From NCBI RefSeq assembly GCF_007556605.1, contig NZ_VJND01000003.1, positions 1 to 64,000 on the forward strand: a stretch of DNA of 64,000 bases, written 5' to 3'. This document shows positions 1 to 64,000 of this stretch, piece after piece (position 1 is the first letter of the stretch; every line of letters begins with the position of its first letter). The notes under the pieces were generated by a model. That model was not told the DNA's origin. It made no database searches and saw only the letters and a program-made list of their open reading frames with translations. The position numbers and the translations under genes were made by a program. Origin of the DNA: Tepidimonas sediminis (GTDB lineage: Bacteria > Pseudomonadota > Gammaproteobacteria > Burkholderiales > Burkholderiaceae_C).

Positions 1-2
1 GC

Positions 3-833
3 ACCTGGCAGGATAGAGAACTACGCAAGAACCGCGCGCTGCCGGTGACGCTGGAGCGCTACAAGGCCGCGCGCGAGCGCCTGATCCAGAGCCGCGCCAC
101 GCACCTCGATCAGCTCACCGACAAGCTGCGGGAGCCGCGCGTGCACGCCGTCATCAGCCGGATCCTGGCCGCCGACGACCGCGAGGCCGACGCCCTGCAC
201 GAGCAAGTGCCGCTCGATGACCTGCAATACGTCGAAGACCTGGGCCTGATCGAGTCGCGCCCCCAGTGGCGCATTGCCAACCGCATCTACCGCGAAGTCA
301 TCCCGCGCGAGCTCACCTACACCACGCAGACCCGCATCACCCACGAGCAGGCCTGGTACGTCCGCCCGAGCGACCGGCGGCTGGACATGGACAAGCTCCT
401 TGCTGCCTTCCAGCAGTTCTTCCGTGAGAACGCCGAGGCCTGGATCGAGCGCTTCCAGTACCGGGAAGCCGGCCCGCAGCTGCTGCTGCAGGCCTTCCTG
501 CAGAGGATCGTCAACGGAGGAGGCCGCATCAGCCGCGAGTACGGCCTCGGCCGTCGCCGAACCGACCTCTTTCTCGAGTGGCCGCTGGATGAAGCGCAAG
601 GCTTTCTCGGGCCGGTGCAGCGGGTCGTCCTCGAACTCAAGATCCTGCACAAGAGCCTGGAAGCGACGATCGAGGAAGGGCTCACCCAGACGGCGGCGTA
701 TGCCGACCAGTGCGGCGCGCAGGAAGCGCACCTGATCGTCTTCGACCGCCGGCCCGGACGCAGCTGGGAGGAGAAGATCTTCCACCGCCGCGAGACCTTC
801 GGCGGCCGTACGATTGGCGTGTGGGGGATGTGA
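3..833 (+). CDS. 3' part of AAA-type ATP-binding protein with PD-(D/E)XK nuclease-like tail (5' end outside window)
   Basis: The frame is open from base 3 without an initiator, so only about the last 276 residues are visible. The GTG at 45 is probably just an internal codon. The C-terminal half shows a PD-(D/E)XK-like core: an RTDLFL strand near bases 558-575 and an LELK strand near 630-641, followed by a QTAAYAD helix. This fits the tail of a bacterial family of stand-alone AAA-like ATPases with a restriction-endonuclease-fold C-terminus, whose cellular role is not established. The P-loop half would lie upstream of the window and cannot be checked. The gene ends 15 bp before the convergent maf gene and has no evident link to flagella. 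Confidence 0.72.
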   Translation, partial: TWQDRELRKNRALPVTLERYKAARERLIQSRATHLDQLTDKLREPRVHAVISRILAADDREADALHEQVPLDDLQYVEDLGLIESRPQWRIANRIYREVIPRELTYTTQTRITHEQAWYVRPSDRRLDMDKLLAAFQQFFRENAEAWIERFQYREAGPQLLLQAFLQRIVNGGGRISREYGLGRRRTDLFLEWPLDEAQGFLGPVQRVVLELKILHKSLEATIEEGLTQTAAYADQCGAQEAHLIVFDRRPGRSWEEKIFHRRETFGGRTIGVWGM

Positions 834-848
834 GCCGTTCCTTTCCTT

Positions 849-3404
849 TCAGGAACCGGGACGATCCGGAGTGGATCGCAGCATGTCGCGGATGGAACCA
901 GCCAGTGGCGCTCCGCCTGGGAGACGCTCCAGATGGGCAGCCATCAGGGAGGCAGCTTCATCAGACCCGGCGTTGACCATGAGGCGGCCCAAGCGCGCCA
1001 TGGCGTCGATATCCTGCGGGTGCTCGGTCAGATGGCGCTCATAAACGTCAATGGCTTGTGGGAGCCGACCCGTGGCGGCGAGAAAATCACCATACTGGGT
1101 GCGATAGCCCGGAAGCAGGTCAGCCAAGCACTGCAGGGCTTGACCCGCCATCTCCGTCTCACCGCGTTGCAGCGCCCAACTGGCCACGCGCACCAAAGCC
1201 ATTTTCCATAGACTGCGCTCCGCGGTCTGCAGAACCTGGTCGTAGTAAGCCAGCGCCTCGTCTGGACGATCCTCGAGCTCCGCAAGCAGCCCGCGCGCCA
1301 AGGCGATATAGGGCGTTGCCGTTTGCGTGTCGTGAACCCGTTCCAGTCCGGCCAGGGTGTTGCGCAGGCCCTCGGCATTGCGCTGCGCGAACAGCTGCTC
1401 CATCCGGACGAGTGCCGCACGCAGGTCGCCATGCGATCGGGCGCGGCGCAAGTGGACACCATCGGTGGCTTGCAGATCCTTCTGCAGCGCGCGCTGAAGT
1501 TCATCGAATGCCTCGTGGGCCTGGGCTGGCGCGTCCGAAGGCAGGGCACCGTGACGGCGCAGCCAGCCGAGTACCCGGCCGGGTTCGCCGTGCTGCATCC
1601 AGGTCTTCGCCAGCTCGGGTAGCGACAGATGGCCGCCGTACTCCCGCCGGCGCCGCCGTGCCTTGGCCAATCCTTGCTCGATCCAAGTGCGCAGCTGACG
1701 CGCCCCGTTCAGGTAGGCGTCGTAATAGCCCTGCAGTGCCTCCTGTACATCCTTTGCGTCGAGCGATTCGAGTTCGCGCACCGGTTTCATGCTGCGCAGC
1801 ATGCCGGCGCGTCCCAGCTGACTGATCAGCTTCGACAAATCGGGGTGTTGGCGGCTGATTTCCGCCTCCAAGCTTTCCAGCCGCAGGCGAAGGTTGCGGT
1901 TGCGGATCGTGCCGTCGTCAGTGAAAAGCTTGTCAGTGACCTTGCGCGCTTGGCGAAGCTGCTGCTCGAACTGCGTGAGTTCGGCGAGCCGGCGTTCGAA
2001 TTCGCGCGCGAGGCGCTCCGCATGGCGCACGCGCCGGTCATCGGGAAGAGGCTCCAGTGCCACGACCGGAGGGCGGGCGGTATGAGGGTCTTCATCCCAT
2101 TCGATGTTCTCGAGAGGCAGGTGCTCGACCGATTCGACCCGTGCCGCGCCCGGTGCCGGGTTGATGAGACGCAGGCCACGCTGACGCAAGTGTTGTGCCT
2201 GTTGCGCCAGCGTGTCGATGGCAGCCGCGAAGTCAGCCGTCGTACTGGCGCGGCGGCCGTCGTTCGTCTCCACCTCCAGGTTGGTCAGATCGAAGCGCGG
2301 TCCGGCCAGCCGTTCGTTGCTGCCTTGCGCATGGGTGTAGCCCTCCGGGGTGAAACACAGGTCGACCCCGGCCAGAATCAGTCGCTGCAGGCCCAGCTCG
2401 CCGGCGAACTGCAAGGCCGTGTTGGTAACGGTCGGTCCCACGCCGTGCAGGGGATCAGTTGGGTTCAGCGTCGACGGCCAAGGCAGCAGCGGTCCAAGGT
2501 AGTAGCTGCGATGCGGCCACTGGCTCAGCAGGCGCGGGTTGACATGGTACTGGTGGATGAAGATCACCCGGTCACTGAAACGCAGCATGTCGCGACTGAT
2601 CTCGTAGCTCATCTCGGTGGGATCGACCGAGAACACGAAATCCGGCTCCAACCCCACCTGCAGCAACCGACGGCTGATGCGCGAGACGGCCAGCACGACC
2701 AGCCGGTCGCGGTGCTGCCGCACCCACTCCAGGGCTGCATCCAATGACGGCCCGCCGGCCAGCAGCACCCCTGTGCGTCCCGGCATCCTGCCACGCCAGA
2801 AGCCGGCCGGTTCCACGTTGTCCGGTGCGTTGGTGAGCTGGCAGGCGATGAAGGCGCCGACCCCGTGCTGGGCCACCGTGCGCCAATGCAGGGAAGCCAC
2901 CGCCTCGCGCAACGTCCAGCCGAGCTGGGTGTAGTCCGGGGCCTCAGTGGACTGAGCGGCCAGCGAAAAGACCACTTCGACCCGGTCGATGAACAGATAA
3001 TCCGCCAGACGCAGATCGCCGGCCACTTCCAGCCAATCATCCGGCGTGGCGCAGCGGACATGGGCCGGCAAGTCCTCCAGCAGGCCGGCCTCCTTCAGGG
3101 CGGCATGCACCGCAGTCGGCTCCACGAACAGGTAGCGGGTGCCGGCCGGAGGCGGCTCGCGCAGCACGTGACGAATCAGATGGCCGGAGTCGCTGCCCGC
3201 GAAGACGTAAAGCGTGTCCTGGGCGCGCAGCTGGCCGCGGAAGGCCTGCTCCAGCGTCAGCGTGACCCCCAGTCTGTCGAAGGTCGTGGGGTTGACCGCC
3301 TCCAGCGTGCGCTCCCCGAGAGCGTTGACCCGCCACTGCAGCCTGGGTTGCTTCTCGAGACCGGTGTCCGCGATGGGGTCATCTGGCTGGGGGGATGGGA
3401 TCAT
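849..3404 (-). CDS. maf: Motility-associated glycosyltransferase, DUF115/Maf family, with C-terminal TPR region
   Basis: The 851-residue protein carries a DUF115 (MptE-like Rossmann) core in roughly residues 60-460, including the glycine motif GGPSLD near residue 217 and the stretch GVDLCF. Known Maf proteins of this family attach pseudaminic or legionaminic acid to flagellin Ser/Thr before export. The region after about residue 480 is rich in Arg, Gln and Leu (likely coiled coil). Residues ~690-830 look like tetratricopeptide repeats (ALARGLLAELEDRPDEALAY, then PQAIDVYERHL). The start ATG at 3404 puts the core at the expected distance; an in-frame ATG at 3443 is an alternative. It is divergent from the legionaminic acid operon, which supports a role as nonulosonate transferase. 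It is unrelated to the Maf septum-formation nucleotidase. Confidence 0.85.
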   Translation of the reverse strand: MIPSPQPDDPIADTGLEKQPRLQWRVNALGERTLEAVNPTTFDRLGVTLTLEQAFRGQLRAQDTLYVFAGSDSGHLIRHVLREPPPAGTRYLFVEPTAVHAALKEAGLLEDLPAHVRCATPDDWLEVAGDLRLADYLFIDRVEVVFSLAAQSTEAPDYTQLGWTLREAVASLHWRTVAQHGVGAFIACQLTNAPDNVEPAGFWRGRMPGRTGVLLAGGPSLDAALEWVRQHRDRLVVLAVSRISRRLLQVGLEPDFVFSVDPTEMSYEISRDMLRFSDRVIFIHQYHVNPRLLSQWPHRSYYLGPLLPWPSTLNPTDPLHGVGPTVTNTALQFAGELGLQRLILAGVDLCFTPEGYTHAQGSNERLAGPRFDLTNLEVETNDGRRASTTADFAAAIDTLAQQAQHLRQRGLRLINPAPGAARVESVEHLPLENIEWDEDPHTARPPVVALEPLPDDRRVRHAERLAREFERRLAELTQFEQQLRQARKVTDKLFTDDGTIRNRNLRLRLESLEAEISRQHPDLSKLISQLGRAGMLRSMKPVRELESLDAKDVQEALQGYYDAYLNGARQLRTWIEQGLAKARRRRREYGGHLSLPELAKTWMQHGEPGRVLGWLRRHGALPSDAPAQAHEAFDELQRALQKDLQATDGVHLRRARSHGDLRAALVRMEQLFAQRNAEGLRNTLAGLERVHDTQTATPYIALARGLLAELEDRPDEALAYYDQVLQTAERSLWKMALVRVASWALQRGETEMAGQALQCLADLLPGYRTQYGDFLAATGRLPQAIDVYERHLTEHPQDIDAMARLGRLMVNAGSDEAASLMAAHLERLPGGAPLAGSIRDMLRSTPDRPGS

Positions 3405-3422
3405 TTCCGGGGTCTTTCTGCA

Positions 3423-3451
3423 GTTGGATTGCGATAGGATCATAGTGTCAA
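3423..3451 (-). promoter_or_regulatory. Candidate sigma-70 promoter for maf
   Basis: On the minus strand a perfect TTGACA (complement of 3446-3451) is followed after 17 bp by TCCAAC (complement of 3423-3428), a poor -10 box. Transcription would begin about 12 nt before the ATG at 3404. The only support is the good -35 box and its placement, so the call is tentative. Confidence 0.3.
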
Positions 3452-3482
3452 ACCAACACACGGCGATGCGCGCAACAGCCCG

Positions 3483-4496
3483 ATGAACCCACGACCGAAC
3501 GATGAGCCGTCTCTGTTGGGGATGTGCCTGGTGACCGGAGCCGATGGCTTCATTGGCTCGCACCTCGTGGAGCTGCTGGTGGCACGGGGCTGTCGGGTAC
3601 GGGCGCTGGCCCAGTACAACAGCTTCAACCACTGGGGGTGGCTGGAGAGCCTGACGTGCCTGCCGCAGGTGGAAGTGGTGAGTGGAGACATCCGTGACCC
3701 CCATTTCTGTCACCGGATGATGGAAGGGGTGGACGTGGTGTTCCACCTCGCCGCGTTGATTGCCATCCCTTACTCGTACGTGGCTCCCGACAGCTACGTC
3801 GAGACCAACGTGCGCGGCACGCTCAACGTCTGCCAAGCGGCGCGGGCCGTCGGCGTGCGCCGCCTCGTCCACACTTCCACCAGCGAGGTGTACGGTACTG
3901 CGCGCTACGTGCCGATCGACGAGGCGCACCCGCTGCAGCCGCAGTCGCCGTACAGCGCCTCCAAGGTCGGTGCGGATGCGATCGCGCTGAGCTTCCACAG
4001 CAGCTTCGGCCTGCCGGTGACGGTCGCACGGCCGTTCAACACCTATGGGCCACGGCAGTCCGCGCGTGCGGTCATTCCGACCGTCATCAGCCAGGTGGCC
4101 GCCGGCTGCCGTGTCCTCAAGCTCGGCGACCTGCGCCCGACGCGCGATTTCAACTACGTGGAGGACACCTGCCGCGGGCTGCTGGCGTTGGCCCAGTGCG
4201 ATGCGGCGGTTGGTGAAGTGGTCAACATCGGTTCCAACTACGAGATTTCCATTGGCGATACGGTCAGGCTCATCCTGGAGCTGATGGGCGCTGAGGTCGA
4301 GGTGCAGCAGGAAGATGAACGCCTGCGCCCGCCGCAGTCGGAAGTGTTTCGCCTGTGGTGCGACAACCGCAAGATCGAGCGGTTGACCGGGTTCCGTCCA
4401 CGTGTCGATCTGCGCGAGGGGTTGCAACGCACGATCGCATGGTTCACCGATCCGGTCAACCTGCAGCGTTACAAGCCCCACCAATACAATGTTTGA
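3483..4496 (+). CDS. legB: NAD-dependent sugar-nucleotide 4,6-dehydratase LegB
   Basis: This extended short-chain dehydrogenase (337 residues) has the NAD-binding TGADGFIG at residues 18-25, TSTSEVYG, and the catalytic YxxxK as YSASK near residue 157. The family member LegB removes water from NDP-GlcNAc to give the 4-keto-6-deoxy sugar, the first committed step to legionaminic acid. The assignment rests on the six downstream genes, which complete that pathway. The annotated ATG has no clear Shine-Dalgarno sequence. A second ATG at 3522, just after GGGG, would start only a few residues before the Rossmann motif and is a real alternative. The 3' end overlaps legC by 8 nt. Confidence 0.9.
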   Translation: MNPRPNDEPSLLGMCLVTGADGFIGSHLVELLVARGCRVRALAQYNSFNHWGWLESLTCLPQVEVVSGDIRDPHFCHRMMEGVDVVFHLAALIAIPYSYVAPDSYVETNVRGTLNVCQAARAVGVRRLVHTSTSEVYGTARYVPIDEAHPLQPQSPYSASKVGADAIALSFHSSFGLPVTVARPFNTYGPRQSARAVIPTVISQVAAGCRVLKLGDLRPTRDFNYVEDTCRGLLALAQCDAAVGEVVNIGSNYEISIGDTVRLILELMGAEVEVQQEDERLRPPQSEVFRLWCDNRKIERLTGFRPRVDLREGLQRTIAWFTDPVNLQRYKPHQYNV

Positions 4497-5649
4497 CGTC
4501 GAGGGCTTCATCCGCTTTGTGCGCGGGCTGTACGGCCAGCCTGAGGGTGTCATCCCCCTGCACGCCCCGGTCATGGGGGCTCTCGAGAAGGCCCGGGTGG
4601 CCGAGGCCATTGACTCGACGTACGTGTCCAGCGTCGGCGCCTTCGTGAACCGGTTCGAGGAGGCGGTGGCCGCCTTCGTCGGGGTGCGTCATGCCGTGGC
4701 CACCGTCAACGGCACTGCCGCGCTGCACGTGGCGCTCCGGGTCGCGGGCGTCCAGCCCGGCGACTTGGTGGTGACCCAGGCGCTCACGTTCGTCGCCACC
4801 GCCAACGCCATCACCTACTGCGGGGCCGCGCCGGTGTTCGTTGACGTGGAGGAAGAGACCCTCGGCATGGATCCGCGGGCGTTGGAGGCGTGGCTGCGAC
4901 AGCACGCCACCGTCCGGCAGGGCGTGTGCGTGGAGCGCGGCAGCGGCCGGCCCGTGCGCGCCTGCGTGCCGATGCACACGCTCGGCCACCCCGCGCGCAT
5001 CGAGGCCATTGCCGAGGTCTGCGCTGAATGGGGGCTGGTGCTGGTGGAAGACGCGGCCGAGGCGATAGGAAGCCTGCGCCAAGGCCGCCATGCCGGGACC
5101 TTCGGCCGGCTGGGGGTGTTCAGCTTCAACGGCAACAAGGTCATCACGACCGGCGGCGGAGGCGTGATCGTCACCGACGACGAGGCCTTGGCGCGGCGGG
5201 CCCGGCACCTGACCACCACCGCCAAGCGGCCGCATGCCTGGGCCTTCGAGCATGACGAGGTGGGTTACAACTACCGCCTGCCGAACCTGAACGCCGCCTT
5301 CGGCGTGGCGCAGATGGAGCGCCTGACGGCGTTGCTGGCCAGCAAGCGGGAGGTGGCCGGCGCCTACGCACGGGCGGCGCAGCGTGACGGTTGGCACTTC
5401 GTGCACGAACCGGCGGGTGCGCGCAGCAATTACTGGCTCAATGCGCTGCGGCTGCCCGACGTGGCCGCGCGGGATGTCTTCCTGCGAGCCACCAACGCGG
5501 CCGGCGTGATGACGCGTCCGCTGTGGACGCCGATGCACCGCCTGCCGATGTACGCTGATTGCCGCCGCGACGCCCTGGAGGTGACCGAGCGGCTGGCCGG
5601 TACCGTGGTCAACGTGCCGAGCTCGCCCCTGCCTGGGCGAGGGGGATGA
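4489..5649 (+). CDS. legC: PLP-dependent sugar aminotransferase LegC (DegT/DnrJ/EryC1 family)
   Basis: LegC (386 residues) transfers an amino group to C4 of the keto-sugar made by LegB. The DegT/DnrJ/EryC1 fold is clear: NGTAALHVAL near the PLP phosphate site, EDAAEAIGS, and the PLP-binding lysine in FSFNGNKVITTGGGG. The start ATG at 4489 lies inside the last codons of legB (ATGTTTGA overlap), so translation is probably coupled. The same frame runs upstream to 4402, but that part duplicates legB coding sequence and is rejected. The stop is 4 nt before legG. Confidence 0.9.
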   Translation: MFDVEGFIRFVRGLYGQPEGVIPLHAPVMGALEKARVAEAIDSTYVSSVGAFVNRFEEAVAAFVGVRHAVATVNGTAALHVALRVAGVQPGDLVVTQALTFVATANAITYCGAAPVFVDVEEETLGMDPRALEAWLRQHATVRQGVCVERGSGRPVRACVPMHTLGHPARIEAIAEVCAEWGLVLVEDAAEAIGSLRQGRHAGTFGRLGVFSFNGNKVITTGGGGVIVTDDEALARRARHLTTTAKRPHAWAFEHDEVGYNYRLPNLNAAFGVAQMERLTALLASKREVAGAYARAAQRDGWHFVHEPAGARSNYWLNALRLPDVAARDVFLRATNAAGVMTRPLWTPMHRLPMYADCRRDALEVTERLAGTVVNVPSSPLPGRGG

Positions 5650-5653
5650 ACCC

Positions 5654-6829
5654 GTGGTGCGCCGTATCGCCGTCGTCACCGGCACGCGGGCGGACTACGG
5701 TCTGCTCTATTGGCTCATCCGGGAACTGCACGAGGCGCCGGACTTCGATCTCCAACTGCTGGTCACCGGCATGCACCTCATGCCGCGCTTTGGACGCACG
5801 GTGGAGATGATCGAGCGCGACGGCTTTCCCATCGCGGCTTCGGTCGATCTGGGGCTGGAGGACGACACGGCACTTGCGGTGGCGCGCGCGATCGGGACCG
5901 GGACGGCGGGCTTCGCCGATGCGTTGGCCCGCTTGCACCCGGAGCTGGTCGTCATCCTTGGCGATCGCTTCGAGGCTTTGGCGGCGGCCTGCGCCGCGTT
6001 TACCCTGCGCATGCCGATTGCGCACATTCATGGAGGAGAGGTCACCGAGGGCGCACTGGATGACGGCTACCGGCATGCCATCACCAAGCTGGCAGCGCTG
6101 CACTTCACCGCCGCGGAGCCGTATCGCCGCAGGGTCATCCAGATGGGTGAACCGCCGGAGCGCGTCCACACTGTCGGCGCGCCCGGGCTGGAGCATTGGG
6201 TACGAACCCCGTTGCTGTCGCGCAGCGAACTGGAGCGCGTGCTCGATTTCGAACTCGGTGAGCCGACGTTGCTCGTGACCTTCCACCCGGCGACGCTGGA
6301 CGAGGGCAGTCCCGCTGACCAGTGCCGCGAGCTGCTGGCCGCGCTGGATGCGTTCGGTCAGGCGCGCGTCGTCTTCACGCTGCCGAATGTCGATCCGGGC
6401 GGGGCGGCCATCATCCCGCTGCTGGAGGACTATGTGGCTCGTCATCCGCAGCGTACTCGTCTGTTCGCCTCGCTCGGCCAGCAGCGCTACCTGTCGCTGC
6501 TGCAGCATGTGCAGGCCGTGGTTGGCAACTCCTCCAGCGGCATCATCGAGGCACCCAGCGCCGGTTGTGCGACCGTGAACATCGGCGACCGCCAGCGCGG
6601 CCGGCTGCGTGCGGCCAGCGTGATCGACTGTGCCCCCCGCCGCGCCGACATCGAGGCGGCGATCCGGCGGGCTCTCGATCCGGTCTTCCGCGCGACGCTG
6701 CGCGAGGTGCGCAACCCCTATGGCGACGGGTGCGTCGCGGCGCGCATCCTGCGGGTCTTGCGCGAGGTCGATCCGCGAGCCCTGCTGCGCAAGCCCTTTC
6801 ATGACCTGCCGGGAGTGGCCGATGGGTGA
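5654..6829 (+). CDS. legG: NDP-sugar hydrolysing 2-epimerase LegG (NeuC-like)
   Basis: The 391-residue protein is a NeuC/WecB-type epimerase: TGTRADYGLL at the N-terminus, HIHGGEVTEGALDD near residue 123, and VVGNSSSGIIEAP near residue 288. LegG releases the nucleotide and inverts C2 to give 2,4-diacetamido-2,4,6-trideoxymannose, the substrate of LegI. A hydrolysing NeuC-type rather than a simple WecB-type enzyme is inferred from the TRADYG motif and from the neighbouring synthase. The start is GTG, 4 nt after the legC stop, with GGGGG upstream as a possible ribosome site. It overlaps legI by 8 nt. Confidence 0.9.
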   Translation: MVRRIAVVTGTRADYGLLYWLIRELHEAPDFDLQLLVTGMHLMPRFGRTVEMIERDGFPIAASVDLGLEDDTALAVARAIGTGTAGFADALARLHPELVVILGDRFEALAAACAAFTLRMPIAHIHGGEVTEGALDDGYRHAITKLAALHFTAAEPYRRRVIQMGEPPERVHTVGAPGLEHWVRTPLLSRSELERVLDFELGEPTLLVTFHPATLDEGSPADQCRELLAALDAFGQARVVFTLPNVDPGGAAIIPLLEDYVARHPQRTRLFASLGQQRYLSLLQHVQAVVGNSSSGIIEAPSAGCATVNIGDRQRGRLRAASVIDCAPRRADIEAAIRRALDPVFRATLREVRNPYGDGCVAARILRVLREVDPRALLRKPFHDLPGVADG

Positions 6830-7919
6830 AGCGATTACCCCAGAGCCGGTGTTGGTGATCGCCGAGGCCGGCGTCAATCACAACGGTCGTCCCGACTGGG
6901 CGTTTCAGCTCATCGAGGTGGCCGCGCAGGCCGGGGCAGACGTGGTCAAGTTCCAGACCTTCCGGGCCGACTGCCTGGTGACCGCCGATGCGCCGAAGGC
7001 CGCCTATCAGCAGCGCGCCACCGGGGCAGGGGAGTCCCAGCTGGCCATGCTGCGCCGACTGGAGCTGCCGGCGGCGCTGCACCGGGAGCTGAAGAAGCAT
7101 GCCGAGCAGCGCGGGCTGCGGTTTTTGTCCACCGCCTTCGACGAGCCGAGCCTGCGCCTGCTGGTCGACGAGCTTGGCCTCACGCTGCTCAAGATCCCGT
7201 CCGGCGAATTGACCAACGCGCCGTTTCTGCTGCAACATGCGCGCAGCGGTGCCGAGCTGATCGTTTCCACCGGTATGGCGACGCTGGCGGATGTCGAGCA
7301 GGCGCTGGGGGTGATCGCCTTCGGGCGCATCGCCGGGGCGCAGGAACGGCCGGGGCCGGCCGCATTCCGGGCCGCCTACGCGTCGCCCGAAGGGCAGGCG
7401 GCGCTGCGCCACGGGGTAACCCTGCTGCATTGCACCAGCGATTACCCGGCCGTGGCCGAGGCTGTGAACCTGCGCGCGATGGACGCCATGGCGGCCGCGT
7501 TCGGTCTGCCGGTTGGATACTCGGACCATACGCTCGGCATCGAGGTGGCGCTGGCCGCCGTCGCCCGTGGCGCCCGTGTGCTCGAGAAGCATTTCACGCT
7601 GGATCGCACGCTGCCGGGGCCGGACCATGCGGCGTCTCTGGAGCCGCCGGAACTGGCGCGTCTGGTGGCCGGCGTGCGCACGGTCTCGGCAGCGCTGGGG
7701 GATGGCATCAAGCGGCCGCAGCCCGCCGAGCCGGCCACCGCGGCGGTGGCGCGCAAGAGTCTCGTGGCCCGGCGGGCGATCCGCGCCGGGCAGGTGCTCG
7801 GTGCGGAGGACGTCGCGGTGATGCGGCCCGGCACCGGCATGTCGCCAATGGCGTACTGGGACGTGATTGGGCGGGCGGCCTCGCGTGACTACGCCGCCGG
7901 AGATCTGCTGGATGAGTGA
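6822..7919 (+). CDS. legI: N,N'-diacetyllegionaminate synthase LegI (NeuB family)
   Basis: LegI condenses the 2,4-diacetamido-trideoxymannose with phosphoenolpyruvate to form legionaminic acid. The NeuB TIM-barrel domain (about residues 8-285) shows IAEAGVNHNG, KFQTF, LKIPSGELTN, STGMA, HCTSDYP and GYSDHT. The antifreeze-like SAF domain follows at about residues 300-362, with RRAIRAGQVLG and MRPGTGM. The length of 365 residues is normal. ATG at 6822 overlaps the legG stop as ATGGGTGA. NeuB and PseI relatives exist; the combination with LegB, LegC and ptmE favours the legionaminate enzyme. Confidence 0.92.
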   Translation: MGEAITPEPVLVIAEAGVNHNGRPDWAFQLIEVAAQAGADVVKFQTFRADCLVTADAPKAAYQQRATGAGESQLAMLRRLELPAALHRELKKHAEQRGLRFLSTAFDEPSLRLLVDELGLTLLKIPSGELTNAPFLLQHARSGAELIVSTGMATLADVEQALGVIAFGRIAGAQERPGPAAFRAAYASPEGQAALRHGVTLLHCTSDYPAVAEAVNLRAMDAMAAAFGLPVGYSDHTLGIEVALAAVARGARVLEKHFTLDRTLPGPDHAASLEPPELARLVAGVRTVSAALGDGIKRPQPAEPATAAVARKSLVARRAIRAGQVLGAEDVAVMRPGTGMSPMAYWDVIGRAASRDYAAGDLLDE

Positions 7920-8559
7920 CCCGTTCGTCATCCTCGGTGGAGGTGGCCACGCGCGGGTCGTGTTGGACGTGTTGCGCAGCCTCGGTCGACCCGTTCTCGG
8001 GGTGTTGATGCCCGAACGGCCCGCCGGCGCCGACTGGTACGGCCTGCCGGTGCTCGGCGATGATGCCTGGCTGGAGCAGCCGCAGGCGCACGCGTGCCTG
8101 TTTGCGATCGGCGTGGGCATGGTCCCCGGTCGCCGGTTGCGCCGGCAGGCGGTTCTCGAGCGGCTCAGGGCGCTGGGGTTGCGGGTGCCGGCGCTGGTGC
8201 ATCCGGCGGCGGTGGTGTCCCAGGCCGCCGGGATGGCCGGGGCGGTGCAGGTCATGGCGGGCGCGATCGTGCAGCCGGGGGTGCGGCTGGGCGCCGGGGT
8301 GCTGCTCAACACCGGCGCGCGGGTGGATCATGATTGCGCGATCGGCGAGGGCGCGCACATCGCTCCTGGCGCGATCCTTTGCGGGGATGTGCGCGTCGGC
8401 CCACGGGCCTTCGTCGGCGCCGGGGCGGTGGTGCTGCCCGGCGTGACCGTTGGCGAAGGCGCCGAGGTGGCTGCGGGGGCCGTCGTGCGGCGGGACGTGC
8501 CGCCGCGATGTCGCTACATTCCGGGGCAGCCGCTCAAGGCGGTGGAGGACGAGGCATGA
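7912..8559 (+). CDS. legH: Sugar-nucleotide N-acetyltransferase LegH (NeuD/PglD-like, left-handed beta-helix)
   Basis: The 215-residue protein has an N-terminal PglD/NeuD Rossmann-like part (VILGGGGHARVVLDVL) and a C-terminal hexapeptide-repeat beta-helix from about residue 90 to 200. The likely acceptor-base histidine region is RVDHDCAIGEGAHIAPGA. In the legionaminate route this enzyme acetylates the C4 amino group produced by LegC. Apart from ptmE, which is part nucleotidyltransferase, it is the only acyltransferase-type gene in the operon, so it fills the one remaining step. It starts inside legI (ATGAGTGA) and overlaps ptmE by ATGA. Confidence 0.88.
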   Translation: MSDPFVILGGGGHARVVLDVLRSLGRPVLGVLMPERPAGADWYGLPVLGDDAWLEQPQAHACLFAIGVGMVPGRRLRRQAVLERLRALGLRVPALVHPAAVVSQAAGMAGAVQVMAGAIVQPGVRLGAGVLLNTGARVDHDCAIGEGAHIAPGAILCGDVRVGPRAFVGAGAVVLPGVTVGEGAEVAAGAVVRRDVPPRCRYIPGQPLKAVEDEA

Positions 8560-9617
8560 TCAGCGACTGGCAAGACCTGCTGTTGCGACGCGACGACACC
8601 ATCCGGCGCGCCATCGAGGTGATCGACCGTGGCGCCAAGCGCATCGCGCTGGTGGTGGACGAGGCCGGGCGGCTGCTCGGTACCGTCACCGACGGCGACG
8701 TGCGCCGCGGCATCCTGCGCCACCTGGGCCTGGATGCGCCTGTGGCGGAAGTGATGAACCCGCAGCCGCGTGTGCTGCGGCCTGGCTATGGCCGCGAGGA
8801 GGCTTTGCGACTGCTGGGCAGCGCGCAGGTGCTGCAGGTGCCGATCGTGGGCGAGGGCGGCGTGTTGGTCGGCCTGGAAACCCTGACCGACCTGCTCAAG
8901 CGCCCGCGGCTGGAAAACCCGGTGTTCCTGATGGCCGGAGGGTTCGGGACGCGCCTGCGGCCGCTGACCGACGACTGTCCCAAGCCGATGCTGCCTGTGG
9001 GCGGGCGGCCGATGCTGGAGCACATCCTGCAGGATCTGGTCGACTACGGCTTCTACCGCTTCTACATTTCCGTTCATTACCTGCGCGAGAAGGTCATCCA
9101 GCACTTCCAGGACGGCAGCCGCTGGGGCGTGACGATTCAGTACGTGCACGAGGATACGCCGCTCGGCACGGCGGGGGCGCTGGGCCTGCTGCCCAAGGAG
9201 GCGGTGCAGCGACCGCTGATCGTCGTCAACGGCGACATCATGACGCGCGTCAACTACGAGGCTCTGCTGCAGGACCACGACCGCCACACCCCTGCGGCCA
9301 CCGTGTGTACGCGTCAGTACGACTTTCAGGTGCCGTACGGCGTGATCGAGCACGACGAGCAACGGATCACCGACATCATCGAAAAGCCGGTCCATCATTT
9401 TTTCGTCAGCGCTGGCATCTACGTGCTGGCGCCGCAGGTGGTGCACGCGGTGGAGCCGAACGTCCGTCTGGACATGCCCGATCTGCTGAAGCGCCAGATC
9501 AAGTCTGGCCGCGAGGTGCGCATGTTTCCGGTGCACGAATACTGGCTGGACATCGGCCGCGTGGGCGACTTCGAGCTGGCGCAGCGCGACGCGCCGCGGG
9601 TGATCGACCATGGCTGA
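8556..9617 (+). CDS. ptmE: CBS-domain nucleotidyltransferase PtmE, GDP-GlcNAc forming (predicted)
   Basis: Residues ~1-120 form a pair of CBS motifs (IALVVDEAGRLLGTVTDGDVRRGIL and VLQVPIVGEGGVLVGL in outline). From about residue 125 there is a sugar-phosphate nucleotidyltransferase domain with signature AGGFGTRLRPLTDD and the lysine in CPKPML. This two-domain layout is that of PtmE, described in Campylobacter as making GDP-glucosamine-type donors for legionaminic acid. Its presence argues that LegB and LegG here use GDP- rather than UDP-linked sugars. The length of 353 residues is as expected. The exact sugar substrate is inference. Confidence 0.85.
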   Translation: MISDWQDLLLRRDDTIRRAIEVIDRGAKRIALVVDEAGRLLGTVTDGDVRRGILRHLGLDAPVAEVMNPQPRVLRPGYGREEALRLLGSAQVLQVPIVGEGGVLVGLETLTDLLKRPRLENPVFLMAGGFGTRLRPLTDDCPKPMLPVGGRPMLEHILQDLVDYGFYRFYISVHYLREKVIQHFQDGSRWGVTIQYVHEDTPLGTAGALGLLPKEAVQRPLIVVNGDIMTRVNYEALLQDHDRHTPAATVCTRQYDFQVPYGVIEHDEQRITDIIEKPVHHFFVSAGIYVLAPQVVHAVEPNVRLDMPDLLKRQIKSGREVRMFPVHEYWLDIGRVGDFELAQRDAPRVIDHG

Positions 9618-10320
9618 CGAGGCTGAAGGAACGGTGCTGGCCCTGATCCCCGCGCGCGGGGGCAGCAAGGGCGTGCCGGGCAAGAACGTCCGGGAGGTGG
9701 CCGGGAAGCCGCTGATCGCCTGGACCATCGAGGCGGCCCGTCAAGCGACCTGCATTGACCGCATCGTCGTGTCATCGGACGATGCGGTGATCCTTGATGT
9801 CGCGCGCGCCTGGGGGGCCGAGACGCCGTTCGTGCGGCCGGCGGAACTCGCGCGCGACGAGACGCCAGGCACCGACGTGGTGCTGCACGCGCTGCAGCAG
9901 TTGCCCGGCGTGGCTTGGGTGGTGCTGCTGCAGCCGACGTCCCCGCTGCGCACGGCGCAGGACATCGATGCGGCCTATGCCCTCTGCCAAGAGAAGGACG
10001 CACCGGCCTGCGTCAGCGTGACCGAGGTCGCGACGCCTCCGTGGTGGATGTTCCGCCTTTCCGACGAAGGACGGCTGCGCTCGTTTCTCCCCGAGAGCGA
10101 GCGTCCACAGCGGCGGCAGGAGGCTCCGCCACTTTACGCGCTCAATGGGGCAGTTTATGTTGCCCGCGCCGACTGGCTGCGGCGCACGCGGTCTTTTCTG
10201 ACGGATGAAACGCTGGCCTACGTGATGCCGGCCGAGCGTTCCATTGACATCGACACGCCGCTGGATCTGACGACCGCGGCGTGCCTGTTGCGCGAGCGGT
10301 TGCCGCACGGCGGCGCATGA
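9610..10320 (+). CDS. legF: CMP-legionaminic acid synthetase LegF (acylneuraminate cytidylyltransferase family)
   Basis: The protein (236 residues) has the CMP-sialate synthetase start IPARGGSKGVPGKN, then LLQPTSPLR and the metal-binding SIDIDTPLDL near the end. It activates legionaminic acid with CTP, producing the donor used by the glycosyltransferase. ATG at 9610 lies within the ptmE stop region (ATGGCTGA). It is the last gene of the operon. Its stop codon sits in the loop of a GC-rich hairpin (10308-10331) and faces the convergent flagellin gene 24 bp away. PseF and NeuA are close relatives; context decides the name. Confidence 0.9.
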   Translation: MADEAEGTVLALIPARGGSKGVPGKNVREVAGKPLIAWTIEAARQATCIDRIVVSSDDAVILDVARAWGAETPFVRPAELARDETPGTDVVLHALQQLPGVAWVVLLQPTSPLRTAQDIDAAYALCQEKDAPACVSVTEVATPPWWMFRLSDEGRLRSFLPESERPQRRQEAPPLYALNGAVYVARADWLRRTRSFLTDETLAYVMPAERSIDIDTPLDLTTAACLLRERLPHGGA

Positions 10321-10331
10321 ACGCGCCGCCG
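10308..10331. terminator. GC-rich hairpin between convergent legF and fliC1
   Basis: CGGCGGCGC (10308-10316) and GCGCCGCCG (10323-10331) form a perfect 9-bp stem with a 6-nt loop that contains the legF TGA stop. There is no U-tract on either strand. It could block read-through between the two converging units, but intrinsic termination is not shown. Confidence 0.4.
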
Positions 10332-10344
10332 GCGATGCGCGTCG

Positions 10345-11202
10345 TCAACCCTGCAGCAGCCGCAGCACGTTCTGCGGCAGCTGATTGGCCTGGGCGATCA
10401 TGGCGGTGCCGGCCTGCTGCAGGATCTGCGTGCGGCTGAGGTTGGCGGTCTCGGCGGCGAAGTCGGCATCCATGATGCGGCCGCGGGCGGCCTGCTGCTT
10501 CTCGATGCCGACGCGCAGGTTGGTCATGATGTTCTCGAAGCGGCTCATGTAGGCGCCGAGCTCGGCGCGGCGGGCGACAATCTTTTGGATTGCGCCGTCC
10601 AGCGCGACAAGGAGCAGCGAGGCACTCGTTGCATCGGCGGTGGAGGCGATCGAGAAGCCCGCGCTCATGACGGACTGCAGGAAAGAGGTTTGCGAAAGCG
10701 CGGTCAGACCCGTGATGGAGACAGTTTGCCCTCCGCGCGCACCGACCTGAAAGACGTAGTTCGAGCTGAAAGTCGAAGTGTCGTCATACAGGACTGCACG
10801 GCCGTTGAAGCTGGTGTGGCGCGCGATACGGTCGAGCTCGTTTCGAAGTTGGACGAATTCTTGATTGATGTTGGCCCGCTCGGCGGTCCCGTTCGTCCCA
10901 TTGGCGGCGCGCAGAGCCAGATCGCGCATGCGCTGCAGCACGTCGGTCACGGTGGACAGGGCACCATCGATGACCTCGACCATCGACAGCGCATCGGCGG
11001 TGTTCTGCAGCGCCACGGTCATCCCGCGTGCCTGGCTGTTCATGCGCTCGGCGATGCCCAAGCCCGCGGCATCGTCCTTGGCGGTGTTCACACGCAGGCC
11101 CGACGACAGGCGCGCCATCGTCGTCTGCAGCGACTGCATGTTGTTGATGGTGTTGCGCTGGGCATTCAGCGACATCACGTTGGTGTTGATGGTCAAGGCC
11201 AT
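10345..11202 (-). CDS. fliC: Flagellin (short, D0/D1-type), copy 1
   Basis: This 285-residue flagellin has the classical N-terminal coiled coil (MALTINTNVMSLNAQRN, LSSGLRVN, DDAAGLGIAERM) and the C-terminal helix (NLSRTQILQQAGTAMIAQAN). The centre, about residues 125-215, is short and rich in Ser, Thr and Ala, so D2/D3 domains are essentially missing and glycosylation sites would lie there. AGGAG sits 7 nt before the ATG. Both ends are nearly identical at DNA level to the flagellin at 12913-13746; the middle is not. It lies downstream of fliD on the same strand, behind a terminator, so it probably needs its own promoter. The legionaminate operon converges on its 3' end. Confidence 0.95.
   Translation of the reverse strand: MALTINTNVMSLNAQRNTINNMQSLQTTMARLSSGLRVNTAKDDAAGLGIAERMNSQARGMTVALQNTADALSMVEVIDGALSTVTDVLQRMRDLALRAANGTNGTAERANINQEFVQLRNELDRIARHTSFNGRAVLYDDTSTFSSNYVFQVGARGGQTVSITGLTALSQTSFLQSVMSAGFSIASTADATSASLLLVALDGAIQKIVARRAELGAYMSRFENIMTNLRVGIEKQQAARGRIMDADFAAETANLSRTQILQQAGTAMIAQANQLPQNVLRLLQG
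10363..10560. repeat. Flagellin 3'-end repeat, copy 1
   Basis: This 198-bp block is repeated with only a few substitutions at 12928-13125 (constant offset 2565). It encodes the conserved C-terminal D1/D0 helices of the two flagellins. Near identity at DNA level, silent positions included, suggests recent duplication or gene conversion rather than only protein-level constraint. Confidence 0.9.
10903..11202. repeat. Flagellin 5'-end repeat, copy 1
   Basis: About 300 bp coding for the flagellin N-terminus recur at 13447-13746 (offset 2544) with scattered substitutions. Similarity falls away abruptly in the central part of the genes, between the two repeat blocks. Confidence 0.88.
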
Positions 11203-11282
11203 GGTGCGCTCCTAGCAAGTGAGTCCAGGGAACGGCGGCCTGGCGTGCGGTCGGGGCCCGTCCAGCGCCTCCATGGCCGAAA

Positions 11283-11309
11283 TGATCGGCAATCCAGCAA
11301 ACGACAAAG
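11283..11309 (-). promoter_or_regulatory. Weak candidate sigma-28 promoter for fliC1
   Basis: On the minus strand GCCGATCA (complement of 11283-11290) matches the sigma-28 -10 element GCCGATAA at 7 of 8 positions. The 8 bases 11 nt upstream, CTTTGTCG, match the -35 element poorly and lie within the fliD terminator. Placement before fliC1 makes sense, but the call is weak. Confidence 0.25.
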
Positions 11310-11331
11310 CCCCGATGAACGGGGCTTTGTC
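11303..11331 (-). terminator. Intrinsic terminator after fliD
   Basis: A perfect 11-bp stem (11303-11313 with 11321-11331) and a 7-nt loop lie 22 bp after the fliD stop. On the minus strand the 3' arm GGGGCTTTGTC runs into GTTTGC, a T-rich tail. It separates fliD from the downstream flagellin fliC1. Confidence 0.75.
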
Positions 11332-11352
11332 GGGTCAATTGAGACGATTGGC

Positions 11353-12762
11353 TCAGCGCTTGGGCGCGTTCCAGCCGGCCAGCTGCTGGTTGATGAAGTT
11401 GCTCAGCCCACTGTAGCCCGCCATCTTGGTGTCGAGCATCGTGTACTGCGCCCGCAGTGCCGCCTCGGTGCGCTGGACACGCTGCTCGATGCGCTCGATC
11501 TCCTGGTTCTTGCGCTTGATCGTGTCCTGCAGGCTGCGCTCGCGCGAGGCGGCCGCGCCGCTGGCCGCCAGCGCGTCGCGCGCGAAGTTGCGGATGCGTT
11601 CACCGATGCCGCCGTTGCCGAACAGGCCGGCCAAGCCCTGCGGGCTGGCCAGCGCGGCCTCCAGCCGGGTACCGTCGATCGCCAGCTGCCCGTTGCGGTC
11701 AAACATCAGCCCGGCTTCGTTCAGGGTCGAGGGCGTGTTGCCGCTGACCGCATCCGTCGCATAGCGGCGCAGCATCGTCAGGATGCCGATCGCGGCGGAA
11801 TCGCCGCGCAAGGGACCGTTGCCCAAGCCGGTGGGGTCGCTGCGTGTCAAGTCCCGGATCGTCTTGCTCAGCTCGTTGAAGGCACTGCGGAAATCCTCGA
11901 CCGCCTTGCGCATGCCCTCGGCGTCGGACGCCACCGTCAGCGTGACCGGCTGGCTGGTGACGGCCTTGGCCGTGAAGGTGATGCCGGACAGCACGTTCTC
12001 GAACGTGTTGGTGGGCGACGTCACGGTGATCCCTTCCACCGTCACCTGGGCATCCGCGGCCGACTGCACCAGCGTCTGACCGACCGCCACGCCACCATCC
12101 TCGAAGAAAGCCAAACGGCCGATTCCGGTGGTGGTGTTGTAGACGAGATTATCCGCGCCGTCGAAGGCGACGACAGAGAAGCCATTCACCTGCCCGGTGT
12201 CCGTACCGCGCAGCACCAACCGCTCCTCGCCGCCGCTGCGCACCACCACGGCCCGCACACCGGCATCGGCCGCGTTGATCTTGCCGGCGATCGTCGTCAA
12301 GGTGTCCGTCGCGGCGATCGAGATGCTGACGGAACTGCCGCTGCCGGGGGTGAAGAGTCCGCCGTTCCACTGCCCGAGCTGGATCTCGAGCCTTCCGGTC
12401 TCGCCGACGGCTTCGCCCACCCCGAACGCCGAGGTGCGCGTGCTCTGCGCCTGCGCCAGCGCCTGGACCTGCACGGCGAACTGACCGGTAACGGCCCCTG
12501 CCTGGGCGGAGACCGCCACGGCATCCGGCTGGCTGGCCTCGGCGCGCAGGGCCTCCCACGTGGAGGTGGCAGCCAGCTTGCCGGCGGCGTCCTGCAGCTT
12601 GGCCAGGCCAGCCTTGATCTGGGCCCAGGCCGAGATGCTGGACTGCAGCGAGCCGATCTGCGACTGGATGTTGGCGATCGGCTTGCGTTCCAGCGCCACC
12701 AGTTGCGAGACGATGCCGTTGACGTCGAGGCCGCTGCCGACCCCGGGTGATGAGATGGCCAT
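11353..12762 (-). CDS. fliD: Flagellar filament cap protein FliD (HAP2)
   Basis: FliD caps the growing filament and helps flagellin subunits fold. The 469-residue protein has the typical start SSPGVGSGLDVNGIVSQLVALE (FliD_N, about residues 5-105). The FliD_C region follows (about 225-450), with LNEAGLMFDRNGQLAIDGTRLEAAL and a terminal coiled coil ending LSNFINQQLAGWN. GAGGAG stands 6 nt before the ATG. It sits between two flagellin genes; flaG and fliS, its frequent partners, are not present here. A terminator follows immediately. No good sigma-28 site was found directly upstream, so it may be read from the fliC2 promoter or its own. Confidence 0.93.
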   Translation of the reverse strand: MAISSPGVGSGLDVNGIVSQLVALERKPIANIQSQIGSLQSSISAWAQIKAGLAKLQDAAGKLAATSTWEALRAEASQPDAVAVSAQAGAVTGQFAVQVQALAQAQSTRTSAFGVGEAVGETGRLEIQLGQWNGGLFTPGSGSSVSISIAATDTLTTIAGKINAADAGVRAVVVRSGGEERLVLRGTDTGQVNGFSVVAFDGADNLVYNTTTGIGRLAFFEDGGVAVGQTLVQSAADAQVTVEGITVTSPTNTFENVLSGITFTAKAVTSQPVTLTVASDAEGMRKAVEDFRSAFNELSKTIRDLTRSDPTGLGNGPLRGDSAAIGILTMLRRYATDAVSGNTPSTLNEAGLMFDRNGQLAIDGTRLEAALASPQGLAGLFGNGGIGERIRNFARDALAASGAAASRERSLQDTIKRKNQEIERIEQRVQRTEAALRAQYTMLDTKMAGYSGLSNFINQQLAGWNAPKR

Positions 12763-12828
12763 GGCCCGCTCCTCGATGTGGACTTACTTTCCAGGCCGCT
12801 TTTTATACCTCCGCCGCAGGCTGCGCAA

Positions 12829-12857
12829 GCCCCGCATCATGGCCCGATCAGCGGGGC
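12829..12857. other. Inverted repeat in the fliC2-fliD gap
   Basis: GCCCCGC (12829-12835) and GCGGGGC (12851-12857) form a 7-bp stem with a 15-nt loop, upstream of fliD and just after the fliC2 terminator. It has no T-tract. The rest of this gap holds the fliD ribosome site and a TATAAA-like string near 12810. Confidence 0.35.
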
Positions 12858-12870
12858 ACTTCCGACGACC

Positions 12871-12896
12871 AAAGGCCGCCCGATCACAGGCGGCCC
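12871..12896 (-). terminator. Intrinsic terminator after fliC2
   Basis: On the minus strand GGCCGCC, an 8-nt loop and GGCGGCC (complement of 12874-12895) are followed by TTT. It lies 17 nt after the fliC2 stop and probably limits, but need not abolish, read-through into fliD. Confidence 0.6.
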
Positions 12897-12912
12897 TGGC
12901 GCCACGAGGGGC

Positions 12913-13746
12913 TTATCGCAGCAGCGCCAGCACGTTCTGCGGCAGCTGGTTGGCTTGGGCGATCATGGCGGTGCCGGCCTGCTGCAGGATCTGCGTGCGG
13001 CTGAGGTTGGCGGTCTCGGCGGCGAAGTCGGCGTCCATGATGCGGCCGCGGGCGGCGGTCTGCTTCTCGATGCCGACGCGCAGGTTGGTCATGATGTTTT
13101 CGAAACGGCTCATGTAAGCGCCGAGCTGTGCACGACGCTGAACGATGCCTTGAATTGCGGTATCCAGTTGGGTGATGACAGATTCGAAGGCAGAGGCGCC
13201 CGACAGCGATCCGATCGTAAGCGAGCCCAAGCCGGAAAGGCCGGCGGTGGAAGTTAGGGCTTGAAATTGGATGCTCAAAACCTGTCCCCCGTTGGCGCCA
13301 ATTTGAAACACGAAGGTATTTGCGTCGGATCCCAAGATGCGCAGGCGGTTGAATTCGGTTTGCGTGCCAATGCGGCCAATTTCGGCAGCCAACTGGGTAA
13401 ACTCTTCGTTGATGTTGGCGCGCTCTTGCGCCCCGTTGGTGCCGTTGGCGGCCCGCAGCGCCAGATCGCGCATGCGCTGCAGCACGTCGGTCACGGTGGA
13501 CAGGGCACCGTCGGCGACCTCCACCATCGACAGCGCATCGGCGGTGTTCTGCAGTGCCACGGTCATGCCGCGCGCCTGGCTGTTCATGCGCTCGGCGATG
13601 CCAAGACCAGCGGCGTCATCCCGGGCGGTGTTGACGCGCAGGCCCGACGACAGGCGCGCCATCGTGGTCTGCAGCGACTGCATGTTGTTGACGGTGTTGC
13701 GCTGGGCGTTCAGCGAGATGACATTGGTGTTGATGGTCAAGGCCAT
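12913..13746 (-). CDS. fliC: Flagellin (short, D0/D1-type), copy 2
   Basis: This second flagellin (277 residues) begins MALTINTNVISLNAQRN and ends with the same C-terminal helix as copy 1. Over roughly the first 105 residues the two differ at only about six positions, whereas the centre (about residues 115-200) is unrelated and more AT-rich. The ATG at 13746 is chosen because AAGGAG lies 8 nt upstream; an in-frame GTG at 13755 would be too close to that site. A good sigma-28 promoter stands 92 bp upstream, so this is probably the main filament gene. It heads the block fliC2-fliD-fliC1. Confidence 0.95.
   Translation of the reverse strand: MALTINTNVISLNAQRNTVNNMQSLQTTMARLSSGLRVNTARDDAAGLGIAERMNSQARGMTVALQNTADALSMVEVADGALSTVTDVLQRMRDLALRAANGTNGAQERANINEEFTQLAAEIGRIGTQTEFNRLRILGSDANTFVFQIGANGGQVLSIQFQALTSTAGLSGLGSLTIGSLSGASAFESVITQLDTAIQGIVQRRAQLGAYMSRFENIMTNLRVGIEKQTAARGRIMDADFAAETANLSRTQILQQAGTAMIAQANQLPQNVLALLR
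12928..13125. repeat. Flagellin 3'-end repeat, copy 2
   Basis: This is the partner of 10363-10560: 198 bp, same orientation, few substitutions. It codes for the flagellin C-terminus. Confidence 0.9.
13447..13746. repeat. Flagellin 5'-end repeat, copy 2
   Basis: This is the partner of 10903-11202, about 300 bp, coding for the flagellin N-terminus. Confidence 0.88.
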
Positions 13747-13837
13747 GGCGGTCACTCCTTGGGATGGTTGCCGGTTGGCTGGCCGCTCGGGCCCCGTGCC
13801 TTGCGCTGGTCAGCCGTTTGACGTCCGGTTGCCTGCT

Positions 13838-13864
13838 ATATCGGGCGGTCTGCGGCGGACTTGA
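13838..13864 (-). promoter_or_regulatory. Sigma-28 (FliA) promoter of fliC2
   Basis: On the minus strand TCAAGTCC, 11 nt, then CCCGATAT matches the sigma-28 pattern TAAAGTTT-N11-GCCGATAA with exact spacing and strong agreement in both cores. It stands about 90 bp before the flagellin ATG, as expected for a late flagellar gene. Confidence 0.75.
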
Positions 13865-13937
13865 GGGTTTTTATACCGTTTGAGGGGCCGTCCTCGCTGC
13901 CACGGCGGCAGGCGGGGCGCCTACAATGCCGGCTCCG

Positions 13938-15224
13938 ATGAGCGGCCCGGCCCATCCTCCCGTTCCCCTGCCCACCGAGCAGCTGCGCGTGGGCATGACG
14001 CTGCCGTTCACGCTGCTGGATGCGGCCGGGCGCGTGCTGCTGGCCAAGGGGCACGCCATCGAGGATGAGCAGCAGCTGCGGCTGCTGCGCGAGCGGCGCC
14101 AGGTGTTCGTGCCGTTCGAGGAGTCGGAGCTGGCGGTCAAGGTGCTGATGACCGGGCTGCTGGAGCTGGACCGCCGCGGCGGGGCGATCAAGGATCTGGA
14201 CCGCTACGTGCGGCTGGACGAGGGTGAGGCCGACGGGCAGGGCGCCGAGCCGCTGCGCGGTACGCTGCCGGAGCAGTGCGCCGAGGTGTCGGCGCGGCTG
14301 CGCCGGCTGCTGGCCGGCATCGAGATGGGGGCGGTGGCGCCCGCCGAGGGGCCGGCGCGCTTCGAGCGGCTGTGGCGCGACATCGGGCAGCTGACCGCCA
14401 GCGCGGCGCAGGCGGAGGCCGGCACGCTGGTGCTGACCTACCGCGCCTGCACCAGCCCGGCGGAGTACAGCGTGCTGCACGCGCTGCAGTGCGCGGTGCT
14501 GGCGCGGCAGGTGGCGCCGCTGCTGGGGCTGCAAGGGCAGGAGGCGCGCACGCTGGTGCTGGCCACGGCCAGCATGAACGTGGCGATGCTGCGGCTGCAG
14601 GATGCGCTGGCGCAGCAGCATGGGGCGCCCTCGCCGGTGCAGCGCGCGCAGATCGACGCCCACGCCGCCGAGGGCGAGCGGCTGCTGCGTGCCGCCGGCG
14701 TGGCCGACCCGCTGTGGCTGGAGGCGGTGCGGCTGCACCACACGCCCCTGGCGCCCGGGGTGCGGCTGGCGCAGCGGCCGCCGGCGCAGCGGCTGGCGCA
14801 CGTGATCCAGGTGCTGGACCGCTACACCGCCTCGATGAGCCCGCGCGCCAGCCGCCCGGGCCGCACCGCCAAGGACGCGGCGCGCACGGCGATCCTGTTT
14901 CGCACCGGCGGCGAGCAGGACGAGGTGGGGCTGGCGCTGGTGCGGCTGCTCGGGATGTACCCGCCGGGCACGTTCGTGCGGCTGAAGGGGGGCGAGACGG
15001 CGCTGGTGCTGCGCCGCGGCGCGCGTGCGGGCACGCCGGTGGTGGCGGTGGTGGTCAACCGCGCCGGCGAGCCGCTGGGCACGCCCAAGCTCGTCAGCAC
15101 CGCCCGTGCCGGTCAGGAGGTGGCCGACGCCGTACCCGGCTCGGCGGTGCGCGCGCGCGTCAACCTCGACGAGATGGTGCGCCTGCTGGCCTACTCCCGC
15201 ACGCCGGCTGCGGGGCTGGGGTGA
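13938..15224 (+). CDS. HD-GYP-like protein with degenerate active site
   Basis: The 428-residue protein has an N-terminal DUF3391-like segment (EQLRVGMTLPF, then LLAKGHAIED) and an HD-GYP-type helical domain around residues 165-300. The order is YSVLHALQCAVLARQVAPLLGL, then HAAEGERLL, then LEAVRLHH. Where active HD-GYP enzymes have the HD metal dyad, this one reads ATASMNVAML (M-N in place of H-D), and no GYP motif follows HH. It therefore probably does not hydrolyse cyclic di-GMP but may bind a ligand. I favour ATG 13938 because TACAAT at 13922-13927, a good -10 box, overlaps the earlier ATG at 13926. It is divergent from fliC2, so a link to motility is possible. Confidence 0.7.
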   Translation: MSGPAHPPVPLPTEQLRVGMTLPFTLLDAAGRVLLAKGHAIEDEQQLRLLRERRQVFVPFEESELAVKVLMTGLLELDRRGGAIKDLDRYVRLDEGEADGQGAEPLRGTLPEQCAEVSARLRRLLAGIEMGAVAPAEGPARFERLWRDIGQLTASAAQAEAGTLVLTYRACTSPAEYSVLHALQCAVLARQVAPLLGLQGQEARTLVLATASMNVAMLRLQDALAQQHGAPSPVQRAQIDAHAAEGERLLRAAGVADPLWLEAVRLHHTPLAPGVRLAQRPPAQRLAHVIQVLDRYTASMSPRASRPGRTAKDAARTAILFRTGGEQDEVGLALVRLLGMYPPGTFVRLKGGETALVLRRGARAGTPVVAVVVNRAGEPLGTPKLVSTARAGQEVADAVPGSAVRARVNLDEMVRLLAYSRTPAAGLG

Positions 15225-15246
15225 GCGCCGAAGGTCTCCGGCGGTC

Positions 15247-15987
15247 ATGGCCACCCTGCGCATCGCCACGTACAACATCCACAAAGGGGTGCAGGGTCTG
15301 GGGCCGCTGCAGCGGCTGGAGATCCACAACCTGCGCCATGCCATCGCGCAGCTGGGCGCGGACATCGTCTGCCTGCAGGAGGTGCGCGCCTTCCATCACC
15401 GGCTGGCGCGGCGCTTCGGCGTGCACTGGCCGCACGAGCCGCAGGCGCAGGTGCTGGCACCGCCGGACTGGGCGGCGGTGTACCGCACCAACGCGCTGAC
15501 GCGCCACGGCGAGCACGGCAATGCGCTGCTGAGCCGCTTTGCGGTGCTGGCGGTGGCGCACCGCGACGTCTCGGACCACCGGCTGGAGCAGCGCGGCCTG
15601 CTGCACGTGACGCTGGCCGTGGCGGGGCCGTGGCGGCCGCTGCACGTGATCGTGGTGCACCTGGGTCTGATCCACGCCAGCCGCCGGCGCCAGGTGGCGG
15701 CGCTGGGGCGCTACCTGGCCGAGGCGGTGCCGCCGCAGGCGCCGCTGGTGGTGGCCGGCGACTTCAACGACTGGAGCGAGCGGCTGCACGCCGAGCTGGC
15801 GCCGCTGGGCCTGCACACGCTGACAGAGGCGCGCGTGCCGACCTTTCCGGCGCGGCTGCCGTTGCTGGCGCTGGACCGCATCTACGTGCGCGGGCTGCGG
15901 CTGCTGGCGCTGCACGCGCCGCACGGCGGCCCGTGGGCGCGGCTGTCGGATCACCTGCCGCTGGTGGGGGAGGTGGCGTGGGCCTGA
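15247..15987 (+). CDS. Endonuclease/exonuclease/phosphatase family protein, YbhP-like
   Basis: The 246-residue protein shows the EEP fold motifs in order: TYNIHKG near the N-terminus, CLQEV (metal-binding Glu), NALLSRF, GDFND and a final SDHLPLV. It sits directly before and overlaps clsB, as E. coli ybhP does, so a role in phospholipid metabolism or membrane phosphatase activity is a reasonable guess. The true substrate is unknown. The ATG at 15247 lies 22 nt after the preceding stop, without a strong ribosome site. Confidence 0.85.
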   Translation: MATLRIATYNIHKGVQGLGPLQRLEIHNLRHAIAQLGADIVCLQEVRAFHHRLARRFGVHWPHEPQAQVLAPPDWAAVYRTNALTRHGEHGNALLSRFAVLAVAHRDVSDHRLEQRGLLHVTLAVAGPWRPLHVIVVHLGLIHASRRRQVAALGRYLAEAVPPQAPLVVAGDFNDWSERLHAELAPLGLHTLTEARVPTFPARLPLLALDRIYVRGLRLLALHAPHGGPWARLSDHLPLVGEVAWA

Positions 15988-17213
15988 CGCTGCGGCTGCA
16001 GCCCGGCCATCACCTGCGCCTGCTGGAGGGGGCGGCCGAGCTGATCCCGGCGATGGTGCAGGCGATCGACCGCGCCCGGCGGCTGGTGCACGTGGAGACC
16101 TACATCTTCCACTTCGCGCATGCGGCGCTGGGCGTGGCCGAGGCGCTGGAGCGGGCGGCGCGGCGCGGCGTCGAGGTGCGGCTGGTGGTGGATGCCGTCG
16201 GCACGCCGCGCGTGCCGGCGGAGTGGGTGCGGCGTTTCGCCGACGCAGGGGTGCAATGGCGCGCGTTCCGGCCGCTGGGGCGGCTGGGGTTGCTGATTCC
16301 GAGCCGCTGGCGCCGGCTGCACCGCAAGCTGTGCGTGGTCGACGGGGTGGTGGGGTTCTGCGGCGGCATCAACCTGATCGACGACCAGGACGACGTGGTG
16401 CTGGGGCGGCTGGCGCGGCCACGGCTCGATTTCGCGCTGCAGGTCAGCGGCCCGCTGGTGGCCGAGATGCTGGAGCAGATGGAGCAGCTGTGGTGGCGCA
16501 TGCAGGCGGTGCAGGCCGCCGCGCAGCGCGACCTGCGCCAGGCCTGGAGCGCGCTGCGCGAGGGGGTGACGTGGCTGGACGAGCTGCTGCGCGCCGAGCC
16601 GGCCGCCCCCGTGGCGCTGCGGCGGCCGGAGGCGCGCGGGGCGGCGGCGGCGCTGCTGTGGCGCGACAACCTGCGCCACCGCCACGACATCGAGCGCGCC
16701 TACCTGAAGGCCATCGGCAGCGCGCGCGGGCAGATCGTCATCGCCAACGCTTATTTCATCCCCGGGCGGCGGCTGCGCCGCGCGCTGGTGCAGGCGGTGC
16801 GCCGCGGCGTGCGCGTGCGGTTGCTGATCCAGGGCAAGTACGAGCGCTTCCTGCAGTACCACGCGCCGCGGCCGGTGCACCAGGCGCTGCTGGCCGCCGG
16901 CGTCGAGATCCATGAATATGCGCCCAGCGCCCTGCACGCCAAGGTGGCGGTGGTGGACGACCGCTGGGCCACGGTCGGCTCCAGCAACCTCGACCCGATC
17001 AGCCTGCTGTTGGCGCGCGAGGCCAACGTCGTGACCACCGACCGGCGCTTCGCGCTGGCGCTGCGCCGGCGGCTGGAGCAGCTGATGCAGGAGCAGGGCG
17101 CGCCGCTGGAGCTGGCGGCGCTGCGGCGCCGGTCCTGGGCCGACAAGGCGCGCGACTGGCTGGCCTTCGCGGTGATGCGCACGGTGCTGTTCCTCACCGG
17201 CCACCGTTACTGA
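15978..17213 (+). CDS. clsB: Cardiolipin synthase ClsB (phospholipase D family)
   Basis: ClsB makes cardiolipin from phosphatidylglycerol and phosphatidylethanolamine at the inner membrane. The 411 residues match the length of E. coli ClsB. Two PLD HKD motifs are present: HRKLCVVDG followed by FCGGIN (about residues 115-130), and HAKVAVVDD followed by VGSSNLDP (about 318-340). The protein lacks the N-terminal membrane segments of ClsA, supporting ClsB. GTG at 15978 overlaps the EEP gene by 10 nt; the longer upstream frame is a shadow of that gene. Confidence 0.92.
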   Translation: MGLTLRLQPGHHLRLLEGAAELIPAMVQAIDRARRLVHVETYIFHFAHAALGVAEALERAARRGVEVRLVVDAVGTPRVPAEWVRRFADAGVQWRAFRPLGRLGLLIPSRWRRLHRKLCVVDGVVGFCGGINLIDDQDDVVLGRLARPRLDFALQVSGPLVAEMLEQMEQLWWRMQAVQAAAQRDLRQAWSALREGVTWLDELLRAEPAAPVALRRPEARGAAAALLWRDNLRHRHDIERAYLKAIGSARGQIVIANAYFIPGRRLRRALVQAVRRGVRVRLLIQGKYERFLQYHAPRPVHQALLAAGVEIHEYAPSALHAKVAVVDDRWATVGSSNLDPISLLLAREANVVTTDRRFALALRRRLEQLMQEQGAPLELAALRRRSWADKARDWLAFAVMRTVLFLTGHRY

Positions 17214-17256
17214 GCGCCGCGCGCCCCCGGCGCTGGTGGGGCCGCGGCTTCGGTGT

Positions 17257-17262
17257 TAGCAT
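17257..17262 (+). promoter_or_regulatory. Candidate extended -10 promoter of folE
   Basis: TGTTAGCAT (17254-17262) is an extended -10 type element just before folE. If it is real, the ATG at 17261 lies upstream of the transcription start and translation would begin at a downstream ATG such as 17294. No clear -35 is seen. Confidence 0.35.
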
Positions 17263-18010
17263 GCCTGCCATGCTCATGCCCAACCCCGACGCCATGACCG
17301 CCGCCCCTGCAGCCGACGACGACGGTGTGCCCGTCTCGGTGCGCATCCGCGAGCGCATCCGCGCTGCGCGCAAGCGCTTCCACGCCAACGACAACATCGC
17401 CGAGTTCATCCGGCCCGGCGAGCTGGAGCAGCTGCTCGACGAGGTGACCGAGAAGATGCAGGCGGTGCTGGACAGTCTGGTGATCGACACCACGAGCGAC
17501 CACAACACCGAGGACACGGCGCGGCGGGTGGCGAAGATGTACCTCAAGGAGGTGTTCGCCGGGCGCTACGTCAAGGCGCCGGCGATCACCGAGTTCCCCA
17601 ACGCCGAACACCTCAACGAGCTGATGATCGTCGGGCCGATCACGGTGCGCAGCGCCTGCAGCCACCACTTCTGCCCGGTGATCGGCAAGCTCTGGATCGG
17701 CGTGATGCCCAACGAGCACACCAACGTCATCGGGCTGTCGAAGTATGCCCGGCTGGCGGAGTGGATCATGGGCCGGCCGCAGATCCAGGAGGAGGCGGTG
17801 GTGCAGCTGGCCGACCTGATCCAGGAGAAGACCCAGCCCGACGGGCTGGCCATCGTGATGGAAGCGACGCACTACTGCATGGCCTGGCGCGGCGTCAAGG
17901 ACATGGACAGCCGCATGATCAACTCGGTGATGCGCGGCGTGTTCCTGAAGGACGCCAACCTGCGGCGCGAATTCCTGTCGCTGATCCCGCGCCACGTGGC
18001 GCCGCAGTGA
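17261..18010 (+). CDS. folE: GTP cyclohydrolase I
   Basis: FolE opens GTP to dihydroneopterin triphosphate, the first step of folate and pterin synthesis. Zinc and catalytic residues are in place: SACSHHFCP near residue 133 and HYCMAWRGVKD near residue 205, plus TARRVAKMY and GLSKYARL. The maximum frame gives 249 residues. Four in-frame ATGs lie in the first 36 bases and none has a clear Shine-Dalgarno sequence; 17294 (238 residues) is as likely as 17261. A BLUF photoreceptor gene follows after 17 nt on the same strand, suggesting co-transcription. Confidence 0.95.
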   Translation: MPAMLMPNPDAMTAAPAADDDGVPVSVRIRERIRAARKRFHANDNIAEFIRPGELEQLLDEVTEKMQAVLDSLVIDTTSDHNTEDTARRVAKMYLKEVFAGRYVKAPAITEFPNAEHLNELMIVGPITVRSACSHHFCPVIGKLWIGVMPNEHTNVIGLSKYARLAEWIMGRPQIQEEAVVQLADLIQEKTQPDGLAIVMEATHYCMAWRGVKDMDSRMINSVMRGVFLKDANLRREFLSLIPRHVAPQ

Positions 18011-18027
18011 GCGCGAGGGGGCGAGCG

Positions 18028-18453
18028 ATGCTGGTGCGACTGCTCTACGTCAGCCGGGCGCGTCCCGGCCACACCGCGCAGGACATCGAGGACATCCTGC
18101 AGTCGGCGCGCCACCACAACCTGCACAACGGCATCACCGGCATCCTGTGCTACGGCGGCGGCATCTACCTGCAGGCCATCGAGGGCGGCCGCAGCGCGGT
18201 CAACCGGCTCTACCGGCAGATCATCGAGGACCCGCGCCACCACGACGTCGAGCTGCTGCTCTACGAGGAGATCAGCGAGCGGCGCTTCGGCGGCTGGACG
18301 ATGGGGCAGGTCAACCTGTCCAAGCTCAACACCTCGATCGTGCTGAAGTACTCCGAGCGGCCGGAGTTCGATCCCTACGGCGTCTCGGGCAAGGTGTCGC
18401 TGGCGCTGCTGGAGGAGCTGATGGCCACCGCCAGCATCATCGGCCGGGCGTGA
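18028..18453 (+). CDS. BLUF-domain blue-light sensor protein
   Basis: This 141-residue protein is a stand-alone BLUF domain with a short C-terminal helix. The residues that define the FAD photocycle are all present: Tyr7, Asn31, Gln49, Trp90 and Met92 (GGWTMGQV), within the family pattern LLYVSRA, GITGILCYGGGIYLQAIEG. It should bind FAD and respond to blue light. No output domain is attached, so a partner protein is expected. It lies directly behind folE and overlaps the convergent moeB by 17 bp. GAGGGGG upstream may serve as the ribosome site. Confidence 0.92.
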   Translation: MLVRLLYVSRARPGHTAQDIEDILQSARHHNLHNGITGILCYGGGIYLQAIEGGRSAVNRLYRQIIEDPRHHDVELLLYEEISERRFGGWTMGQVNLSKLNTSIVLKYSERPEFDPYGVSGKVSLALLEELMATASIIGRA

Positions 18454-19204
18454 GGCCGTCGGCGCCGCAGACCGGGCAGTCCGGCCGGCGCGCCAGCCGC
18501 ACCTCGGTGAACTGGCTGGCGCGGCCGTCGAACATCAGCAGCTTGCCGGCCAGCCCGGCCGGCATGCCGGCCAGCAGCTTGATCGCCTCGGCCGCCTGCA
18601 GCGTGCCGATCACCCCCACCAAGGGCGCGAACACCCCCATCGTCGCGCAGCGCACTTCCTCCGGTGGCTGCTCCTCCGGAAAGAGGCAGGCGTAGCAGGC
18701 GCTGCCGTCGGCGCGCGGGTCGAACACCGCCACCTGACCGTCGAAGCGGATCGCCGCGCCCGACACCAGCGGCACGCGGTGACGGCGGCTGGCGCGGTTG
18801 AGCGCGTGGCGCGTGGCGAAGTTGTCGCTGCAGTCCAGCAGCACGCTGGCGCCGGGCAGCAGGGTGTCCAGCAGCGCCTCGTCGGCGCGCTGCGCGCGCG
18901 CCTCCACCCGCACCAGGGGGTTGAGCGCCCGCATCGCCGCGCGGGCCGATTCGACCTTGGGCTGGCCGAGGCGGTCGGTGGTGTGGGCGATCTGGCGCTG
19001 CAGGTTGGTCAGATCCACCGTGTCGGCGTCCAGCAGCGTGATGCGGCCGACCCCGGCGCTGGCCAGGTACAGCGCCACCGGCGAGCCGAGCCCCCCTGCG
19101 CCGACCACCACCGCGTGCGCCGCCAGCAGCCGCTGCTGACCCTCCACGCCCAGCTCGTCCAGCAGGATGTGGCGCGAATAGCGCAGCAGCTCCTCGTCGG
19201 TCAT
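18437..19204 (-). CDS. moeB: MoeB/ThiF-type E1-like adenylyltransferase
   Basis: The 255-residue protein adenylates the C-terminus of a ubiquitin-like sulfur carrier (MoaD or ThiS). Motifs seen: nucleotide loop VVGAGGLGSPVALYLASAGVG, LLDADTVDLTNLQRQ, CSDNFATR, and two zinc Cys pairs (CYAC and CPVC). No rhodanese domain is fused. MoeB and ThiF cannot be separated by sequence alone; mog and thiC elsewhere in the window fit either pathway. Its stop lies within the 3' end of the BLUF gene. The Ctp protease gene is immediately upstream (22 bp gap), so the two may be co-transcribed. Confidence 0.88.
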   Translation of the reverse strand: MTDEELLRYSRHILLDELGVEGQQRLLAAHAVVVGAGGLGSPVALYLASAGVGRITLLDADTVDLTNLQRQIAHTTDRLGQPKVESARAAMRALNPLVRVEARAQRADEALLDTLLPGASVLLDCSDNFATRHALNRASRRHRVPLVSGAAIRFDGQVAVFDPRADGSACYACLFPEEQPPEEVRCATMGVFAPLVGVIGTLQAAEAIKLLAGMPAGLAGKLLMFDGRASQFTEVRLARRPDCPVCGADGLTPGR

Positions 19205-19226
19205 CGTGGGGGCGGGGCGCGGGGGA

Positions 19227-20690
19227 TCAGTTCTCGGCCTTGGCCGGGCGCTCGCTGGCGGTCTTGCTGGCCACCACCGGCAGACCCTTGAGCTGGTTGA
19301 GCGCCTGCTGCAGCTGGAAGTCCTTCTCGGAGCCGAACTCCGGCAGCAGCCGCGCGCCGGGGTTCTTGCGCTGCTCCTCCTCCAGCCGCTGGCGCGCCTG
19401 CTCGCGCTCGCGTTCGCGCTGGCGCAGCGCCTCGCGCTCGGCCTCGGTCAGCCTGGCCTCGTCCGGCCCGGCCAGGTGCTTCTCGAGGTCGGCCTCGCGC
19501 GTGCGCAGCGCGGCGAACAGGTTGCCCTCCGGCGTCTCGTCCACCCACACGTCGGGCACGATGCCCTTGGCCTGGATCGAGCGGCCGCTGGGAGTGTAGT
19601 AGCGCGCGGTGGTGAGCTTGAGCGCCGTGTCGGGGCCGAGCGGCCGCACCGTCTGCACCGAACCCTTGCCGAAGGTCTGGCTGCCCATGATGGTGGCGCG
19701 CTTGTGATCCTGCAGCGCGCCAGCGACGATCTCACTGGCCGAGGCCGAGCCCTCGTTGACCAGCACCACCAGCGGGATGCGCTTGAGCAGCCCCTGCGTC
19801 GTCACGGTCAGGCGCGCCACCGGGTCGCTGCCCGGTCGGCGCAGGTAGTCGCGCGGCGTGGCGCGGTAGGTGGCCTTGCTCTCCTCGAGCTGGCCGTTGG
19901 TGGTGACGACCACCGCATCGTCCGGCAGGAACACCGCCGCCAGGCCCACCGCCGCATCCAGCAGGCCGCCGGGGTCGTTCCTCAGGTCCAGCACCAGCCC
20001 CTTGAGGTGGGGTTCGGCGCGCACGATCTCTTCGACCTTGCGCGCGAAATCCTCCAGCGTGCGCTCCTGGAACTGCGACACGCGCACCCAGGCGTAACCC
20101 GGCTCGACCACGCGCGCGCGCACGCTGACGGTCTTGATCTCCTGCCGCGTGATGGTGACGCGGAAGGTGCGGTTCTCGTCGCGGCGGAACACCGTCAGGT
20201 CGACCTTCGTGTTGGGCTCGCCGCGCATGCGCTTGACGGCCTCGTTGATCGTGAGGCCCTTGACGGCGGTGTCGTCGATCTTGGTGATGAGGTCACCGGC
20301 CTTGAGGCCGGCGCGGAAGGCCGGCGAGTCCTCGATCGGCGAGACGACCTTGACCAGGCCGTCCTCCATCGTGATCTCGATGCCGACGCCGACGAAGCGC
20401 CCCGAGGTGCCCTCGCGGAATTCCCTGAAGCTCTTGGCGTCGAAGTACTGCGAGTGCGGATCCAGTGCCGACACCATGCCGGCGATGGCGTCGGTGATGA
20501 GCTTCTTGTCGTCGACCGGCTCGACGTAGTCGCTCTTGATGAGCCCGTAGACGGCGGCGAACTGCTGCAGCTCCTGCAGCGGCAGCGGCGCGAACGTGGC
20601 CCGCGCGGTGGCCTGCAGCCCCACGGTGGTCAACGCCCCGGCCAGCGCACCCAGCGCCAGCCATCCTGCGATTCTCAGCTTGTGCCCCAT
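19227..20690 (-). CDS. ctpA: C-terminal processing peptidase (S41, CtpA/Prc type)
   Basis: This 487-residue periplasmic or envelope serine protease has an N-terminal signal or anchor (about residues 5-30), a PDZ domain (about 85-165, GVGIEITMEDGLVKVVSP onward) and the S41 core. The catalytic Ser is in NEGSASASE near residue 317 and the Lys in TFGKGSVQ about 25 residues later. A charged Gln/Glu/Arg-rich region precedes the C-terminus. ATG at 20690 with GGAG upstream is preferred to TTG at 20708. The order gpmA-ctp-moeB on one strand is common in beta-proteobacteria. Its substrates are unknown here. Confidence 0.92.
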   Translation of the reverse strand: MGHKLRIAGWLALGALAGALTTVGLQATARATFAPLPLQELQQFAAVYGLIKSDYVEPVDDKKLITDAIAGMVSALDPHSQYFDAKSFREFREGTSGRFVGVGIEITMEDGLVKVVSPIEDSPAFRAGLKAGDLITKIDDTAVKGLTINEAVKRMRGEPNTKVDLTVFRRDENRTFRVTITRQEIKTVSVRARVVEPGYAWVRVSQFQERTLEDFARKVEEIVRAEPHLKGLVLDLRNDPGGLLDAAVGLAAVFLPDDAVVVTTNGQLEESKATYRATPRDYLRRPGSDPVARLTVTTQGLLKRIPLVVLVNEGSASASEIVAGALQDHKRATIMGSQTFGKGSVQTVRPLGPDTALKLTTARYYTPSGRSIQAKGIVPDVWVDETPEGNLFAALRTREADLEKHLAGPDEARLTEAEREALRQREREREQARQRLEEEQRKNPGARLLPEFGSEKDFQLQQALNQLKGLPVVASKTASERPAKAEN

Positions 20691-20819
20691 CGGCGTGTCC
20701 TGCTCCAACGCTTGGCACTATACACCTTGGAGGTCGGCCGCGCCGGAGCGGTTCCGCGCCCATCCCCCCGGGCTGGAGGGCTGCCCGGGCCGGCGCACCG
20801 CGGCGGTTCGGCGGCGTGC

Positions 20820-21566
20820 TCAGCCTGCCGCGCCCTGCCGCGCCACCGCGGCGGCGGCGGCTTCCGCCGCCGCGGCGTCGCCCAGGTAGTAGCGCCGCAG
20901 CGGCCGCAGGTCGTCATCGAACTCGTAGACCAGCGGCACGCCGTTGGGGATGTTGAGGCCGACGATGTCGGCATCCGAGATACCGTCCAGGTGCTTGATC
21001 AGCGCGCGGATCGAGTTGCCGTGCGCGGCGATCAGCACGCGCCGGCCGGCACGGATCGCCGGCGCGATGGCTTCGTCCCAGTACGGCACGACGCGCGCCA
21101 CGGTGTCCTTCAGGCACTCGGTCAGCGGGATCTGCTCCGGGCGCAGATGGGCGTAGCGGCGGTCATGGCGCTGGCCGCGCGGGTCGTCGGGCTGCAGCGC
21201 CGGCGGCGGCACGTCGTAGCTGCGCCGCCACAGCAGCACCTGCTGCTCACCGTACTGGCGCGCCATGTCGGCCTTGTTGAGGCCCTGCAGCGCGCCATAG
21301 TGGCGCTCGTTGAGCCGCCAGTCCTTGACCACCGGCAGCCAGGTGCGGTCCATCTCGTCCAGCACGTACCACAGCGTGTGGATGGCACGCTTGAGCACGC
21401 TGGTGAAGCACAGGTCGAAGTCCCACCCTTCCTCGCGCAACAGGCGCCCGGCCGCGATGGCCTGCGCGATGCCGGTGGGGGTGAGGTCGACGTCGGTCCA
21501 GCCGGTGAAGCGGTTCTCCAGGTTCCAGGTCGATTCGCCGTGGCGGATGAGGACGAGCTTGTGCAT
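20820..21566 (-). CDS. gpmA: 2,3-bisphosphoglycerate-dependent phosphoglycerate mutase
   Basis: GpmA interconverts 3- and 2-phosphoglycerate in glycolysis and gluconeogenesis. The phosphohistidine motif LIRHGES is at residues 6-12, followed by NRFTGWTDV, the [12 protein letters not shown] block and [10 protein letters not shown] with the second histidine. The 248 residues match the dPGM family. The C-terminal 20 residues are an Ala-rich tail. The ATG at 21566 is chosen because it starts directly at [10 protein letters not shown]. It is divergent from the rhodanese gene; ctpA follows after about 130 bp. Confidence 0.95.
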
Positions 21567-21633
21567 GATGGGCGCGGGGGAGGCGCGCCGGACGTGGCAG
21601 CCCGGCTGCGTCATCGGGAAAACCCCATCATTC

Positions 21634-21640
21634 TAGAATA
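21634..21640. promoter_or_regulatory. Overlapping candidate -10 boxes between gpmA and the rhodanese operon
   Basis: TTCTAGAATA (21631-21640) reads TAGAAT toward the rhodanese operon and TATTCT toward gpmA, so both divergent promoters may share this spot. No clear -35 boxes are seen. The remaining 150 bp of the gap show nothing else. Confidence 0.3.
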
Positions 21641-21719
21641 CCGCGCCGGGCATCGGCCACCGCGCGCCGCGGCGGCACGGCCCGTGACCCCCTTTTCCCG
21701 ACAACCGAAGCGAGCAAGC

Positions 21720-22130
21720 GTGGACTTTCTGATCGACAACTGGATGCTGGTGGCGGTGGCGGCGGGCTCGGGCCTGATGCTGCTGTGGCCGGCGCTGACG
21801 GGCGGCGTGGCCGCCGGGGTCAACCCCACCGAGGCGGTGCAGCTGATCAACCGCGACAAGGCGATCGTGATCGACGTGTGCTCCCCGGCCGAGTACGCGG
21901 CCGGGCACGTGGCCGGCGCGCGCAACGTGCCGCTGGACGAGCTGGCCACGCGCCTGCCGCAGGTGGTCAAGAACAAGGCCACGCCGGTGGTGCTGGTGTG
22001 CGCTTCCGGGGTGCGGTCGCGCCGCGCCGCGGCGATCGCGAAGAAGCTCGGCTACGAGAAGGCGGTGTCGCTGGCCGGCGGGCTGGCCGCCTGGCGCGCC
22101 GCCAGCCTGCCGGTGCAGACCGGTGCCTGA
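21720..22130 (+). CDS. Membrane-anchored rhodanese-like protein (YibN-like)
   Basis: The 136-residue protein has one N-terminal membrane segment (about residues 6-26) and a single rhodanese domain. The persulfide cysteine is in [17 protein letters not shown] at 21720 is the likely start; it follows AAGCGAGCAAGC and directly precedes the membrane segment. The order rhodanese-grxC-secB-gpsA equals E. coli yibN-grxC-secB-gpsA, so it is the YibN equivalent. A sulfur-transfer or protein-insertion helper role is possible, but its function here is not known. Confidence 0.88.
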
Positions 22131-22153
22131 GTGTCCCACCCGGAAGCCCGACC

Positions 22154-22423
22154 ATGGCCCACGTCAAGATCTACAGCAGCGACTACTGTCCGTACTGCCA
22201 CCGCGCCAAGGCGCTGCTGCGCGCGCGCGGCGTCACCGAGTGGGAGGAGATCAACGTCGACGGACGCCCGGAGATCCGCCAGGAGATGGCGCGCCTGGTC
22301 GGCCGTACCAGCGTGCCGCAGATCTTCATCGAGGGCCGCCATGTCGGCGGCTGCGACGACCTGCACGCGCTGGATGCGTGCGGCGGGCTGGAGCCGCTGT
22401 TGCGCGGTGCGGCGGCGGGCTGA
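22154..22423 (+). CDS. grxC: Glutaredoxin 3
   Basis: This 89-residue glutaredoxin carries the dithiol active site CPYC ([12 protein letters not shown]), the cis-proline TSVPQIF and the glutathione-binding GGCDD. It reduces disulfides and glutathione mixed disulfides in the cytoplasm. It lies 23 bp after the rhodanese gene and upstream of secB in a conserved operon. Confidence 0.95.
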
Positions 22424-22467
22424 CCCTCCTCGCCGCGGGGGCCGCCGGGGGCATGCGGGCGGGCTGC

Positions 22468-22473
22468 CATAAT
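22468..22473 (+). promoter_or_regulatory. Candidate -10 box for secB
   Basis: CATAAT lies in the 128-bp gap between grxC and secB, about 80 bp before the secB ATG. No convincing -35 is visible. It would give secB-gpsA transcription in addition to read-through from grxC. Confidence 0.3.
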
Positions 22474-22551
22474 CGGCGCCTGGCCCTCAGGGGCCGACCG
22501 AGCCCGCCGGCAGCCGCCGGCTCCCCCCTTCGACCCAAGCCCAAGCCCACC

Positions 22552-23025
22552 ATGGCGGACGAACAGCAGCAACCGACTCCCGTGTTCCAGATCCAGCGCG
22601 TCTACCTGAAGGAAGCGTCGCTGGAGCAGCCCAACTCCCCGGCCATCTTCCTCGAGCAGCAACAGCCCTCGGTCGACATCCAGCTCGGCGTGGAGGCGCA
22701 GTCGGTGGCCGAAGGCATCTACGAGGTCGCGGTGGTCACCACCGTGCACACCAGGATCGGCGAGCGCACCGTCTTCCTCGTCGAGGCCAAGCAGGCCGGC
22801 ATTTTCGAGATCCGCCACATTCCGCAGGAGATCCTGCAGCAGGTCATCGGCATCCAGTGTCCGCAGATCGTCTACCCGTACCTGCGCGCCAACGTCGCCG
22901 ATCTGATCCAGCGCGCCGGTTTCCCGCCGGTGCACCTGGCGGAGCTGAACTTCCAGGCCATGTACGAGCAGCAGCTGGCCCAGCAGCAGGCCGCCGCAAG
23001 CGCCAACGCCAACGGTCAGGCCTGA
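22552..23025 (+). CDS. secB: Protein-export chaperone SecB
   Basis: SecB keeps secretory preproteins unfolded and hands them to SecA. The 157 residues include the conserved [17 protein letters not shown], the [13 protein letters not shown] strand, [31 protein letters not shown], and a Gln/Ala-rich acidic-poor tail. Its partner gpsA follows 19 bp downstream, as in many proteobacteria. The length and motifs leave no real alternative. Confidence 0.97.
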
Positions 23026-23044
23026 CCACGCTGCCCGCCCGCCC

Positions 23045-24070
23045 ATGCGCATCACGGTGATTGGCGCCGGCGCCTGGGGGACGGCGCTGGCGGTGGCGGC
23101 AGCCCAAGCCGGCCGCGACGTGCTGCTGTGGGCGCGCGACGCCGCGCAGGCCGAGGCGATGGCGCGGGCGCGCGTCAATGCGCGCTACCTGCCGGAGGTG
23201 ACGCTGCCGCCGGCGTTGCGGGTGGCCGGCGGTGAGCCGGCCGGCCTTCAGGTCGCCCTCTCCGGCACCGACCTCGTCGTCATCGGCACGCCGATGGCGG
23301 CGCTGCGCCCGTGGCTGGCCTGGCTGGCGCAGGCGCTGCCGGCATGCGGCCGCGCCGAGGTGCCGGTGGTGTGGCTGTGCAAGGGCTTCGAGCGGGCGCA
23401 GCCGGACGCCGAGTACGGCCTGCTGGGCCACGAGGTGGCGCAGCAGGTGGCCCCGGCGCTGCGCGTCGGCGTCTTCAGCGGGCCGAGCTTCGCGCGCGAG
23501 GTGGCGCAGGGCCTGCCGACGGCGCTGGTGGCCGCCAGCGCCGAGCCGGCGGTGCGCGCGGCGCTGGTGGCCGCCTTCCATGGCCCGGCGCTGCGCGTCT
23601 ACGCCAACGATGACATGATCGGCGTGGAGGTCGGTGGCGCGGTGAAGAACGTGCTGGCCATCGCCACCGGCCTGTGCGACGGGCTGCGCCTGGGCCACAA
23701 CGCGCGCGCGGCGCTGATCACGCGCGGGCTGGCGGAGATGACGCGGCTGGGCGTGGCGCTGGGTGCGCGGGCCGAGACCTTCATGGGTCTGACCGGCCTG
23801 GGAGACCTGGTGCTGACCGCCACCGGCGACCTGAGCCGCAACCGTCAGGTCGGCCTGCGGCTGGCCGAGGGGCTGGGCGCGGAGGCGGCGGTGCACACGC
23901 TGGGCCACGTGGCCGAGGGCGTCTACAGCGCGCGCACGGTGGCGCAGCGCGCGCGCCGGCTGGGCGTGGACATGCCGATCACCGAGGCGGTGGTGTCGCT
24001 GCTGGACGGCGCGCTGGATGCGCGCGGCGCGGTGGAGCGGCTGATGGGCCGCGACCCCAAGGCCGAGTAG
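23045..24070 (+). CDS. gpsA: Glycerol-3-phosphate dehydrogenase [NAD(P)+]
   Basis: GpsA reduces dihydroxyacetone phosphate to sn-glycerol 3-phosphate for phospholipid synthesis. The Rossmann motif [10 protein letters not shown] is at residues 7-16, GPSFAREVA follows, and the catalytic-lysine region [11 protein letters not shown] is near residue 200. [19 protein letters not shown] is the usual substrate-binding block. At 341 residues it is full length. It closes the rhodanese-grxC-secB-gpsA operon and converges on panC. Confidence 0.96.
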
Positions 24071-24096
24071 GGCAGCGGCGGGGGCGGCCGCGCGGC

Positions 24097-25864
<1,768 letters not shown>

Positions 25865-26011
25865 CGTCGCAGGGGGCAGCGGTATCCAAAAGGCCTCCTA
25901 GTCTAGTGCATGCGCCCGCCCGGTCCGCGGCGGCCGCCTGCCCGGCGTTGTATCCTTGGAAGCCTCGGCCGCGCGGGGCACCCCGGCGGCCGGCGCCCCG
26001 CGAGTGCCAAG

Positions 26012-26944
26012 ATGATGCCCGCCCTGTCCGATCAGCCCGCCCCGTCCGCCTGGCCCGCCGGCCGGCCCGATCCGCTCAGCCTGCAGCCGCCGCTGCCGGA
26101 CGTGACCGCGCAGGCCGAGGCCGATGCGGCACGCGCGCTGGCGGAGGATGTCGGCAGCGGCGACCTGACGGCGGCGCTGGCGCCGGCCGGGCAGCGCGTG
26201 CGCGCGCGCGTGATCGCGCGCGACAGCGCCGTGGTGTGCGGCCGGCCGTGGGTGCAGGCGGCGCTGCACGCGCTGGACGCCGGCGCGCGCTGGGACTGGC
26301 GCGTCGACGAGGGCGGCCGCGTGGAGCCCGGCGCCACCGTGTTCGAGGTCGAGGCCGAGGCGCGCGCGCTGCTGAGCGCCGAGCGCACGATGCTGAACTT
26401 TCTGCAGACGCTCTCCGCTGTGGCCACCTTGACGCGCCGCTATGTGGACGCCGTGGCCGGCACGCGCGCGCGCATCTGCGACACGCGCAAGACGCTGCCC
26501 GGGCTGCGCGTGGCGCAGAAGTATGCGGTGCGCATGGGCGGAGGGCTCAACCACCGCATGGGCCTGCACGACGCCATCCTGATCAAGGAAAACCACATCG
26601 CCGCCTGTGGCGGCGTGGCCGAGGCGCTGCGGCGCGCGCAGCGGCTGGCACCGCAGGCGCTGTTCGTGCAGATCGAGGTCGAGACGCTGGCCCAGCTCGA
26701 CGAGGCGCTGGACGCCGGCGCGCGTCTGATCCTGCTGGACAACATGGAGCTGCCGACGCTGCGCGAGGCGGTGCGGCGCAATGACGCCCACCCCGGCGGC
26801 GGGGCGGTGCTGGAGATTTCGGGCGGCGTGACGCTGGCCAACGTGCGGGCGCTCGCGGAGACCGGCGTGGACCGCATCTCGGTGGGGGCGCTGACGAAGG
26901 ACGTGCAGGCCGTGGACCTGTCGATGCGCCTGCTGCCGGCGTAA
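26012..26944 (+). CDS. nadC: Nicotinate-nucleotide pyrophosphorylase (quinolinate phosphoribosyltransferase)
   Basis: NadC converts quinolinate and PRPP into nicotinate mononucleotide. The 310-residue reading shows [71 protein letters not shown] and EISGGV. The frame is open back to 25910, but that part crosses the divergent panB promoter region and has no homology to the family, so ATG 26012 is preferred. nadA follows after 16 bp; nadB is not in the window. Confidence 0.95.
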
Positions 26945-26960
26945 AAGGACGAGCGACGAG

Positions 26961-28058
26961 ATGGAACACGTGATCGAGGTGGAGGTCGAGCAGCCGGCGT
27001 GCACCACGCGCCACGCGTGGGCGCGGGTGCCGCAGGAGCCGTCCCCGGCGGAGCGGCAGGCGCTGAAGGCCCGCATCGCCGAGCTGCTGCGCGCGCGCGA
27101 CGCGGTGCTGGTGGCGCACTACTACGTGCACCCGGACCTGCAGGATCTGGCCGAGGCCACCGGGGGGCTGGTCAGCGACAGCCTGGAGATGGCGCGCTTC
27201 GGCCGCGACCATCCGGCGCGCACGCTGGTGGTGGCCGGCGTGCGCTTCATGGGCGAGACGGCCAAGATCCTGTCGCCCGACAAGACGGTGCTGATGCCGG
27301 ATCTGGACGCGACCTGCTCGCTGGACATCGGCTGCCCGCCCGACGACTTCGCGGCGTTCCGCGCCGAGCACCCCGACCGCACGGTGGTGGTCTATGCCAA
27401 CACCAGCGCCGCGGTGAAGGCGCAGGCCGACTGGGTGGTGACCTCCAGCTGTGCGCTCGACATCGTCGGTGCGCTGCGCGACGCCGGGCACCGCATCCTG
27501 TGGGCGCCGGACAAGCACCTGGGCGGCTACATCCAGCGCGAGACCGGCGCCGACATGGTGCTGTGGCGCGGCTCCTGCGTCGTGCACGACGAGTTCAAGG
27601 CGTTCGAGCTGGAGGCGCTGCGGCGCGAGTACCCCGAGGCCAAGGTGCTGGTGCACCCGGAAAGCCCGGCGGCGGTGGTGGCGCAGGCCGACGTGGTCGG
27701 CTCGACCTCGCAGATCCTGCAGGCCGCCGCCACCCTGCCGGCCAGGGTGTTCATCGTCGCCACCGACAGCGGCCTGATGCACCAGCTGCGCCAGCGCCAC
27801 CCGGACAAGCTGTTCCTGGAGGCCCCCACCGCCGGCAACGGCGCCACCTGCAAGAGCTGCGCGCACTGCCCGTGGATGGCGATGAACGGCCTGCGCGGCG
27901 TGCTGGAGGTGCTGGAGACCGGGCTCAACGAGATCCACGTGGCGCCGGAGCTGATCCCGCGTGCCCGGTTGCCGATCGAGCGGATGCTGGCCTTCACCGC
28001 GGCGCGCAAGCGCGGCGAGCCGCCCGGCGCGCTGGTGCCGGGGCTCGGCGCGGTCTGA
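26961..28058 (+). CDS. nadA: Quinolinate synthase A
   Basis: NadA condenses iminoaspartate with dihydroxyacetone phosphate using a [4Fe-4S] cluster. Key parts: [25 protein letters not shown], the cysteines in [11 protein letters not shown] and SSCALDIV, and the C-terminal [16 protein letters not shown]. The length of 365 residues is normal. It is co-directional with nadC, 16 bp downstream, so the pair forms a short NAD operon. A strong hairpin follows the stop. Confidence 0.96.
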
Positions 28059-28068
28059 GGCCGGCGTG

Positions 28069-28105
28069 CCCGCCAAGACCCTTCAGGCTGCAGGGTGATG
28101 GCGGG
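28069..28105 (+). terminator. Nested hairpin after nadA
   Basis: CCCGCCA (28069-28075) pairs with TGGCGGG (28099-28105) and ACCCT (28078-28082) with AGGGT (28092-28096). They are separated by an AG/GA internal loop that could form tandem sheared G-A pairs. No T-tract follows. Its position 10 nt after the nadA stop suggests transcription termination or 3' end protection. Confidence 0.5.
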
Positions 28106-28186
28106 CCGCTGCCAACCGTGGCATCGTGCGGTCCGCAGGCGCTGCCGGCTCAGGCCGGCGGCTGCCCGGCACGAGGAGCGGACACG

Positions 28187-28849
28187 ATGGTGACGAGCAT
28201 GCGACCGGCGCCCCGCTGGCGGGCCTGGGTCATCGCCCTGGCGACCATGGAGGCGGCGTCGCGGGCGACGGCCCTGACGCTCGACGATGTCGCCCGCGAG
28301 GGTGAACTGCGCTTTCTGGCCGAGCGGCCCGACCCGGGCGCCTACCGCTACGACGCCGAGGCGCGCATCGACGCCGACAGCCTGCGTGAGGGCGTGGTCA
28401 CGATGCGCACCTGCCATCGCCAGCTCGATCCCAACCCGCGCATCGTGGTGGCGTTCAACCCCGAGCGCGTGCAGTCGATCGACATCGTCAGCACCGAGGG
28501 CGTCGGCCGCGCGTGGGTGGAGGGGCGTCGTGTCGAGCTGGCCGACGTCCGCCGCGGTGGCAGCGTCTGCATCGACCTGCGCACGCGCGCGCTGGAGCCG
28601 ATCGGCGAGGGCCGCTGGCGTCTGCACGCCGGCCCGCTGATGCGCCGCTATCTGGACGGCTACCTGCCGATGGAGGCCGAGCTCAAGGTCGTCTGGCCGC
28701 CGGGCCTGCTGCAGGTGACCACCACCGATCCCGCACCGCAGCCGGGCGTGAAGCTGTCGGCCGGCACCGACGGCGCCACGCTGCACGTGACCTTCGCCGG
28801 CCGCCTGTCGGCCACGTGGGAGCTGCAGCGCCCCGCCGCGGCGCGCTAG
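28187..28849 (+). CDS. Predicted periplasmic protein of unknown function
   Basis: I do not recognise this 220-residue protein. It starts with basic residues and a hydrophobic stretch (WRAWVIALATMEAASRATA), consistent with a signal peptide cleaved near residue 28. The rest is beta-rich with many short charged segments, two cysteines (TCHRQ and SVCIDL) and no membrane segment. GAGGAG upstream supports the ATG at 28187. It stands alone after the nadA hairpin. Its TAG stop shares the palindrome CTAG with the stop of the convergent DUF2442 gene. An envelope or secreted role is inference from the leader only. Confidence 0.65.
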   Translation: MVTSMRPAPRWRAWVIALATMEAASRATALTLDDVAREGELRFLAERPDPGAYRYDAEARIDADSLREGVVTMRTCHRQLDPNPRIVVAFNPERVQSIDIVSTEGVGRAWVEGRRVELADVRRGGSVCIDLRTRALEPIGEGRWRLHAGPLMRRYLDGYLPMEAELKVVWPPGLLQVTTTDPAPQPGVKLSAGTDGATLHVTFAGRLSATWELQRPAAAR

Positions 28850-29151
28850 GCCGCGGCCGGTGCACCGGTTGCGGACTGTTCTGCGGTGGCTTGCGTGTCG
28901 CCTGCCGTGGCGATCGGAACACTGCGGTCGTACAGGGTCTCGGGGGCGATGTCGATCTCGCCGGCCCAGGCCACCGTCCCCCAGGCCACGTGGGCGGTGG
29001 CGAAACGGCCCGGTTCCTTCAGACGGTCAAATGGCGGACGCGCCAACAGCGGCTCGACGTCGAAGCGGCGCTGCTCGCCATTTTCGAAGCGCAGGCGCAG
29101 CGTCCACGGCGGCTCCACCTGCACTTCCACCACGTCCAACAGCGTTGACAT
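28846..29151 (-). CDS. DUF2442 domain protein
   Basis: The 101-residue protein matches the DUF2442 pattern: VVEVQVEPPWTLRLRFENGEQRRFDVEPLL, then GRFATAHVAWGTVAWAGEIDIAPETLY. The last 20 residues are a low-complexity Ala/Thr tail. It lies 30 bp downstream of the DUF4160 gene on the same strand, a pairing seen widely in bacteria with no function I can cite; a toxin-antitoxin-like module has to be considered. It overlaps the stop of the convergent gene by 4 nt. Confidence 0.78.
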   Translation of the reverse strand: MSTLLDVVEVQVEPPWTLRLRFENGEQRRFDVEPLLARPPFDRLKEPGRFATAHVAWGTVAWAGEIDIAPETLYDRSVPIATAGDTQATAEQSATGAPAAA

Positions 29152-29181
29152 CGGCTGACTCCTTCGACGACGGACCTCGGC

Positions 29182-29451
29182 TCACTGCAGCGGGGGGATG
29201 CGGAATGGTTCGACGCCCTGACAGACCAGTTCCCAGTCCGCCATCAGCTCGTCGCGGTGCAGTTCGATCCCGGCCTGCAGCAGCCTGAGCTGCTTCGGCG
29301 GCAGTTCGCCGGCCAGCACCGAGCCGTCGTCGATCGCCACCGCCGCCTTGTGCCCCTGGTAGCGGGCATGGATGGGGGCGCGGTGGTGGCGATCCTGGTC
29401 CTCGTAGAAGATCGCCACCACGATCCCGTAAAACATGCTGATGACGGGCAT
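29182..29451 (-). CDS. DUF4160 domain protein
   Basis: The 89-residue protein has the DUF4160 signature PVISMFYGIVVAIFYEDQDRHHRAPIHARYQG, followed by AAVAIDDGSVLAGELPPKQLRLL and a C-terminal ELMADWELV. DUF4160 is small, cytoplasmic and uncharacterised. The ATG at 29451 lies in the first copy of a perfect 19-bp tandem duplication. The second copy carries a matching ATG at 29470 in another frame. It is followed by its usual partner, a DUF2442 gene. No strong ribosome site is visible. Confidence 0.78.
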   Translation of the reverse strand: MPVISMFYGIVVAIFYEDQDRHHRAPIHARYQGHKAAVAIDDGSVLAGELPPKQLRLLQAGIELHRDELMADWELVCQGVEPFRIPPLQ

Positions 29452-29472
29452 GGATGCTGATGACGGGCATGG
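29435..29472. repeat. 19-bp perfect tandem duplication over the DUF4160 start
   Basis: ATGCTGATGACGGGCATGG occurs twice head to tail (29435-29453 and 29454-29472). Because 19 is not a multiple of 3, the copied start codon opens a different reading frame from the real one. Confidence 0.95.
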
Positions 29473-29512
29473 CCGGCCCAGTCTAGCGCAAGACCGTCAC
29501 GGCGGGGGAGAG

Positions 29513-31537
<2,025 letters not shown>

Positions 31538-31540
31538 GCG

Positions 31541-31546
31541 ATTGTA
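31541..31546 (-). promoter_or_regulatory. -10 box of the thiC promoter
   Basis: TACAAT on the minus strand (complement of 31541-31546) lies just upstream of the riboswitch, so the transcript would begin close to its P1 stem. The -35 position (about 31564-31569) holds only a weak TGCACG. Confidence 0.5.
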
Positions 31547-31588
31547 GGAAAGGTCGGTCGTGCGTGCACCTGGTTTCATGATGTGGAA

Positions 31589-31855
31589 TCAAGCCTCACT
31601 ATCGTGAAAGCGGTGCCGCGCCGTGCGTGCGTCTCGTTCCGTATCGTCATGACGACATTCCATAATTCGAAATAGTTGCGCAACCCATTGAAATACAAGA
31701 TGCAAAACTAGTCTTCTATAAGACACAAGACATGTTTTATGTCTTATAGAAGACTTATACTTGCGCCAACGGCGGCGCGGTGTTCCTGGCGGACGATGCG
31801 GCGCCGCCGACGGGGTTGACCTTTTTGCCTGCAACGACGACCAAGGAGTCTGACG
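31589..31855 (+). promoter_or_regulatory. aceA control region: AT-rich, with palindromes and a -10 box
   Basis: The window's only gap over 300 bp (31346-31855) ends with this stretch. Bases 31640-31765 are far more AT-rich than the surroundings. They hold palindromes TCGTCATGACGA (31644-31655) and TTGCGCAA (31676-31683), a 16-bp inverted repeat (separate entry) and TATACT at 31756-31761 as the likely aceA -10. About 90 nt of leader follow, ending in AAGGAG before the aceA ATG. Confidence 0.55.
31710..31755 (+). promoter_or_regulatory. Perfect 16-bp inverted repeat, probable aceA operator
   Basis: AGTCTTCTATAAGACA (31710-31725) and its exact reverse complement (31740-31755) flank a 14-bp spacer; within it, AGACAT (31728-31733) and ATGTCT (31739-31744) form an inner palindrome. 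The right arm abuts the putative -10 (31756-31761), so a bound dimer or tetramer would block RNA polymerase. The regulator is unknown; GntR-like or short-chain acyl-CoA regulators are candidates for glyoxylate genes. Confidence 0.7.
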
Positions 31856-33175
31856 ATGACGCAACCACTCACCCGCGAGCAGCAGATCGCCGCGCTGGAG
31901 AAGGACTGGGCCGAGAACCCGCGCTGGAAGGGCATCAAGCGCGGCTACACCGCCGCCGATGTCGTGCGCCTGCGCGGCTCGGTGCAGATCGAGTACACGC
32001 TGGCCAAGCGCGGCGCCGAGAAGCTCTGGCGCCTGATCAACGGCGAGGCCAAGAAAGGCTACGTCAACGCCTTCGGCGCGGTCACCGCAGGCCAGGCGAT
32101 GCAGCAGGCCAAGGCCGGCCTGGAGGCGGTGTACCTGTCGGGCTGGCAGGTGGCGGCGGACGCCAACACCAGCGAGACGATGTACCCGGACCAGTCGCTC
32201 TACGCCTACGACTCGGTGCCGACGATGGTGCGCCGCATCAACAACACCTTCAAGCGCGCCGACGAGATCCAGTGGAGCCGCGGCATCGGCCCCGGTGACG
32301 CCGGCTACATCGACTACTTCCTGCCGATCGTGGCGGACGCGGAAGCCGGCTTCGGCGGCGTGCTCAACGCCTTCGAGCTGATGAAGAACATGATCGCCGC
32401 GGGTGCGGCCGGCGTGCACTTCGAGGACCAGCTGGCCGCGGTGAAGAAGTGCGGCCACATGGGCGGCAAGGTGCTGGTGCCGACGCAGGAGGCGATCGAG
32501 AAGCTGATCGCCGCGCGCTTCGCGGCCGACGTGATGGGCGTGCCCACCATCGTGCTGGCGCGCACCGACGCCGAGGCGGCCAATCTGCTGACCAGCGATC
32601 ACGACCCCAACGACCGTCCGTTCCTGACCGGCGAGCGCACGCAGGAGGGCTTCTTCCGCGTCAGGAACGGCCTGGAGCAGGCGATCAGCCGCGGCGTGGC
32701 CTACGCGCCGTACGCCGACCTGGTGTGGTGCGAGACCGGTACGCCGGACCTGGGCTTTGCGCGCGAGTTCGCGCAGGCCATCCACGAGAAGTACCCCGGC
32801 AAGCTGCTGGCCTACAACTGCTCGCCGTCGTTCAACTGGAAGAAGAACCTCGACGACAAGACCATCGCCGAGTTCCAGGACAAGCTGTCGGAGATGGGCT
32901 ACAAGTACCAGTTCATCACGCTGGCCGGCATCCACATCAACTGGTACAACACGTTCATGTTCGCGTACCACTACGCGCGCGGCCAGGGCATGAAGCACTA
33001 CGTCGACATGGTGCAGGAGCCCGAGTTCAAGGCGCGCGAGCTGGGCTACACCTTCGTGTCGCACCAGCAGGAAGTCGGCGCCGGCTACTTCGACGACGTC
33101 ACCACCGTCATCCAGGGTGGCTCCTCCAGCGTCAAGGCGCTGGCCGGCTCCACCGAGGAGGCGCAGTTCCACTGA
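31856..33175 (+). CDS. aceA: Isocitrate lyase
   Basis: AceA cleaves isocitrate to succinate and glyoxylate, the entry to the glyoxylate shunt used on acetate or fatty acids. The active-site loop KKCGHMGGK (Cys at residue 199), [31 protein letters not shown] and YNCSPSFNW are all present, and 439 residues is the short bacterial form. AAGGAG precedes the ATG. It stands alone between its own operator region and a strong terminator; no malate synthase is adjacent. Confidence 0.97.
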
Positions 33176-33229
33176 TCGGCGCCGCTGCCGCGCGCCCCGG
33201 ACGGGGGCGCGGCGCGGTCCGTGCCGCCC

Positions 33230-33263
33230 GCCCGCGCAGGCCCTCGTGGCCGCGCGGGCTTTT
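33230..33263 (+). terminator. Intrinsic terminator after aceA
   Basis: GCCCGCGC (33230-33237) pairs with GCGCGGGC (33252-33259), with an inner GGCC/GGCC stem and a 5-nt loop, followed by TTTT. It lies 55 bp after the aceA stop and before the convergent nitroreductase gene. Confidence 0.8.
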
Positions 33264-33308
33264 CGCCTGGGGCGGGCGCCGCGCCGCCGCCGTGGCGCCA
33301 GAACGGCG

Positions 33309-33902
33309 TCAGACGATGCGACAGGCCTCGTCGAAACCGAGTCGGGGGCCGCGCGGGTGCAGCCCGGCGGGGTCCCCATAGCCGAGGTTGCACAGGAAGT
33401 TCGTGCGCACCGTCGTGCCGGCCCAGAAGGCCGCATCGACCGCCGCGGCGTCGAAGCCGCTCATCGGTCCGCAGTCCAGGCCCAGCGCGCGCGCCGCCAG
33501 GATGAAGTAGCCGCCCTGCAGGCTGGCGTTGCGCAGCGCGGTGGTGGCGATCAGCTCCGGGTTGCCCGCGAACCAGTCGCGTGCCGCCGGGTTGTGCGGA
33601 AACAGCCGCGGCAGCTGCTCGTAAAACGCCATGTCCATGCCGAGGATGGCCGTCACCGGTGCGGCGGCGGTCTGGGCGCGGTTGCCCTCCATCAGGCACG
33701 GCAGCAGGCGCGCCTTGGCCTCGGGGCTGGTGACGAAGACGATGCGTGCCGGGCTGCAGTTGGCCGAGGTCGGCCCCCACTTCATCAGGTCGTAGAGGCG
33801 GCGCAGCAGCGCCTCGGGCACCGGGCGCGGCTGCCAGGCGTGGTGGGTGCGCGCGTGGTCGAACAGTTGCTCGGTGGTGATCGGATGGAGGGTGTCGGTC
33901 AT
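33309..33902 (-). CDS. Nitroreductase-family protein, RutE/malonic semialdehyde reductase-like
   Basis: This 197-residue FMN flavoprotein resembles the RutE/HadB branch of nitroreductases: [22 protein letters not shown], then [31 protein letters not shown] and LCNLGYGD. Members reduce malonic semialdehyde, quinones or nitro compounds with NAD(P)H. No other rut genes are near, so the physiological substrate is open. The frame continues upstream to 34088, but ATG 33902 begins the family homology. It is divergent from thrS and convergent with aceA. Confidence 0.85.
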
Positions 33903-34099
33903 GGCGTTGGTGGAGTGGAACGGGACGCGCGACGCGATTGTGCCGCGCGCGCCTGCGGCACGGCTCGCCTGGGGCTTCTGTGCGAAAATCGGGCGACTCC
34001 GGCGGCGGCGCGCCGGCGCCCCTTGGCCCGCGGTCTCCCGCGCGCCGGCAGGGTGCTGGCCGGATACCCCCCACTCGCCCCGCCGCATGCCAGTGTTGC

Positions 34100-34123
34100 A
34101 GCGCGGCCGCCAGCCGCGCTTTT
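34100..34123 (+). terminator. Terminator-like hairpin in the thrS leader (candidate attenuator)
   Basis: AGCGCGGC (34100-34107), a 5-nt loop and GCCGCGCT (34113-34120) form a perfect 8-bp stem followed by TTT after a terminal T. It ends 19 nt before the thrS ATG. The element has the form of an intrinsic terminator inside the leader. I did not find a clear competing antiterminator or T-box. The rest of the 240-bp gap shows nothing further that I can name. Confidence 0.5.
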
Positions 34124-34142
34124 GCCTTCAGGACCTGCATCC

Positions 34143-36068
34143 ATGATCCAGATCACGCTTCCCGACGGCGCGCAGCGCAGCTTCGACGGTCCCGTGACGG
34201 TGGGCCAGATCGCCGCGGCCATCGGTCCGGGCCTGGCCAAGGCGGCCGTGGCCGGCAAGGTGCAACACGACGGCGAGGCCGCGGCGCGCACCGTGGACCT
34301 CAGCCACGTCGTCGAGCGCGACGCGCGCGTCTGGATCCTGACGCCGAAGGATCCGGAGGGGCTGGAGGTGGTGCGCCACTCCACGGCGCACCTGCTGGCG
34401 TACGCGGTCAAGGAGCTGTTCCCGGACGCGCAGGTCACCATCGGCCCGGTGATCGAGGACGGGTTCTACTACGACTTCAGCTACAAGCGCCCGTTCACGC
34501 CAGAGGATCTGGCCGCGATCGAGAAGAAGATGGCCGAGCTGGCCGCGCGCGACGAGCCGGTGCAGCGCCGCGTGCTGCCGCGCGAGGAGGCGGTGGCGCA
34601 TTTCCGGGCGATGGGCGAACACTACAAGGCCGAGATCATCGCCAGCATCCCCGAGGGCGAGGAGATCAGCCTCTACCGCGAGGGCAGCTTCGAGGATCTG
34701 TGCCGCGGCCCGCACGTCCCCTCCACCGGCAAGCTCAGGCACTTCAAGCTGATGAAGGTGGCCGGCGCCTACTGGCGCGGCGACCACCGCAACGAGCAGC
34801 TGCAGCGCATCTACGGGACCGCCTGGGCCAGCAAGGAGGATCTGCAGGCCTACCTGCACCGGCTGGAGGAGGCCGAGCGGCGCGACCATCGCCGGCTGGG
34901 CAAGGAGCTCGACCTGTTCCACCTCGACGAGCATGCGCCGGGGCTGGTGTTCTGGCACCCGAAGGGCTGGACGCTGTGGCAGCAGGTCGAGCAGTACATG
35001 CGGCAGGTCTACCGCGACAACGGCTACCTGGAGGTCAAGGGCCCGCAGATCCTGGACAAGGCGCTGTGGGAGAAGACCGGCCACTGGGACAAGTACCGGG
35101 ACAACATGTTCATCACCGAGAGCGAGAAGCGCGACTACGCGATCAAGCCGATGAACTGCCCCGGCCACATCCTGATCTTCAAGCAGGGGGTGAAGAGCTA
35201 CCGCGACCTGCCGCTGCGCTACGGCGAATTCGGCCAATGCCACCGCAACGAGCCCAGCGGCGGCCTGCACGGCCTGCTGCGCGTGCGCGGCTTCACGCAG
35301 GACGACGGCCACATCTTCTGCACCGAGGACCAGATCCTGGCGGAATGCGACGCCTTCACGCGGTTGCTGAAGAAGGTGTACGCGGACTTTGGCTTTACCG
35401 AGATCCTCTACAAGGTCTCGACGCGGCCGGCGGCGCGCATCGGCTCGGACGAGCTGTGGGACAAGGCCGAGGCCGCGCTGATGCAGAGCCTGCGCGAGTC
35501 GGGCTGCGCGTTCACGATCTCGCCGGGCGAGGGCGCCTTCTACGGCCCGAAGATCGAGTACACGCTCAAGGACGCCATCGGCCGCGAATGGCAGTGCGGC
35601 ACGATCCAGGTCGACTTCAACCTGGCCGAGCGGCTCGATGCCGAGTACGTGGCCGAGGACGGCAGCCGGCGCCGCCCGGTGATCCTGCACCGCGCCATCG
35701 TCGGCAGCCTGGAGCGCTTCATCGGCATCCTGATCGAGCAGCACGCCGGCGCCCTGCCGGCGTGGCTGGCGCCGGTGCAGGCGGTGGTGCTCAACATCAC
35801 CGACGCGCAGGCCGACTACTGTGGCGAAATTGCCAAGGCGTTGCGTGAACAGGGCTTTCGCGTCGCGCTGGATCTTGGCAGCGAGAAGATCACCTATAAA
35901 ATCCGCCAGCATGCGCTGCAGAAGGTGCCCTACATCCTCGTCGTCGGTGACAAGGAGAAGGCCGCCGGCAGCGTGGCCGTGCGGGCGCGCGGCAACCAGG
36001 ATCTCGGGGTGATGCCCCTGGCCGGTTTCATCGAGCGCCTGCGTTCGGACATCGCGTCCAAACGTTGA
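34143..36068 (+). CDS. thrS: Threonyl-tRNA synthetase
   Basis: ThrS charges tRNA-Thr. The 641 residues contain the TGS domain (1-60), the editing domain with HSTAHLLA near residue 79 and LCRGPH near 186, and the class II core with MNCPGH near 338 (zinc cysteine), motif 2 [11 protein letters not shown] and motif 3 [13 protein letters not shown]. The C-terminal anticodon domain follows. ATG at 34143 starts exactly at the TGS domain; AGGA precedes it. infC follows after 15 bp, as in the classic thrS-infC-rpmI-rplT-pheST operon. Confidence 0.98.
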
Positions 36069-36083
36069 CGAAGGAAATCCACC

Positions 36084-36692
36084 ATCGCTACCCCGCGTCC
36101 CAGCAACTTCCGTGACCGCCGCCAGCGCGAAGAGCGGCAGCACCGGCTCAACCGCGAGATCACCGCGCCCGAGGTGCGCCTGACCGGCCCCGACGGGCAG
36201 CAGATCGGCATCGTGCCGCTGCAGGAGGCGTTGCGCATGGCCGGCGAGCTCGACGTCGATCTGGTCGAGATCGCGCCGATGGCCAATCCGCCGGTGTGCC
36301 GGCTGATCGATTACGGCAAGTTCAAGTACGCCGAACAGAAGAAGGCCGCCGAGGCCAAGGCCAAGCAGAAGGTCATCGAGGTCAAGGAAGTCAAGTTCCG
36401 TCCCGCCACCGACGAGGGCGACTACCAGGTCAAGATGCGCAACATCCGCCGCTTCCTGGAGGACGGCGACAAGTGCAAGGTGACGCTGCGCTTCCGCGGG
36501 CGCGAGATCACGCACCAGGAGCTGGGGCTGGCGCTGCTGGAGCGCATCCGCAACGACCTGGGCGACAGCATCGTCGTCGAGCAGTTTCCCAAGCTCGAGG
36601 GGCGCCAGATGGTGATGATGATCGCGCCGGCGCGCAAGAAGGGCGGCGGCGCGCCGAAGTCCGAGGCACCCAAGGCCGACGCGGCGGCCTGA
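36084..36692 (+). CDS. infC: Translation initiation factor IF-3, with AUC start codon
   Basis: IF-3 controls start-codon fidelity and subunit joining. With initiation at ATC 36084 the protein has 202 residues and begins [12 protein letters not shown] after the initiator, as expected for IF-3. The N-domain ([44 protein letters not shown]) and C-domain ([31 protein letters not shown]) are complete. No ATG, GTG or TTG lies at the right place; the first, GTG at 36174, would cut into the N-domain. AAGGAA sits 8 nt before the ATC. A rare start codon is the known basis of infC autoregulation. Confidence 0.93.
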
Positions 36693-36743
36693 CGGCGGGC
36701 CCGATCCCTCGGGGCGAGTGAGGCCCGGGGCGCGGCCCTGGAT

Positions 36744-37730
36744 TCAGACGCCCCAGGCGGCCACCTGGCCGCTGGACAGCAGTGCCGCGTAACTGCCCTT
36801 GCCGAGCGCCGTCACCGCCAGCACGGCGTTGGGCCGGCTGGCGCGCTGCTTGTCGGCGCGCCGTGGCGCGTTCCAGGCGGCCTTGCGTTCGCCGCTCTTC
36901 AGGCTCCACAGGGCCACCTCGCCGCTGGCGCTGCCGGTGACGAGTCGCCGGCCGTCGGCCGTGAACGCCAGCACGGCGAAGCCCGCGCGCGCGGGGCCGA
37001 TGGCGGGCCCGGCGGGGCGTCCGTCCTCCAGGTGCCACAGCCGAACCGGCCCGATGCCGGGGGCGGCGGCCAGTACCCGTTCGTCCGGCGACAGCGCCAG
37101 CGCGCGGATCGGCGCGCCCAGCGCCCAGCGGTGACGCGCCGTGCCGTCGGCCAGATCCCACACGCGCACCACGCCGTCGTCGCTGCCGGTGACGCCAAGC
37201 CGCCCGTCGGCCGTCAGCGCCACGCAGCCGATGGCGGCGTTCTGCCGGATCGGCGCCGGCCGGCCCTGCCGCGGCGGCGGCAGGTGCCAGGCCACCATGC
37301 CCTGCGTGCCGATGAGCAGGTGCTCGGCGTCGCCCGTCAGCGCCACCGCGCGGATCGGGCTGCCGAGCTCCCACGGGCCGACGTGGCGCTGACGTGCCGG
37401 CTGCCACAGGTGCAGCCGGCTGCCGGCGGCGGTGGCCAGCCAGGCCCCGTCCGGCGCGGCCGCGCAGGCACGTACCGCGGCGGCCCCGGAGGGCTCGGGA
37501 GCCTCGTGCGCGAAGCGCGCCAGCTGGCGCTCGTCGCGCCACTGCCACAGCGTCGCCTCGCCCTGCAGCGTGCCGGCCAGCACCTGCTCGCCCTGCGCCA
37601 GAAAGCAGCCGCACTGCACCCCGGCGGCGGCCACCGGAAACAGCGCCGGCGCCGCCGCATCGGCCGCGCGGCCCAGCAGGAGCAGCGGTGCCGCCAGCAG
37701 CGCGCGGCGTGGGAGCAGGGGGCGTGACAT
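36744..37730 (-). CDS. WD40-repeat-like exported protein
   Basis: The 328-residue protein has an N-terminal leader with twin arginines ([15 protein letters not shown]) and then repeats resembling WD40 or quinoprotein propeller blades: [50 protein letters not shown]. About six or seven blades can be counted. It likely folds as a beta-propeller outside the cytoplasm and could be a scaffold; partners are unknown. ATG at 37730 is favoured because it begins the leader. It sits in reverse between infC and rpmI, splitting the translation operon, and its start overlaps the rpmI promoter region. Confidence 0.8.
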
Positions 37731-37741
37731 GGCCGAAAGTG

Positions 37742-37747
37742 TATAAT
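37742..37747 (+). promoter_or_regulatory. -10 box of the rpmI-rplT-pheST promoter
   Basis: A perfect TATAAT lies about 130 bp before rpmI and 12 bp upstream of the divergent WD40 start. The -35 position shows no good match. The 120-nt leader that follows is long enough for L20-type autoregulation, but no specific element was recognised. Confidence 0.65.
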
Positions 37748-37870
37748 GGCTGGCTTTCAGCAGAAGCGGCGGACAGGGCCAGGCTCGAAGCGAAGACCGT
37801 GCGCGGTGGGCAGCCGCGGCGGCGCCTTGCGGCCGCAATCCACCTCCACTCGATCCACGAGGAAGCCATC

Positions 37871-38074
37871 ATGCCCAAGATGAAGACCAAGAGCAGCGCG
37901 AAGAAGCGTTTTCGCGTGCGTCCCGGCGGCACGGTCAAGCGTGCGCAGGCGTTCAAGCGCCACATCCTGACAAAGAAGACGACCAAGAACAAGCGCCAGC
38001 TGCGCGGCCCGGCCAACGTGCATGAGCGTGATCTGGGTCACGTCGCCCAGATGATGCCCTACGCGGGTCTGTGA
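37871..38074 (+). CDS. rpmI: 50S ribosomal protein L35
   Basis: This 67-residue basic protein is L35: [20 protein letters not shown], then [17 protein letters not shown] and [18 protein letters not shown] upstream supports the start. rplT follows after 38 bp, as almost always. Confidence 0.98.
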
Positions 38075-38112
38075 CCGCGGGTCGTCCCTGACGAACGGAA
38101 AAGGAGCAAGCC

Positions 38113-38484
38113 ATGCCTCGCGTCAAACGTGGTGTCACCGCGCGTGCCCGCCACAAGAAGGTCCTCGCCCTGGCCAAGGGCTTCCGCGGTCGCCGCAAGA
38201 ATGTCTTCCGCGTCGCCAAGCAGGCGGTGATGAAGGCGCAGCAGTACGCCTACCGCGACCGCCGTACCCGCAAGCGCGTCTTTCGCCAGCTCTGGATCGC
38301 CCGCATCAACGCCGCGGCGCGCGAGCTGGGTCTGACCTACAGCCAGTTCGCCAACGGCCTGCGCAAGGCCGCCATCGAGATCGACCGCAAGGTGCTGGCC
38401 GATCTGGCCGTGCACGACAAGGCGGCGTTCGCCGCCATCGTCGAGCGCGTCAAGGCCGGGCTGGCGCAGGGCGCGGCGGCCTGA
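38113..38484 (+). CDS. rplT: 50S ribosomal protein L20
   Basis: L20 (123 residues) starts [23 protein letters not shown] and continues [22 protein letters not shown]. It binds 23S rRNA early in assembly and in other bacteria represses its own operon. AAAAGGAG precedes the ATG. A terminator-like hairpin follows, before pheS. Confidence 0.98.
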
Positions 38485-38533
38485 CGGCGCCACCGCGCGG
38501 TGCGGCGTGGTCGCCGCGCCGGATGCTTTCGAC

Positions 38534-38570
38534 GGGCCAGCGGCCGCCACGGACGCTGGCCCTTCGTTTT
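38534..38570 (+). terminator. Terminator or attenuator between rplT and pheS
   Basis: GGGCCAGCG (38534-38542) pairs perfectly with CGCTGGCCC (38554-38562), with an 11-nt loop, followed by TTCGTTTT. It lies 49 nt after rplT and 42 nt before pheS. It may end the ribosomal-protein transcript partially or regulate pheST; no Phe-rich leader peptide was found upstream. Confidence 0.75.
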
Positions 38571-38611
38571 GGGGCCGCCGGCACGGCCCCGTCCCATCGA
38601 CGGATCCCGGC

Positions 38612-39682
38612 ATGAACGATCTGGATACCCTGGTGCAGGCGGCGCGCACGCAGTTCGCGCAGGCCCGGACCGCGCCCGAACTCGAGAACGCCAAGGCGCG
38701 CTTCCTCGGCAAGAGCGGCGCGCTGACCGAGCGCATGAAGGGGCTGGCGGCGCTGAGCCCCGAGGACAGGAAGGCCGCCGGTGCGGCGATCAACGCCGCC
38801 AAGCAGGCCATCGAGGCGGCGCTGCAGGCGCGCCGCGCCGAGCTGGCCGAGGCCGAGCTGCAGCGCCAGCTGGCCGCCGAGGCGCTGGACGTGACGCTGC
38901 CGGGGCGCCAGCGCGGCCAGGGCGGCCTGCATCCGGTAAGCCTGACGCTGGAGCGCATCGAGGCGATCTTCGGCTCGATGGGCTTCGAGGTCGCCGACGG
39001 GCCGGAGATCGAGACCGACTGGTTCAACTTCACCGCGCTCAACACGCCGGCGGACCACCCGGCGCGCTCGATGCACGACACCTTCTACGTCGAGGGCGGC
39101 ACGCCCGAGGCGCCGCTGCTGCTGCGTACGCACACCAGCCCGATGCAAATCCGCCACGCGGTGCAGCACGTCAAGCGCGCGCGCGCGGCAGCCGGCGACG
39201 ACGGGGTGGAGCCGTTCGCCGGCGACATGCCGGAGATCCGCGTCATCGCCCCGGGGCGCACCTACCGCGTGGACAGCGACGCCACGCACTCGCCGATGTT
39301 CCACCAGTGCGAGGGGCTGTGGATCGGCCGCAACGTCAGCTTCAAGGACCTGAAGGTGGTCTTCACGGCGTTTTGCCGCGCGTTCTTCGAGACCGACGCC
39401 CTGGCGCTGCGCTTCCGGCCGAGCTTCTTCCCGTTCACCGAGCCCAGCGCCGAGATCGACATCCAGTTCGCCCACGGTCCGCTGGCCGGACGCTGGCTGG
39501 AAGTGGCCGGCTCCGGCCAGGTGCACCCCAACGTGGTGCGCAACATGGGGCTCGATCCGGAGCATTACATCGGCTTTGCGTTCGGCATGGGTCCGGACCG
39601 GCTGACGATGCTGCGCTACGGCGTCAGCGACCTGCGGCAGTTCTTCGAGGGCGACCTGCGCTTCCTGGCGCAGTTCCGCTGA
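38612..39682 (+). CDS. pheS: Phenylalanyl-tRNA synthetase alpha subunit
   Basis: PheS carries the catalytic core of the alpha2-beta2 PheRS. The 356 residues show an N-terminal coiled coil, then [36 protein letters not shown] (motif 2 region), [21 protein letters not shown] and the C-terminal [17 protein letters not shown]. The ATG at 38612 fits the family; the frame is open further upstream but without similarity. pheT follows after 31 bp. Confidence 0.97.
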
Positions 39683-39713
39683 CGCGCCGTCCCACCCGAC
39701 GACCGAGGTCACG

Positions 39714-42134
39714 ATGCAGTTTCCCGAATCCTGGCTGCGAAGCTTCTGCAACCCGGCGCTCGCCAGCGATCAGCTGGCCGAGCTGCTGACGATGGCCGGC
39801 CTCGAGGTGGAGGAAGTGCGCCCGGTGGCGCCGCCCTTCTCCCGCGTGGTGGTGGCCGAGATCCTGAGCGCCGAGCCGCACCCCAACGCCGACCGGCTGC
39901 GCGTCTGCCGCGTCGACGCGGGGCAGGGCGAGCCGCTGCAGATCGTCTGCGGCGCCCCGAACGCGCGCGCCGGCATCCGCGTGCCGTGCGCGCTGGTGGG
40001 CGCGGTGCTGCCCCCGGGCGAGGATGGCAAGCCGTTCGAGATCCGCGTCGGCAAGCTGCGCGGGGTGGAGAGTCACGGCATGCTGTGCTCGGCGCGCGAG
40101 CTGGGCCTGTCGGACGACCACGGCGGGCTGCTGGAACTCGCCGCCGATGCGCCGGTCGGTCGCGATCTGCGCGAGGCGCTGGCGCTGGATGACCGCATCT
40201 TCACCCTCAAGCTCACGCCCAACCTCGCGCACTGCCTGAGCGTCTTCGGCGTGGCGCGCGAGGTGGCAGCGCTGACCGGCGCGCCGCTGCACGCCCCGGT
40301 GGTCGTGCCGGTTGAGCCCCGCCACGGCGAGGTGCTGCCGGTACGGATCGACGCGCCGGACCTGTGCGGGCGCTTCACCGGCCGCATCATCCGCGGCATC
40401 GACCCCACGGCCAGAACCCCCGACTGGATGGTGCAGCGCCTGGCGCGCTGCGGCCAGCGCAGCATCTCGGCGCTGGTGGACATCTCCAACTACGTGATGT
40501 TCGAGCTGGGCCGCCCGTCGCACATCTTCGACCTGGATCGCATCCACGGCGGTCTGCAGGTGCGCTGGGGCCGCGCGGGCGAGACGCTGGAGCTGCTCAA
40601 CGGCCAGACCGTCACGCTGGACGAGACGGTGGGCGTCATCGCCGACGACCGCGGGGTGGAGTCGCTGGCCGGCATCATGGGCGGGCAGGCCACGGCGGTG
40701 TCGGATGCCACGCGCAACGTCTACGTGGAGGCGGCGTTCTGGTGGCCGCGCGCGATCGCGGGCCGCGCGCGCCGCTTCAACTTCAGCACCGAGGCTGCTC
40801 ACCGCTTCGAGCGCGGGGTCGATCCGAGCACGACGCGCGAGCACGTCGAGCGCATCACGCAGCTGATCCTGGAGATCTGCGGCGGCGAGCCGGGCCCGAT
40901 CGACGACCACGTCGTCAACGTGCCGCAGCCGCAGCCGGTGACGCTGCGCGTGGCGCGCGCGGCCAGGGTGATCGGCATGCCGCTGACGCAGGCGCAGTGC
41001 GCCGAGCCGCTGCGCCGGCTGGGGCTGGAGGTGGCCGAGGGCGAGGGCGTGCTGACGGTGACGCCGCCGCCGTACCGCTTCGACCTGCAGATCGAGGAGG
41101 ATCTCATCGAGGAGGTGGCGCGCGTCATCGGTTACGACCGCCTGCCGGATACGCCGCCGCTGGCCCCGGTCGTGCCGCGCGTGCGGCCCGAGGCGCAACG
41201 CAGCGCCCATGCCGTGCGGCGCCAGCTCGCGGCGTTCGGCTATCAGGAGACGATCAACTTCAGCTTCGTCGAGGAGCGCTGGGAGCGTGACTACGCGGGC
41301 AACGAGGCGCCGATCCGGCTGCTCAACCCGATCGCCAGCCACCTGAGCGTGATGCGTTCCAGCCTGATCGGCAGCCTGCTGGCGGTGCTGCGCCACAACG
41401 TCGACCGGCGCGCGCCGCGCGTGCGCGTGTTCGAGATCGGGCGCGTGTTCCGCCGTGACCCGTCGGTGCCCGACAGCGACACGACGGTGGCCGGCATCGA
41501 CCAGCCGCTGCGCGTCGCGGGGCTGGCGTGGGGCGACGCCTGGCCGCTGCAGTGGGGCGAGCGTGCGCGGCCGGTCGATTTCTTCGACGTCAAGGGCGAC
41601 GTCGAGGCGCTGCTGGCGCCGCGCGCGGCCACCTTCGAGCCGGCGACGCACCCGGCGCTGCATCCCGGGCGCTGTGCGCGCATCGTGCTGGACGGGCGCG
41701 CCATCGGCGTCATCGGCGAGCTGCACCCGCGCTGGCGTCAGGCCGAGGGCTGGACGCAGGCGCCGGTGCTGTTCGAGCTGGAGCTGCAGGCGGTGTTGCA
41801 GCGGCCGGTGCCGCAGGCGCTGCCGATCGGCCGCCACCAGCCCGTGCAGCGCGACCTGGCGGTGGTGGTGCGCGAGGCGGTCACGCACGCCGAACTGATG
41901 GCCGCCATCGAGGCGGCCGGCCAGCCATGGCTGCGCGCGGCGGTGCTGTTCGACGTCTTCCGTCCGAAGGCGGGCGCCGCTGCGGCGGGCATGGGCGAAG
42001 GGGAGAAGAGTCTGGCGGTGCGGCTGACGCTGGAGCGTGATGAGGCCACGCTGACCGATGCCGAGATCGACGCCGCGGTGGCGGCGGTGTTGGCGTCGTT
42101 GCAACAGCGGCTGGGCGCGCGCCTGCGTGCCTGA
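39714..42134 (+). CDS. pheT: Phenylalanyl-tRNA synthetase beta subunit
   Basis: PheT (806 residues) has the N-terminal tRNA-binding EMAP-like domain (HPNADRLRVCRVDAG, about residues 40-150), B3/B4 editing region (SALVDISNYVMFELGRP), B5 domain, catalytic-like core and C-terminal FDX-ACB domain (PIGRHQPVQRDLAVVV onward). It completes PheRS together with pheS and is followed by ihfA after 26 bp, the conserved arrangement. Confidence 0.97.
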   Translation: MQFPESWLRSFCNPALASDQLAELLTMAGLEVEEVRPVAPPFSRVVVAEILSAEPHPNADRLRVCRVDAGQGEPLQIVCGAPNARAGIRVPCALVGAVLPPGEDGKPFEIRVGKLRGVESHGMLCSARELGLSDDHGGLLELAADAPVGRDLREALALDDRIFTLKLTPNLAHCLSVFGVAREVAALTGAPLHAPVVVPVEPRHGEVLPVRIDAPDLCGRFTGRIIRGIDPTARTPDWMVQRLARCGQRSISALVDISNYVMFELGRPSHIFDLDRIHGGLQVRWGRAGETLELLNGQTVTLDETVGVIADDRGVESLAGIMGGQATAVSDATRNVYVEAAFWWPRAIAGRARRFNFSTEAAHRFERGVDPSTTREHVERITQLILEICGGEPGPIDDHVVNVPQPQPVTLRVARAARVIGMPLTQAQCAEPLRRLGLEVAEGEGVLTVTPPPYRFDLQIEEDLIEEVARVIGYDRLPDTPPLAPVVPRVRPEAQRSAHAVRRQLAAFGYQETINFSFVEERWERDYAGNEAPIRLLNPIASHLSVMRSSLIGSLLAVLRHNVDRRAPRVRVFEIGRVFRRDPSVPDSDTTVAGIDQPLRVAGLAWGDAWPLQWGERARPVDFFDVKGDVEALLAPRAATFEPATHPALHPGRCARIVLDGRAIGVIGELHPRWRQAEGWTQAPVLFELELQAVLQRPVPQALPIGRHQPVQRDLAVVVREAVTHAELMAAIEAAGQPWLRAAVLFDVFRPKAGAAAAGMGEGEKSLAVRLTLERDEATLTDAEIDAAVAAVLASLQQRLGARLRA

Positions 42135-42160
42135 GGTGGCATGCTGCTAGCATAGTGCGC

Positions 42161-42511
42161 ATGACTGCCCGATCCCGCGAACGTGGTCCGGCTGGTGCCG
42201 GGCCGCACGACGATGCGCCGACGCTGACGAAGGCCGAGCTGGCGCAGGCGCTGCACGAGCGTATCGGCTTCAGCAAGCGCGAGTCCAGGGAGCTGGTCGA
42301 CGCCTTCTTCGCCATCGTGGCCGAGCGGCTGGTGGCCGGCGAGGCGGTGCGCATCGCCGGCTTCGGCCAGTTCGGCGTGCGCGACAAGGCACCGCGACCG
42401 GGCCGCAACCCGCGCACCGGCGAGCTGGTGCCGATCGCCGCCCGGCGCGTCGTTACCTTCCACGCCAGCCCCAAGCTCAAGGAAGCGCTGCAGGCCGGTG
42501 CCGCGCCGTGA
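42161..42511 (+). CDS. ihfA: Integration host factor alpha subunit
   Basis: IHF-alpha (116 residues) bends DNA as a heterodimer with IHF-beta. The core LTKAELAQALHERIGFSKRESRELVDAFF and the DNA-intercalating arm GRNPRTGELVP are typical. About 22 residues of unusual N-terminal extension precede the core if ATG 42161 is used; GTG 42155 is an alternative. TAGCAT at 42148-42153 could be an own -10. The 3' end overlaps the convergent transporter gene by 35 bp. Confidence 0.95.
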   Translation: MTARSRERGPAGAGPHDDAPTLTKAELAQALHERIGFSKRESRELVDAFFAIVAERLVAGEAVRIAGFGQFGVRDKAPRPGRNPRTGELVPIAARRVVTFHASPKLKEALQAGAAP

Positions 42512-43379
42512 GGCGGGCCGGATCGACGAACCCGGTGGCCAGCGCCACCCCGGCCAGGATCACCGCGCCGCAGCCGACCATCCATGGCGTGACCGGCTCG
42601 TCCAGCAGCACGGCGCCATAGCCGATCGCAAACAGCGGGATCAGGAACGTGACGGTCAGCGTTCGCGCCGGGCCGGCCGACTCGATCAGGCGGTAGAAGA
42701 TCAGGTAGGCCAGCGCCGTGCACACCAGCCCCGCGGCGAGCACCGCCAGCCACGCACGGGCGCTGACCGGCCCGGCGGGCCAAGTCAGCCATGCCGGTGT
42801 CAGCAGGCCCAGCGCGGCGCCGATCTGGCTGCCGGTGGCGGTGGCCACCGGGGCGATGCCCATCAGGTGCTTCTTCGTGTAACTGGCCGCGATCGCGTAC
42901 AGCACGGTGGCCGCCAGGCACGCCACCACCGCCCAGCCGGTGCCCCCGGACTGGAAGCTGGCCTTGTTCCATGACAGCAGGGCCACGCCGGTGAAACCCA
43001 GCGCCAGGCCCAGCGCGCGCCAGCACCCCGGACGCTCGCCAAGCCACAGCCACGCCACCACCGCGCCGAAGAGCGGCACGGTGGCGTTGAGGATCGCCGC
43101 CAGGCCGGTGCTGATCGACAGCACCGCGTAGGCGAACAGGCCGAACGGGATGCCGGCATTGATCAGGCCGACGAACAGGATGCGGCCACCGTGGCGGCGC
43201 AGCGTACGCCAGTGTCCGCCCAGCAGCAGCACCGGCAGCAGCGCCACGCTGGCCACCGCCACGCGCAGCCAGGCGGTGGCCACCGGCCCGAACTCCAGCG
43301 CGGCCTGGCGCGTGAACAGGAACGAGGCGCCCCACAGGGCGGCGAGCAGGACGAATTCGGCGGCGAGCTTGGGCGACAT
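42477..43379 (-). CDS. EamA/DMT-family transporter
   Basis: This 300-residue inner-membrane protein has about ten hydrophobic segments in two EamA repeats (for example FVLLAALWGASFLFTR, GLINAGIPFGLFAYAVLSIS, and later AWLAVLAAGLVCTALAYLIFYRL). The repeat motif with LNATVPLFGAVVAWLWLGERP is characteristic. Such proteins export metabolites or amino acids; the substrate cannot be told. ATG 43379 starts right before the first membrane segment; ATG 43415 is possible. Confidence 0.88.
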   Translation of the reverse strand: MSPKLAAEFVLLAALWGASFLFTRQAALEFGPVATAWLRVAVASVALLPVLLLGGHWRTLRRHGGRILFVGLINAGIPFGLFAYAVLSISTGLAAILNATVPLFGAVVAWLWLGERPGCWRALGLALGFTGVALLSWNKASFQSGGTGWAVVACLAATVLYAIAASYTKKHLMGIAPVATATGSQIGAALGLLTPAWLTWPAGPVSARAWLAVLAAGLVCTALAYLIFYRLIESAGPARTLTVTFLIPLFAIGYGAVLLDEPVTPWMVGCGAVILAGVALATGFVDPARLTARHRPAALP

Positions 43380-43443
43380 CGGCAAGGCGGCAGGCGGCCC
43401 CGCAGGGTGCCGCATGAAGCGAGGCGGCGATCTTAAGCCCTTC

Positions 43444-43449
43444 TACAAT
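43444..43449 (+). promoter_or_regulatory. Candidate -10 box of the phosphohexomutase gene
   Basis: TACAAT lies 37 bp before ATG 43486. A start at about 43456 would leave ATG 43465 with almost no leader, which is why the second ATG is preferred. No good -35 was seen. Confidence 0.4.
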
Positions 43450-43485
43450 GGCACCCTGTCCCCGATGCAGCCATCGCCCGTTCGC

Positions 43486-44880
43486 ATGACCGACGCCTTT
43501 CGTCCTCCTGCTCACGTCTTCAAGGCCTACGACATCCGCGGCGTCGTGCCCGACGATCTCGACGCGGACTTCGCGCGCGCGCTCGGGCGGGTGTTCGGGG
43601 CGCGTGCGGCGGCGCTGGGTGAGCGCACCGTGGCGGTCGGACGCGACGGGCGGCTGTCCAGTCCGATGCTGGCCGAGGCGCTGATCGAGGGCCTGCTCGA
43701 GGCCGGCGTCAATGTGCTCGACGTCGGCATGGTCACGACGCCGATGCTCTATTTCGCGGCCAGCACGCGCTGCGCCAGCGGCATCCAGGTGACCGGCAGC
43801 CACAACCCGAAGGACCACAACGGCTTCAAGATGGTGCTGGCGGGGCGCGCGATCCACGGCGACGAGATCCAGGCGCTGCGCGCGGCGATGGAAAGCGGCG
43901 CCCTGGCGGCGTCCGGGCGCGGGCGGGCGCACCGGCTGGACATCCAGCCCGAATACCTCGCGCGCATCGCCGGCGACGTGCGTCTGGCGCGGCCGCTCAA
44001 GCTCGTGATCGACTGCGGCAACGGTGTCACCGGCGCCAGCGCCCCCGACCTCTTCCGGGCGCTGGGCTGCGACGTCACGGTGCTGTACGGCGAGGTCGAC
44101 GGCGAGTTCCCGAACCACCATCCGGATCCGTCCAAGCCCGAGAACCTGCGCGACCTGATCGCCGCCCTGCAGCGCACGGGCGCCGATCTGGGTTTTTCCT
44201 TCGACGGTGACGGCGACCGGCTGGGCGTCGTCACGCCCAGCGGGCAGAACATTTTTCCGGACCGGCAGCTGATGCTGTTCGCGCAGGACGTCCTGCAGCG
44301 CGTGCCGGGGGGGACCATCGTCTTCGACGTCAAGTGCAGCCAGCGGCTGGCGCCGGCGATCCGCGCCGCCGGCGGCGTGCCGCTGATGCACAGGACCGGC
44401 CACAGCCTGATCAAGGCCAAGATGCGCGAGGTCGGCGCGCCGCTGGGCGGCGAAATGAGCGGGCACATCTTCTTCCAGGAGCGCTGGTATGGCTTCGACG
44501 ACGGCAGCTACGCCGGCGCGCGGCTGCTGGAAATCCTGAGCCGCCATCCCGACCCGGGCGCGGTGCTGGAGGCGCTGCCGACCAGCCACGCGACGCCGGA
44601 GCTCAACGTCGCCTGCGCCGAGGGCGAGCCGCACCGCATCGTCGCCCAGCTGCAACGCCTGGCGCGCTTCGATCCCCCGGCCGAGGTCAGCACGGTGGAC
44701 GGCGTGCGGGTGGACTGGCCGGACGGCTTCGGCCTCATCCGCGCCTCCAACACCACGCCGGTGCTGGTGCTGCGCTTCGAGGGGCACACGCCCGAGGCGC
44801 TGGCGCGCATCGAGGCCGAAATGATGGCGCTGCTGCGCCGCGTCAAGCCGGACGCCGAGGTCGGCGCGGCGGCGCATTGA
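43486..44880 (+). CDS. Phosphomannomutase/phosphoglucomutase (AlgC/ManB type)
   Basis: The 464-residue alpha-D-phosphohexomutase interconverts hexose 6- and 1-phosphates for LPS and other glycans. Seen: FKAYDIRG, VAVGRDGRLS, the phosphoserine loop TGSHNPKDHNGFK, the metal loop FSFDGDGDRLG, GEMSGHIFF, and the phosphate site RASNTTPVL. It is followed after 10 bp by a glycosyltransferase and then waaA, consistent with a role in LPS-core sugar supply. Whether mannose or glucose is the main substrate cannot be told. Confidence 0.93.
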   Translation: MTDAFRPPAHVFKAYDIRGVVPDDLDADFARALGRVFGARAAALGERTVAVGRDGRLSSPMLAEALIEGLLEAGVNVLDVGMVTTPMLYFAASTRCASGIQVTGSHNPKDHNGFKMVLAGRAIHGDEIQALRAAMESGALAASGRGRAHRLDIQPEYLARIAGDVRLARPLKLVIDCGNGVTGASAPDLFRALGCDVTVLYGEVDGEFPNHHPDPSKPENLRDLIAALQRTGADLGFSFDGDGDRLGVVTPSGQNIFPDRQLMLFAQDVLQRVPGGTIVFDVKCSQRLAPAIRAAGGVPLMHRTGHSLIKAKMREVGAPLGGEMSGHIFFQERWYGFDDGSYAGARLLEILSRHPDPGAVLEALPTSHATPELNVACAEGEPHRIVAQLQRLARFDPPAEVSTVDGVRVDWPDGFGLIRASNTTPVLVLRFEGHTPEALARIEAEMMALLRRVKPDAEVGAAAH

Positions 44881-44890
44881 CGCGGCGCCC

Positions 44891-45988
44891 GTGTGGAAAG
44901 CCGCCGTGGCCGACGCCGTTTCCGCCATCCTCCATCCGGATCCCGACCCGGAGGTCATCGTCTTCAACCTGAAGCGGCGCTACACCGGGGTGTCGGCCAC
45001 CGTCAACGCGCTGGTGCCGATCCAGGCGCGCCAGTGGCGGCTGGCGTACTGCGGCACGCCGCTGCCGCACGGCATGCCGGGCCTGACGCTGCGGCAGGCC
45101 ATCGCCCTGTCGCGCCGGCCGCCGGCGGGGCGGCCGTTCCGTATCTGGCACGTGCGCCGCGACCACGAGATGGCCGCGGGCCTGTGGGCGCGCGACGTGC
45201 TGCGGCTGCCGGTGCGGCTGGTGTTCACTTCGGCGGCACAGCACCGGCACGGTTGGTTTCCGCGCTGGCTGATCAGCCGCATGGACGCCGTGATCGCCAC
45301 CACGCCGAAGGCCGCCAGCTTCGTGCCCAACACCACGGCGGTGGTGCCGCACGGCATCGACCTGGCGCGCTTCTCTCCGCCGCCGGACAAACTGGCGGCC
45401 TGGGCCGACAGCGGCCTGCCGGGGCGCGTCGGCGTCGGCGTGTTCGGGCGCGTGAGGCCCGACAAAGGCACCGACGTGTTCGTCGATGCGATGATCGCCG
45501 CGCTGCCGCACCTGCCGGACGTGACGGCGGTGATCGCGGGCCGCGCGATGCCGCAGCATGAGGCCTACCAGCGCGCGCTGCAGGCGCGCATCGACGCGGC
45601 GGGCCTCGCGGATCGCATCCGCTTCCTCGGCGAGGTGCCGGCGGCCGAGGTGCACCGCTGGTACCAGCGCTGCCTCGTCTGCGTGGCCTGCCCGCGCTAC
45701 GAGCCCTTTGGCCTGACGCCGTTCGAGGCGGCGGCGTGCGGCTGCGCCGTGGTGTGCTCGCGCACCGGGGCGTTCGAGGAGCTGGTGCAGCCCGGCGTCA
45801 ACGGCGCACTGGTGGACACCGGCGACGCCGCAGGGCTGGCCGCGGCGCTGCGGCAGGTGCTGGCCGATCCGCAGGCTGCCGCCCGCATGGGGCAGGCCGC
45901 GCGCGCGCGGGTGGCCGAGCGCTTCTCGCTCGAGCGCGAGGCGGCCGGCATCGGGGCGGTGTATGCGCGGCTGTTCGAGCAGGGTTGA
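44891..45988 (+). CDS. GT4-family glycosyltransferase, probably LPS core
   Basis: The 365-residue protein has the two-lobed GT-B pattern of family GT4: VVPHGIDLARFSPP in the linker, VGVFGRVRPDKGTDVFVDAM, and the nucleotide-sugar motif CPRYEPFGLTPFEAAACG with the EX7E glutamates. It starts at GTG 44891, 10 bp after the phosphohexomutase, and overlaps waaA by 26 nt. The position before waaA suggests addition of a core hexose or heptose to LPS; the exact sugar is unknown. Confidence 0.88.
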   Translation: MWKAAVADAVSAILHPDPDPEVIVFNLKRRYTGVSATVNALVPIQARQWRLAYCGTPLPHGMPGLTLRQAIALSRRPPAGRPFRIWHVRRDHEMAAGLWARDVLRLPVRLVFTSAAQHRHGWFPRWLISRMDAVIATTPKAASFVPNTTAVVPHGIDLARFSPPPDKLAAWADSGLPGRVGVGVFGRVRPDKGTDVFVDAMIAALPHLPDVTAVIAGRAMPQHEAYQRALQARIDAAGLADRIRFLGEVPAAEVHRWYQRCLVCVACPRYEPFGLTPFEAAACGCAVVCSRTGAFEELVQPGVNGALVDTGDAAGLAAALRQVLADPQAAARMGQAARARVAERFSLEREAAGIGAVYARLFEQG

Positions 45989-47360
45989 ACCGTCGCCCGG
46001 CGAGCGCGCGGCGCTGCGCCTCTACGGCGCGGCGATGACGCTGCTGCGGCCCTTGCTGCGCGCCAAGCTGCGCCGCCGCAGCCGCGCCGAGCCGGGCTAC
46101 CTCCATGCGGTGGAGGAGCGCTTCGGCCACTACGGCGGCGCGCCTTCGAGCGGCTGGCTGTGGGTGCATGCGGTGTCGCTGGGAGAAACGCGCGCCGCCG
46201 CGCTGTGGGTGCGGGCGCTGCAGCAGCGCCGCCCAGACCTGCGCATCCTGTGGACGCACGGCACGGCCACCGGCTGGGCCGAAGGGCAGCGCCATCTGCG
46301 CCCGCAGGACGCGCAGGCATGGCTGCCGTGGGACGACCCAGCTTCGGTGCGGCGCTTCCTCGCCCACTGGCGGCCGCGGTTGGGCGTGTTGATGGAAACC
46401 GAGGTCTGGCCGGCGCTGGTGCAAGGCTGCCGCGCTGCCGGGGTGCCGCTGTGGCTGGTCAACGCGCGGCTCAACGCCGTCTCGCTGCGGCGCGCACAGC
46501 GGCTGCGTTGGCTGGCCGGCCCGGCCTACCGCGGGCTTTCCGGTGTGCTGGCGCAGACCGAGGACGATGCGGCGCGGCTGCGAGCGCTCGGTGCGCCGGT
46601 GCGCGCCGTCACCGGCAACGTCAAGTTCGACCTGCCATGGCAGCCTGACCCATGGATGGCGGCGCGGCGCTGGCGCGAAGCCTGGCGCGCGTGCACGGGC
46701 CGCCCCGTGCTGGCGCTGGCCAGCAGCCGCGAGGGGGAGGAGGATGCGTGGCTGGCGGCGTGGCGGCGCGTCGCCCCGGCGTGGCCGGATCCCAAGCCAC
46801 TGTGGCTGATCGTGCCGCGCCATCCGCAGCGCTTCGACGAGGTGCACGCGCGGCTGGCGCAGGCTGGCCTGCGGGTGCTGCGGCGCAGCCACTTGGGCCC
46901 GTGGGAGGGGGAGGCGCGCTGGCCTGCCGAGGCGGCGCAGGCCGACGTCCTGCTCGGCGACAGTGTCGGTGAGATGGCGGGCTACTACGCGCTGGCGGAT
47001 CTGGCGCTGATCGGCGGCAGCTTCGCGCCGCTGGGCGGGCAGAACCTGATCGAGGCGGCGGCGTGCGCCTGTCCCGTTGTGCTCGGTCCGCACACGTTCA
47101 ATTTCGCCGAGGCGGCGCAGGCGGCGCTGGAGGAGGGCGCGGCGCGGCGCGCCGAGGACTTCGACGCGGCGCTGCACGTGGCGCGGGGGTGGCTGGCCGA
47201 CCCCGCCGCTCTGCAGGCGGCGCGCGAGGCCGCGCACGCCATCCTGCGCCGCCACGGCGGGGCATCAGCCCGCACGGTGGCGGCGTTGCTCGACGCCTGG
47301 GATGCGATAGCAGCGCCGGCCGGGGTCAGCGCGCCTGCAGCAGCGCCTCGATCGGCTTGA
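45963..47360 (+). CDS. waaA: 3-deoxy-D-manno-octulosonic acid transferase
   Basis: WaaA (KdtA) attaches Kdo to lipid IV-A at the inner membrane. The 465-residue reading includes HAVSLGETRAA, THGTATGWAEG, METEVWPALVQ, VNARLNAVSLRRA, GNVKFDLP, IVPRHPQRF and GGSFAPLGGQNLIEAAACACPVV, the family hallmarks. The N-terminal ATG lies inside the upstream GT4 gene; ATG 46035 would remove part of the first helix. The 3' end overlaps the convergent tolC by 35 bp. Confidence 0.93.
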   Translation: MRGCSSRVEPSPGERAALRLYGAAMTLLRPLLRAKLRRRSRAEPGYLHAVEERFGHYGGAPSSGWLWVHAVSLGETRAAALWVRALQQRRPDLRILWTHGTATGWAEGQRHLRPQDAQAWLPWDDPASVRRFLAHWRPRLGVLMETEVWPALVQGCRAAGVPLWLVNARLNAVSLRRAQRLRWLAGPAYRGLSGVLAQTEDDAARLRALGAPVRAVTGNVKFDLPWQPDPWMAARRWREAWRACTGRPVLALASSREGEEDAWLAAWRRVAPAWPDPKPLWLIVPRHPQRFDEVHARLAQAGLRVLRRSHLGPWEGEARWPAEAAQADVLLGDSVGEMAGYYALADLALIGGSFAPLGGQNLIEAAACACPVVLGPHTFNFAEAAQAALEEGAARRAEDFDAALHVARGWLADPAALQAAREAAHAILRRHGGASARTVAALLDAWDAIAAPAGVSAPAAAPRSA

Positions 47361-48678
47361 CGTCGTCGGCGCCGAGCACGCCGGCGGCCTGCTTCAGACG
47401 CAGGCCGCCGACCAGCACGTCGTAGCGTGCCTTGGCCAGCTGGGCCTTGGTCTGGTAGAGCTGGCTCTGGGCGTTGAGCACGTCGATGTTGATGCGCACG
47501 CCGACCTGGTAGCCGAGCTGGTTGGCCTCCAGCGCCAGCTGGCTGGAGGCTTCGGCCGCCTCCAGCGCCTTGACCTGGCCGAGCCCCGACTGCACGCCGA
47601 AGAACGCCGCGCGCGTGGCCTGCGCGACGTTGCGCGCGGCGGCCTCGGCGTCGTTGCGCGCCTTGTCCTCCAACGCCACCGCTTCCTTGATGCGGTTGTC
47701 CAGCGCGCCGCCGGTGTAGAGCGGCAGGTTGAACTGCACGCCGACGCTGGCGACGTGGTTGCGCACGTAGGGAAACGGCGGCTGCTGCGCCGGGTTGCGG
47801 TTCCACTGATACTGTGCCACCGCATCCAGCGTCGGGCCCTTGGCGGCCTGCGCCTTGCGTACCTCAAGCCGCGCCACTTCCAGCTGCGCCTGGGCGGCGC
47901 GCACCGCCGGATGCTCGGCGCTGGCGCGCTGCACCCACGCCTGCACGTCGTCCGGCGTCGGTGCCGGCAGCGCCGCGCCGGCCTTCAGCGGCCACGGATC
48001 CGTGCCGCTGCGGCCGACCAGCTGATCCAGCGCCAGCCGCTTGACGCGCAGGTCGTTCTCGGCGGCCACCTCCTGCGCCCGCACGAGGTCGTAGCGCGCC
48101 TGGGCCTCGCGCGTGTCGGTGATGGTGGCGGTGCCGACCTCGAAGTTGCGCTGGGCGGCGGCCAGCTGCTGCTCCACGGCGGCCTTCTGCGCACGCACGA
48201 ACGTCAGCGTGTCCTGTGCGCCCAGCACGTCGAAGTAGGCCTGCGCGACGCGCACGACCAGTTCCTGTTCCGCGAGCTGCAGCTGCGCCTGCGCGGCCTG
48301 CAGCGCGCGCTCGGCCTGCTCGACCTCGAGCTGGTTGCCGGGGCGGTAGAGCGGGTGGCTGGCGCCCAGCTTGATGCTTTGGCTGGTGAAGGTGTCGTCC
48401 AGCCCGGGCACGGAGCTGTCACGCCGGTTGGCGAAGGCGTCGGCCGACAGGCCGACAGTGGGCAGCACGCGGCTGCGGGCCTGTTCGGCCTTGGCGCGGT
48501 TGGCCTCGAACTGCGCCTGTGCCGCGAGGTAGGCAGCGTCGTAGCCGCGCGCGGCCTCCAGCAGCGTCTGCAGGCTCTGGGCGTGGGCGGCGCCGGCCAG
48601 TCCGAGGGTCAGCAGGGCAGCCGCTGCGGCGCGCCGCAGCGGCGTCATCGGCAGGAGCGTGCGGGCAGTCTTCGGCAT
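47326..48678 (-). CDS. tolC: TolC-family outer-membrane channel protein
   Basis: TolC (450 residues) forms the outer-membrane exit duct for type I secretion and efflux pumps. A signal peptide (about residues 1-34, ending AGAAHA) precedes two OEP repeats with long helices; AYFDVLGAQDTLTFVRAQKAAVEQQL and the second-half NLPLYTGGALDNRIKEA and NAQSQLYQTKAQLAKARYD are typical. ATG 48678 starts at the leader. A TATACT promoter lies upstream. No pump genes are nearby. Confidence 0.93.
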   Translation of the reverse strand: MPKTARTLLPMTPLRRAAAAALLTLGLAGAAHAQSLQTLLEAARGYDAAYLAAQAQFEANRAKAEQARSRVLPTVGLSADAFANRRDSSVPGLDDTFTSQSIKLGASHPLYRPGNQLEVEQAERALQAAQAQLQLAEQELVVRVAQAYFDVLGAQDTLTFVRAQKAAVEQQLAAAQRNFEVGTATITDTREAQARYDLVRAQEVAAENDLRVKRLALDQLVGRSGTDPWPLKAGAALPAPTPDDVQAWVQRASAEHPAVRAAQAQLEVARLEVRKAQAAKGPTLDAVAQYQWNRNPAQQPPFPYVRNHVASVGVQFNLPLYTGGALDNRIKEAVALEDKARNDAEAAARNVAQATRAAFFGVQSGLGQVKALEAAEASSQLALEANQLGYQVGVRINIDVLNAQSQLYQTKAQLAKARYDVLVGGLRLKQAAGVLGADDVKPIEALLQAR

Positions 48679-48712
48679 GGCGATCGATCCCTGGTTCGTT
48701 GATACGTCCGGG

Positions 48713-48741
48713 AGTATACGGCGATGCGGCCGACCCTGCAC
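48713..48741 (-). promoter_or_regulatory. Candidate tolC promoter
   Basis: TATACT (complement of 48713-48718) stands 35 bp before the tolC ATG. Seventeen bp further upstream is GTGCAG, a weak -35. The -10 is convincing; the -35 is not. Confidence 0.5.
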
Positions 48742-48762
48742 GCGCCGGGCCGTGAGCCGCCC

Positions 48763-49113
48763 TCAATACTGGGGCACGCCGGGGTCGCGCTCCATCGCCC
48801 AGGCATGGATGCCGCCGGCGATGTTGACGACGTCCTCGTAGCCTTGCCGGTGCAGGAAGTAGGCCACCTGGGCGCTGCGGCCACCGTGATGGCACAGGCA
48901 GGCGATCGGCCGGTCGCGCGGCAGTTCGTGCAGCCGCGCCGGAATCGAGGCCATCGGCATGTGCTTCAGCTCGAAGCCTTCGGCACGGACACTGGCGGCG
49001 GCCACCTCCCACGGCTCGCGCACGTCGAGCACGATGGGCGTGACGCCCGGAGCATGCCGGGCGCAGTCCTGCAGCCACTGATCGAGCTGGGCGGGGCGGA
49101 TGTGGGGCACCAT
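48763..49113 (-). CDS. Rhodanese-like domain protein (cytoplasmic, single domain)
   Basis: The 116-residue protein is one rhodanese domain: IVLDVREPWEVAAA, the active-site loop CLCHHGGRSAQVA with the persulfide cysteine, and NIAGGIHAWAMERDPGVPQY. It has no leader. The order pcm-rhodanese-tolC on one strand is frequent in Burkholderiales. The specific sulfur acceptor is unknown. Confidence 0.9.
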   Translation of the reverse strand: MVPHIRPAQLDQWLQDCARHAPGVTPIVLDVREPWEVAAASVRAEGFELKHMPMASIPARLHELPRDRPIACLCHHGGRSAQVAYFLHRQGYEDVVNIAGGIHAWAMERDPGVPQY

Positions 49114-49125
49114 CGACGTGGCCTT

Positions 49126-49818
49126 TCAGAAGCGGAAGCGCGCCGGCTCGGGGAAGTTGCGCAGGCGCGGCACGACGATGTCCCACGGCTGCTCGCTGTG
49201 GTAGCTGGCCTCGCCGGCGCGAGTGACCACGGTGGCGCGCATGACGACCTCGTCGCCGACGAAGGCCAGCAGGCGCCCGCCGACGCGCAGCAGCTCGAGC
49301 AGGTCCGCGGGCACCTCGGCCACGCCGCCCGACAGCACGATGGCGTCGTACGGCGCCTCGTCGACGCAGGCGGCGAAGCGCGCCGCGGCGGCGTCGGCGG
49401 TCTTGACCTTGACGTTGGTGGCGCCGGCACGTGCGAGGTTGGCGCGCGCCATGTCCGCCAGGCGCGGGTTGATCTCCAGCGTCAGCACCTGGCGGGCCAG
49501 CCGGCCCATCAGCGCAGCCATGTAGCCGGAGCCGGCGCCGATCTCCAGCACGTTGTCGGTAGGCTGCAGGTCGAGTTCCTGCAGCGCGCGCGCCTCGACC
49601 TTGGGCGGCAGCATGCATTCACCCTCCACCGCCGGGCGCGACAGCGGGATCTCCAGATCCGACAGCGCCAGCGCGCGGTAGGCCTCGGGGACGAAATCCT
49701 CGCGCTTGACCTGCGCCAGCAGCGCCAGCACGCGGGCGTCGAGCACCTCCCACGGGCGGATCTGCTGCTCGATCATGTTGAAGCGGGCTTGCTCGAAGTC
49801 GAACGCGGTCGCGCTCAT
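49126..49818 (-). CDS. pcm: Protein-L-isoaspartate O-methyltransferase family protein
   Basis: The 230-residue protein has the SAM-binding LEIGAGSGYMAALMGRL and the PCMT start FNMIEQQIRPWEVLDARVLALL, with GECMLPPKVEARALQEL before the SAM site. Proteins of this type repair isoaspartyl residues in ageing proteins. The divergent N-terminal QQIRPWEV form is common in beta-proteobacteria and its activity is less well tested than that of E. coli Pcm. A rhodanese gene follows after 12 bp. Confidence 0.87.
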   Translation of the reverse strand: MSATAFDFEQARFNMIEQQIRPWEVLDARVLALLAQVKREDFVPEAYRALALSDLEIPLSRPAVEGECMLPPKVEARALQELDLQPTDNVLEIGAGSGYMAALMGRLARQVLTLEINPRLADMARANLARAGATNVKVKTADAAAARFAACVDEAPYDAIVLSGGVAEVPADLLELLRVGGRLLAFVGDEVVMRATVVTRAGEASYHSEQPWDIVVPRLRNFPEPARFRF

Positions 49819-49861
49819 GTGGGTACTCCTGCCAGTATTCGAAGTGTCTCCGAGGTTCATT

Positions 49862-52570
49862 CTACCGAACGCGTGTTGCCGCCTCGTTGCCGGGACCGAG
49901 CAGCGCGCGCAGGCGGTACAGCTCCTCCAGCGCCTGCCGCGGGCTGAGGGCGTCGGGGTCCAGCTCGGCCAGCCGCTGCAGCACCGGGTGCTCCTCGGCG
50001 GCGGCCGGCCCATCCGGTGCCGGCTCCGGTTCGGTGGGGGCGGCAAACAGGTCCAGCTGCGGCTGCGCCGCCGCGCCGGCCTGCTCCAGCTGCGCCAGCA
50101 GCTGGCGCGCGTGCTGAACCACGGACGCCGGGATGCCGGCCAGCCGCGCGACCTGCACGCCGTAGCTGCGGCTGGCGGGCCCCGGCTCCAGCCGGTGCAG
50201 GAAGACGATGTCGCGTCCCTTGCCCTCCACGGCGCTGACGTGCAGGTTGACCGCAGCGGGGCAGCGCGCCGGCAGCTGCGTCAGCTCGAAGTAGTGCGTG
50301 GCAAACAGCGTGAAGGCGCGCACGCGGTCGTGCAGGTGGGTGGCGATGGCGCTGGCCAGGGCCAGTCCGTCGTAGGTGGAGGTGCCGCGGCCGATCTCGT
50401 CCATCAGCACCAGGCTGTGCTCGGTGGCGCCGTGCAGGATCTGCGCCGCCTCGGTCATCTCCAGCATGAAGGTGGACTGCGCGTTGGCCAGGTCGTCGGC
50501 GGCGCCGATGCGGGTGTGGATGGCGTCGATCGACCCCAGGCGGCAGGCGTCCGCGGGCACGTAGCTGCCGATGCTGGCCAGCAGCACGATCAGCGCCACC
50601 TGGCGCATGTAGGTGGACTTGCCGCCCATGTTGGGGCCGGTGATGATCTGCAGGCGCGTGCGCGCATCCAGCACCGTGTCGTTGGGGATGAAGGGGCCGG
50701 CGCCGGTCTCCTGCAGCCGCGCTTCCACCACCGGGTGGCGTCCGGCGCGGATCTCGATGCCGGGCTGGGTGCTGAAGGTGGGGGCGCACCAGTTCAGCGT
50801 CAGCGAGCGCTCCGCCAGCGCCGCCAGCACGTCCAGCGTCGCCAGCGCGCGCGCCAGGTTACCCACCGCCGGCACGAACGGCTGCAGGTCGTCGAGCAGC
50901 CGCTCGTAGAGCCACTTCTCGCGCGCCAGCGCGCGTTCCTGCGCGCTCAGCGCCTTGTCCTCGAACGCCTTGAGCTCGGGCGTGATGAAGCGCTCGGCGT
51001 TCTTCAGGGTTTGGCGGCGGCGGTAGTCGGCCGGTACCTTGTCGAGCTGGCCCTGCGTGACCTCGATGTAGAAGCCGTGCACGCGGTTGTACTGCACGCG
51101 CAGGTTGGCAATGCCGGTACGCGCGCGCTCGCGCGCCTCCAGATCCAGCAGGAACTGGTCGGCGCCGCCCTGGATCGCGCGCAGTTCGTCCAGCTCGGCG
51201 TCGAAGCCCGGCGCGATGACGCCGCCGTCGCGGATCTGTGCCGCCGGCTGCGGCAGCAGCGCGCGTGCCAGCAGCGCGGGCAGCTCGGCCGGCACCTGCA
51301 GCGCGGGCCGCAGTTCCTCCAGCAGCGGCGCCTGCGCCAGCGGCCAGTCCTGCATGTCGGCGGCCAGCTGCGCGGCCCGCTGCAGCGTCGGCACGAGGGC
51401 GGCCAGCTCGCGCGGGCGCACCTGCTTCAGCGCCACGCGCGCGGCCAGCCGCTCCACGTCGGCCAGCCCGCGCAGCGCGCCGCGCAGCGTCTCGGGGCCG
51501 AGCGTGCGCAGCACGCCGATGGCCTGCAGGCGCGCCTGCGCCGGGGCGCGGTCGCGCGCGGGCTCCAGCAGCCAGCGGCGCAGCAGCCGGCTGCCCATCG
51601 CGGTGGCGCAGGTGTCCAGCAGCGACAGCAGGGTGGGGGCGGGCTCGCCGCGCAGCGTCTGCGTCAGCTCCAGGTTGCGCCGGGTGGCCGGTGGCAGGTC
51701 GATCCACTGCTGCGGCCGCACCACGCGCAGGGTGCGCACGTGGGCAAGCCGCCGGCCCAGCGCGTGCTCGCCGTAGTCCAGCAGGGCCGCGGCGGCCGCG
51801 TGCGCGGCGGCCAGCTCCTGCGCCCCCCAGCCTGCGAGGCTGGCGACCTGCAGCTGCTCGCACAGGCGGCGCTGGCCCAGCGCGGCATCGAAGTGCCAGG
51901 CGGGGCGCAACGTCAAGGCCGTGCGGGCGCCGCCGCTGCCGAGGCCATCCAGCCAGCCGCGCAGCTGCGCTTCCAGCGGCGCGGGCAGCTCGGCGCTGAC
52001 CAGCACCTCCTGCGGCGCGAGCCGTGCCAGCCAGCCGCGCAGCTCCTCCCACGCGCACTCGGCCAGCTGCAGCGTGCCTTCGGTGACCGCCAGCCACGCC
52101 AAGCCGCAGTGCCCGCGCACGCCGCGGTGCAGCGCCAGCAGCACGGCGTCGGCCTTGTCGGCCAGCAGCTCGGCCTCGGTCAGCGTGCCCGGCGTGACGA
52201 TGCGCACCACCTGGCGCTCCACCGGTCCCTTGGCGCTGGCCACGTCGCCGACCTGCTCGCAGATCGCCACCGACTCGCCCAGCCGTACCAGGCGCGCCAG
52301 GTAGCTTTCCACCGAATGCACCGGCACGCCGGCCATCGGGATCGGTGCGCCGGCCGACTGGCCGCGCGTGGTCAGCGTGATGTCCAGCAGCCGCGCCGCC
52401 TTGTGCGCGTCGTCGTAGAACAGCTCGTAGAAATCCCCCATGCGGTAGAACACCAGCGTGTGGGGGTGCTGCGCCTTGATGCGCAGGTACTGCTGCATCA
52501 TCGGCGTGTGCGCCTCCAGCGGCGCCTGCGGCGCCCCACCCGGGGCGACCGGTGCGGGGGAGGTGGTCAT
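49862..52570 (-). CDS. mutS: DNA mismatch repair protein MutS
   Basis: MutS recognises mismatches and recruits MutL. The 902 residues include the mismatch-binding Phe-x-Glu at F47-Y-E49 (MGDFYELF), connector and lever domains, and the ATPase with Walker [10 protein letters not shown] near residue 645, [18 protein letters not shown] (Walker B) and [14 protein letters not shown] 52570 gives a normal N-terminus; the longer frame runs into suhB and is rejected. It is 7 bp downstream of suhB. Confidence 0.97.
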
Positions 52571-52577
52571 CGCCGCC

Positions 52578-53471
52578 TCACCAGGGCGCGTCGCCGTCGC
52601 CGGGCGCCGGCGGTGCCACGGCCGGGGCGTTGCCAGCCGGTGTGGCCGCCGGGGCCGCCGCGCCGAAGCGGCTGTACTTGCCCAGCACGGCCACCATCTG
52701 CCCGTAGATGCGCGGGTTGGCCGCCAGGCACTCGCGCGCCTCGAGGAAGTCGGCCTCGCCGCTGAAGTTGCCGACCAGACCGCCGGCCTCGGTGACCAGC
52801 AGCGCGCCGGCGGCCACGTCCCACGGCGACAGGCCCATCTCGAAGAAGCCATCGGCAAAGCCCGCGGCGACGTAGGCCAGATCGAGCGCCGCCGAACCCG
52901 GTCGGCGCACGCCGGCCACGCGCGGCAGCATGTCGGCGAACAGCTTCAGGTAAGTGTCGTAGGCATCGCCGGGGCGGAACGGAAAGCCGGTGCTGAGCAG
53001 GCAGTCGCTCAGCCGCGTGCGCCTGGCCACGCGGATGCGGCGCTCGTTGAGGTAGGCGCCGCGCCCGCGGCTGGCGGTGAACAGGTCGTTGCGCGTCGGG
53101 TCGTAGATGACGGCCTGCTCGAGCCGCCCGTCCACCATCAGCGCGATGCTGACGCAATAGACGGGAAAGCCGTGGATGAAGTTGGTGGTGCCGTCCAGCG
53201 GGTCGATGATCCAGACATGTCCCTTGCCGCGGCCCTTGCCTTCGCGGCGGCCGGACTCCTCGGCCCAGATGCCGTGGTCGGGGTAGGCGGTGAGCAGCGT
53301 GTCGATGATGGCCGCCTCGGCGGCATGGTCCACCTCGGTGACGAAGTCGTTGGCCTGCTTGGTGCCGACGCGCAGCGCCTCCACGTCCAGCGAGGCGCGG
53401 TTGATGATCGCGCCGGCGGCGCGGGCGGCCTTGACGGCCACGTTGAGCATGGGGTGGAGGTGGGCGGTCAT
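52578..53471 (-). CDS. suhB: Inositol-1-monophosphatase family protein SuhB
   Basis: The 297-residue protein shows the metal-dependent phosphatase motifs [21 protein letters not shown] (near residue 90) and [19 protein letters not shown]. In E. coli SuhB also takes part in rRNA antitermination. A Pro/Ala-rich tail of about 35 residues is additional. It is divergent from trmJ with 183 bp between (an arrangement also found in other proteobacteria) and leads into mutS. Confidence 0.92.
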
Positions 53472-53654
53472 CGGGCGTGGACAAGGAACGGGGTCGACCC
53501 CGCGCGATGGCGGGCGCTGCCGGGCGGCAGCCGCCGCCCTCTTTTTGAAAGACAATCTGACATTCTATCGCCTTTGTGCGCCACGGCTGTGCGTGGGGCG
53601 CCCGGCCCTTGGCGCCGCGGCCGGGCCGGTACGCCGCCATCCGCTTCGTGTCCG

Positions 53655-54410
53655 ATGCTGACCCGCTTCGTCCTCGTCGAGCCCAGCCACGCCGGCAACG
53701 TCGGCGCGGTGGCGCGCGCGCTCAAGGTCATGGGCTTTGGCGACCTCGTGCTGGTGCGCCCGCGCTGGCCGGACGTGCTGCGGCGGCCCGAGGCACTGGA
53801 GCGCGCCAGCGGGGCCGCCGACGTGCTCGCCGGCGCCCGCATCGTGGCGACGCTGGATGAGGCGCTGGTGGGCATCAGCCACGTCTGCGCCACGGCGATG
53901 ACGCCGCGCGACTTCGGCCCGCCGGTGGCCGCGCCGCGCCAGTACCTGGCGGCGCTGGCGCCGCGCGCGCGGGCCGGCGGCGAGCAGGGGGTGGCGTTCG
54001 TCTTCGGGCCGGAGCGTTACGGGTTGGCCAACGCCGACGTGTACCGCAGCCACGTCTGCCTGCGCATCCCGGTGGCGCCGGACTACGGCTCGCTGAACCT
54101 GGCCGCAGCGGTGCAGGTGATCGCCTACGAGTGGCGGCTGGCGCTGGGTGGCTTCGACGACGGACCGCCGACGGTGACGGGCGGGCCGGTGCGCGAGCCC
54201 CCGGCCGATGCCCCGGCCGTCAGCGGCCTGCTGGAGCACTGGCGCGAGGCGCTGCTGGCGGTCGGCTACCTCGACCCGGCCAGCCCGAAGAAACTGATGG
54301 CGCGGCTGCGCCTGCTCGTGCAGCGCGCCGCCCCCACCGCCAGCGAAGTCCATATCCTGCGCGGGGTGGCGCGAGCCGTGATCGCGGCCGCGCGCCGGCG
54401 CAGCGGCTAA
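53655..54410 (+). CDS. trmJ: tRNA (cytidine/uridine-2'-O-)-methyltransferase TrmJ
   Basis: TrmJ methylates the ribose at position 32 of tRNAs. The SPOUT-fold knot shows [38 protein letters not shown] and [23 protein letters not shown]; the C-terminal extension ([17 protein letters not shown]) is the TrmJ-specific part. At 251 residues it is full length. It is followed by cysE after 11 bp, so the two are probably co-transcribed. Confidence 0.93.
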
Positions 54411-54421
54411 ACTGCGACCCC

Positions 54422-55204
54422 ATGCCGCGAGCCCTGCTGCGTCTGCTGCGCGACGACATCGACGCCATTCTCGAGCGCGACCCGGCGGCGCGCTCGCGCT
54501 GGGAGGTGCTGACCTGTTACCCCGGCCTGCACGCGATCTGGCTGCACCGGGTGGCGCACGCACTGTGGCGGCGCGGCTGGAAGTGGCTGGCGCGCTGGCT
54601 GTCGCACTGGAACCGCTGGCTGACCGGCATCGAGATCCATCCCGGCGCGCGCATCGGGCGGCGCGTCTTCATCGACCACGGCATGGGGGTGGTGATCGGC
54701 GAGACGGCCGAGGTCGGCGACGACTGCACGATCTACCACGGCGTCACGCTGGGGGGCACGTCGCTGTACAAGGGCACCAAGCGCCACCCGACGCTGGGGC
54801 CGGGCGTCATCGTCGGCGCCGGGGCCAAGATCCTGGGCGGCTTCGAGGTCGGCGCCGGCGCCAAGGTGGGCAGCAACGCGGTGGTGACCAAGCCGGTGCC
54901 GGCCGGGGCCACCGCGGTGGGCAACCCGGCGCGCATCATCGTGGCCGACGCCGATGCGCGGCGCGAGGAGGCGGCGGCGCGCATGGGTTTTTCGGCTTAT
55001 GGCGTGACGCAGAACGACGACCCCCTGAGCCAGGCGCTGCGCGGCCTGATCGACAACGCCGCCAGCCACGAGCACCAGATCGCGCTGCTGTGGCAGGCCA
55101 TCGAAAAGCTCGCCTGCGCCCAGCGCGGCCAGTGCCTGCCGCCCGATGCCGCGCGCACCGAGCACTTCGAGGCCGAGCGGCTCAACCAGCTGGTGGGGAA
55201 GTGA
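54422..55204 (+). CDS. cysE: Serine O-acetyltransferase
   Basis: CysE makes O-acetylserine, the direct precursor of cysteine. The 260-residue protein has the N-terminal helical part ([36 protein letters not shown]) and the hexapeptide beta-helix with the catalytic His in [20 protein letters not shown]. The tail after about residue 180 is longer than in the minimal form. The 3' end overlaps the convergent GGDEF gene by 23 bp. Confidence 0.95.
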
Positions 55205-56804
55205 CGTCGGGATCGTCGGCCCAGCGCACGCAGTCGCGCCCGGCGCGCTTGGCGGCGTAGAGCGCCGCGTCGGCGCGCCCCAGCAGGGCCTGCAGCGGTT
55301 CGTCGGGATCGCTGCTGGTGACGCCGCCGATGCTGACGGTCACCGTCAGGCCGGGCGCGCCGTCGGCGGCGGGCAGGGGCGTCTGCGCCACGGCATGCCG
55401 CAGCTTCCAGGCCACCTGCTGCGCGGCCTCGCGGCCGGTTTCCGGCAGGATGACCAGGAATTCCTCGCCGCCGAGGCGACCGAAGCGGTCGGTGGCGCGC
55501 AGCTGCCGTTGCACCGTCTCGGCGAAGTGGCGCAGCACCCGGTCGCCCTCGGCGTGGCCGTGGGCGTCGTTGACGGCCTTGAAGTGGTCCAGGTCGAGCG
55601 ACAGCAGGCTCAGCGGCCGGCCGTGGCGGCGCACGCGCCGCCACTCCTCTTCCAGCATCTGCAGCAGGTGGCGGCGGTTGGCGATGCCGGTCAGCGGATC
55701 GGTGATGACCAGCCGCTGCAGTTCGCGGTTGGCCGCTGCCAGTGCGGCGCGGTGGGCGCGCGCCTGCCACAGCGCCGCGGCCAGCAGCATCAGCACGGCC
55801 AGCAGCGCCACGGCCAGCGCCGCACCCAGCCCGAACAGCAGGCGCCGCTGCGCGGCCACCTCCTGCAGCCACGTGGCCGGCTGCAGCACGTGCACCTCCA
55901 GCAAGCCGTCCAGCACCATGCCGCGCGCCTCCAGCACCGGGGTCGAGTGGGCCGGATCGTCGATCCACCACAGCCCCGGCCGCGGGCCGGGTTGCCACGG
56001 CCACAGGCGTGGCGGATGGTTGCCGTACAGCGGCCAGCGCTCCCCGGAGGGAGGCGGCGTCCAGACGGGCTCGTGCACCAGCCGGTGGAACAGCCGGCGC
56101 GGATCGCGGCTGAGGACGATGACGCCGTGCTCGTCGCTGACGAGCACCTGATCGGCGGTGGCCGGCAGCAGCCCCTCGTCCAGCGTGACCGACACCCCCA
56201 CGTAGCCGACGAAGCGCCCCTCCACCATGACCGGCTCGGCGAAGACGATGCTGCGCCGTCCGGTGGTCTCGCCCACCAGGAACAGCCGCGCCGGACGCCC
56301 CTGGCGCGTCTGCAGGTGCAGCGGTCCGCCGCCGTAACGGTTGCCGACGAACGAGGGGATGCCGGGCGGCTCGCCGGCGGCCACCACCACGCCGTCACGG
56401 TCGGCCACCGCGATCAGGCCCAGCGCCAGTTCCTGCACCGCGATGTCCAGGCGCCGGTCCAGCGCCTGCTGGCGTGTCCGCAGCTCCGGCCGGTCGGTGC
56501 CTTCGCCACGCGCCAATGCCGCCAGGAGCAGGCGCACATCCTCGCCACGCGCAAAGCTCACCGCCACGCCGTGCGCCGGCGCCAGGTGCTGGTTGAGCAC
56601 CGCCGCCGTGGCCTCGGCCAGCATGTGGGCGCGCATCCGCTCGGTTTCGTGCGCGCGCGCCTCGGCCTGCCGGGCCCACCAGCGGCTGGCGCGGTCGACG
56701 GCGGCCACCGCCAGCACCGCCAGCAGCAGCGTGACCAGCCCCGCCACCAGCCACACGCGCGCACGGCGGGCGGCCGGCGTGGCGGGCAGGGCGGTGGCGT
56801 CCAT
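55182..56804 (-). CDS. Membrane GGDEF protein (diguanylate cyclase) with periplasmic sensor
   Basis: The 540-residue protein has two membrane segments (about residues 17-39 and 325-350) enclosing a periplasmic region of nearly 290 residues that resembles a double Cache sensor. The cytoplasmic GGDEF domain occupies about 375-530: [24 protein letters not shown] and the active site GGEEF ([14 protein letters not shown]). It should make cyclic di-GMP in response to an outside signal. ATG 56804 lies 11 bp after the mog stop. No EAL domain is attached. Confidence 0.9.
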
Positions 56805-56815
56805 CGGCGGCCGGC

Positions 56816-57415
56816 TCAGGCCGTACGCGGCGGGCGCTGCGCCGACTTCGGCCGAAACGCCGCGCACACCGCCTCGTCCGTTTCGAGGTAGGGGCCGCCG
56901 ATGAGGTCGAGGCAGTACGGCACGGCGGCGAAGATCCCGTGCACGAGCGGGCGGCCGTCGGCGTCCTTCAGACCCTCCAGCGTCTCGGCGATCGACTTCG
57001 GCTGCCCCGGCAGGTTCAGGATCAGGCTGCGGCCGCGGATCACGCCGACCTGGCGCGACAGGATCGCCGTGGGCACGAAGCGCAGGCTGATCTGGCGCAT
57101 CTGCTCGCCGAAGCCCGGCAGCTCACGGTCGGCCACCGCCAGCGTCGCCTCCGGCGTGACGTCGCGCGGCGCCGGCCCGGTGCCGCCGGTGGTCAGGATC
57201 AGGCTGCAGCCGGCCCGATCCGCCAGCTCGATCAGCGTGGCGCTGATCACCTCGCGTTCGTCGGGGATCAGGCGCTCGACGAAGGTGATGGGGTTTTTCA
57301 GCGCGCGCGTCAGCCAGTCGCGCAGCGCCGGCAGGCCCTTGTCCTCGTAGACGCCCTGGCTGGCGCGGTCGCTGATGGAGACGATGCCGATGGTGACGGG
57401 GTCGAAGTCGGTCAT
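56816..57415 (-). CDS. mog: Molybdopterin adenylyltransferase
   Basis: Mog (199 residues) adenylates molybdopterin before molybdenum insertion. Motifs: GIVSISDRASQGVYEDKGLPAL, LILTTGGTGPAPRDVTPEAT and LNLPGQPKSIAETLEGL. It starts at ATG 57415, 39 bp after darP on the same strand, and the GGDEF gene follows directly. Together with moeB elsewhere in the window it indicates molybdenum-cofactor synthesis. Confidence 0.95.
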   Translation of the reverse strand: MTDFDPVTIGIVSISDRASQGVYEDKGLPALRDWLTRALKNPITFVERLIPDEREVISATLIELADRAGCSLILTTGGTGPAPRDVTPEATLAVADRELPGFGEQMRQISLRFVPTAILSRQVGVIRGRSLILNLPGQPKSIAETLEGLKDADGRPLVHGIFAAVPYCLDLIGGPYLETDEAVCAAFRPKSAQRPPRTA

Positions 57416-57454
57416 GGAGGGACGGGATCTCGGTTGGGGCGGGTGCCGGGACGG

Positions 57455-58087
57455 TCAGGCGGTGGCGAGGCCGTCGGCGCGCGCCTGCAGTGCCGCGCGC
57501 ACGTGCTGGAACAGCTCACGGTAGGCGCGCCCGTGCCGGGGCGGCTGGCCGGCCGCAGCGGCGGGCGCCTCGGCGGCGTCCTTGCGCGCCTGGCGGATGA
57601 GCGCGCGCAGACGCTGCCAGTCGGCCTGCGGCTCGATGTCGCGCCAGGCCTCCAGCGCGGCGTCGTCGGCCAGCAGCCGCTCGCGCCACGCCTCGGCCTC
57701 GTGCAGCCGCTGCACCTCGGCGGCGCTGCCCTGGCGCTGCTCGGCCAGCGCCGCCTCCACGGCGGCCACCTGCGCCTCGTCGAGCCGACGCATCAGCTTG
57801 CCGACGTACTGCAGCTGGCGGCGCCGACCCTCGAAGTCGTCGATGCGGCGCGCCTCGGCCAGCGCTTCCCGCAGCGTCTCGTCCAGCCCCAGGCGCTGCA
57901 GCGCCGCATCCTTGAATGCGAGCAGCTGCTCGCCCAGCGCCTGCAGGTGGGCGCTGCGCCGCTTCAGGTCGGTCTTGCTGAAGTCGGCGTCCCACTTGGC
58001 GGCGCGCTTGAGCTCGGCGTCCTCGGCGCTGCCGTAGGCGACGAACTGCCCGCGCACGAAATACCCCTTGGGCGGCTTGCGTGGCAT
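57455..58087 (-). CDS. darP: Ribosome biogenesis factor DarP (YjgA)
   Basis: The 210-residue protein matches the YjgA family: start PPKGYFVRGQFVAYGS, KRRSAHLQALGEQLLAF, RRRQLQYVGKLMRR and a final QLLRHGRAYRELFQ-like block (PRHGRAYRELFQHVR). In E. coli it associates with late 50S precursors. It is divergent from pmbA with 22 bp between the start codons, an order shared with E. coli yjgA-pmbA. Confidence 0.92.
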   Translation of the reverse strand: MPRKPPKGYFVRGQFVAYGSAEDAELKRAAKWDADFSKTDLKRRSAHLQALGEQLLAFKDAALQRLGLDETLREALAEARRIDDFEGRRRQLQYVGKLMRRLDEAQVAAVEAALAEQRQGSAAEVQRLHEAEAWRERLLADDAALEAWRDIEPQADWQRLRALIRQARKDAAEAPAAAAGQPPRHGRAYRELFQHVRAALQARADGLATA

Positions 58088-58093
58088 GGCCGC

Positions 58094-58099
58094 TATGAT
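58094..58099 (+). promoter_or_regulatory. Candidate -10 box of pmbA
   Basis: TATGAT lies in the 22-bp gap between the divergent darP and pmbA start codons. If used, the pmbA transcript would start within a few bases of ATG 58110 and be almost leaderless. Confidence 0.35.
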
Positions 58100-58109
58100 A
58101 GCCGTCAGC

Positions 58110-59525
58110 ATGAAAGCGTCCACCCGTTCCCGCAAGGACAAGGCGGCTGCGGCCGCGCAGGGCTTCCAGTTCACCCAGGCACAGTTCGAGGAGCTGGCCG
58201 ACTTGGCGCTCAAGACCGCGCGTGCGCTCGGCGTGGCCGACGCGGCGGTGGAGGTCTCGGAGGGCAGCGGGCTGAGCGTGTCGGTGCGTCGCGGCGCGCT
58301 GGAAAACGTCGAGCGCAACCGCGACAAGGCGCTGGCCGTCACCGTCTATGTCGGCCAGCGCCGCGGCCATGCCTCCACCTCCGACTTCTCCGCCGAGGCC
58401 GTGCGCCAGACCGTGCGCGCGGCCTACGACATCGCGCGCTTCACCGCCGAGGATGCGGCCGCCGGCCTGCCGGAGGAGACTGACGTCGCCAACGACTACC
58501 CCGATCTCGACCTGTTCCACCCGTGGCCGATCAGCGCCGAGCAGGCCGCCGAGATCGCGCTGCGCTGCGAGCAGGCCGCCTTCGCCGTCAGTCCCCGCAT
58601 CACCAACAGCGAAGGCGCGGCGGTGTCGGCGCAGCAGTCGCACTTCTGGGCCGAGCACATGCGCGGCGGCGAGCGGCGCCGCCAAGGCATCTTTCACGGC
58701 GGCTACGCCAGCTCGCGCCACAGCCTGTCGGTGGCGCCGATCGCCGGCAAGGGCGACGGCATGCAGCGCGACCATTGGTACAGCTCGCAGCGCGATCCGG
58801 CCGAGCTGGCCAGCCCCGAGGCGGTGGGGCGTTACGCCGCCGAGCGCGCGCTGGCGCGCCTGAGGCCGCGCAAGATCGCCACCACCGCATGCCCGGTGCT
58901 GTTCGAGGCGCCGCTGGCGGCCGGGCTGCTGGGCGCCTTCGTGCAGGCGGTCAGCGGCGGGGCGCTGTACCGGCGCACCAGCTTCCTGCTCGACAGCCTG
59001 GGGCGACAGGTGTTCGCGCCCCACGTCGACGTCTTCGAGGACCCGCACATCCTGGGGGCCAAGGGCAGCGCGCCGTTCGACGACGAGGGCGTGCGCACGA
59101 TCGCGCGGCCGGTGGTCTCGGGCGGCTGCGTCAAGGGGTATTTCCTCAGCACCTACTCGGCGCGCAAGCTGGGGCTGCGCACCACCGGGCATGCGGGCGG
59201 CTCGCACAACCTGCTGATGACCAGCCGCCTGACGCAGCCGCAGGACGACCTGCCGGCGATGCTGCGCAAGCTCGGCCGCGGTCTGTTCGTCACCGAGCTG
59301 ATGGGGCAGGGCGTCAACCTCGTCACCGGCGACTACTCGCGCGGCGCCGCGGGTTTCTGGGTCGAGGACGGCGTCATCGCCTACCCTGTGCAGGAGATCA
59401 CGATCGCCGGCAACCTGGCCGAGATGTTCAAGGGCATCGTCGCGATCGGCGCCGACGCCTACACGCTGGGCGCCAAGACGGTCGGCTCGGTGCTGATCGA
59501 ACGCATGAAGGTGGCCGGCAGCTGA
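58110..59525 (+). CDS. pmbA: Metalloprotease PmbA/TldE
   Basis: PmbA (TldE) with TldD forms a heterodimeric protease that trims modified peptides. The 471-residue protein has SGLSVSVRRGALENVERNRDKALAVTVYVGQRRGHASTSD, HFWAEHMRGG and the C-terminal TGHAGGSHNLLM and MGQGVNLVTGDYSRGAAGFWVEDG. TldE itself lacks the zinc HExxxH motif of TldD, and none is seen here. tldD is not in the window. ATG 58110 is favoured; ATG 58095 would add five residues. Confidence 0.93.
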   Translation: MKASTRSRKDKAAAAAQGFQFTQAQFEELADLALKTARALGVADAAVEVSEGSGLSVSVRRGALENVERNRDKALAVTVYVGQRRGHASTSDFSAEAVRQTVRAAYDIARFTAEDAAAGLPEETDVANDYPDLDLFHPWPISAEQAAEIALRCEQAAFAVSPRITNSEGAAVSAQQSHFWAEHMRGGERRRQGIFHGGYASSRHSLSVAPIAGKGDGMQRDHWYSSQRDPAELASPEAVGRYAAERALARLRPRKIATTACPVLFEAPLAAGLLGAFVQAVSGGALYRRTSFLLDSLGRQVFAPHVDVFEDPHILGAKGSAPFDDEGVRTIARPVVSGGCVKGYFLSTYSARKLGLRTTGHAGGSHNLLMTSRLTQPQDDLPAMLRKLGRGLFVTELMGQGVNLVTGDYSRGAAGFWVEDGVIAYPVQEITIAGNLAEMFKGIVAIGADAYTLGAKTVGSVLIERMKVAGS

Positions 59526-59539
59526 GGCCTCGGCGCGGC

Positions 59540-60361
59540 TCAGTCCAGCGGCTGCGCGTGCACGCGCAGCGCATCGCCCAGCAGGCGCTGCGCCACCGCG
59601 CCCACGGCGGCGGGATCGCCGCTGGTCTGCAGCGTGAGCACGGTGGCCGGCGGGCCCTCCGGCGCCAGCAGATCCAGCGCCTGCAGCCGGCGCCGCAGCT
59701 CGCGCGCCACCGCGGGGGCCGGGTCCAGCACCTCCACGCCGGCGCCGGCGACGCGCTCGATCACCGGGCGCAGGAACGGATAGTGCGTGCAGCCGAGCAC
59801 CAGCACGTCGGCGCCGGCCTGCACGAGCGGATGCACGTGCTGCGCCACCGCCGCCTCGGTGGCGGGGCCGTCGAGCTCGCCGCGCTCGACGCGTTCCACC
59901 CAGCCGGAGCAGGCGCGTGTCAGCACCCGCACGCCCGCCGCGTGCGCCGCGATCAGGCGCGCCAGACCGGGGCTGGCCACCGTGTTGCGCGTGGCCAGCA
60001 CGCCGATGGTGCCGCGGCGCGTGCGCTGGGCGGCGGGCTTGACGGCCGGCTCGATGGCCACGATCGGCCAGCCCGGGTGCTGCGCGCGCAGCGCCTCGAT
60101 CGACAGCCCGGTGACGGTGTTGCACGCCACCACGGCTGCCTTGCAGCCGGCCTCGCGCAGTCGCCGCAGGCCGTGCGCGGCGCGCGCCTGCACGTACTCC
60201 ACCGGCTTGTCGCCGTAGGGCGCGTGGGTCGAGTCGGCCACGTAGTGGAGCGCCTCGGCGGGCAGCAGGGCATGCACTGCGCGCAGCACCGTCAGCCCGC
60301 CGACCCCGGAGTCGAACACGCCGACGGGGGCGGCGGCGGGCGGGCGCTGCACCGAGGTCAT
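59540..60361 (-). CDS. murI: Glutamate racemase
   Basis: MurI supplies D-glutamate for peptidoglycan. The 273-residue protein has GVFDSGVGGLTVLRAV, YVADSTHAPYGDK, VVACNTVTGLSIEALR with the first catalytic Cys and LVLGCTHYPFL with the second. The usual CNTAT is CNTVT here, a mild change beside the active site. It follows yqeY by 18 bp on the same strand. Confidence 0.95.
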   Translation of the reverse strand: MTSVQRPPAAAPVGVFDSGVGGLTVLRAVHALLPAEALHYVADSTHAPYGDKPVEYVQARAAHGLRRLREAGCKAAVVACNTVTGLSIEALRAQHPGWPIVAIEPAVKPAAQRTRRGTIGVLATRNTVASPGLARLIAAHAAGVRVLTRACSGWVERVERGELDGPATEAAVAQHVHPLVQAGADVLVLGCTHYPFLRPVIERVAGAGVEVLDPAPAVARELRRRLQALDLLAPEGPPATVLTLQTSGDPAAVGAVAQRLLGDALRVHAQPLD

Positions 60362-60379
60362 GGGCGCGGCGGCCGGGGA

Positions 60380-60847
60380 TCAGCCGCCGGCCAGCGCGGC
60401 CTTGACGGCGGCGGAGACTTGCGCCATGTCGGCCTTGCCGGCGAGCTCGGCCTTGGCTGCGGCCATGACCTTGCCCATGTCGGCCGGCGTGGGCGCGCGG
60501 CCCAGCTCGGCGGCCAAGCGCTGCACCAGCGCCTGCACCGCCGCGGCGATGGCGGCCGCCTCCAGGCGCTGCGGCAGGTAGGCTTGCAGCACCTCGGCCT
60601 CGGCGCGCTCCTTGGCCGCCAAGTCCTCGCGGCCGGCCTGCTCGTAGGCGGCGATCGAGTCGCGCCGCTGCTTGAGCAGCCGGTCGACCACGGCGATGAC
60701 GCCGGCGTCGTCCAGCGTCACGCGCTCATCGACTTCCTTCTGCTTGATCGCGGCCAGCAGCAGGCGGATGGCGCCCAGGCGCGCGCCGTCCTTGGCGCGC
60801 ATGGCGGCCTTCATGTCGTCCTGGATGCGGTCTTTCAAGGTGCTCAT
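60380..60847 (-). CDS. GatB/YqeY domain protein
   Basis: The 155-residue YqeY protein (STLKDRIQDDMKAAMRAKD, LLLAAIKQKEVDER, LAAKERAEAEVLQAYLPQ, ADMGKVMAAAKAELAGKADMAQVSAAVKAAL) resembles the tail domain of GatB that binds tRNA in amidotransferases. Its role as a separate protein is not settled. It lies downstream of rpsU behind an intrinsic terminator and upstream of murI. ATG 60847 is chosen since family similarity begins there. Confidence 0.9.
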   Translation of the reverse strand: MSTLKDRIQDDMKAAMRAKDGARLGAIRLLLAAIKQKEVDERVTLDDAGVIAVVDRLLKQRRDSIAAYEQAGREDLAAKERAEAEVLQAYLPQRLEAAAIAAAVQALVQRLAAELGRAPTPADMGKVMAAAKAELAGKADMAQVSAAVKAALAGG

Positions 60848-60874
60848 GACAGGGACGAGGGCAGGAGCGGAACG

Positions 60875-60908
60875 AAAACAGCCCGCCAAAGCGTCCTCTG
60901 GCGGGCTG
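60875..60908 (-). terminator. Intrinsic terminator after rpsU
   Basis: On the minus strand CAGCCCGCCA, a 10-nt loop and TGGCGGGCTG (complement of 60879-60908) are followed by TTTTCG. It lies between rpsU and yqeY and should let the ribosomal gene be expressed more strongly than yqeY. Confidence 0.85.
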
Positions 60909-60976
60909 CGCGGAAGGGCGGGTGCGGCGGTCGCGGGGCCCGGGATGCGACGGCGGCACCGACCCGAGCGGCGGCG

Positions 60977-61189
60977 TCAGTACAGCCGCTGCGGCAGCTG
61001 CATCGAGCGCACGCGCTTGAGGTGACGCTTGATCGCGGCGGCGCGCTTGCGCTTGCGCTCGGCCGTGGGCTTCTCGTAGAACTCGCGGGCGCGCAGCTCG
61101 TTGAGAAGACCGAGCTTCTCGATCGTGCGCTTGAAGCGACGCAGGGCGACGTCGAACGGTTCGTTTTCTTTGACGCGGATGGTGGTCAT
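60977..61189 (-). CDS. rpsU: 30S ribosomal protein S21
   Basis: This 70-residue basic protein is S21: [28 protein letters not shown], then [22 protein letters not shown]. It joins the 30S subunit late and helps mRNA recognition. Instead of dnaG-rpoD, yqeY and murI follow here. A TATAAT box lies upstream. Confidence 0.97.
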
Positions 61190-61261
61190 TGGCCAATGGT
61201 TTCCGAAAAGGGGTCAGGCGCGGGTGTCCATGCCTGACGGACTTTGCCAGCAAAGACTGCC

Positions 61262-61267
61262 ATTATA
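61262..61267 (-). promoter_or_regulatory. -10 box of the rpsU promoter
   Basis: TATAAT on the minus strand lies 72 bp before the rpsU ATG. The -35 position has no clear match. Confidence 0.55.
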
Positions 61268-61351
61268 CCGTTTCGGCCGCTTCCCGAGTGTGTCATCATG
61301 TCGGGCGCGCCGCGCCCGCGGGCGCGGCGCACACGCCAGGAGGAGACGACC

Positions 61352-62836
61352 ATGTTCGAATCGGCCGAGATCGGCCACCGGGTCGACCGCGCCACCTACA
61401 AGGCGCAGGTGCCGGCGCTGCGCGCCGCGCTGCTGCAGGCGCAGTACGAGCTGCTGGATCGCGCCGACCGCGCGGTGTGCATCCTCATCAACGGCGTCGA
61501 GAGCGCCGGCCGCAGCGAGACGGTCAACACGCTCAACGCCTGGATGGACCCGCGCCACATCCGCACCGAGGCGTTCGACCCGATGACCGAGGAGGAGCGG
61601 CGTCGGCCGGAGATGTGGCGTTTCTGGCAGGTGCTGCCGCCCAAGGGGCGCATCGCCATCCTGTTCGGCTCGTGGTACACCGACCCGATCCACTGCCGCC
61701 TGATGGGCCGCGACGACCGCGACCGCTTCGCGCTGCGGCTGGAGCGCATCCGCCGCTTCGAGCGCATGCTGGTGGCCGAAGGGGTGGTGCTGGTCAAGTT
61801 CTGGTTCCATCTCTCGAAGAAGGCGATGCGCGCGCGCCTGAAGGCGCTGGCCGCCGACCCGCGCACCGCCTGGCGCGTCGGCGCACGCGAGAAGGCGCAC
61901 CTGAAGGGCTACGACGACTTCGTCGCCGTGGCCGACGAGGCGCTGCGCAGCACCAGCCTGGGCGAGGCGCCGTGGATCGTCATCGACGGCAGCGACGACG
62001 CCTACCGGGAACTGACCGCCGGCCAGCACCTGCTGGCGGTGCTGCGCCACCATGCCAGCGCCCCGGTGGCCGCGGTGCCGGTGCCGCCGGCGGTGCTGGA
62101 GCCGCCGGCGCGGCCCTCGACGCTGCTGCAGGCGTTCGACTACACGCGCCGGCTGGACGGCGAGCGCTACGAGCGGCAGCTGGCGCGCTGGCAGGGCGAA
62201 CTCAACGAGCTCAGCCGCCACCCGAGGATGCGCCAGCGCGCGCTGGTGGTGGTGTTCGAGGGCATGGACGCCGCCGGCAAGGGCAGCACGATCCGGCGCC
62301 TGACGGCGGCGTGGGACGCGCGCTTCTACCGCGTGGTGCCGGTGGCGGCGCCGAACGAGAACGAGCGCGCGCAGCCGTACCTCTGGCGCTTCTGGCGCTA
62401 CATCCCGGCGCCGGGACGGGCGGTCATCTTCGACCGCTCGTGGTACGGACGCGTGCTGGTGGAGCGGGTGGAGGGCTTCTGCAGCGAGGCCGACTGGATG
62501 CGCGCCTACGGCGAGATCAACGCCTATGAGGAGGAGCTGGCCGAGGCCGGCGTCATCATCGTCAAGTTCTGGCTCGCCATCACGCCCGAGGAGCAGCTGC
62601 GCCGCTTCCGCGAGCGCGAGACCACGCCCTACAAGCAGCACAAGATCACGCCGGAGGACTGGCGCAACCGCGAGAAGTGGCCGCTGTACGAGCGTGCGGT
62701 GGAGCAGATGGTGGACCGCACCTCGACACGGGTGGCGCCGTGGCACATCGTGGCCAGCGACGACAAGCGTTGGGCGCGCGTGGAGGTGCTGCGCACGCTG
62801 GCCAAGCGGCTGCGCGCCGAGCTGGGCGACGATTGA
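61352..62836 (+). CDS. pap: Two-domain polyphosphate kinase 2, polyphosphate:AMP phosphotransferase type
   Basis: The 494-residue protein contains two fused PPK2 domains. The C-terminal one (about 260-490) has Walker A FEGMDAAGKGSTIRRL, FDRSWYGRVLVERV (Walker B and lid) and FRERETTPYKQHKITPEDWRNR. The N-terminal one (about 30-225) has NGVESAGRSETVNTL and FGSWYTDPIHCRL, in which the P-loop Lys is Arg and the lid is altered, so it is probably structural. This layout is that of class II PPK2 enzymes that phosphorylate AMP with polyphosphate. AGGAGGAG precedes ATG 61352. Confidence 0.92.
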   Translation: MFESAEIGHRVDRATYKAQVPALRAALLQAQYELLDRADRAVCILINGVESAGRSETVNTLNAWMDPRHIRTEAFDPMTEEERRRPEMWRFWQVLPPKGRIAILFGSWYTDPIHCRLMGRDDRDRFALRLERIRRFERMLVAEGVVLVKFWFHLSKKAMRARLKALAADPRTAWRVGAREKAHLKGYDDFVAVADEALRSTSLGEAPWIVIDGSDDAYRELTAGQHLLAVLRHHASAPVAAVPVPPAVLEPPARPSTLLQAFDYTRRLDGERYERQLARWQGELNELSRHPRMRQRALVVVFEGMDAAGKGSTIRRLTAAWDARFYRVVPVAAPNENERAQPYLWRFWRYIPAPGRAVIFDRSWYGRVLVERVEGFCSEADWMRAYGEINAYEEELAEAGVIIVKFWLAITPEEQLRRFRERETTPYKQHKITPEDWRNREKWPLYERAVEQMVDRTSTRVAPWHIVASDDKRWARVEVLRTLAKRLRAELGDD

Positions 62837-62857
62837 GGCCGCGCCGCGGCGGCGGAC

Positions 62858-63181
62858 TCACGCGGGCGCGGCACCCGCATCCATCGGTGGCAGGCCGTGG
62901 CGGGCGCGGGCGCGCGCGCAGGCGTCGCCGCCTTCGGCGAACTCGCGGCACGGCGAGGGTCGCCACTCGTAGATGGCGCAGGCGACCTGCCGGCCGACCG
63001 TGCCGGTCAGTGCCGCGCAGCGCGGCGGCCAATGGTCGGTGCCGCGCAGGCGCACGGTGGCGCCGGCCACCTCCACCGTCAGGCCGTCGGGCACCTGACC
63101 GCCGCAGCCCTGGGTTTCATAGACCGAGAAGTCGACGCGGAACCAGGCGCAGCACGCGCCGCAGCGTTGGCACTCGCTCAT
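62858..63181 (-). CDS. YkgJ-family zinc/iron cysteine-cluster protein
   Basis: The 107-residue protein starts with CQRCGACC (Cys4, 7, 10 and 11), the YkgJ (CxxCxxCC) signature, and has further cysteines in RCAAL, CAIYEWRPSPCREF. It presumably binds a metal or an iron-sulfur cluster. The function is unknown. It follows argF after 22 bp on the same strand and converges on the polyphosphate kinase gene. Confidence 0.88.
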   Translation of the reverse strand: MSECQRCGACCAWFRVDFSVYETQGCGGQVPDGLTVEVAGATVRLRGTDHWPPRCAALTGTVGRQVACAIYEWRPSPCREFAEGGDACARARARHGLPPMDAGAAPA

Positions 63182-63203
63182 CCTTCCCCGAAAACCGCAT
63201 GGA

Positions 63204-64000
63204 TCACAGCCTGCCCAGCAGCAGGTATTCCATCAACGCCTTCTGCACGTGCATGCGGTTTTCCGCCTCGTCCCAGACGACCGACTGCGGGCCGTCGATG
63301 ACCTCGGCGTCGACTTCCTCGCCGCGGTGCGCCGGCAGGCAGTGCATGAACAGCGCCTCGGGCTTGGCCTGCGCCATCATCGCCGGCGTCACGCGCCAGG
63401 CGGCAAACGCCTTCTGGCGCGCTTCGTTCTCGGCCTCGAAGCCCATGCTGGTCCACACGTCCGTGGTGACGAGGTCGGCGCCGCGGCAGGCTTGCATCGG
63501 GTCGTCGAACACCTGCCAGAAGTCGCCGCGCGGCACGCCGGCCACGGCGGGGTCGACCTCGTAGCCGCGCGGGGTGCTGAGGTGCACGCGAAAGCCCAGG
63601 ATCTGCGCCGCCTGCAGCCAGGTGTTGGCCATGTTGTTGCCGTCACCGACCCAGGCCACCGTGATGCCGCGCAGCGCGCCCGGATCCAGGGTGCCGTCGG
63701 CGCGGCGGCCGCGGAATTCGAGCCAGGTGAACAGATCCGCCAGGATCTGGCACGGGTGGAATTCGTTGGTCAGGCCGTTGATGACCGGCACGCGCGAGTG
63801 CGCGGCGAAGCGCTCGATCTTGCTCTGCTCGAAGGTGCGGATCATCACCAGATCGACCATGCGGCTGATGACGCGCGCGGTGTCCTCGATCGGCTCGCTG
63901 CGGCCGAGTTGGCTGTCGCCGGTGGTCAGGTGCACCACCGAGCCGCCCATCTGGTACATGCCGGCCTCGAAGCTGACGCGCGTGCGCGTGCTGGCCTTCT
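63204..64000 (-). CDS. argF: Ornithine carbamoyltransferase (5' end outside window)
   Basis: ArgF makes citrulline from ornithine and carbamoyl phosphate. About 265 residues are visible. The frame is open to the window edge and contains the carbamoyl-phosphate motif STRTRVSFE just before GMYQMGGSV, then FHPCQILAD, the ornithine loop region and the catalytic-Cys motif FMHCLPAHRGEEV. The C-terminus is complete. The initiator lies right of base 64000. Confidence 0.96.
   Translation of the reverse strand, partial: KASTRTRVSFEAGMYQMGGSVVHLTTGDSQLGRSEPIEDTARVISRMVDLVMIRTFEQSKIERFAAHSRVPVINGLTNEFHPCQILADLFTWLEFRGRRADGTLDPGALRGITVAWVGDGNNMANTWLQAAQILGFRVHLSTPRGYEVDPAVAGVPRGDFWQVFDDPMQACRGADLVTTDVWTSMGFEAENEARQKAFAAWRVTPAMMAQAKPEALFMHCLPAHRGEEVDAEVIDGPQSVVWDEAENRMHVQKALMEYLLLGRL

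Follow-up and report, generated by a model that had tools for sequence, protein, structure and literature searches.

Several components of flagellin glycosylation by nonulosonic acids are already published, namely, legionaminic acid on flagellin, transferases of the Maf type, and variable flagellin glycosylation islands. In Plesiomonas shigelloides 302-73, mass spectrometry identified legionaminate on the flagellins, and a legF mutant was devoid of flagella; as outlined in that article, the corresponding cluster contains LegB, LegC, LegG, LegI, LegH, LegF, and PtmE beside flagellar genes, along with PtmA, PtmF, and a GlmU-like acetyltransferase, and its Maf-5 is a protein of 349 amino acids described as free of classical Maf domains (PMC4481668). 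The same source summarizes the C. jejuni-type pathway, which requires a GDP-linked precursor and in which the N-acetyltransferase GlmU links the GDP-sugar segment to the CMP-Leg segment (PMC4481668). In Caulobacter, the flagellin transferase FlmG is fused to a TPR region that binds flagellins (PMC7591256). Variable islands at the flagellin locus were reported for Geobacillus, where half of 36 strains are concerned, and for Enterobacteriaceae, with signs of horizontal transfer in the accounts given (PMC5109656, PMC4875605), and short glycosylated flagellins without the D2-D3 domains are described for Shewanella (PMC3120886).

We analyzed a stretch of 64,000 nucleotides of the hot-spring bacterium Tepidimonas sediminis, termed the window, which covers the opening 64 kb of a contig of 250 kb in a 2.53-Mb genome, with position 1 at the contig end. 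The window very probably contains a legionaminic acid flagellin-glycosylation island. Its gene set resembles the Plesiomonas cluster but lacks PtmA, PtmF, and the GlmU-like acetyltransferase, and its Maf, in contrast to the Maf-5 described for that species, has 851 amino acids and a TPR region. The island type itself is ordinary and well supported, but its transferase is unusual, and its distribution within the genus is instructive.

Gene content of the island

The plus strand of segment 3483-10320 holds a tightly packed single operon with the order legB-legC-legG-legI-legH-ptmE-legF, in which adjacent genes share 4 or 8 bases; only legC and legG do not overlap, being separated by 4 bases. Genes were assigned using curated NCBIfam cut-offs, Pfam domains, and the nearest relatives of solved structure. 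All five homologues of LegB, LegC, LegG, LegI, and LegH scored above the curated cut-offs: the nucleotide-sugar 4,6-dehydratase LegB (3483-4496; TIGR04180, 507.8 bits versus a cut-off of 475), the PLP aminotransferase LegC (4489-5649; TIGR04181, 529 versus 420; perosamine synthetase 3bn1, 4.8e-70), and, with models that also cover the neuraminate family, the hydrolysing 2-epimerase LegG (5654-6829, GTG start; TIGR03568, 460.4 versus 235.9; 5zlr, 4.7e-106), the legionaminate synthase LegI (6822-7919; NeuB family with SAF domain; TIGR03569, 455.5 versus 399.65; PF03102, PF08666), and the NeuD/PglD-type N-acetyltransferase LegH (7912-8559; TIGR03570, 192.1 versus 160.8; 4m98, 2.5e-33). The protein with CBS and nucleotidyltransferase domains encoded at 8556-9617 (PF00571, PF00483) passed no NCBIfam cut-off among the matches listed (25 of 38 families); it is likely PtmE, judging from its domain architecture and the published gene order, and, by analogy with the published PtmE, likely a glucosamine-1-phosphate guanylyltransferase. 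LegF (9610-10320; PF02348) is a predicted CMP-legionaminate synthetase, the nearest solved relatives of which are NeuA-type CMP-nonulosonate synthetases (6ifd, 1.7e-35; 1eyr, 6.2e-35); its best NCBIfam model was PseF, with 171.3 bits under the cut-off of 205.7. Neither LegF nor PtmE passed a curated model bearing its own name. The seven co-directional genes proposed in an earlier sequence-only reading were thus all recovered in place, with five names supported by curated cut-offs and those of PtmE and LegF by domains or solved relatives.

The G+C content is 69.1% for the leg genes, 66.1% for maf, and 65.7% for the flagellin block, compared with 72.4% for the remainder of the window. No sigma-70 type promoter was found between maf and legB, and no mobility gene or transposase was recognized in the island in a nonsystematic search.

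Divergently from legB, the minus strand encodes a predicted Maf-type flagellin nonulosonate transferase of 851 amino acids with a C-terminal TPR region (849-3404). Pfam family PF01973 covers residues 189 to 352 with 125 bits, and TPR_14 matches residues 768 to 808 barely over its cut-off (24.4 versus 23.5 bits). The core resembles the Maf of Magnetospirillum magneticum (5mu5) both in sequence (2.6e-10) and in fold: in an AlphaFold model with a mean pLDDT of 84.3 and a pTM of 0.74, residues 22 to 584 align with 5mu5 (Z 23.4, rmsd 10.4, 486 residues). The 5mu5 chain has 666 residues; the Tepidimonas match stops at 584 and is followed by roughly 190 residues of TPR-like character. The segment from about 656 to 851 aligns with TPR chains, among them MamA and the TPR domain of OGT, at Z values of about 11 to 13, a level common among helical repeats. 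The divergent DUF115/Maf gene of the sequence-only reading is therefore real and lies close to the flagellins; its nonulosonate substrate is assumed from gene order.

The flagellin block lies on the minus strand and consists of flagellin 1 (10345-11202; 285 amino acids), the filament cap gene fliD (11353-12762; PF02465, PF07195), and flagellin 2 (12913-13746; 277 amino acids), both flagellins containing PF00669 and PF00700. The two convergent flagellins noted previously are thus present, with the correction that fliD separates them. The center of flagellin 1 comprises 61 residues, 20 of which are Ser or Thr, and its structure model shows long helices and only a small middle part.

Distribution within the genus Tepidimonas

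Of 60 relatives, 7 had a LegB above its cut-off: six members of the genus (n = 11, own genome included) and one genome outside it (G012). The NeuB-family genes and PF01973 occurred in the same 6 of the 11 genus genomes. The six island genomes share one gene order, with leg and maf of G007 being parted by an assembly break onto two contigs. In four of them (G004, G005, G007, and G010), maf is followed by fliS and fliT. G006 and G009 have neither leg nor maf; there, g13926 and fliS are the immediate neighbors of the flagellin block on either side. The leg-maf island is hence found beside flagellin and flagellar genes and in some species only.

The presence of the island coincides with flagellin length. 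Flagellins of the six island genomes measure 272 to 285 amino acids (11 complete genes; a twelfth is cut by a contig end), whereas the four flagellins of G006 and G009, which have neither leg nor maf, measure 485 to 503. Across the eight Tepidimonas genomes with assembled flagellins, length thus follows the presence or absence of the island, in contrast to Geobacillus, for which the published account notes no pattern between flagellin length and island. As for the remaining genomes, in the 73% complete metagenome-assembled genome (MAG) G003, fliS is accompanied by the C-terminal fragment of a Maf, so that the missing Maf is an assembly matter, and G002, which gave no match to Leg or Maf, shows the start of a long-type flagellin at the edge of a contig.

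The island-bearing G008 and the island-less G009 are nearest relatives, with 99.5% identical rpoB (FastTree support, 0.844). Their g13926 sequences are 90% identical (support, 1.0), and their FliD proteins are only 36% identical. In G008, the fliS-fliG genes have a different location, next to urease genes, and maf is close to a contig start, adjoining a methyltransferase gene; the site is therefore shared with G009 on the g13926 side only. What is new here is that the filament locus differs within a genus, with one island-less genome being closest to an island-bearing species. As a separate observation, a neighboring gene in G006 (L135:5610-7652) seemed to resemble FlmG, but the last 300 residues of its product matched no Pfam family at an E value of ≤1 and no convincing solved chain.

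Distribution beyond the genus

Using LegI, we fetched 80 named loci and counted a Maf match when at least 35% of Maf was covered. Nine loci had such a match, corresponding to two Tepidimonas and seven gammaproteobacterial loci, the latter from Chromatiales MAGs (L043, L044, L046, and L049), other Gammaproteobacteria (L048 and L066), and Thalassotalea (L097). All nine have flagellins nearby, all of them short, and the seven non-Tepidimonas loci combine a TPR-Maf, Leg genes, and flagellins. In an alignment of 10 Mafs (the window, the two Tepidimonas loci, and the seven gammaproteobacterial loci), eight proteins matched TPR_19 and eight matched TPR_14 at an E value of ≤0.01; the misses likely concern two rows cut by the locus end. 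A further new element is the C-terminal TPR region on Maf, an architecture shared by the Mafs that adjoin Leg operons in these seven gammaproteobacterial loci. The Mafs of three other Burkholderiales genomes (G055, G177, and G318; frames of 689 to 711 amino acids) aligned in BLAST to the core only, and no good match to the C-terminal part was found inside these frames. In G055, a weak match to this part (2.5e-5) was noted beyond the Maf frame on its downstream side, where a separate TPR gene may lie.

The components also occur in other combinations. The order legB-C-G-I-H-ptmE-F is found without Maf in Tropicibacter (L041), Thioclava (L045), and Dechloromonas (L042). Locus L068 combines Leg genes with a flagellin of 828 amino acids, and three Butyrivibrio loci combine LegI-type genes with frames of 490 to 527 amino acids; both are counter-cases. 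A third is G012, in which Leg genes and short flagellins occur without a PF01973 match. Across the order, Maf exceeded the cut-off in 7 of 399 genomes, own genome included. We then surveyed the flagellins of 50 genomes of the order, 6 with Maf over the cut-off and 44 without any match, counting only matches above 100 bits and defining short as a frame of <350 amino acids. Many Maf-less genomes have long flagellins, but at least eight have short flagellins only (G068, G082, G083, G085, G087, G093, G096, and G104), and G318 has two long flagellins (open frames of 741 and 720 amino acids) 6 to 16 kb from its Maf. The neighbors of this Maf match Leg proteins at just 29 to 39%, and we take them for candidate pseudaminate genes. 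The Maf-less genomes with short flagellins and G318 refute a general rule that Maf goes with short flagellins, so the pattern is limited to Tepidimonas and the seven loci fetched by LegI.

Synonymous divergence of the island

We determined the proportion of synonymous differences between the genome of the window (G000) and G005, G007, and G010, using as a baseline 28 to 31 window ORFs from 13.9 kb on, which include some doubtful frames with about 50% amino acid identity and low synonymous difference; G008 and G009 were omitted, having one baseline ORF each. Compared with G005 (baseline maximum, 0.48), values were 0.51 to 0.60 for leg, 0.63 for maf, 0.61 for fliD, and 0.51 and 0.60 for the flagellins. 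Compared with G007 (maximum, 0.51), they were 0.54 to 0.66 for leg, 0.63 for maf, and 0.57 for fliD, with flagellins inside the baseline range (0.46 and 0.47). In these two of the three comparisons, no baseline ORF thus reached the values of the leg genes, maf, or fliD. Compared with G010 (median, 0.32; maximum, 0.48), leg values were ordinary (0.22 to 0.33), maf (0.59) and fliD (0.53) were above all baseline ORFs, and flagellins (0.44 and 0.45) were above 90% of them. Outside the island, fliS exceeded all baseline ORFs in two comparisons, and fliF and g13926 did not; the divergent zone therefore extends past maf.

The ordinary leg values against G010 speak against an intrinsic codon effect for these genes. 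The pattern suggests an exchange of divergent alleles between lineages in which the filament genes and the leg operon did not always travel as one unit; an alternative would be that these genes evolved faster where they stand. A recent transfer of leg between G000 and G010 was considered and rejected, since the leg values of 0.22 to 0.33, lower than the 0.44 to 0.59 of maf, fliD, and flagellins, nevertheless equal the flanking baseline. The rpoB signals for G000, G004, and G010 conflict, and we propose no direction for any transfer. Among plasmid records, none had a match to 80% of the leg operon, and none matched Maf over more than a fifth of its length. Of the portability envisaged earlier, the presence or absence of the block among congeners and a synonymous divergence unlike that of its neighbors are borne out; the lack of a recognized mobility gene and of a plasmid match of this extent is not in its favor.

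The predicted sugar and its destination

Several observations bear on the sugar. (i) LegG is closer to the hydrolysing GDP/UDP-diNAc-bacillosamine 2-epimerase 5zlr than to the UDP-GlcNAc epimerase GNE (4.7e-106 versus 1.2e-48). (ii) LegI obtained 455 bits on the NeuB model, which it passes, versus 238 on PseI (cut-off, 340), which it fails; aligned to pseudaminate synthase, it diverges at the stretch GPDHAASLEP, a feature that would favor a product other than pseudaminate. (iii) PseB (57 of 408 bits) and PseC (238 of 424), like PseI (238 of 340), remained below the cut-offs. (iv) LegI is the sole NeuB-family synthase gene that a PF03102 search found in the genome. Together with the presence of LegB and LegC, the LegG and LegI results and the single PF03102 gene favor legionaminic acid, rather than pseudaminic or neuraminic acid, as the predicted sugar. 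A pathway to either of the latter, in favor of which the best NCBIfam model of LegF, PseF, speaks, though below its cut-off, is highly improbable in view of these family results and of PseB and PseC scores far below the cut-offs; the preference for legionaminate over pseudaminate in the sequence-only reading agrees with both family models and nearest solved structures. An epimer or derivative is unlikely; examples would be 8-epi- or 4-epi-legionaminate or, in G008, where the gene beside maf encodes a methyltransferase domain (L139:833-1447), a methylated sugar. The family models do not distinguish legionaminate from epimers or from variants in the N-acyl group, so stereochemistry is beyond their resolution, but the operon contains no additional epimerase gene, and LegB and LegC pass legionaminate-pathway models.

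It is also quite unlikely that a legionaminate-type sugar serves lipopolysaccharide or capsule, in addition or exclusively, with Maf being a bystander or a user of another sugar. Leg genes do occur away from flagellins, as in G012, where leg and flagellin are on separate contigs, and on plasmids alongside other sugar genes. In the six complete genomes of the genus, however, maf neighbors leg (G007 excepted, due to the assembly break), and leg is missing wherever maf is missing. Legionaminate on flagellin thus remains our preferred reading. The terms "complete," "suffice," and "self-contained" used earlier for the operon are too strong: the seven genes are present, but of the GDP-sugar branch the operon encodes PtmE alone, and GlmS, GlmM, and GlmU would have to be supplied by housekeeping genes.

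Discussion

From the gene identities, operon packing, domain structure, and comparative pattern, we infer the following sequence of steps. PtmE would probably make the GDP-glucosamine precursor; starting from the acetylated nucleotide sugar, LegB, LegC, and LegH would yield a 2,4-diacetamido sugar; LegG would remove the nucleotide and invert C2; LegI would add phosphoenolpyruvate; and LegF would form CMP-legionaminate. Maf-TPR may then transfer legionaminate to Ser/Thr residues within the short, exposed center of both flagellins, in the cytoplasm before export, with its C-terminal TPR region probably helping to hold the flagellin. Caulobacter FlmG, a flagellin transferase that likewise carries a TPR region, provides a parallel; as described, FlmG differs in that its TPR is N terminal, its catalytic domain is of the GT-B type without a Maf core, and it uses pseudaminate (PMC7591256).

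In a literature search covering few subscription papers, Tepidimonas and "legionaminic" were not found together, and papers mentioning Tepidimonas and flagellin were, by title, tumour or skin microbiome work; "motility accessory factor," tetratricopeptide, flagellin, and glycosyltransferase never occurred together. In a second search, "TPR domain" appeared, among the matches listed, only in the FlmG paper. The Maf-TPR fusion may nevertheless be known elsewhere.

A broader and as yet doubtful possibility is that Tepidimonas and some gammaproteobacteria possess a distinct class of legionaminate transferases, in which a Maf core is joined to a C-terminal TPR that recruits the flagellin in the manner of the TPR part of FlmG, and which travels with the legionaminate operon and with D0/D1 flagellins that have a short glycosylated center. 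A whole filament type, comprising flagellins, cap, sugar pathway, and transferase, might then be swapped between species for long, island-less flagellins.

If the legionaminate reading is true, close relatives would offer a natural comparison between short, probably sugar-coated flagellins and long, island-less ones, and it would become testable whether surface glycans replace the outer protein domains of flagellin. The choice of flagellin by the enzymes of cytoplasmic O-glycosylation is called poorly understood in the FlmG article (PMC7591256), and the Maf-TPR fusion would provide a handle on how Maf enzymes choose their flagellin.

The feature at positions 45 to 833 (+ strand) of the window, to whose product Pfam assigns no family, is the C-terminal part of a multicopy gene family, as judged by repeated matches in the genomes (6 in the organism's own genome, 5 in the Tepidimonas genome G002, and 4 in its congener G008). 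Some of these copies are located at contig starts, and the repeats could account for the contig break beside maf. One contig (C34) begins with a P-loop-like frame ahead of fliS, and this frame may be the other part of the same gene family. Assembly could be hindered by near-duplicate copies of the long flagellins in G009 and G006, two Tepidimonas genomes without leg or maf; both G009 genes (G009:C4:60233 and G009:C4:63465) scored 164.7 bits for Flagellin_N, and the two flagellins of G006 share 96% identity.

Leg genes were also observed outside the genus. In the relative G012, three NeuB-family synthases lie inside about 26 kb of a single contig (C15; loci L143 and L146), one of them accompanied by a Leg gene set in a different order. 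A plasmid of the hot-spring isolate Azospirillum thermophilum (L261) carries legB-legC-neuC-acetyltransferase-nucleotidyltransferase alongside further sugar genes; close by lies an IS21 element.

In G008, maf is adjoined by a methyltransferase-domain gene (L139:833-1447), whose product might modify either the flagellin itself or the sugar. In G006, three genes at L135:4361-7652, a methyltransferase-like gene, a GT8-like gene (GT8 match below the cut-off), and a gene for a 680-amino-acid TPR protein, are placed between g13926, which flanks the flagellin block, and the long flagellin genes, possibly representing another flagellin modification set at the same locus. Two stretches beside a short flagellin in G012 (L144:13534-15953) match this TPR protein at 27%. 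A search of G012 for PF01973, the Maf core family, gave no match, so this relative may have another way of modifying its flagellins.
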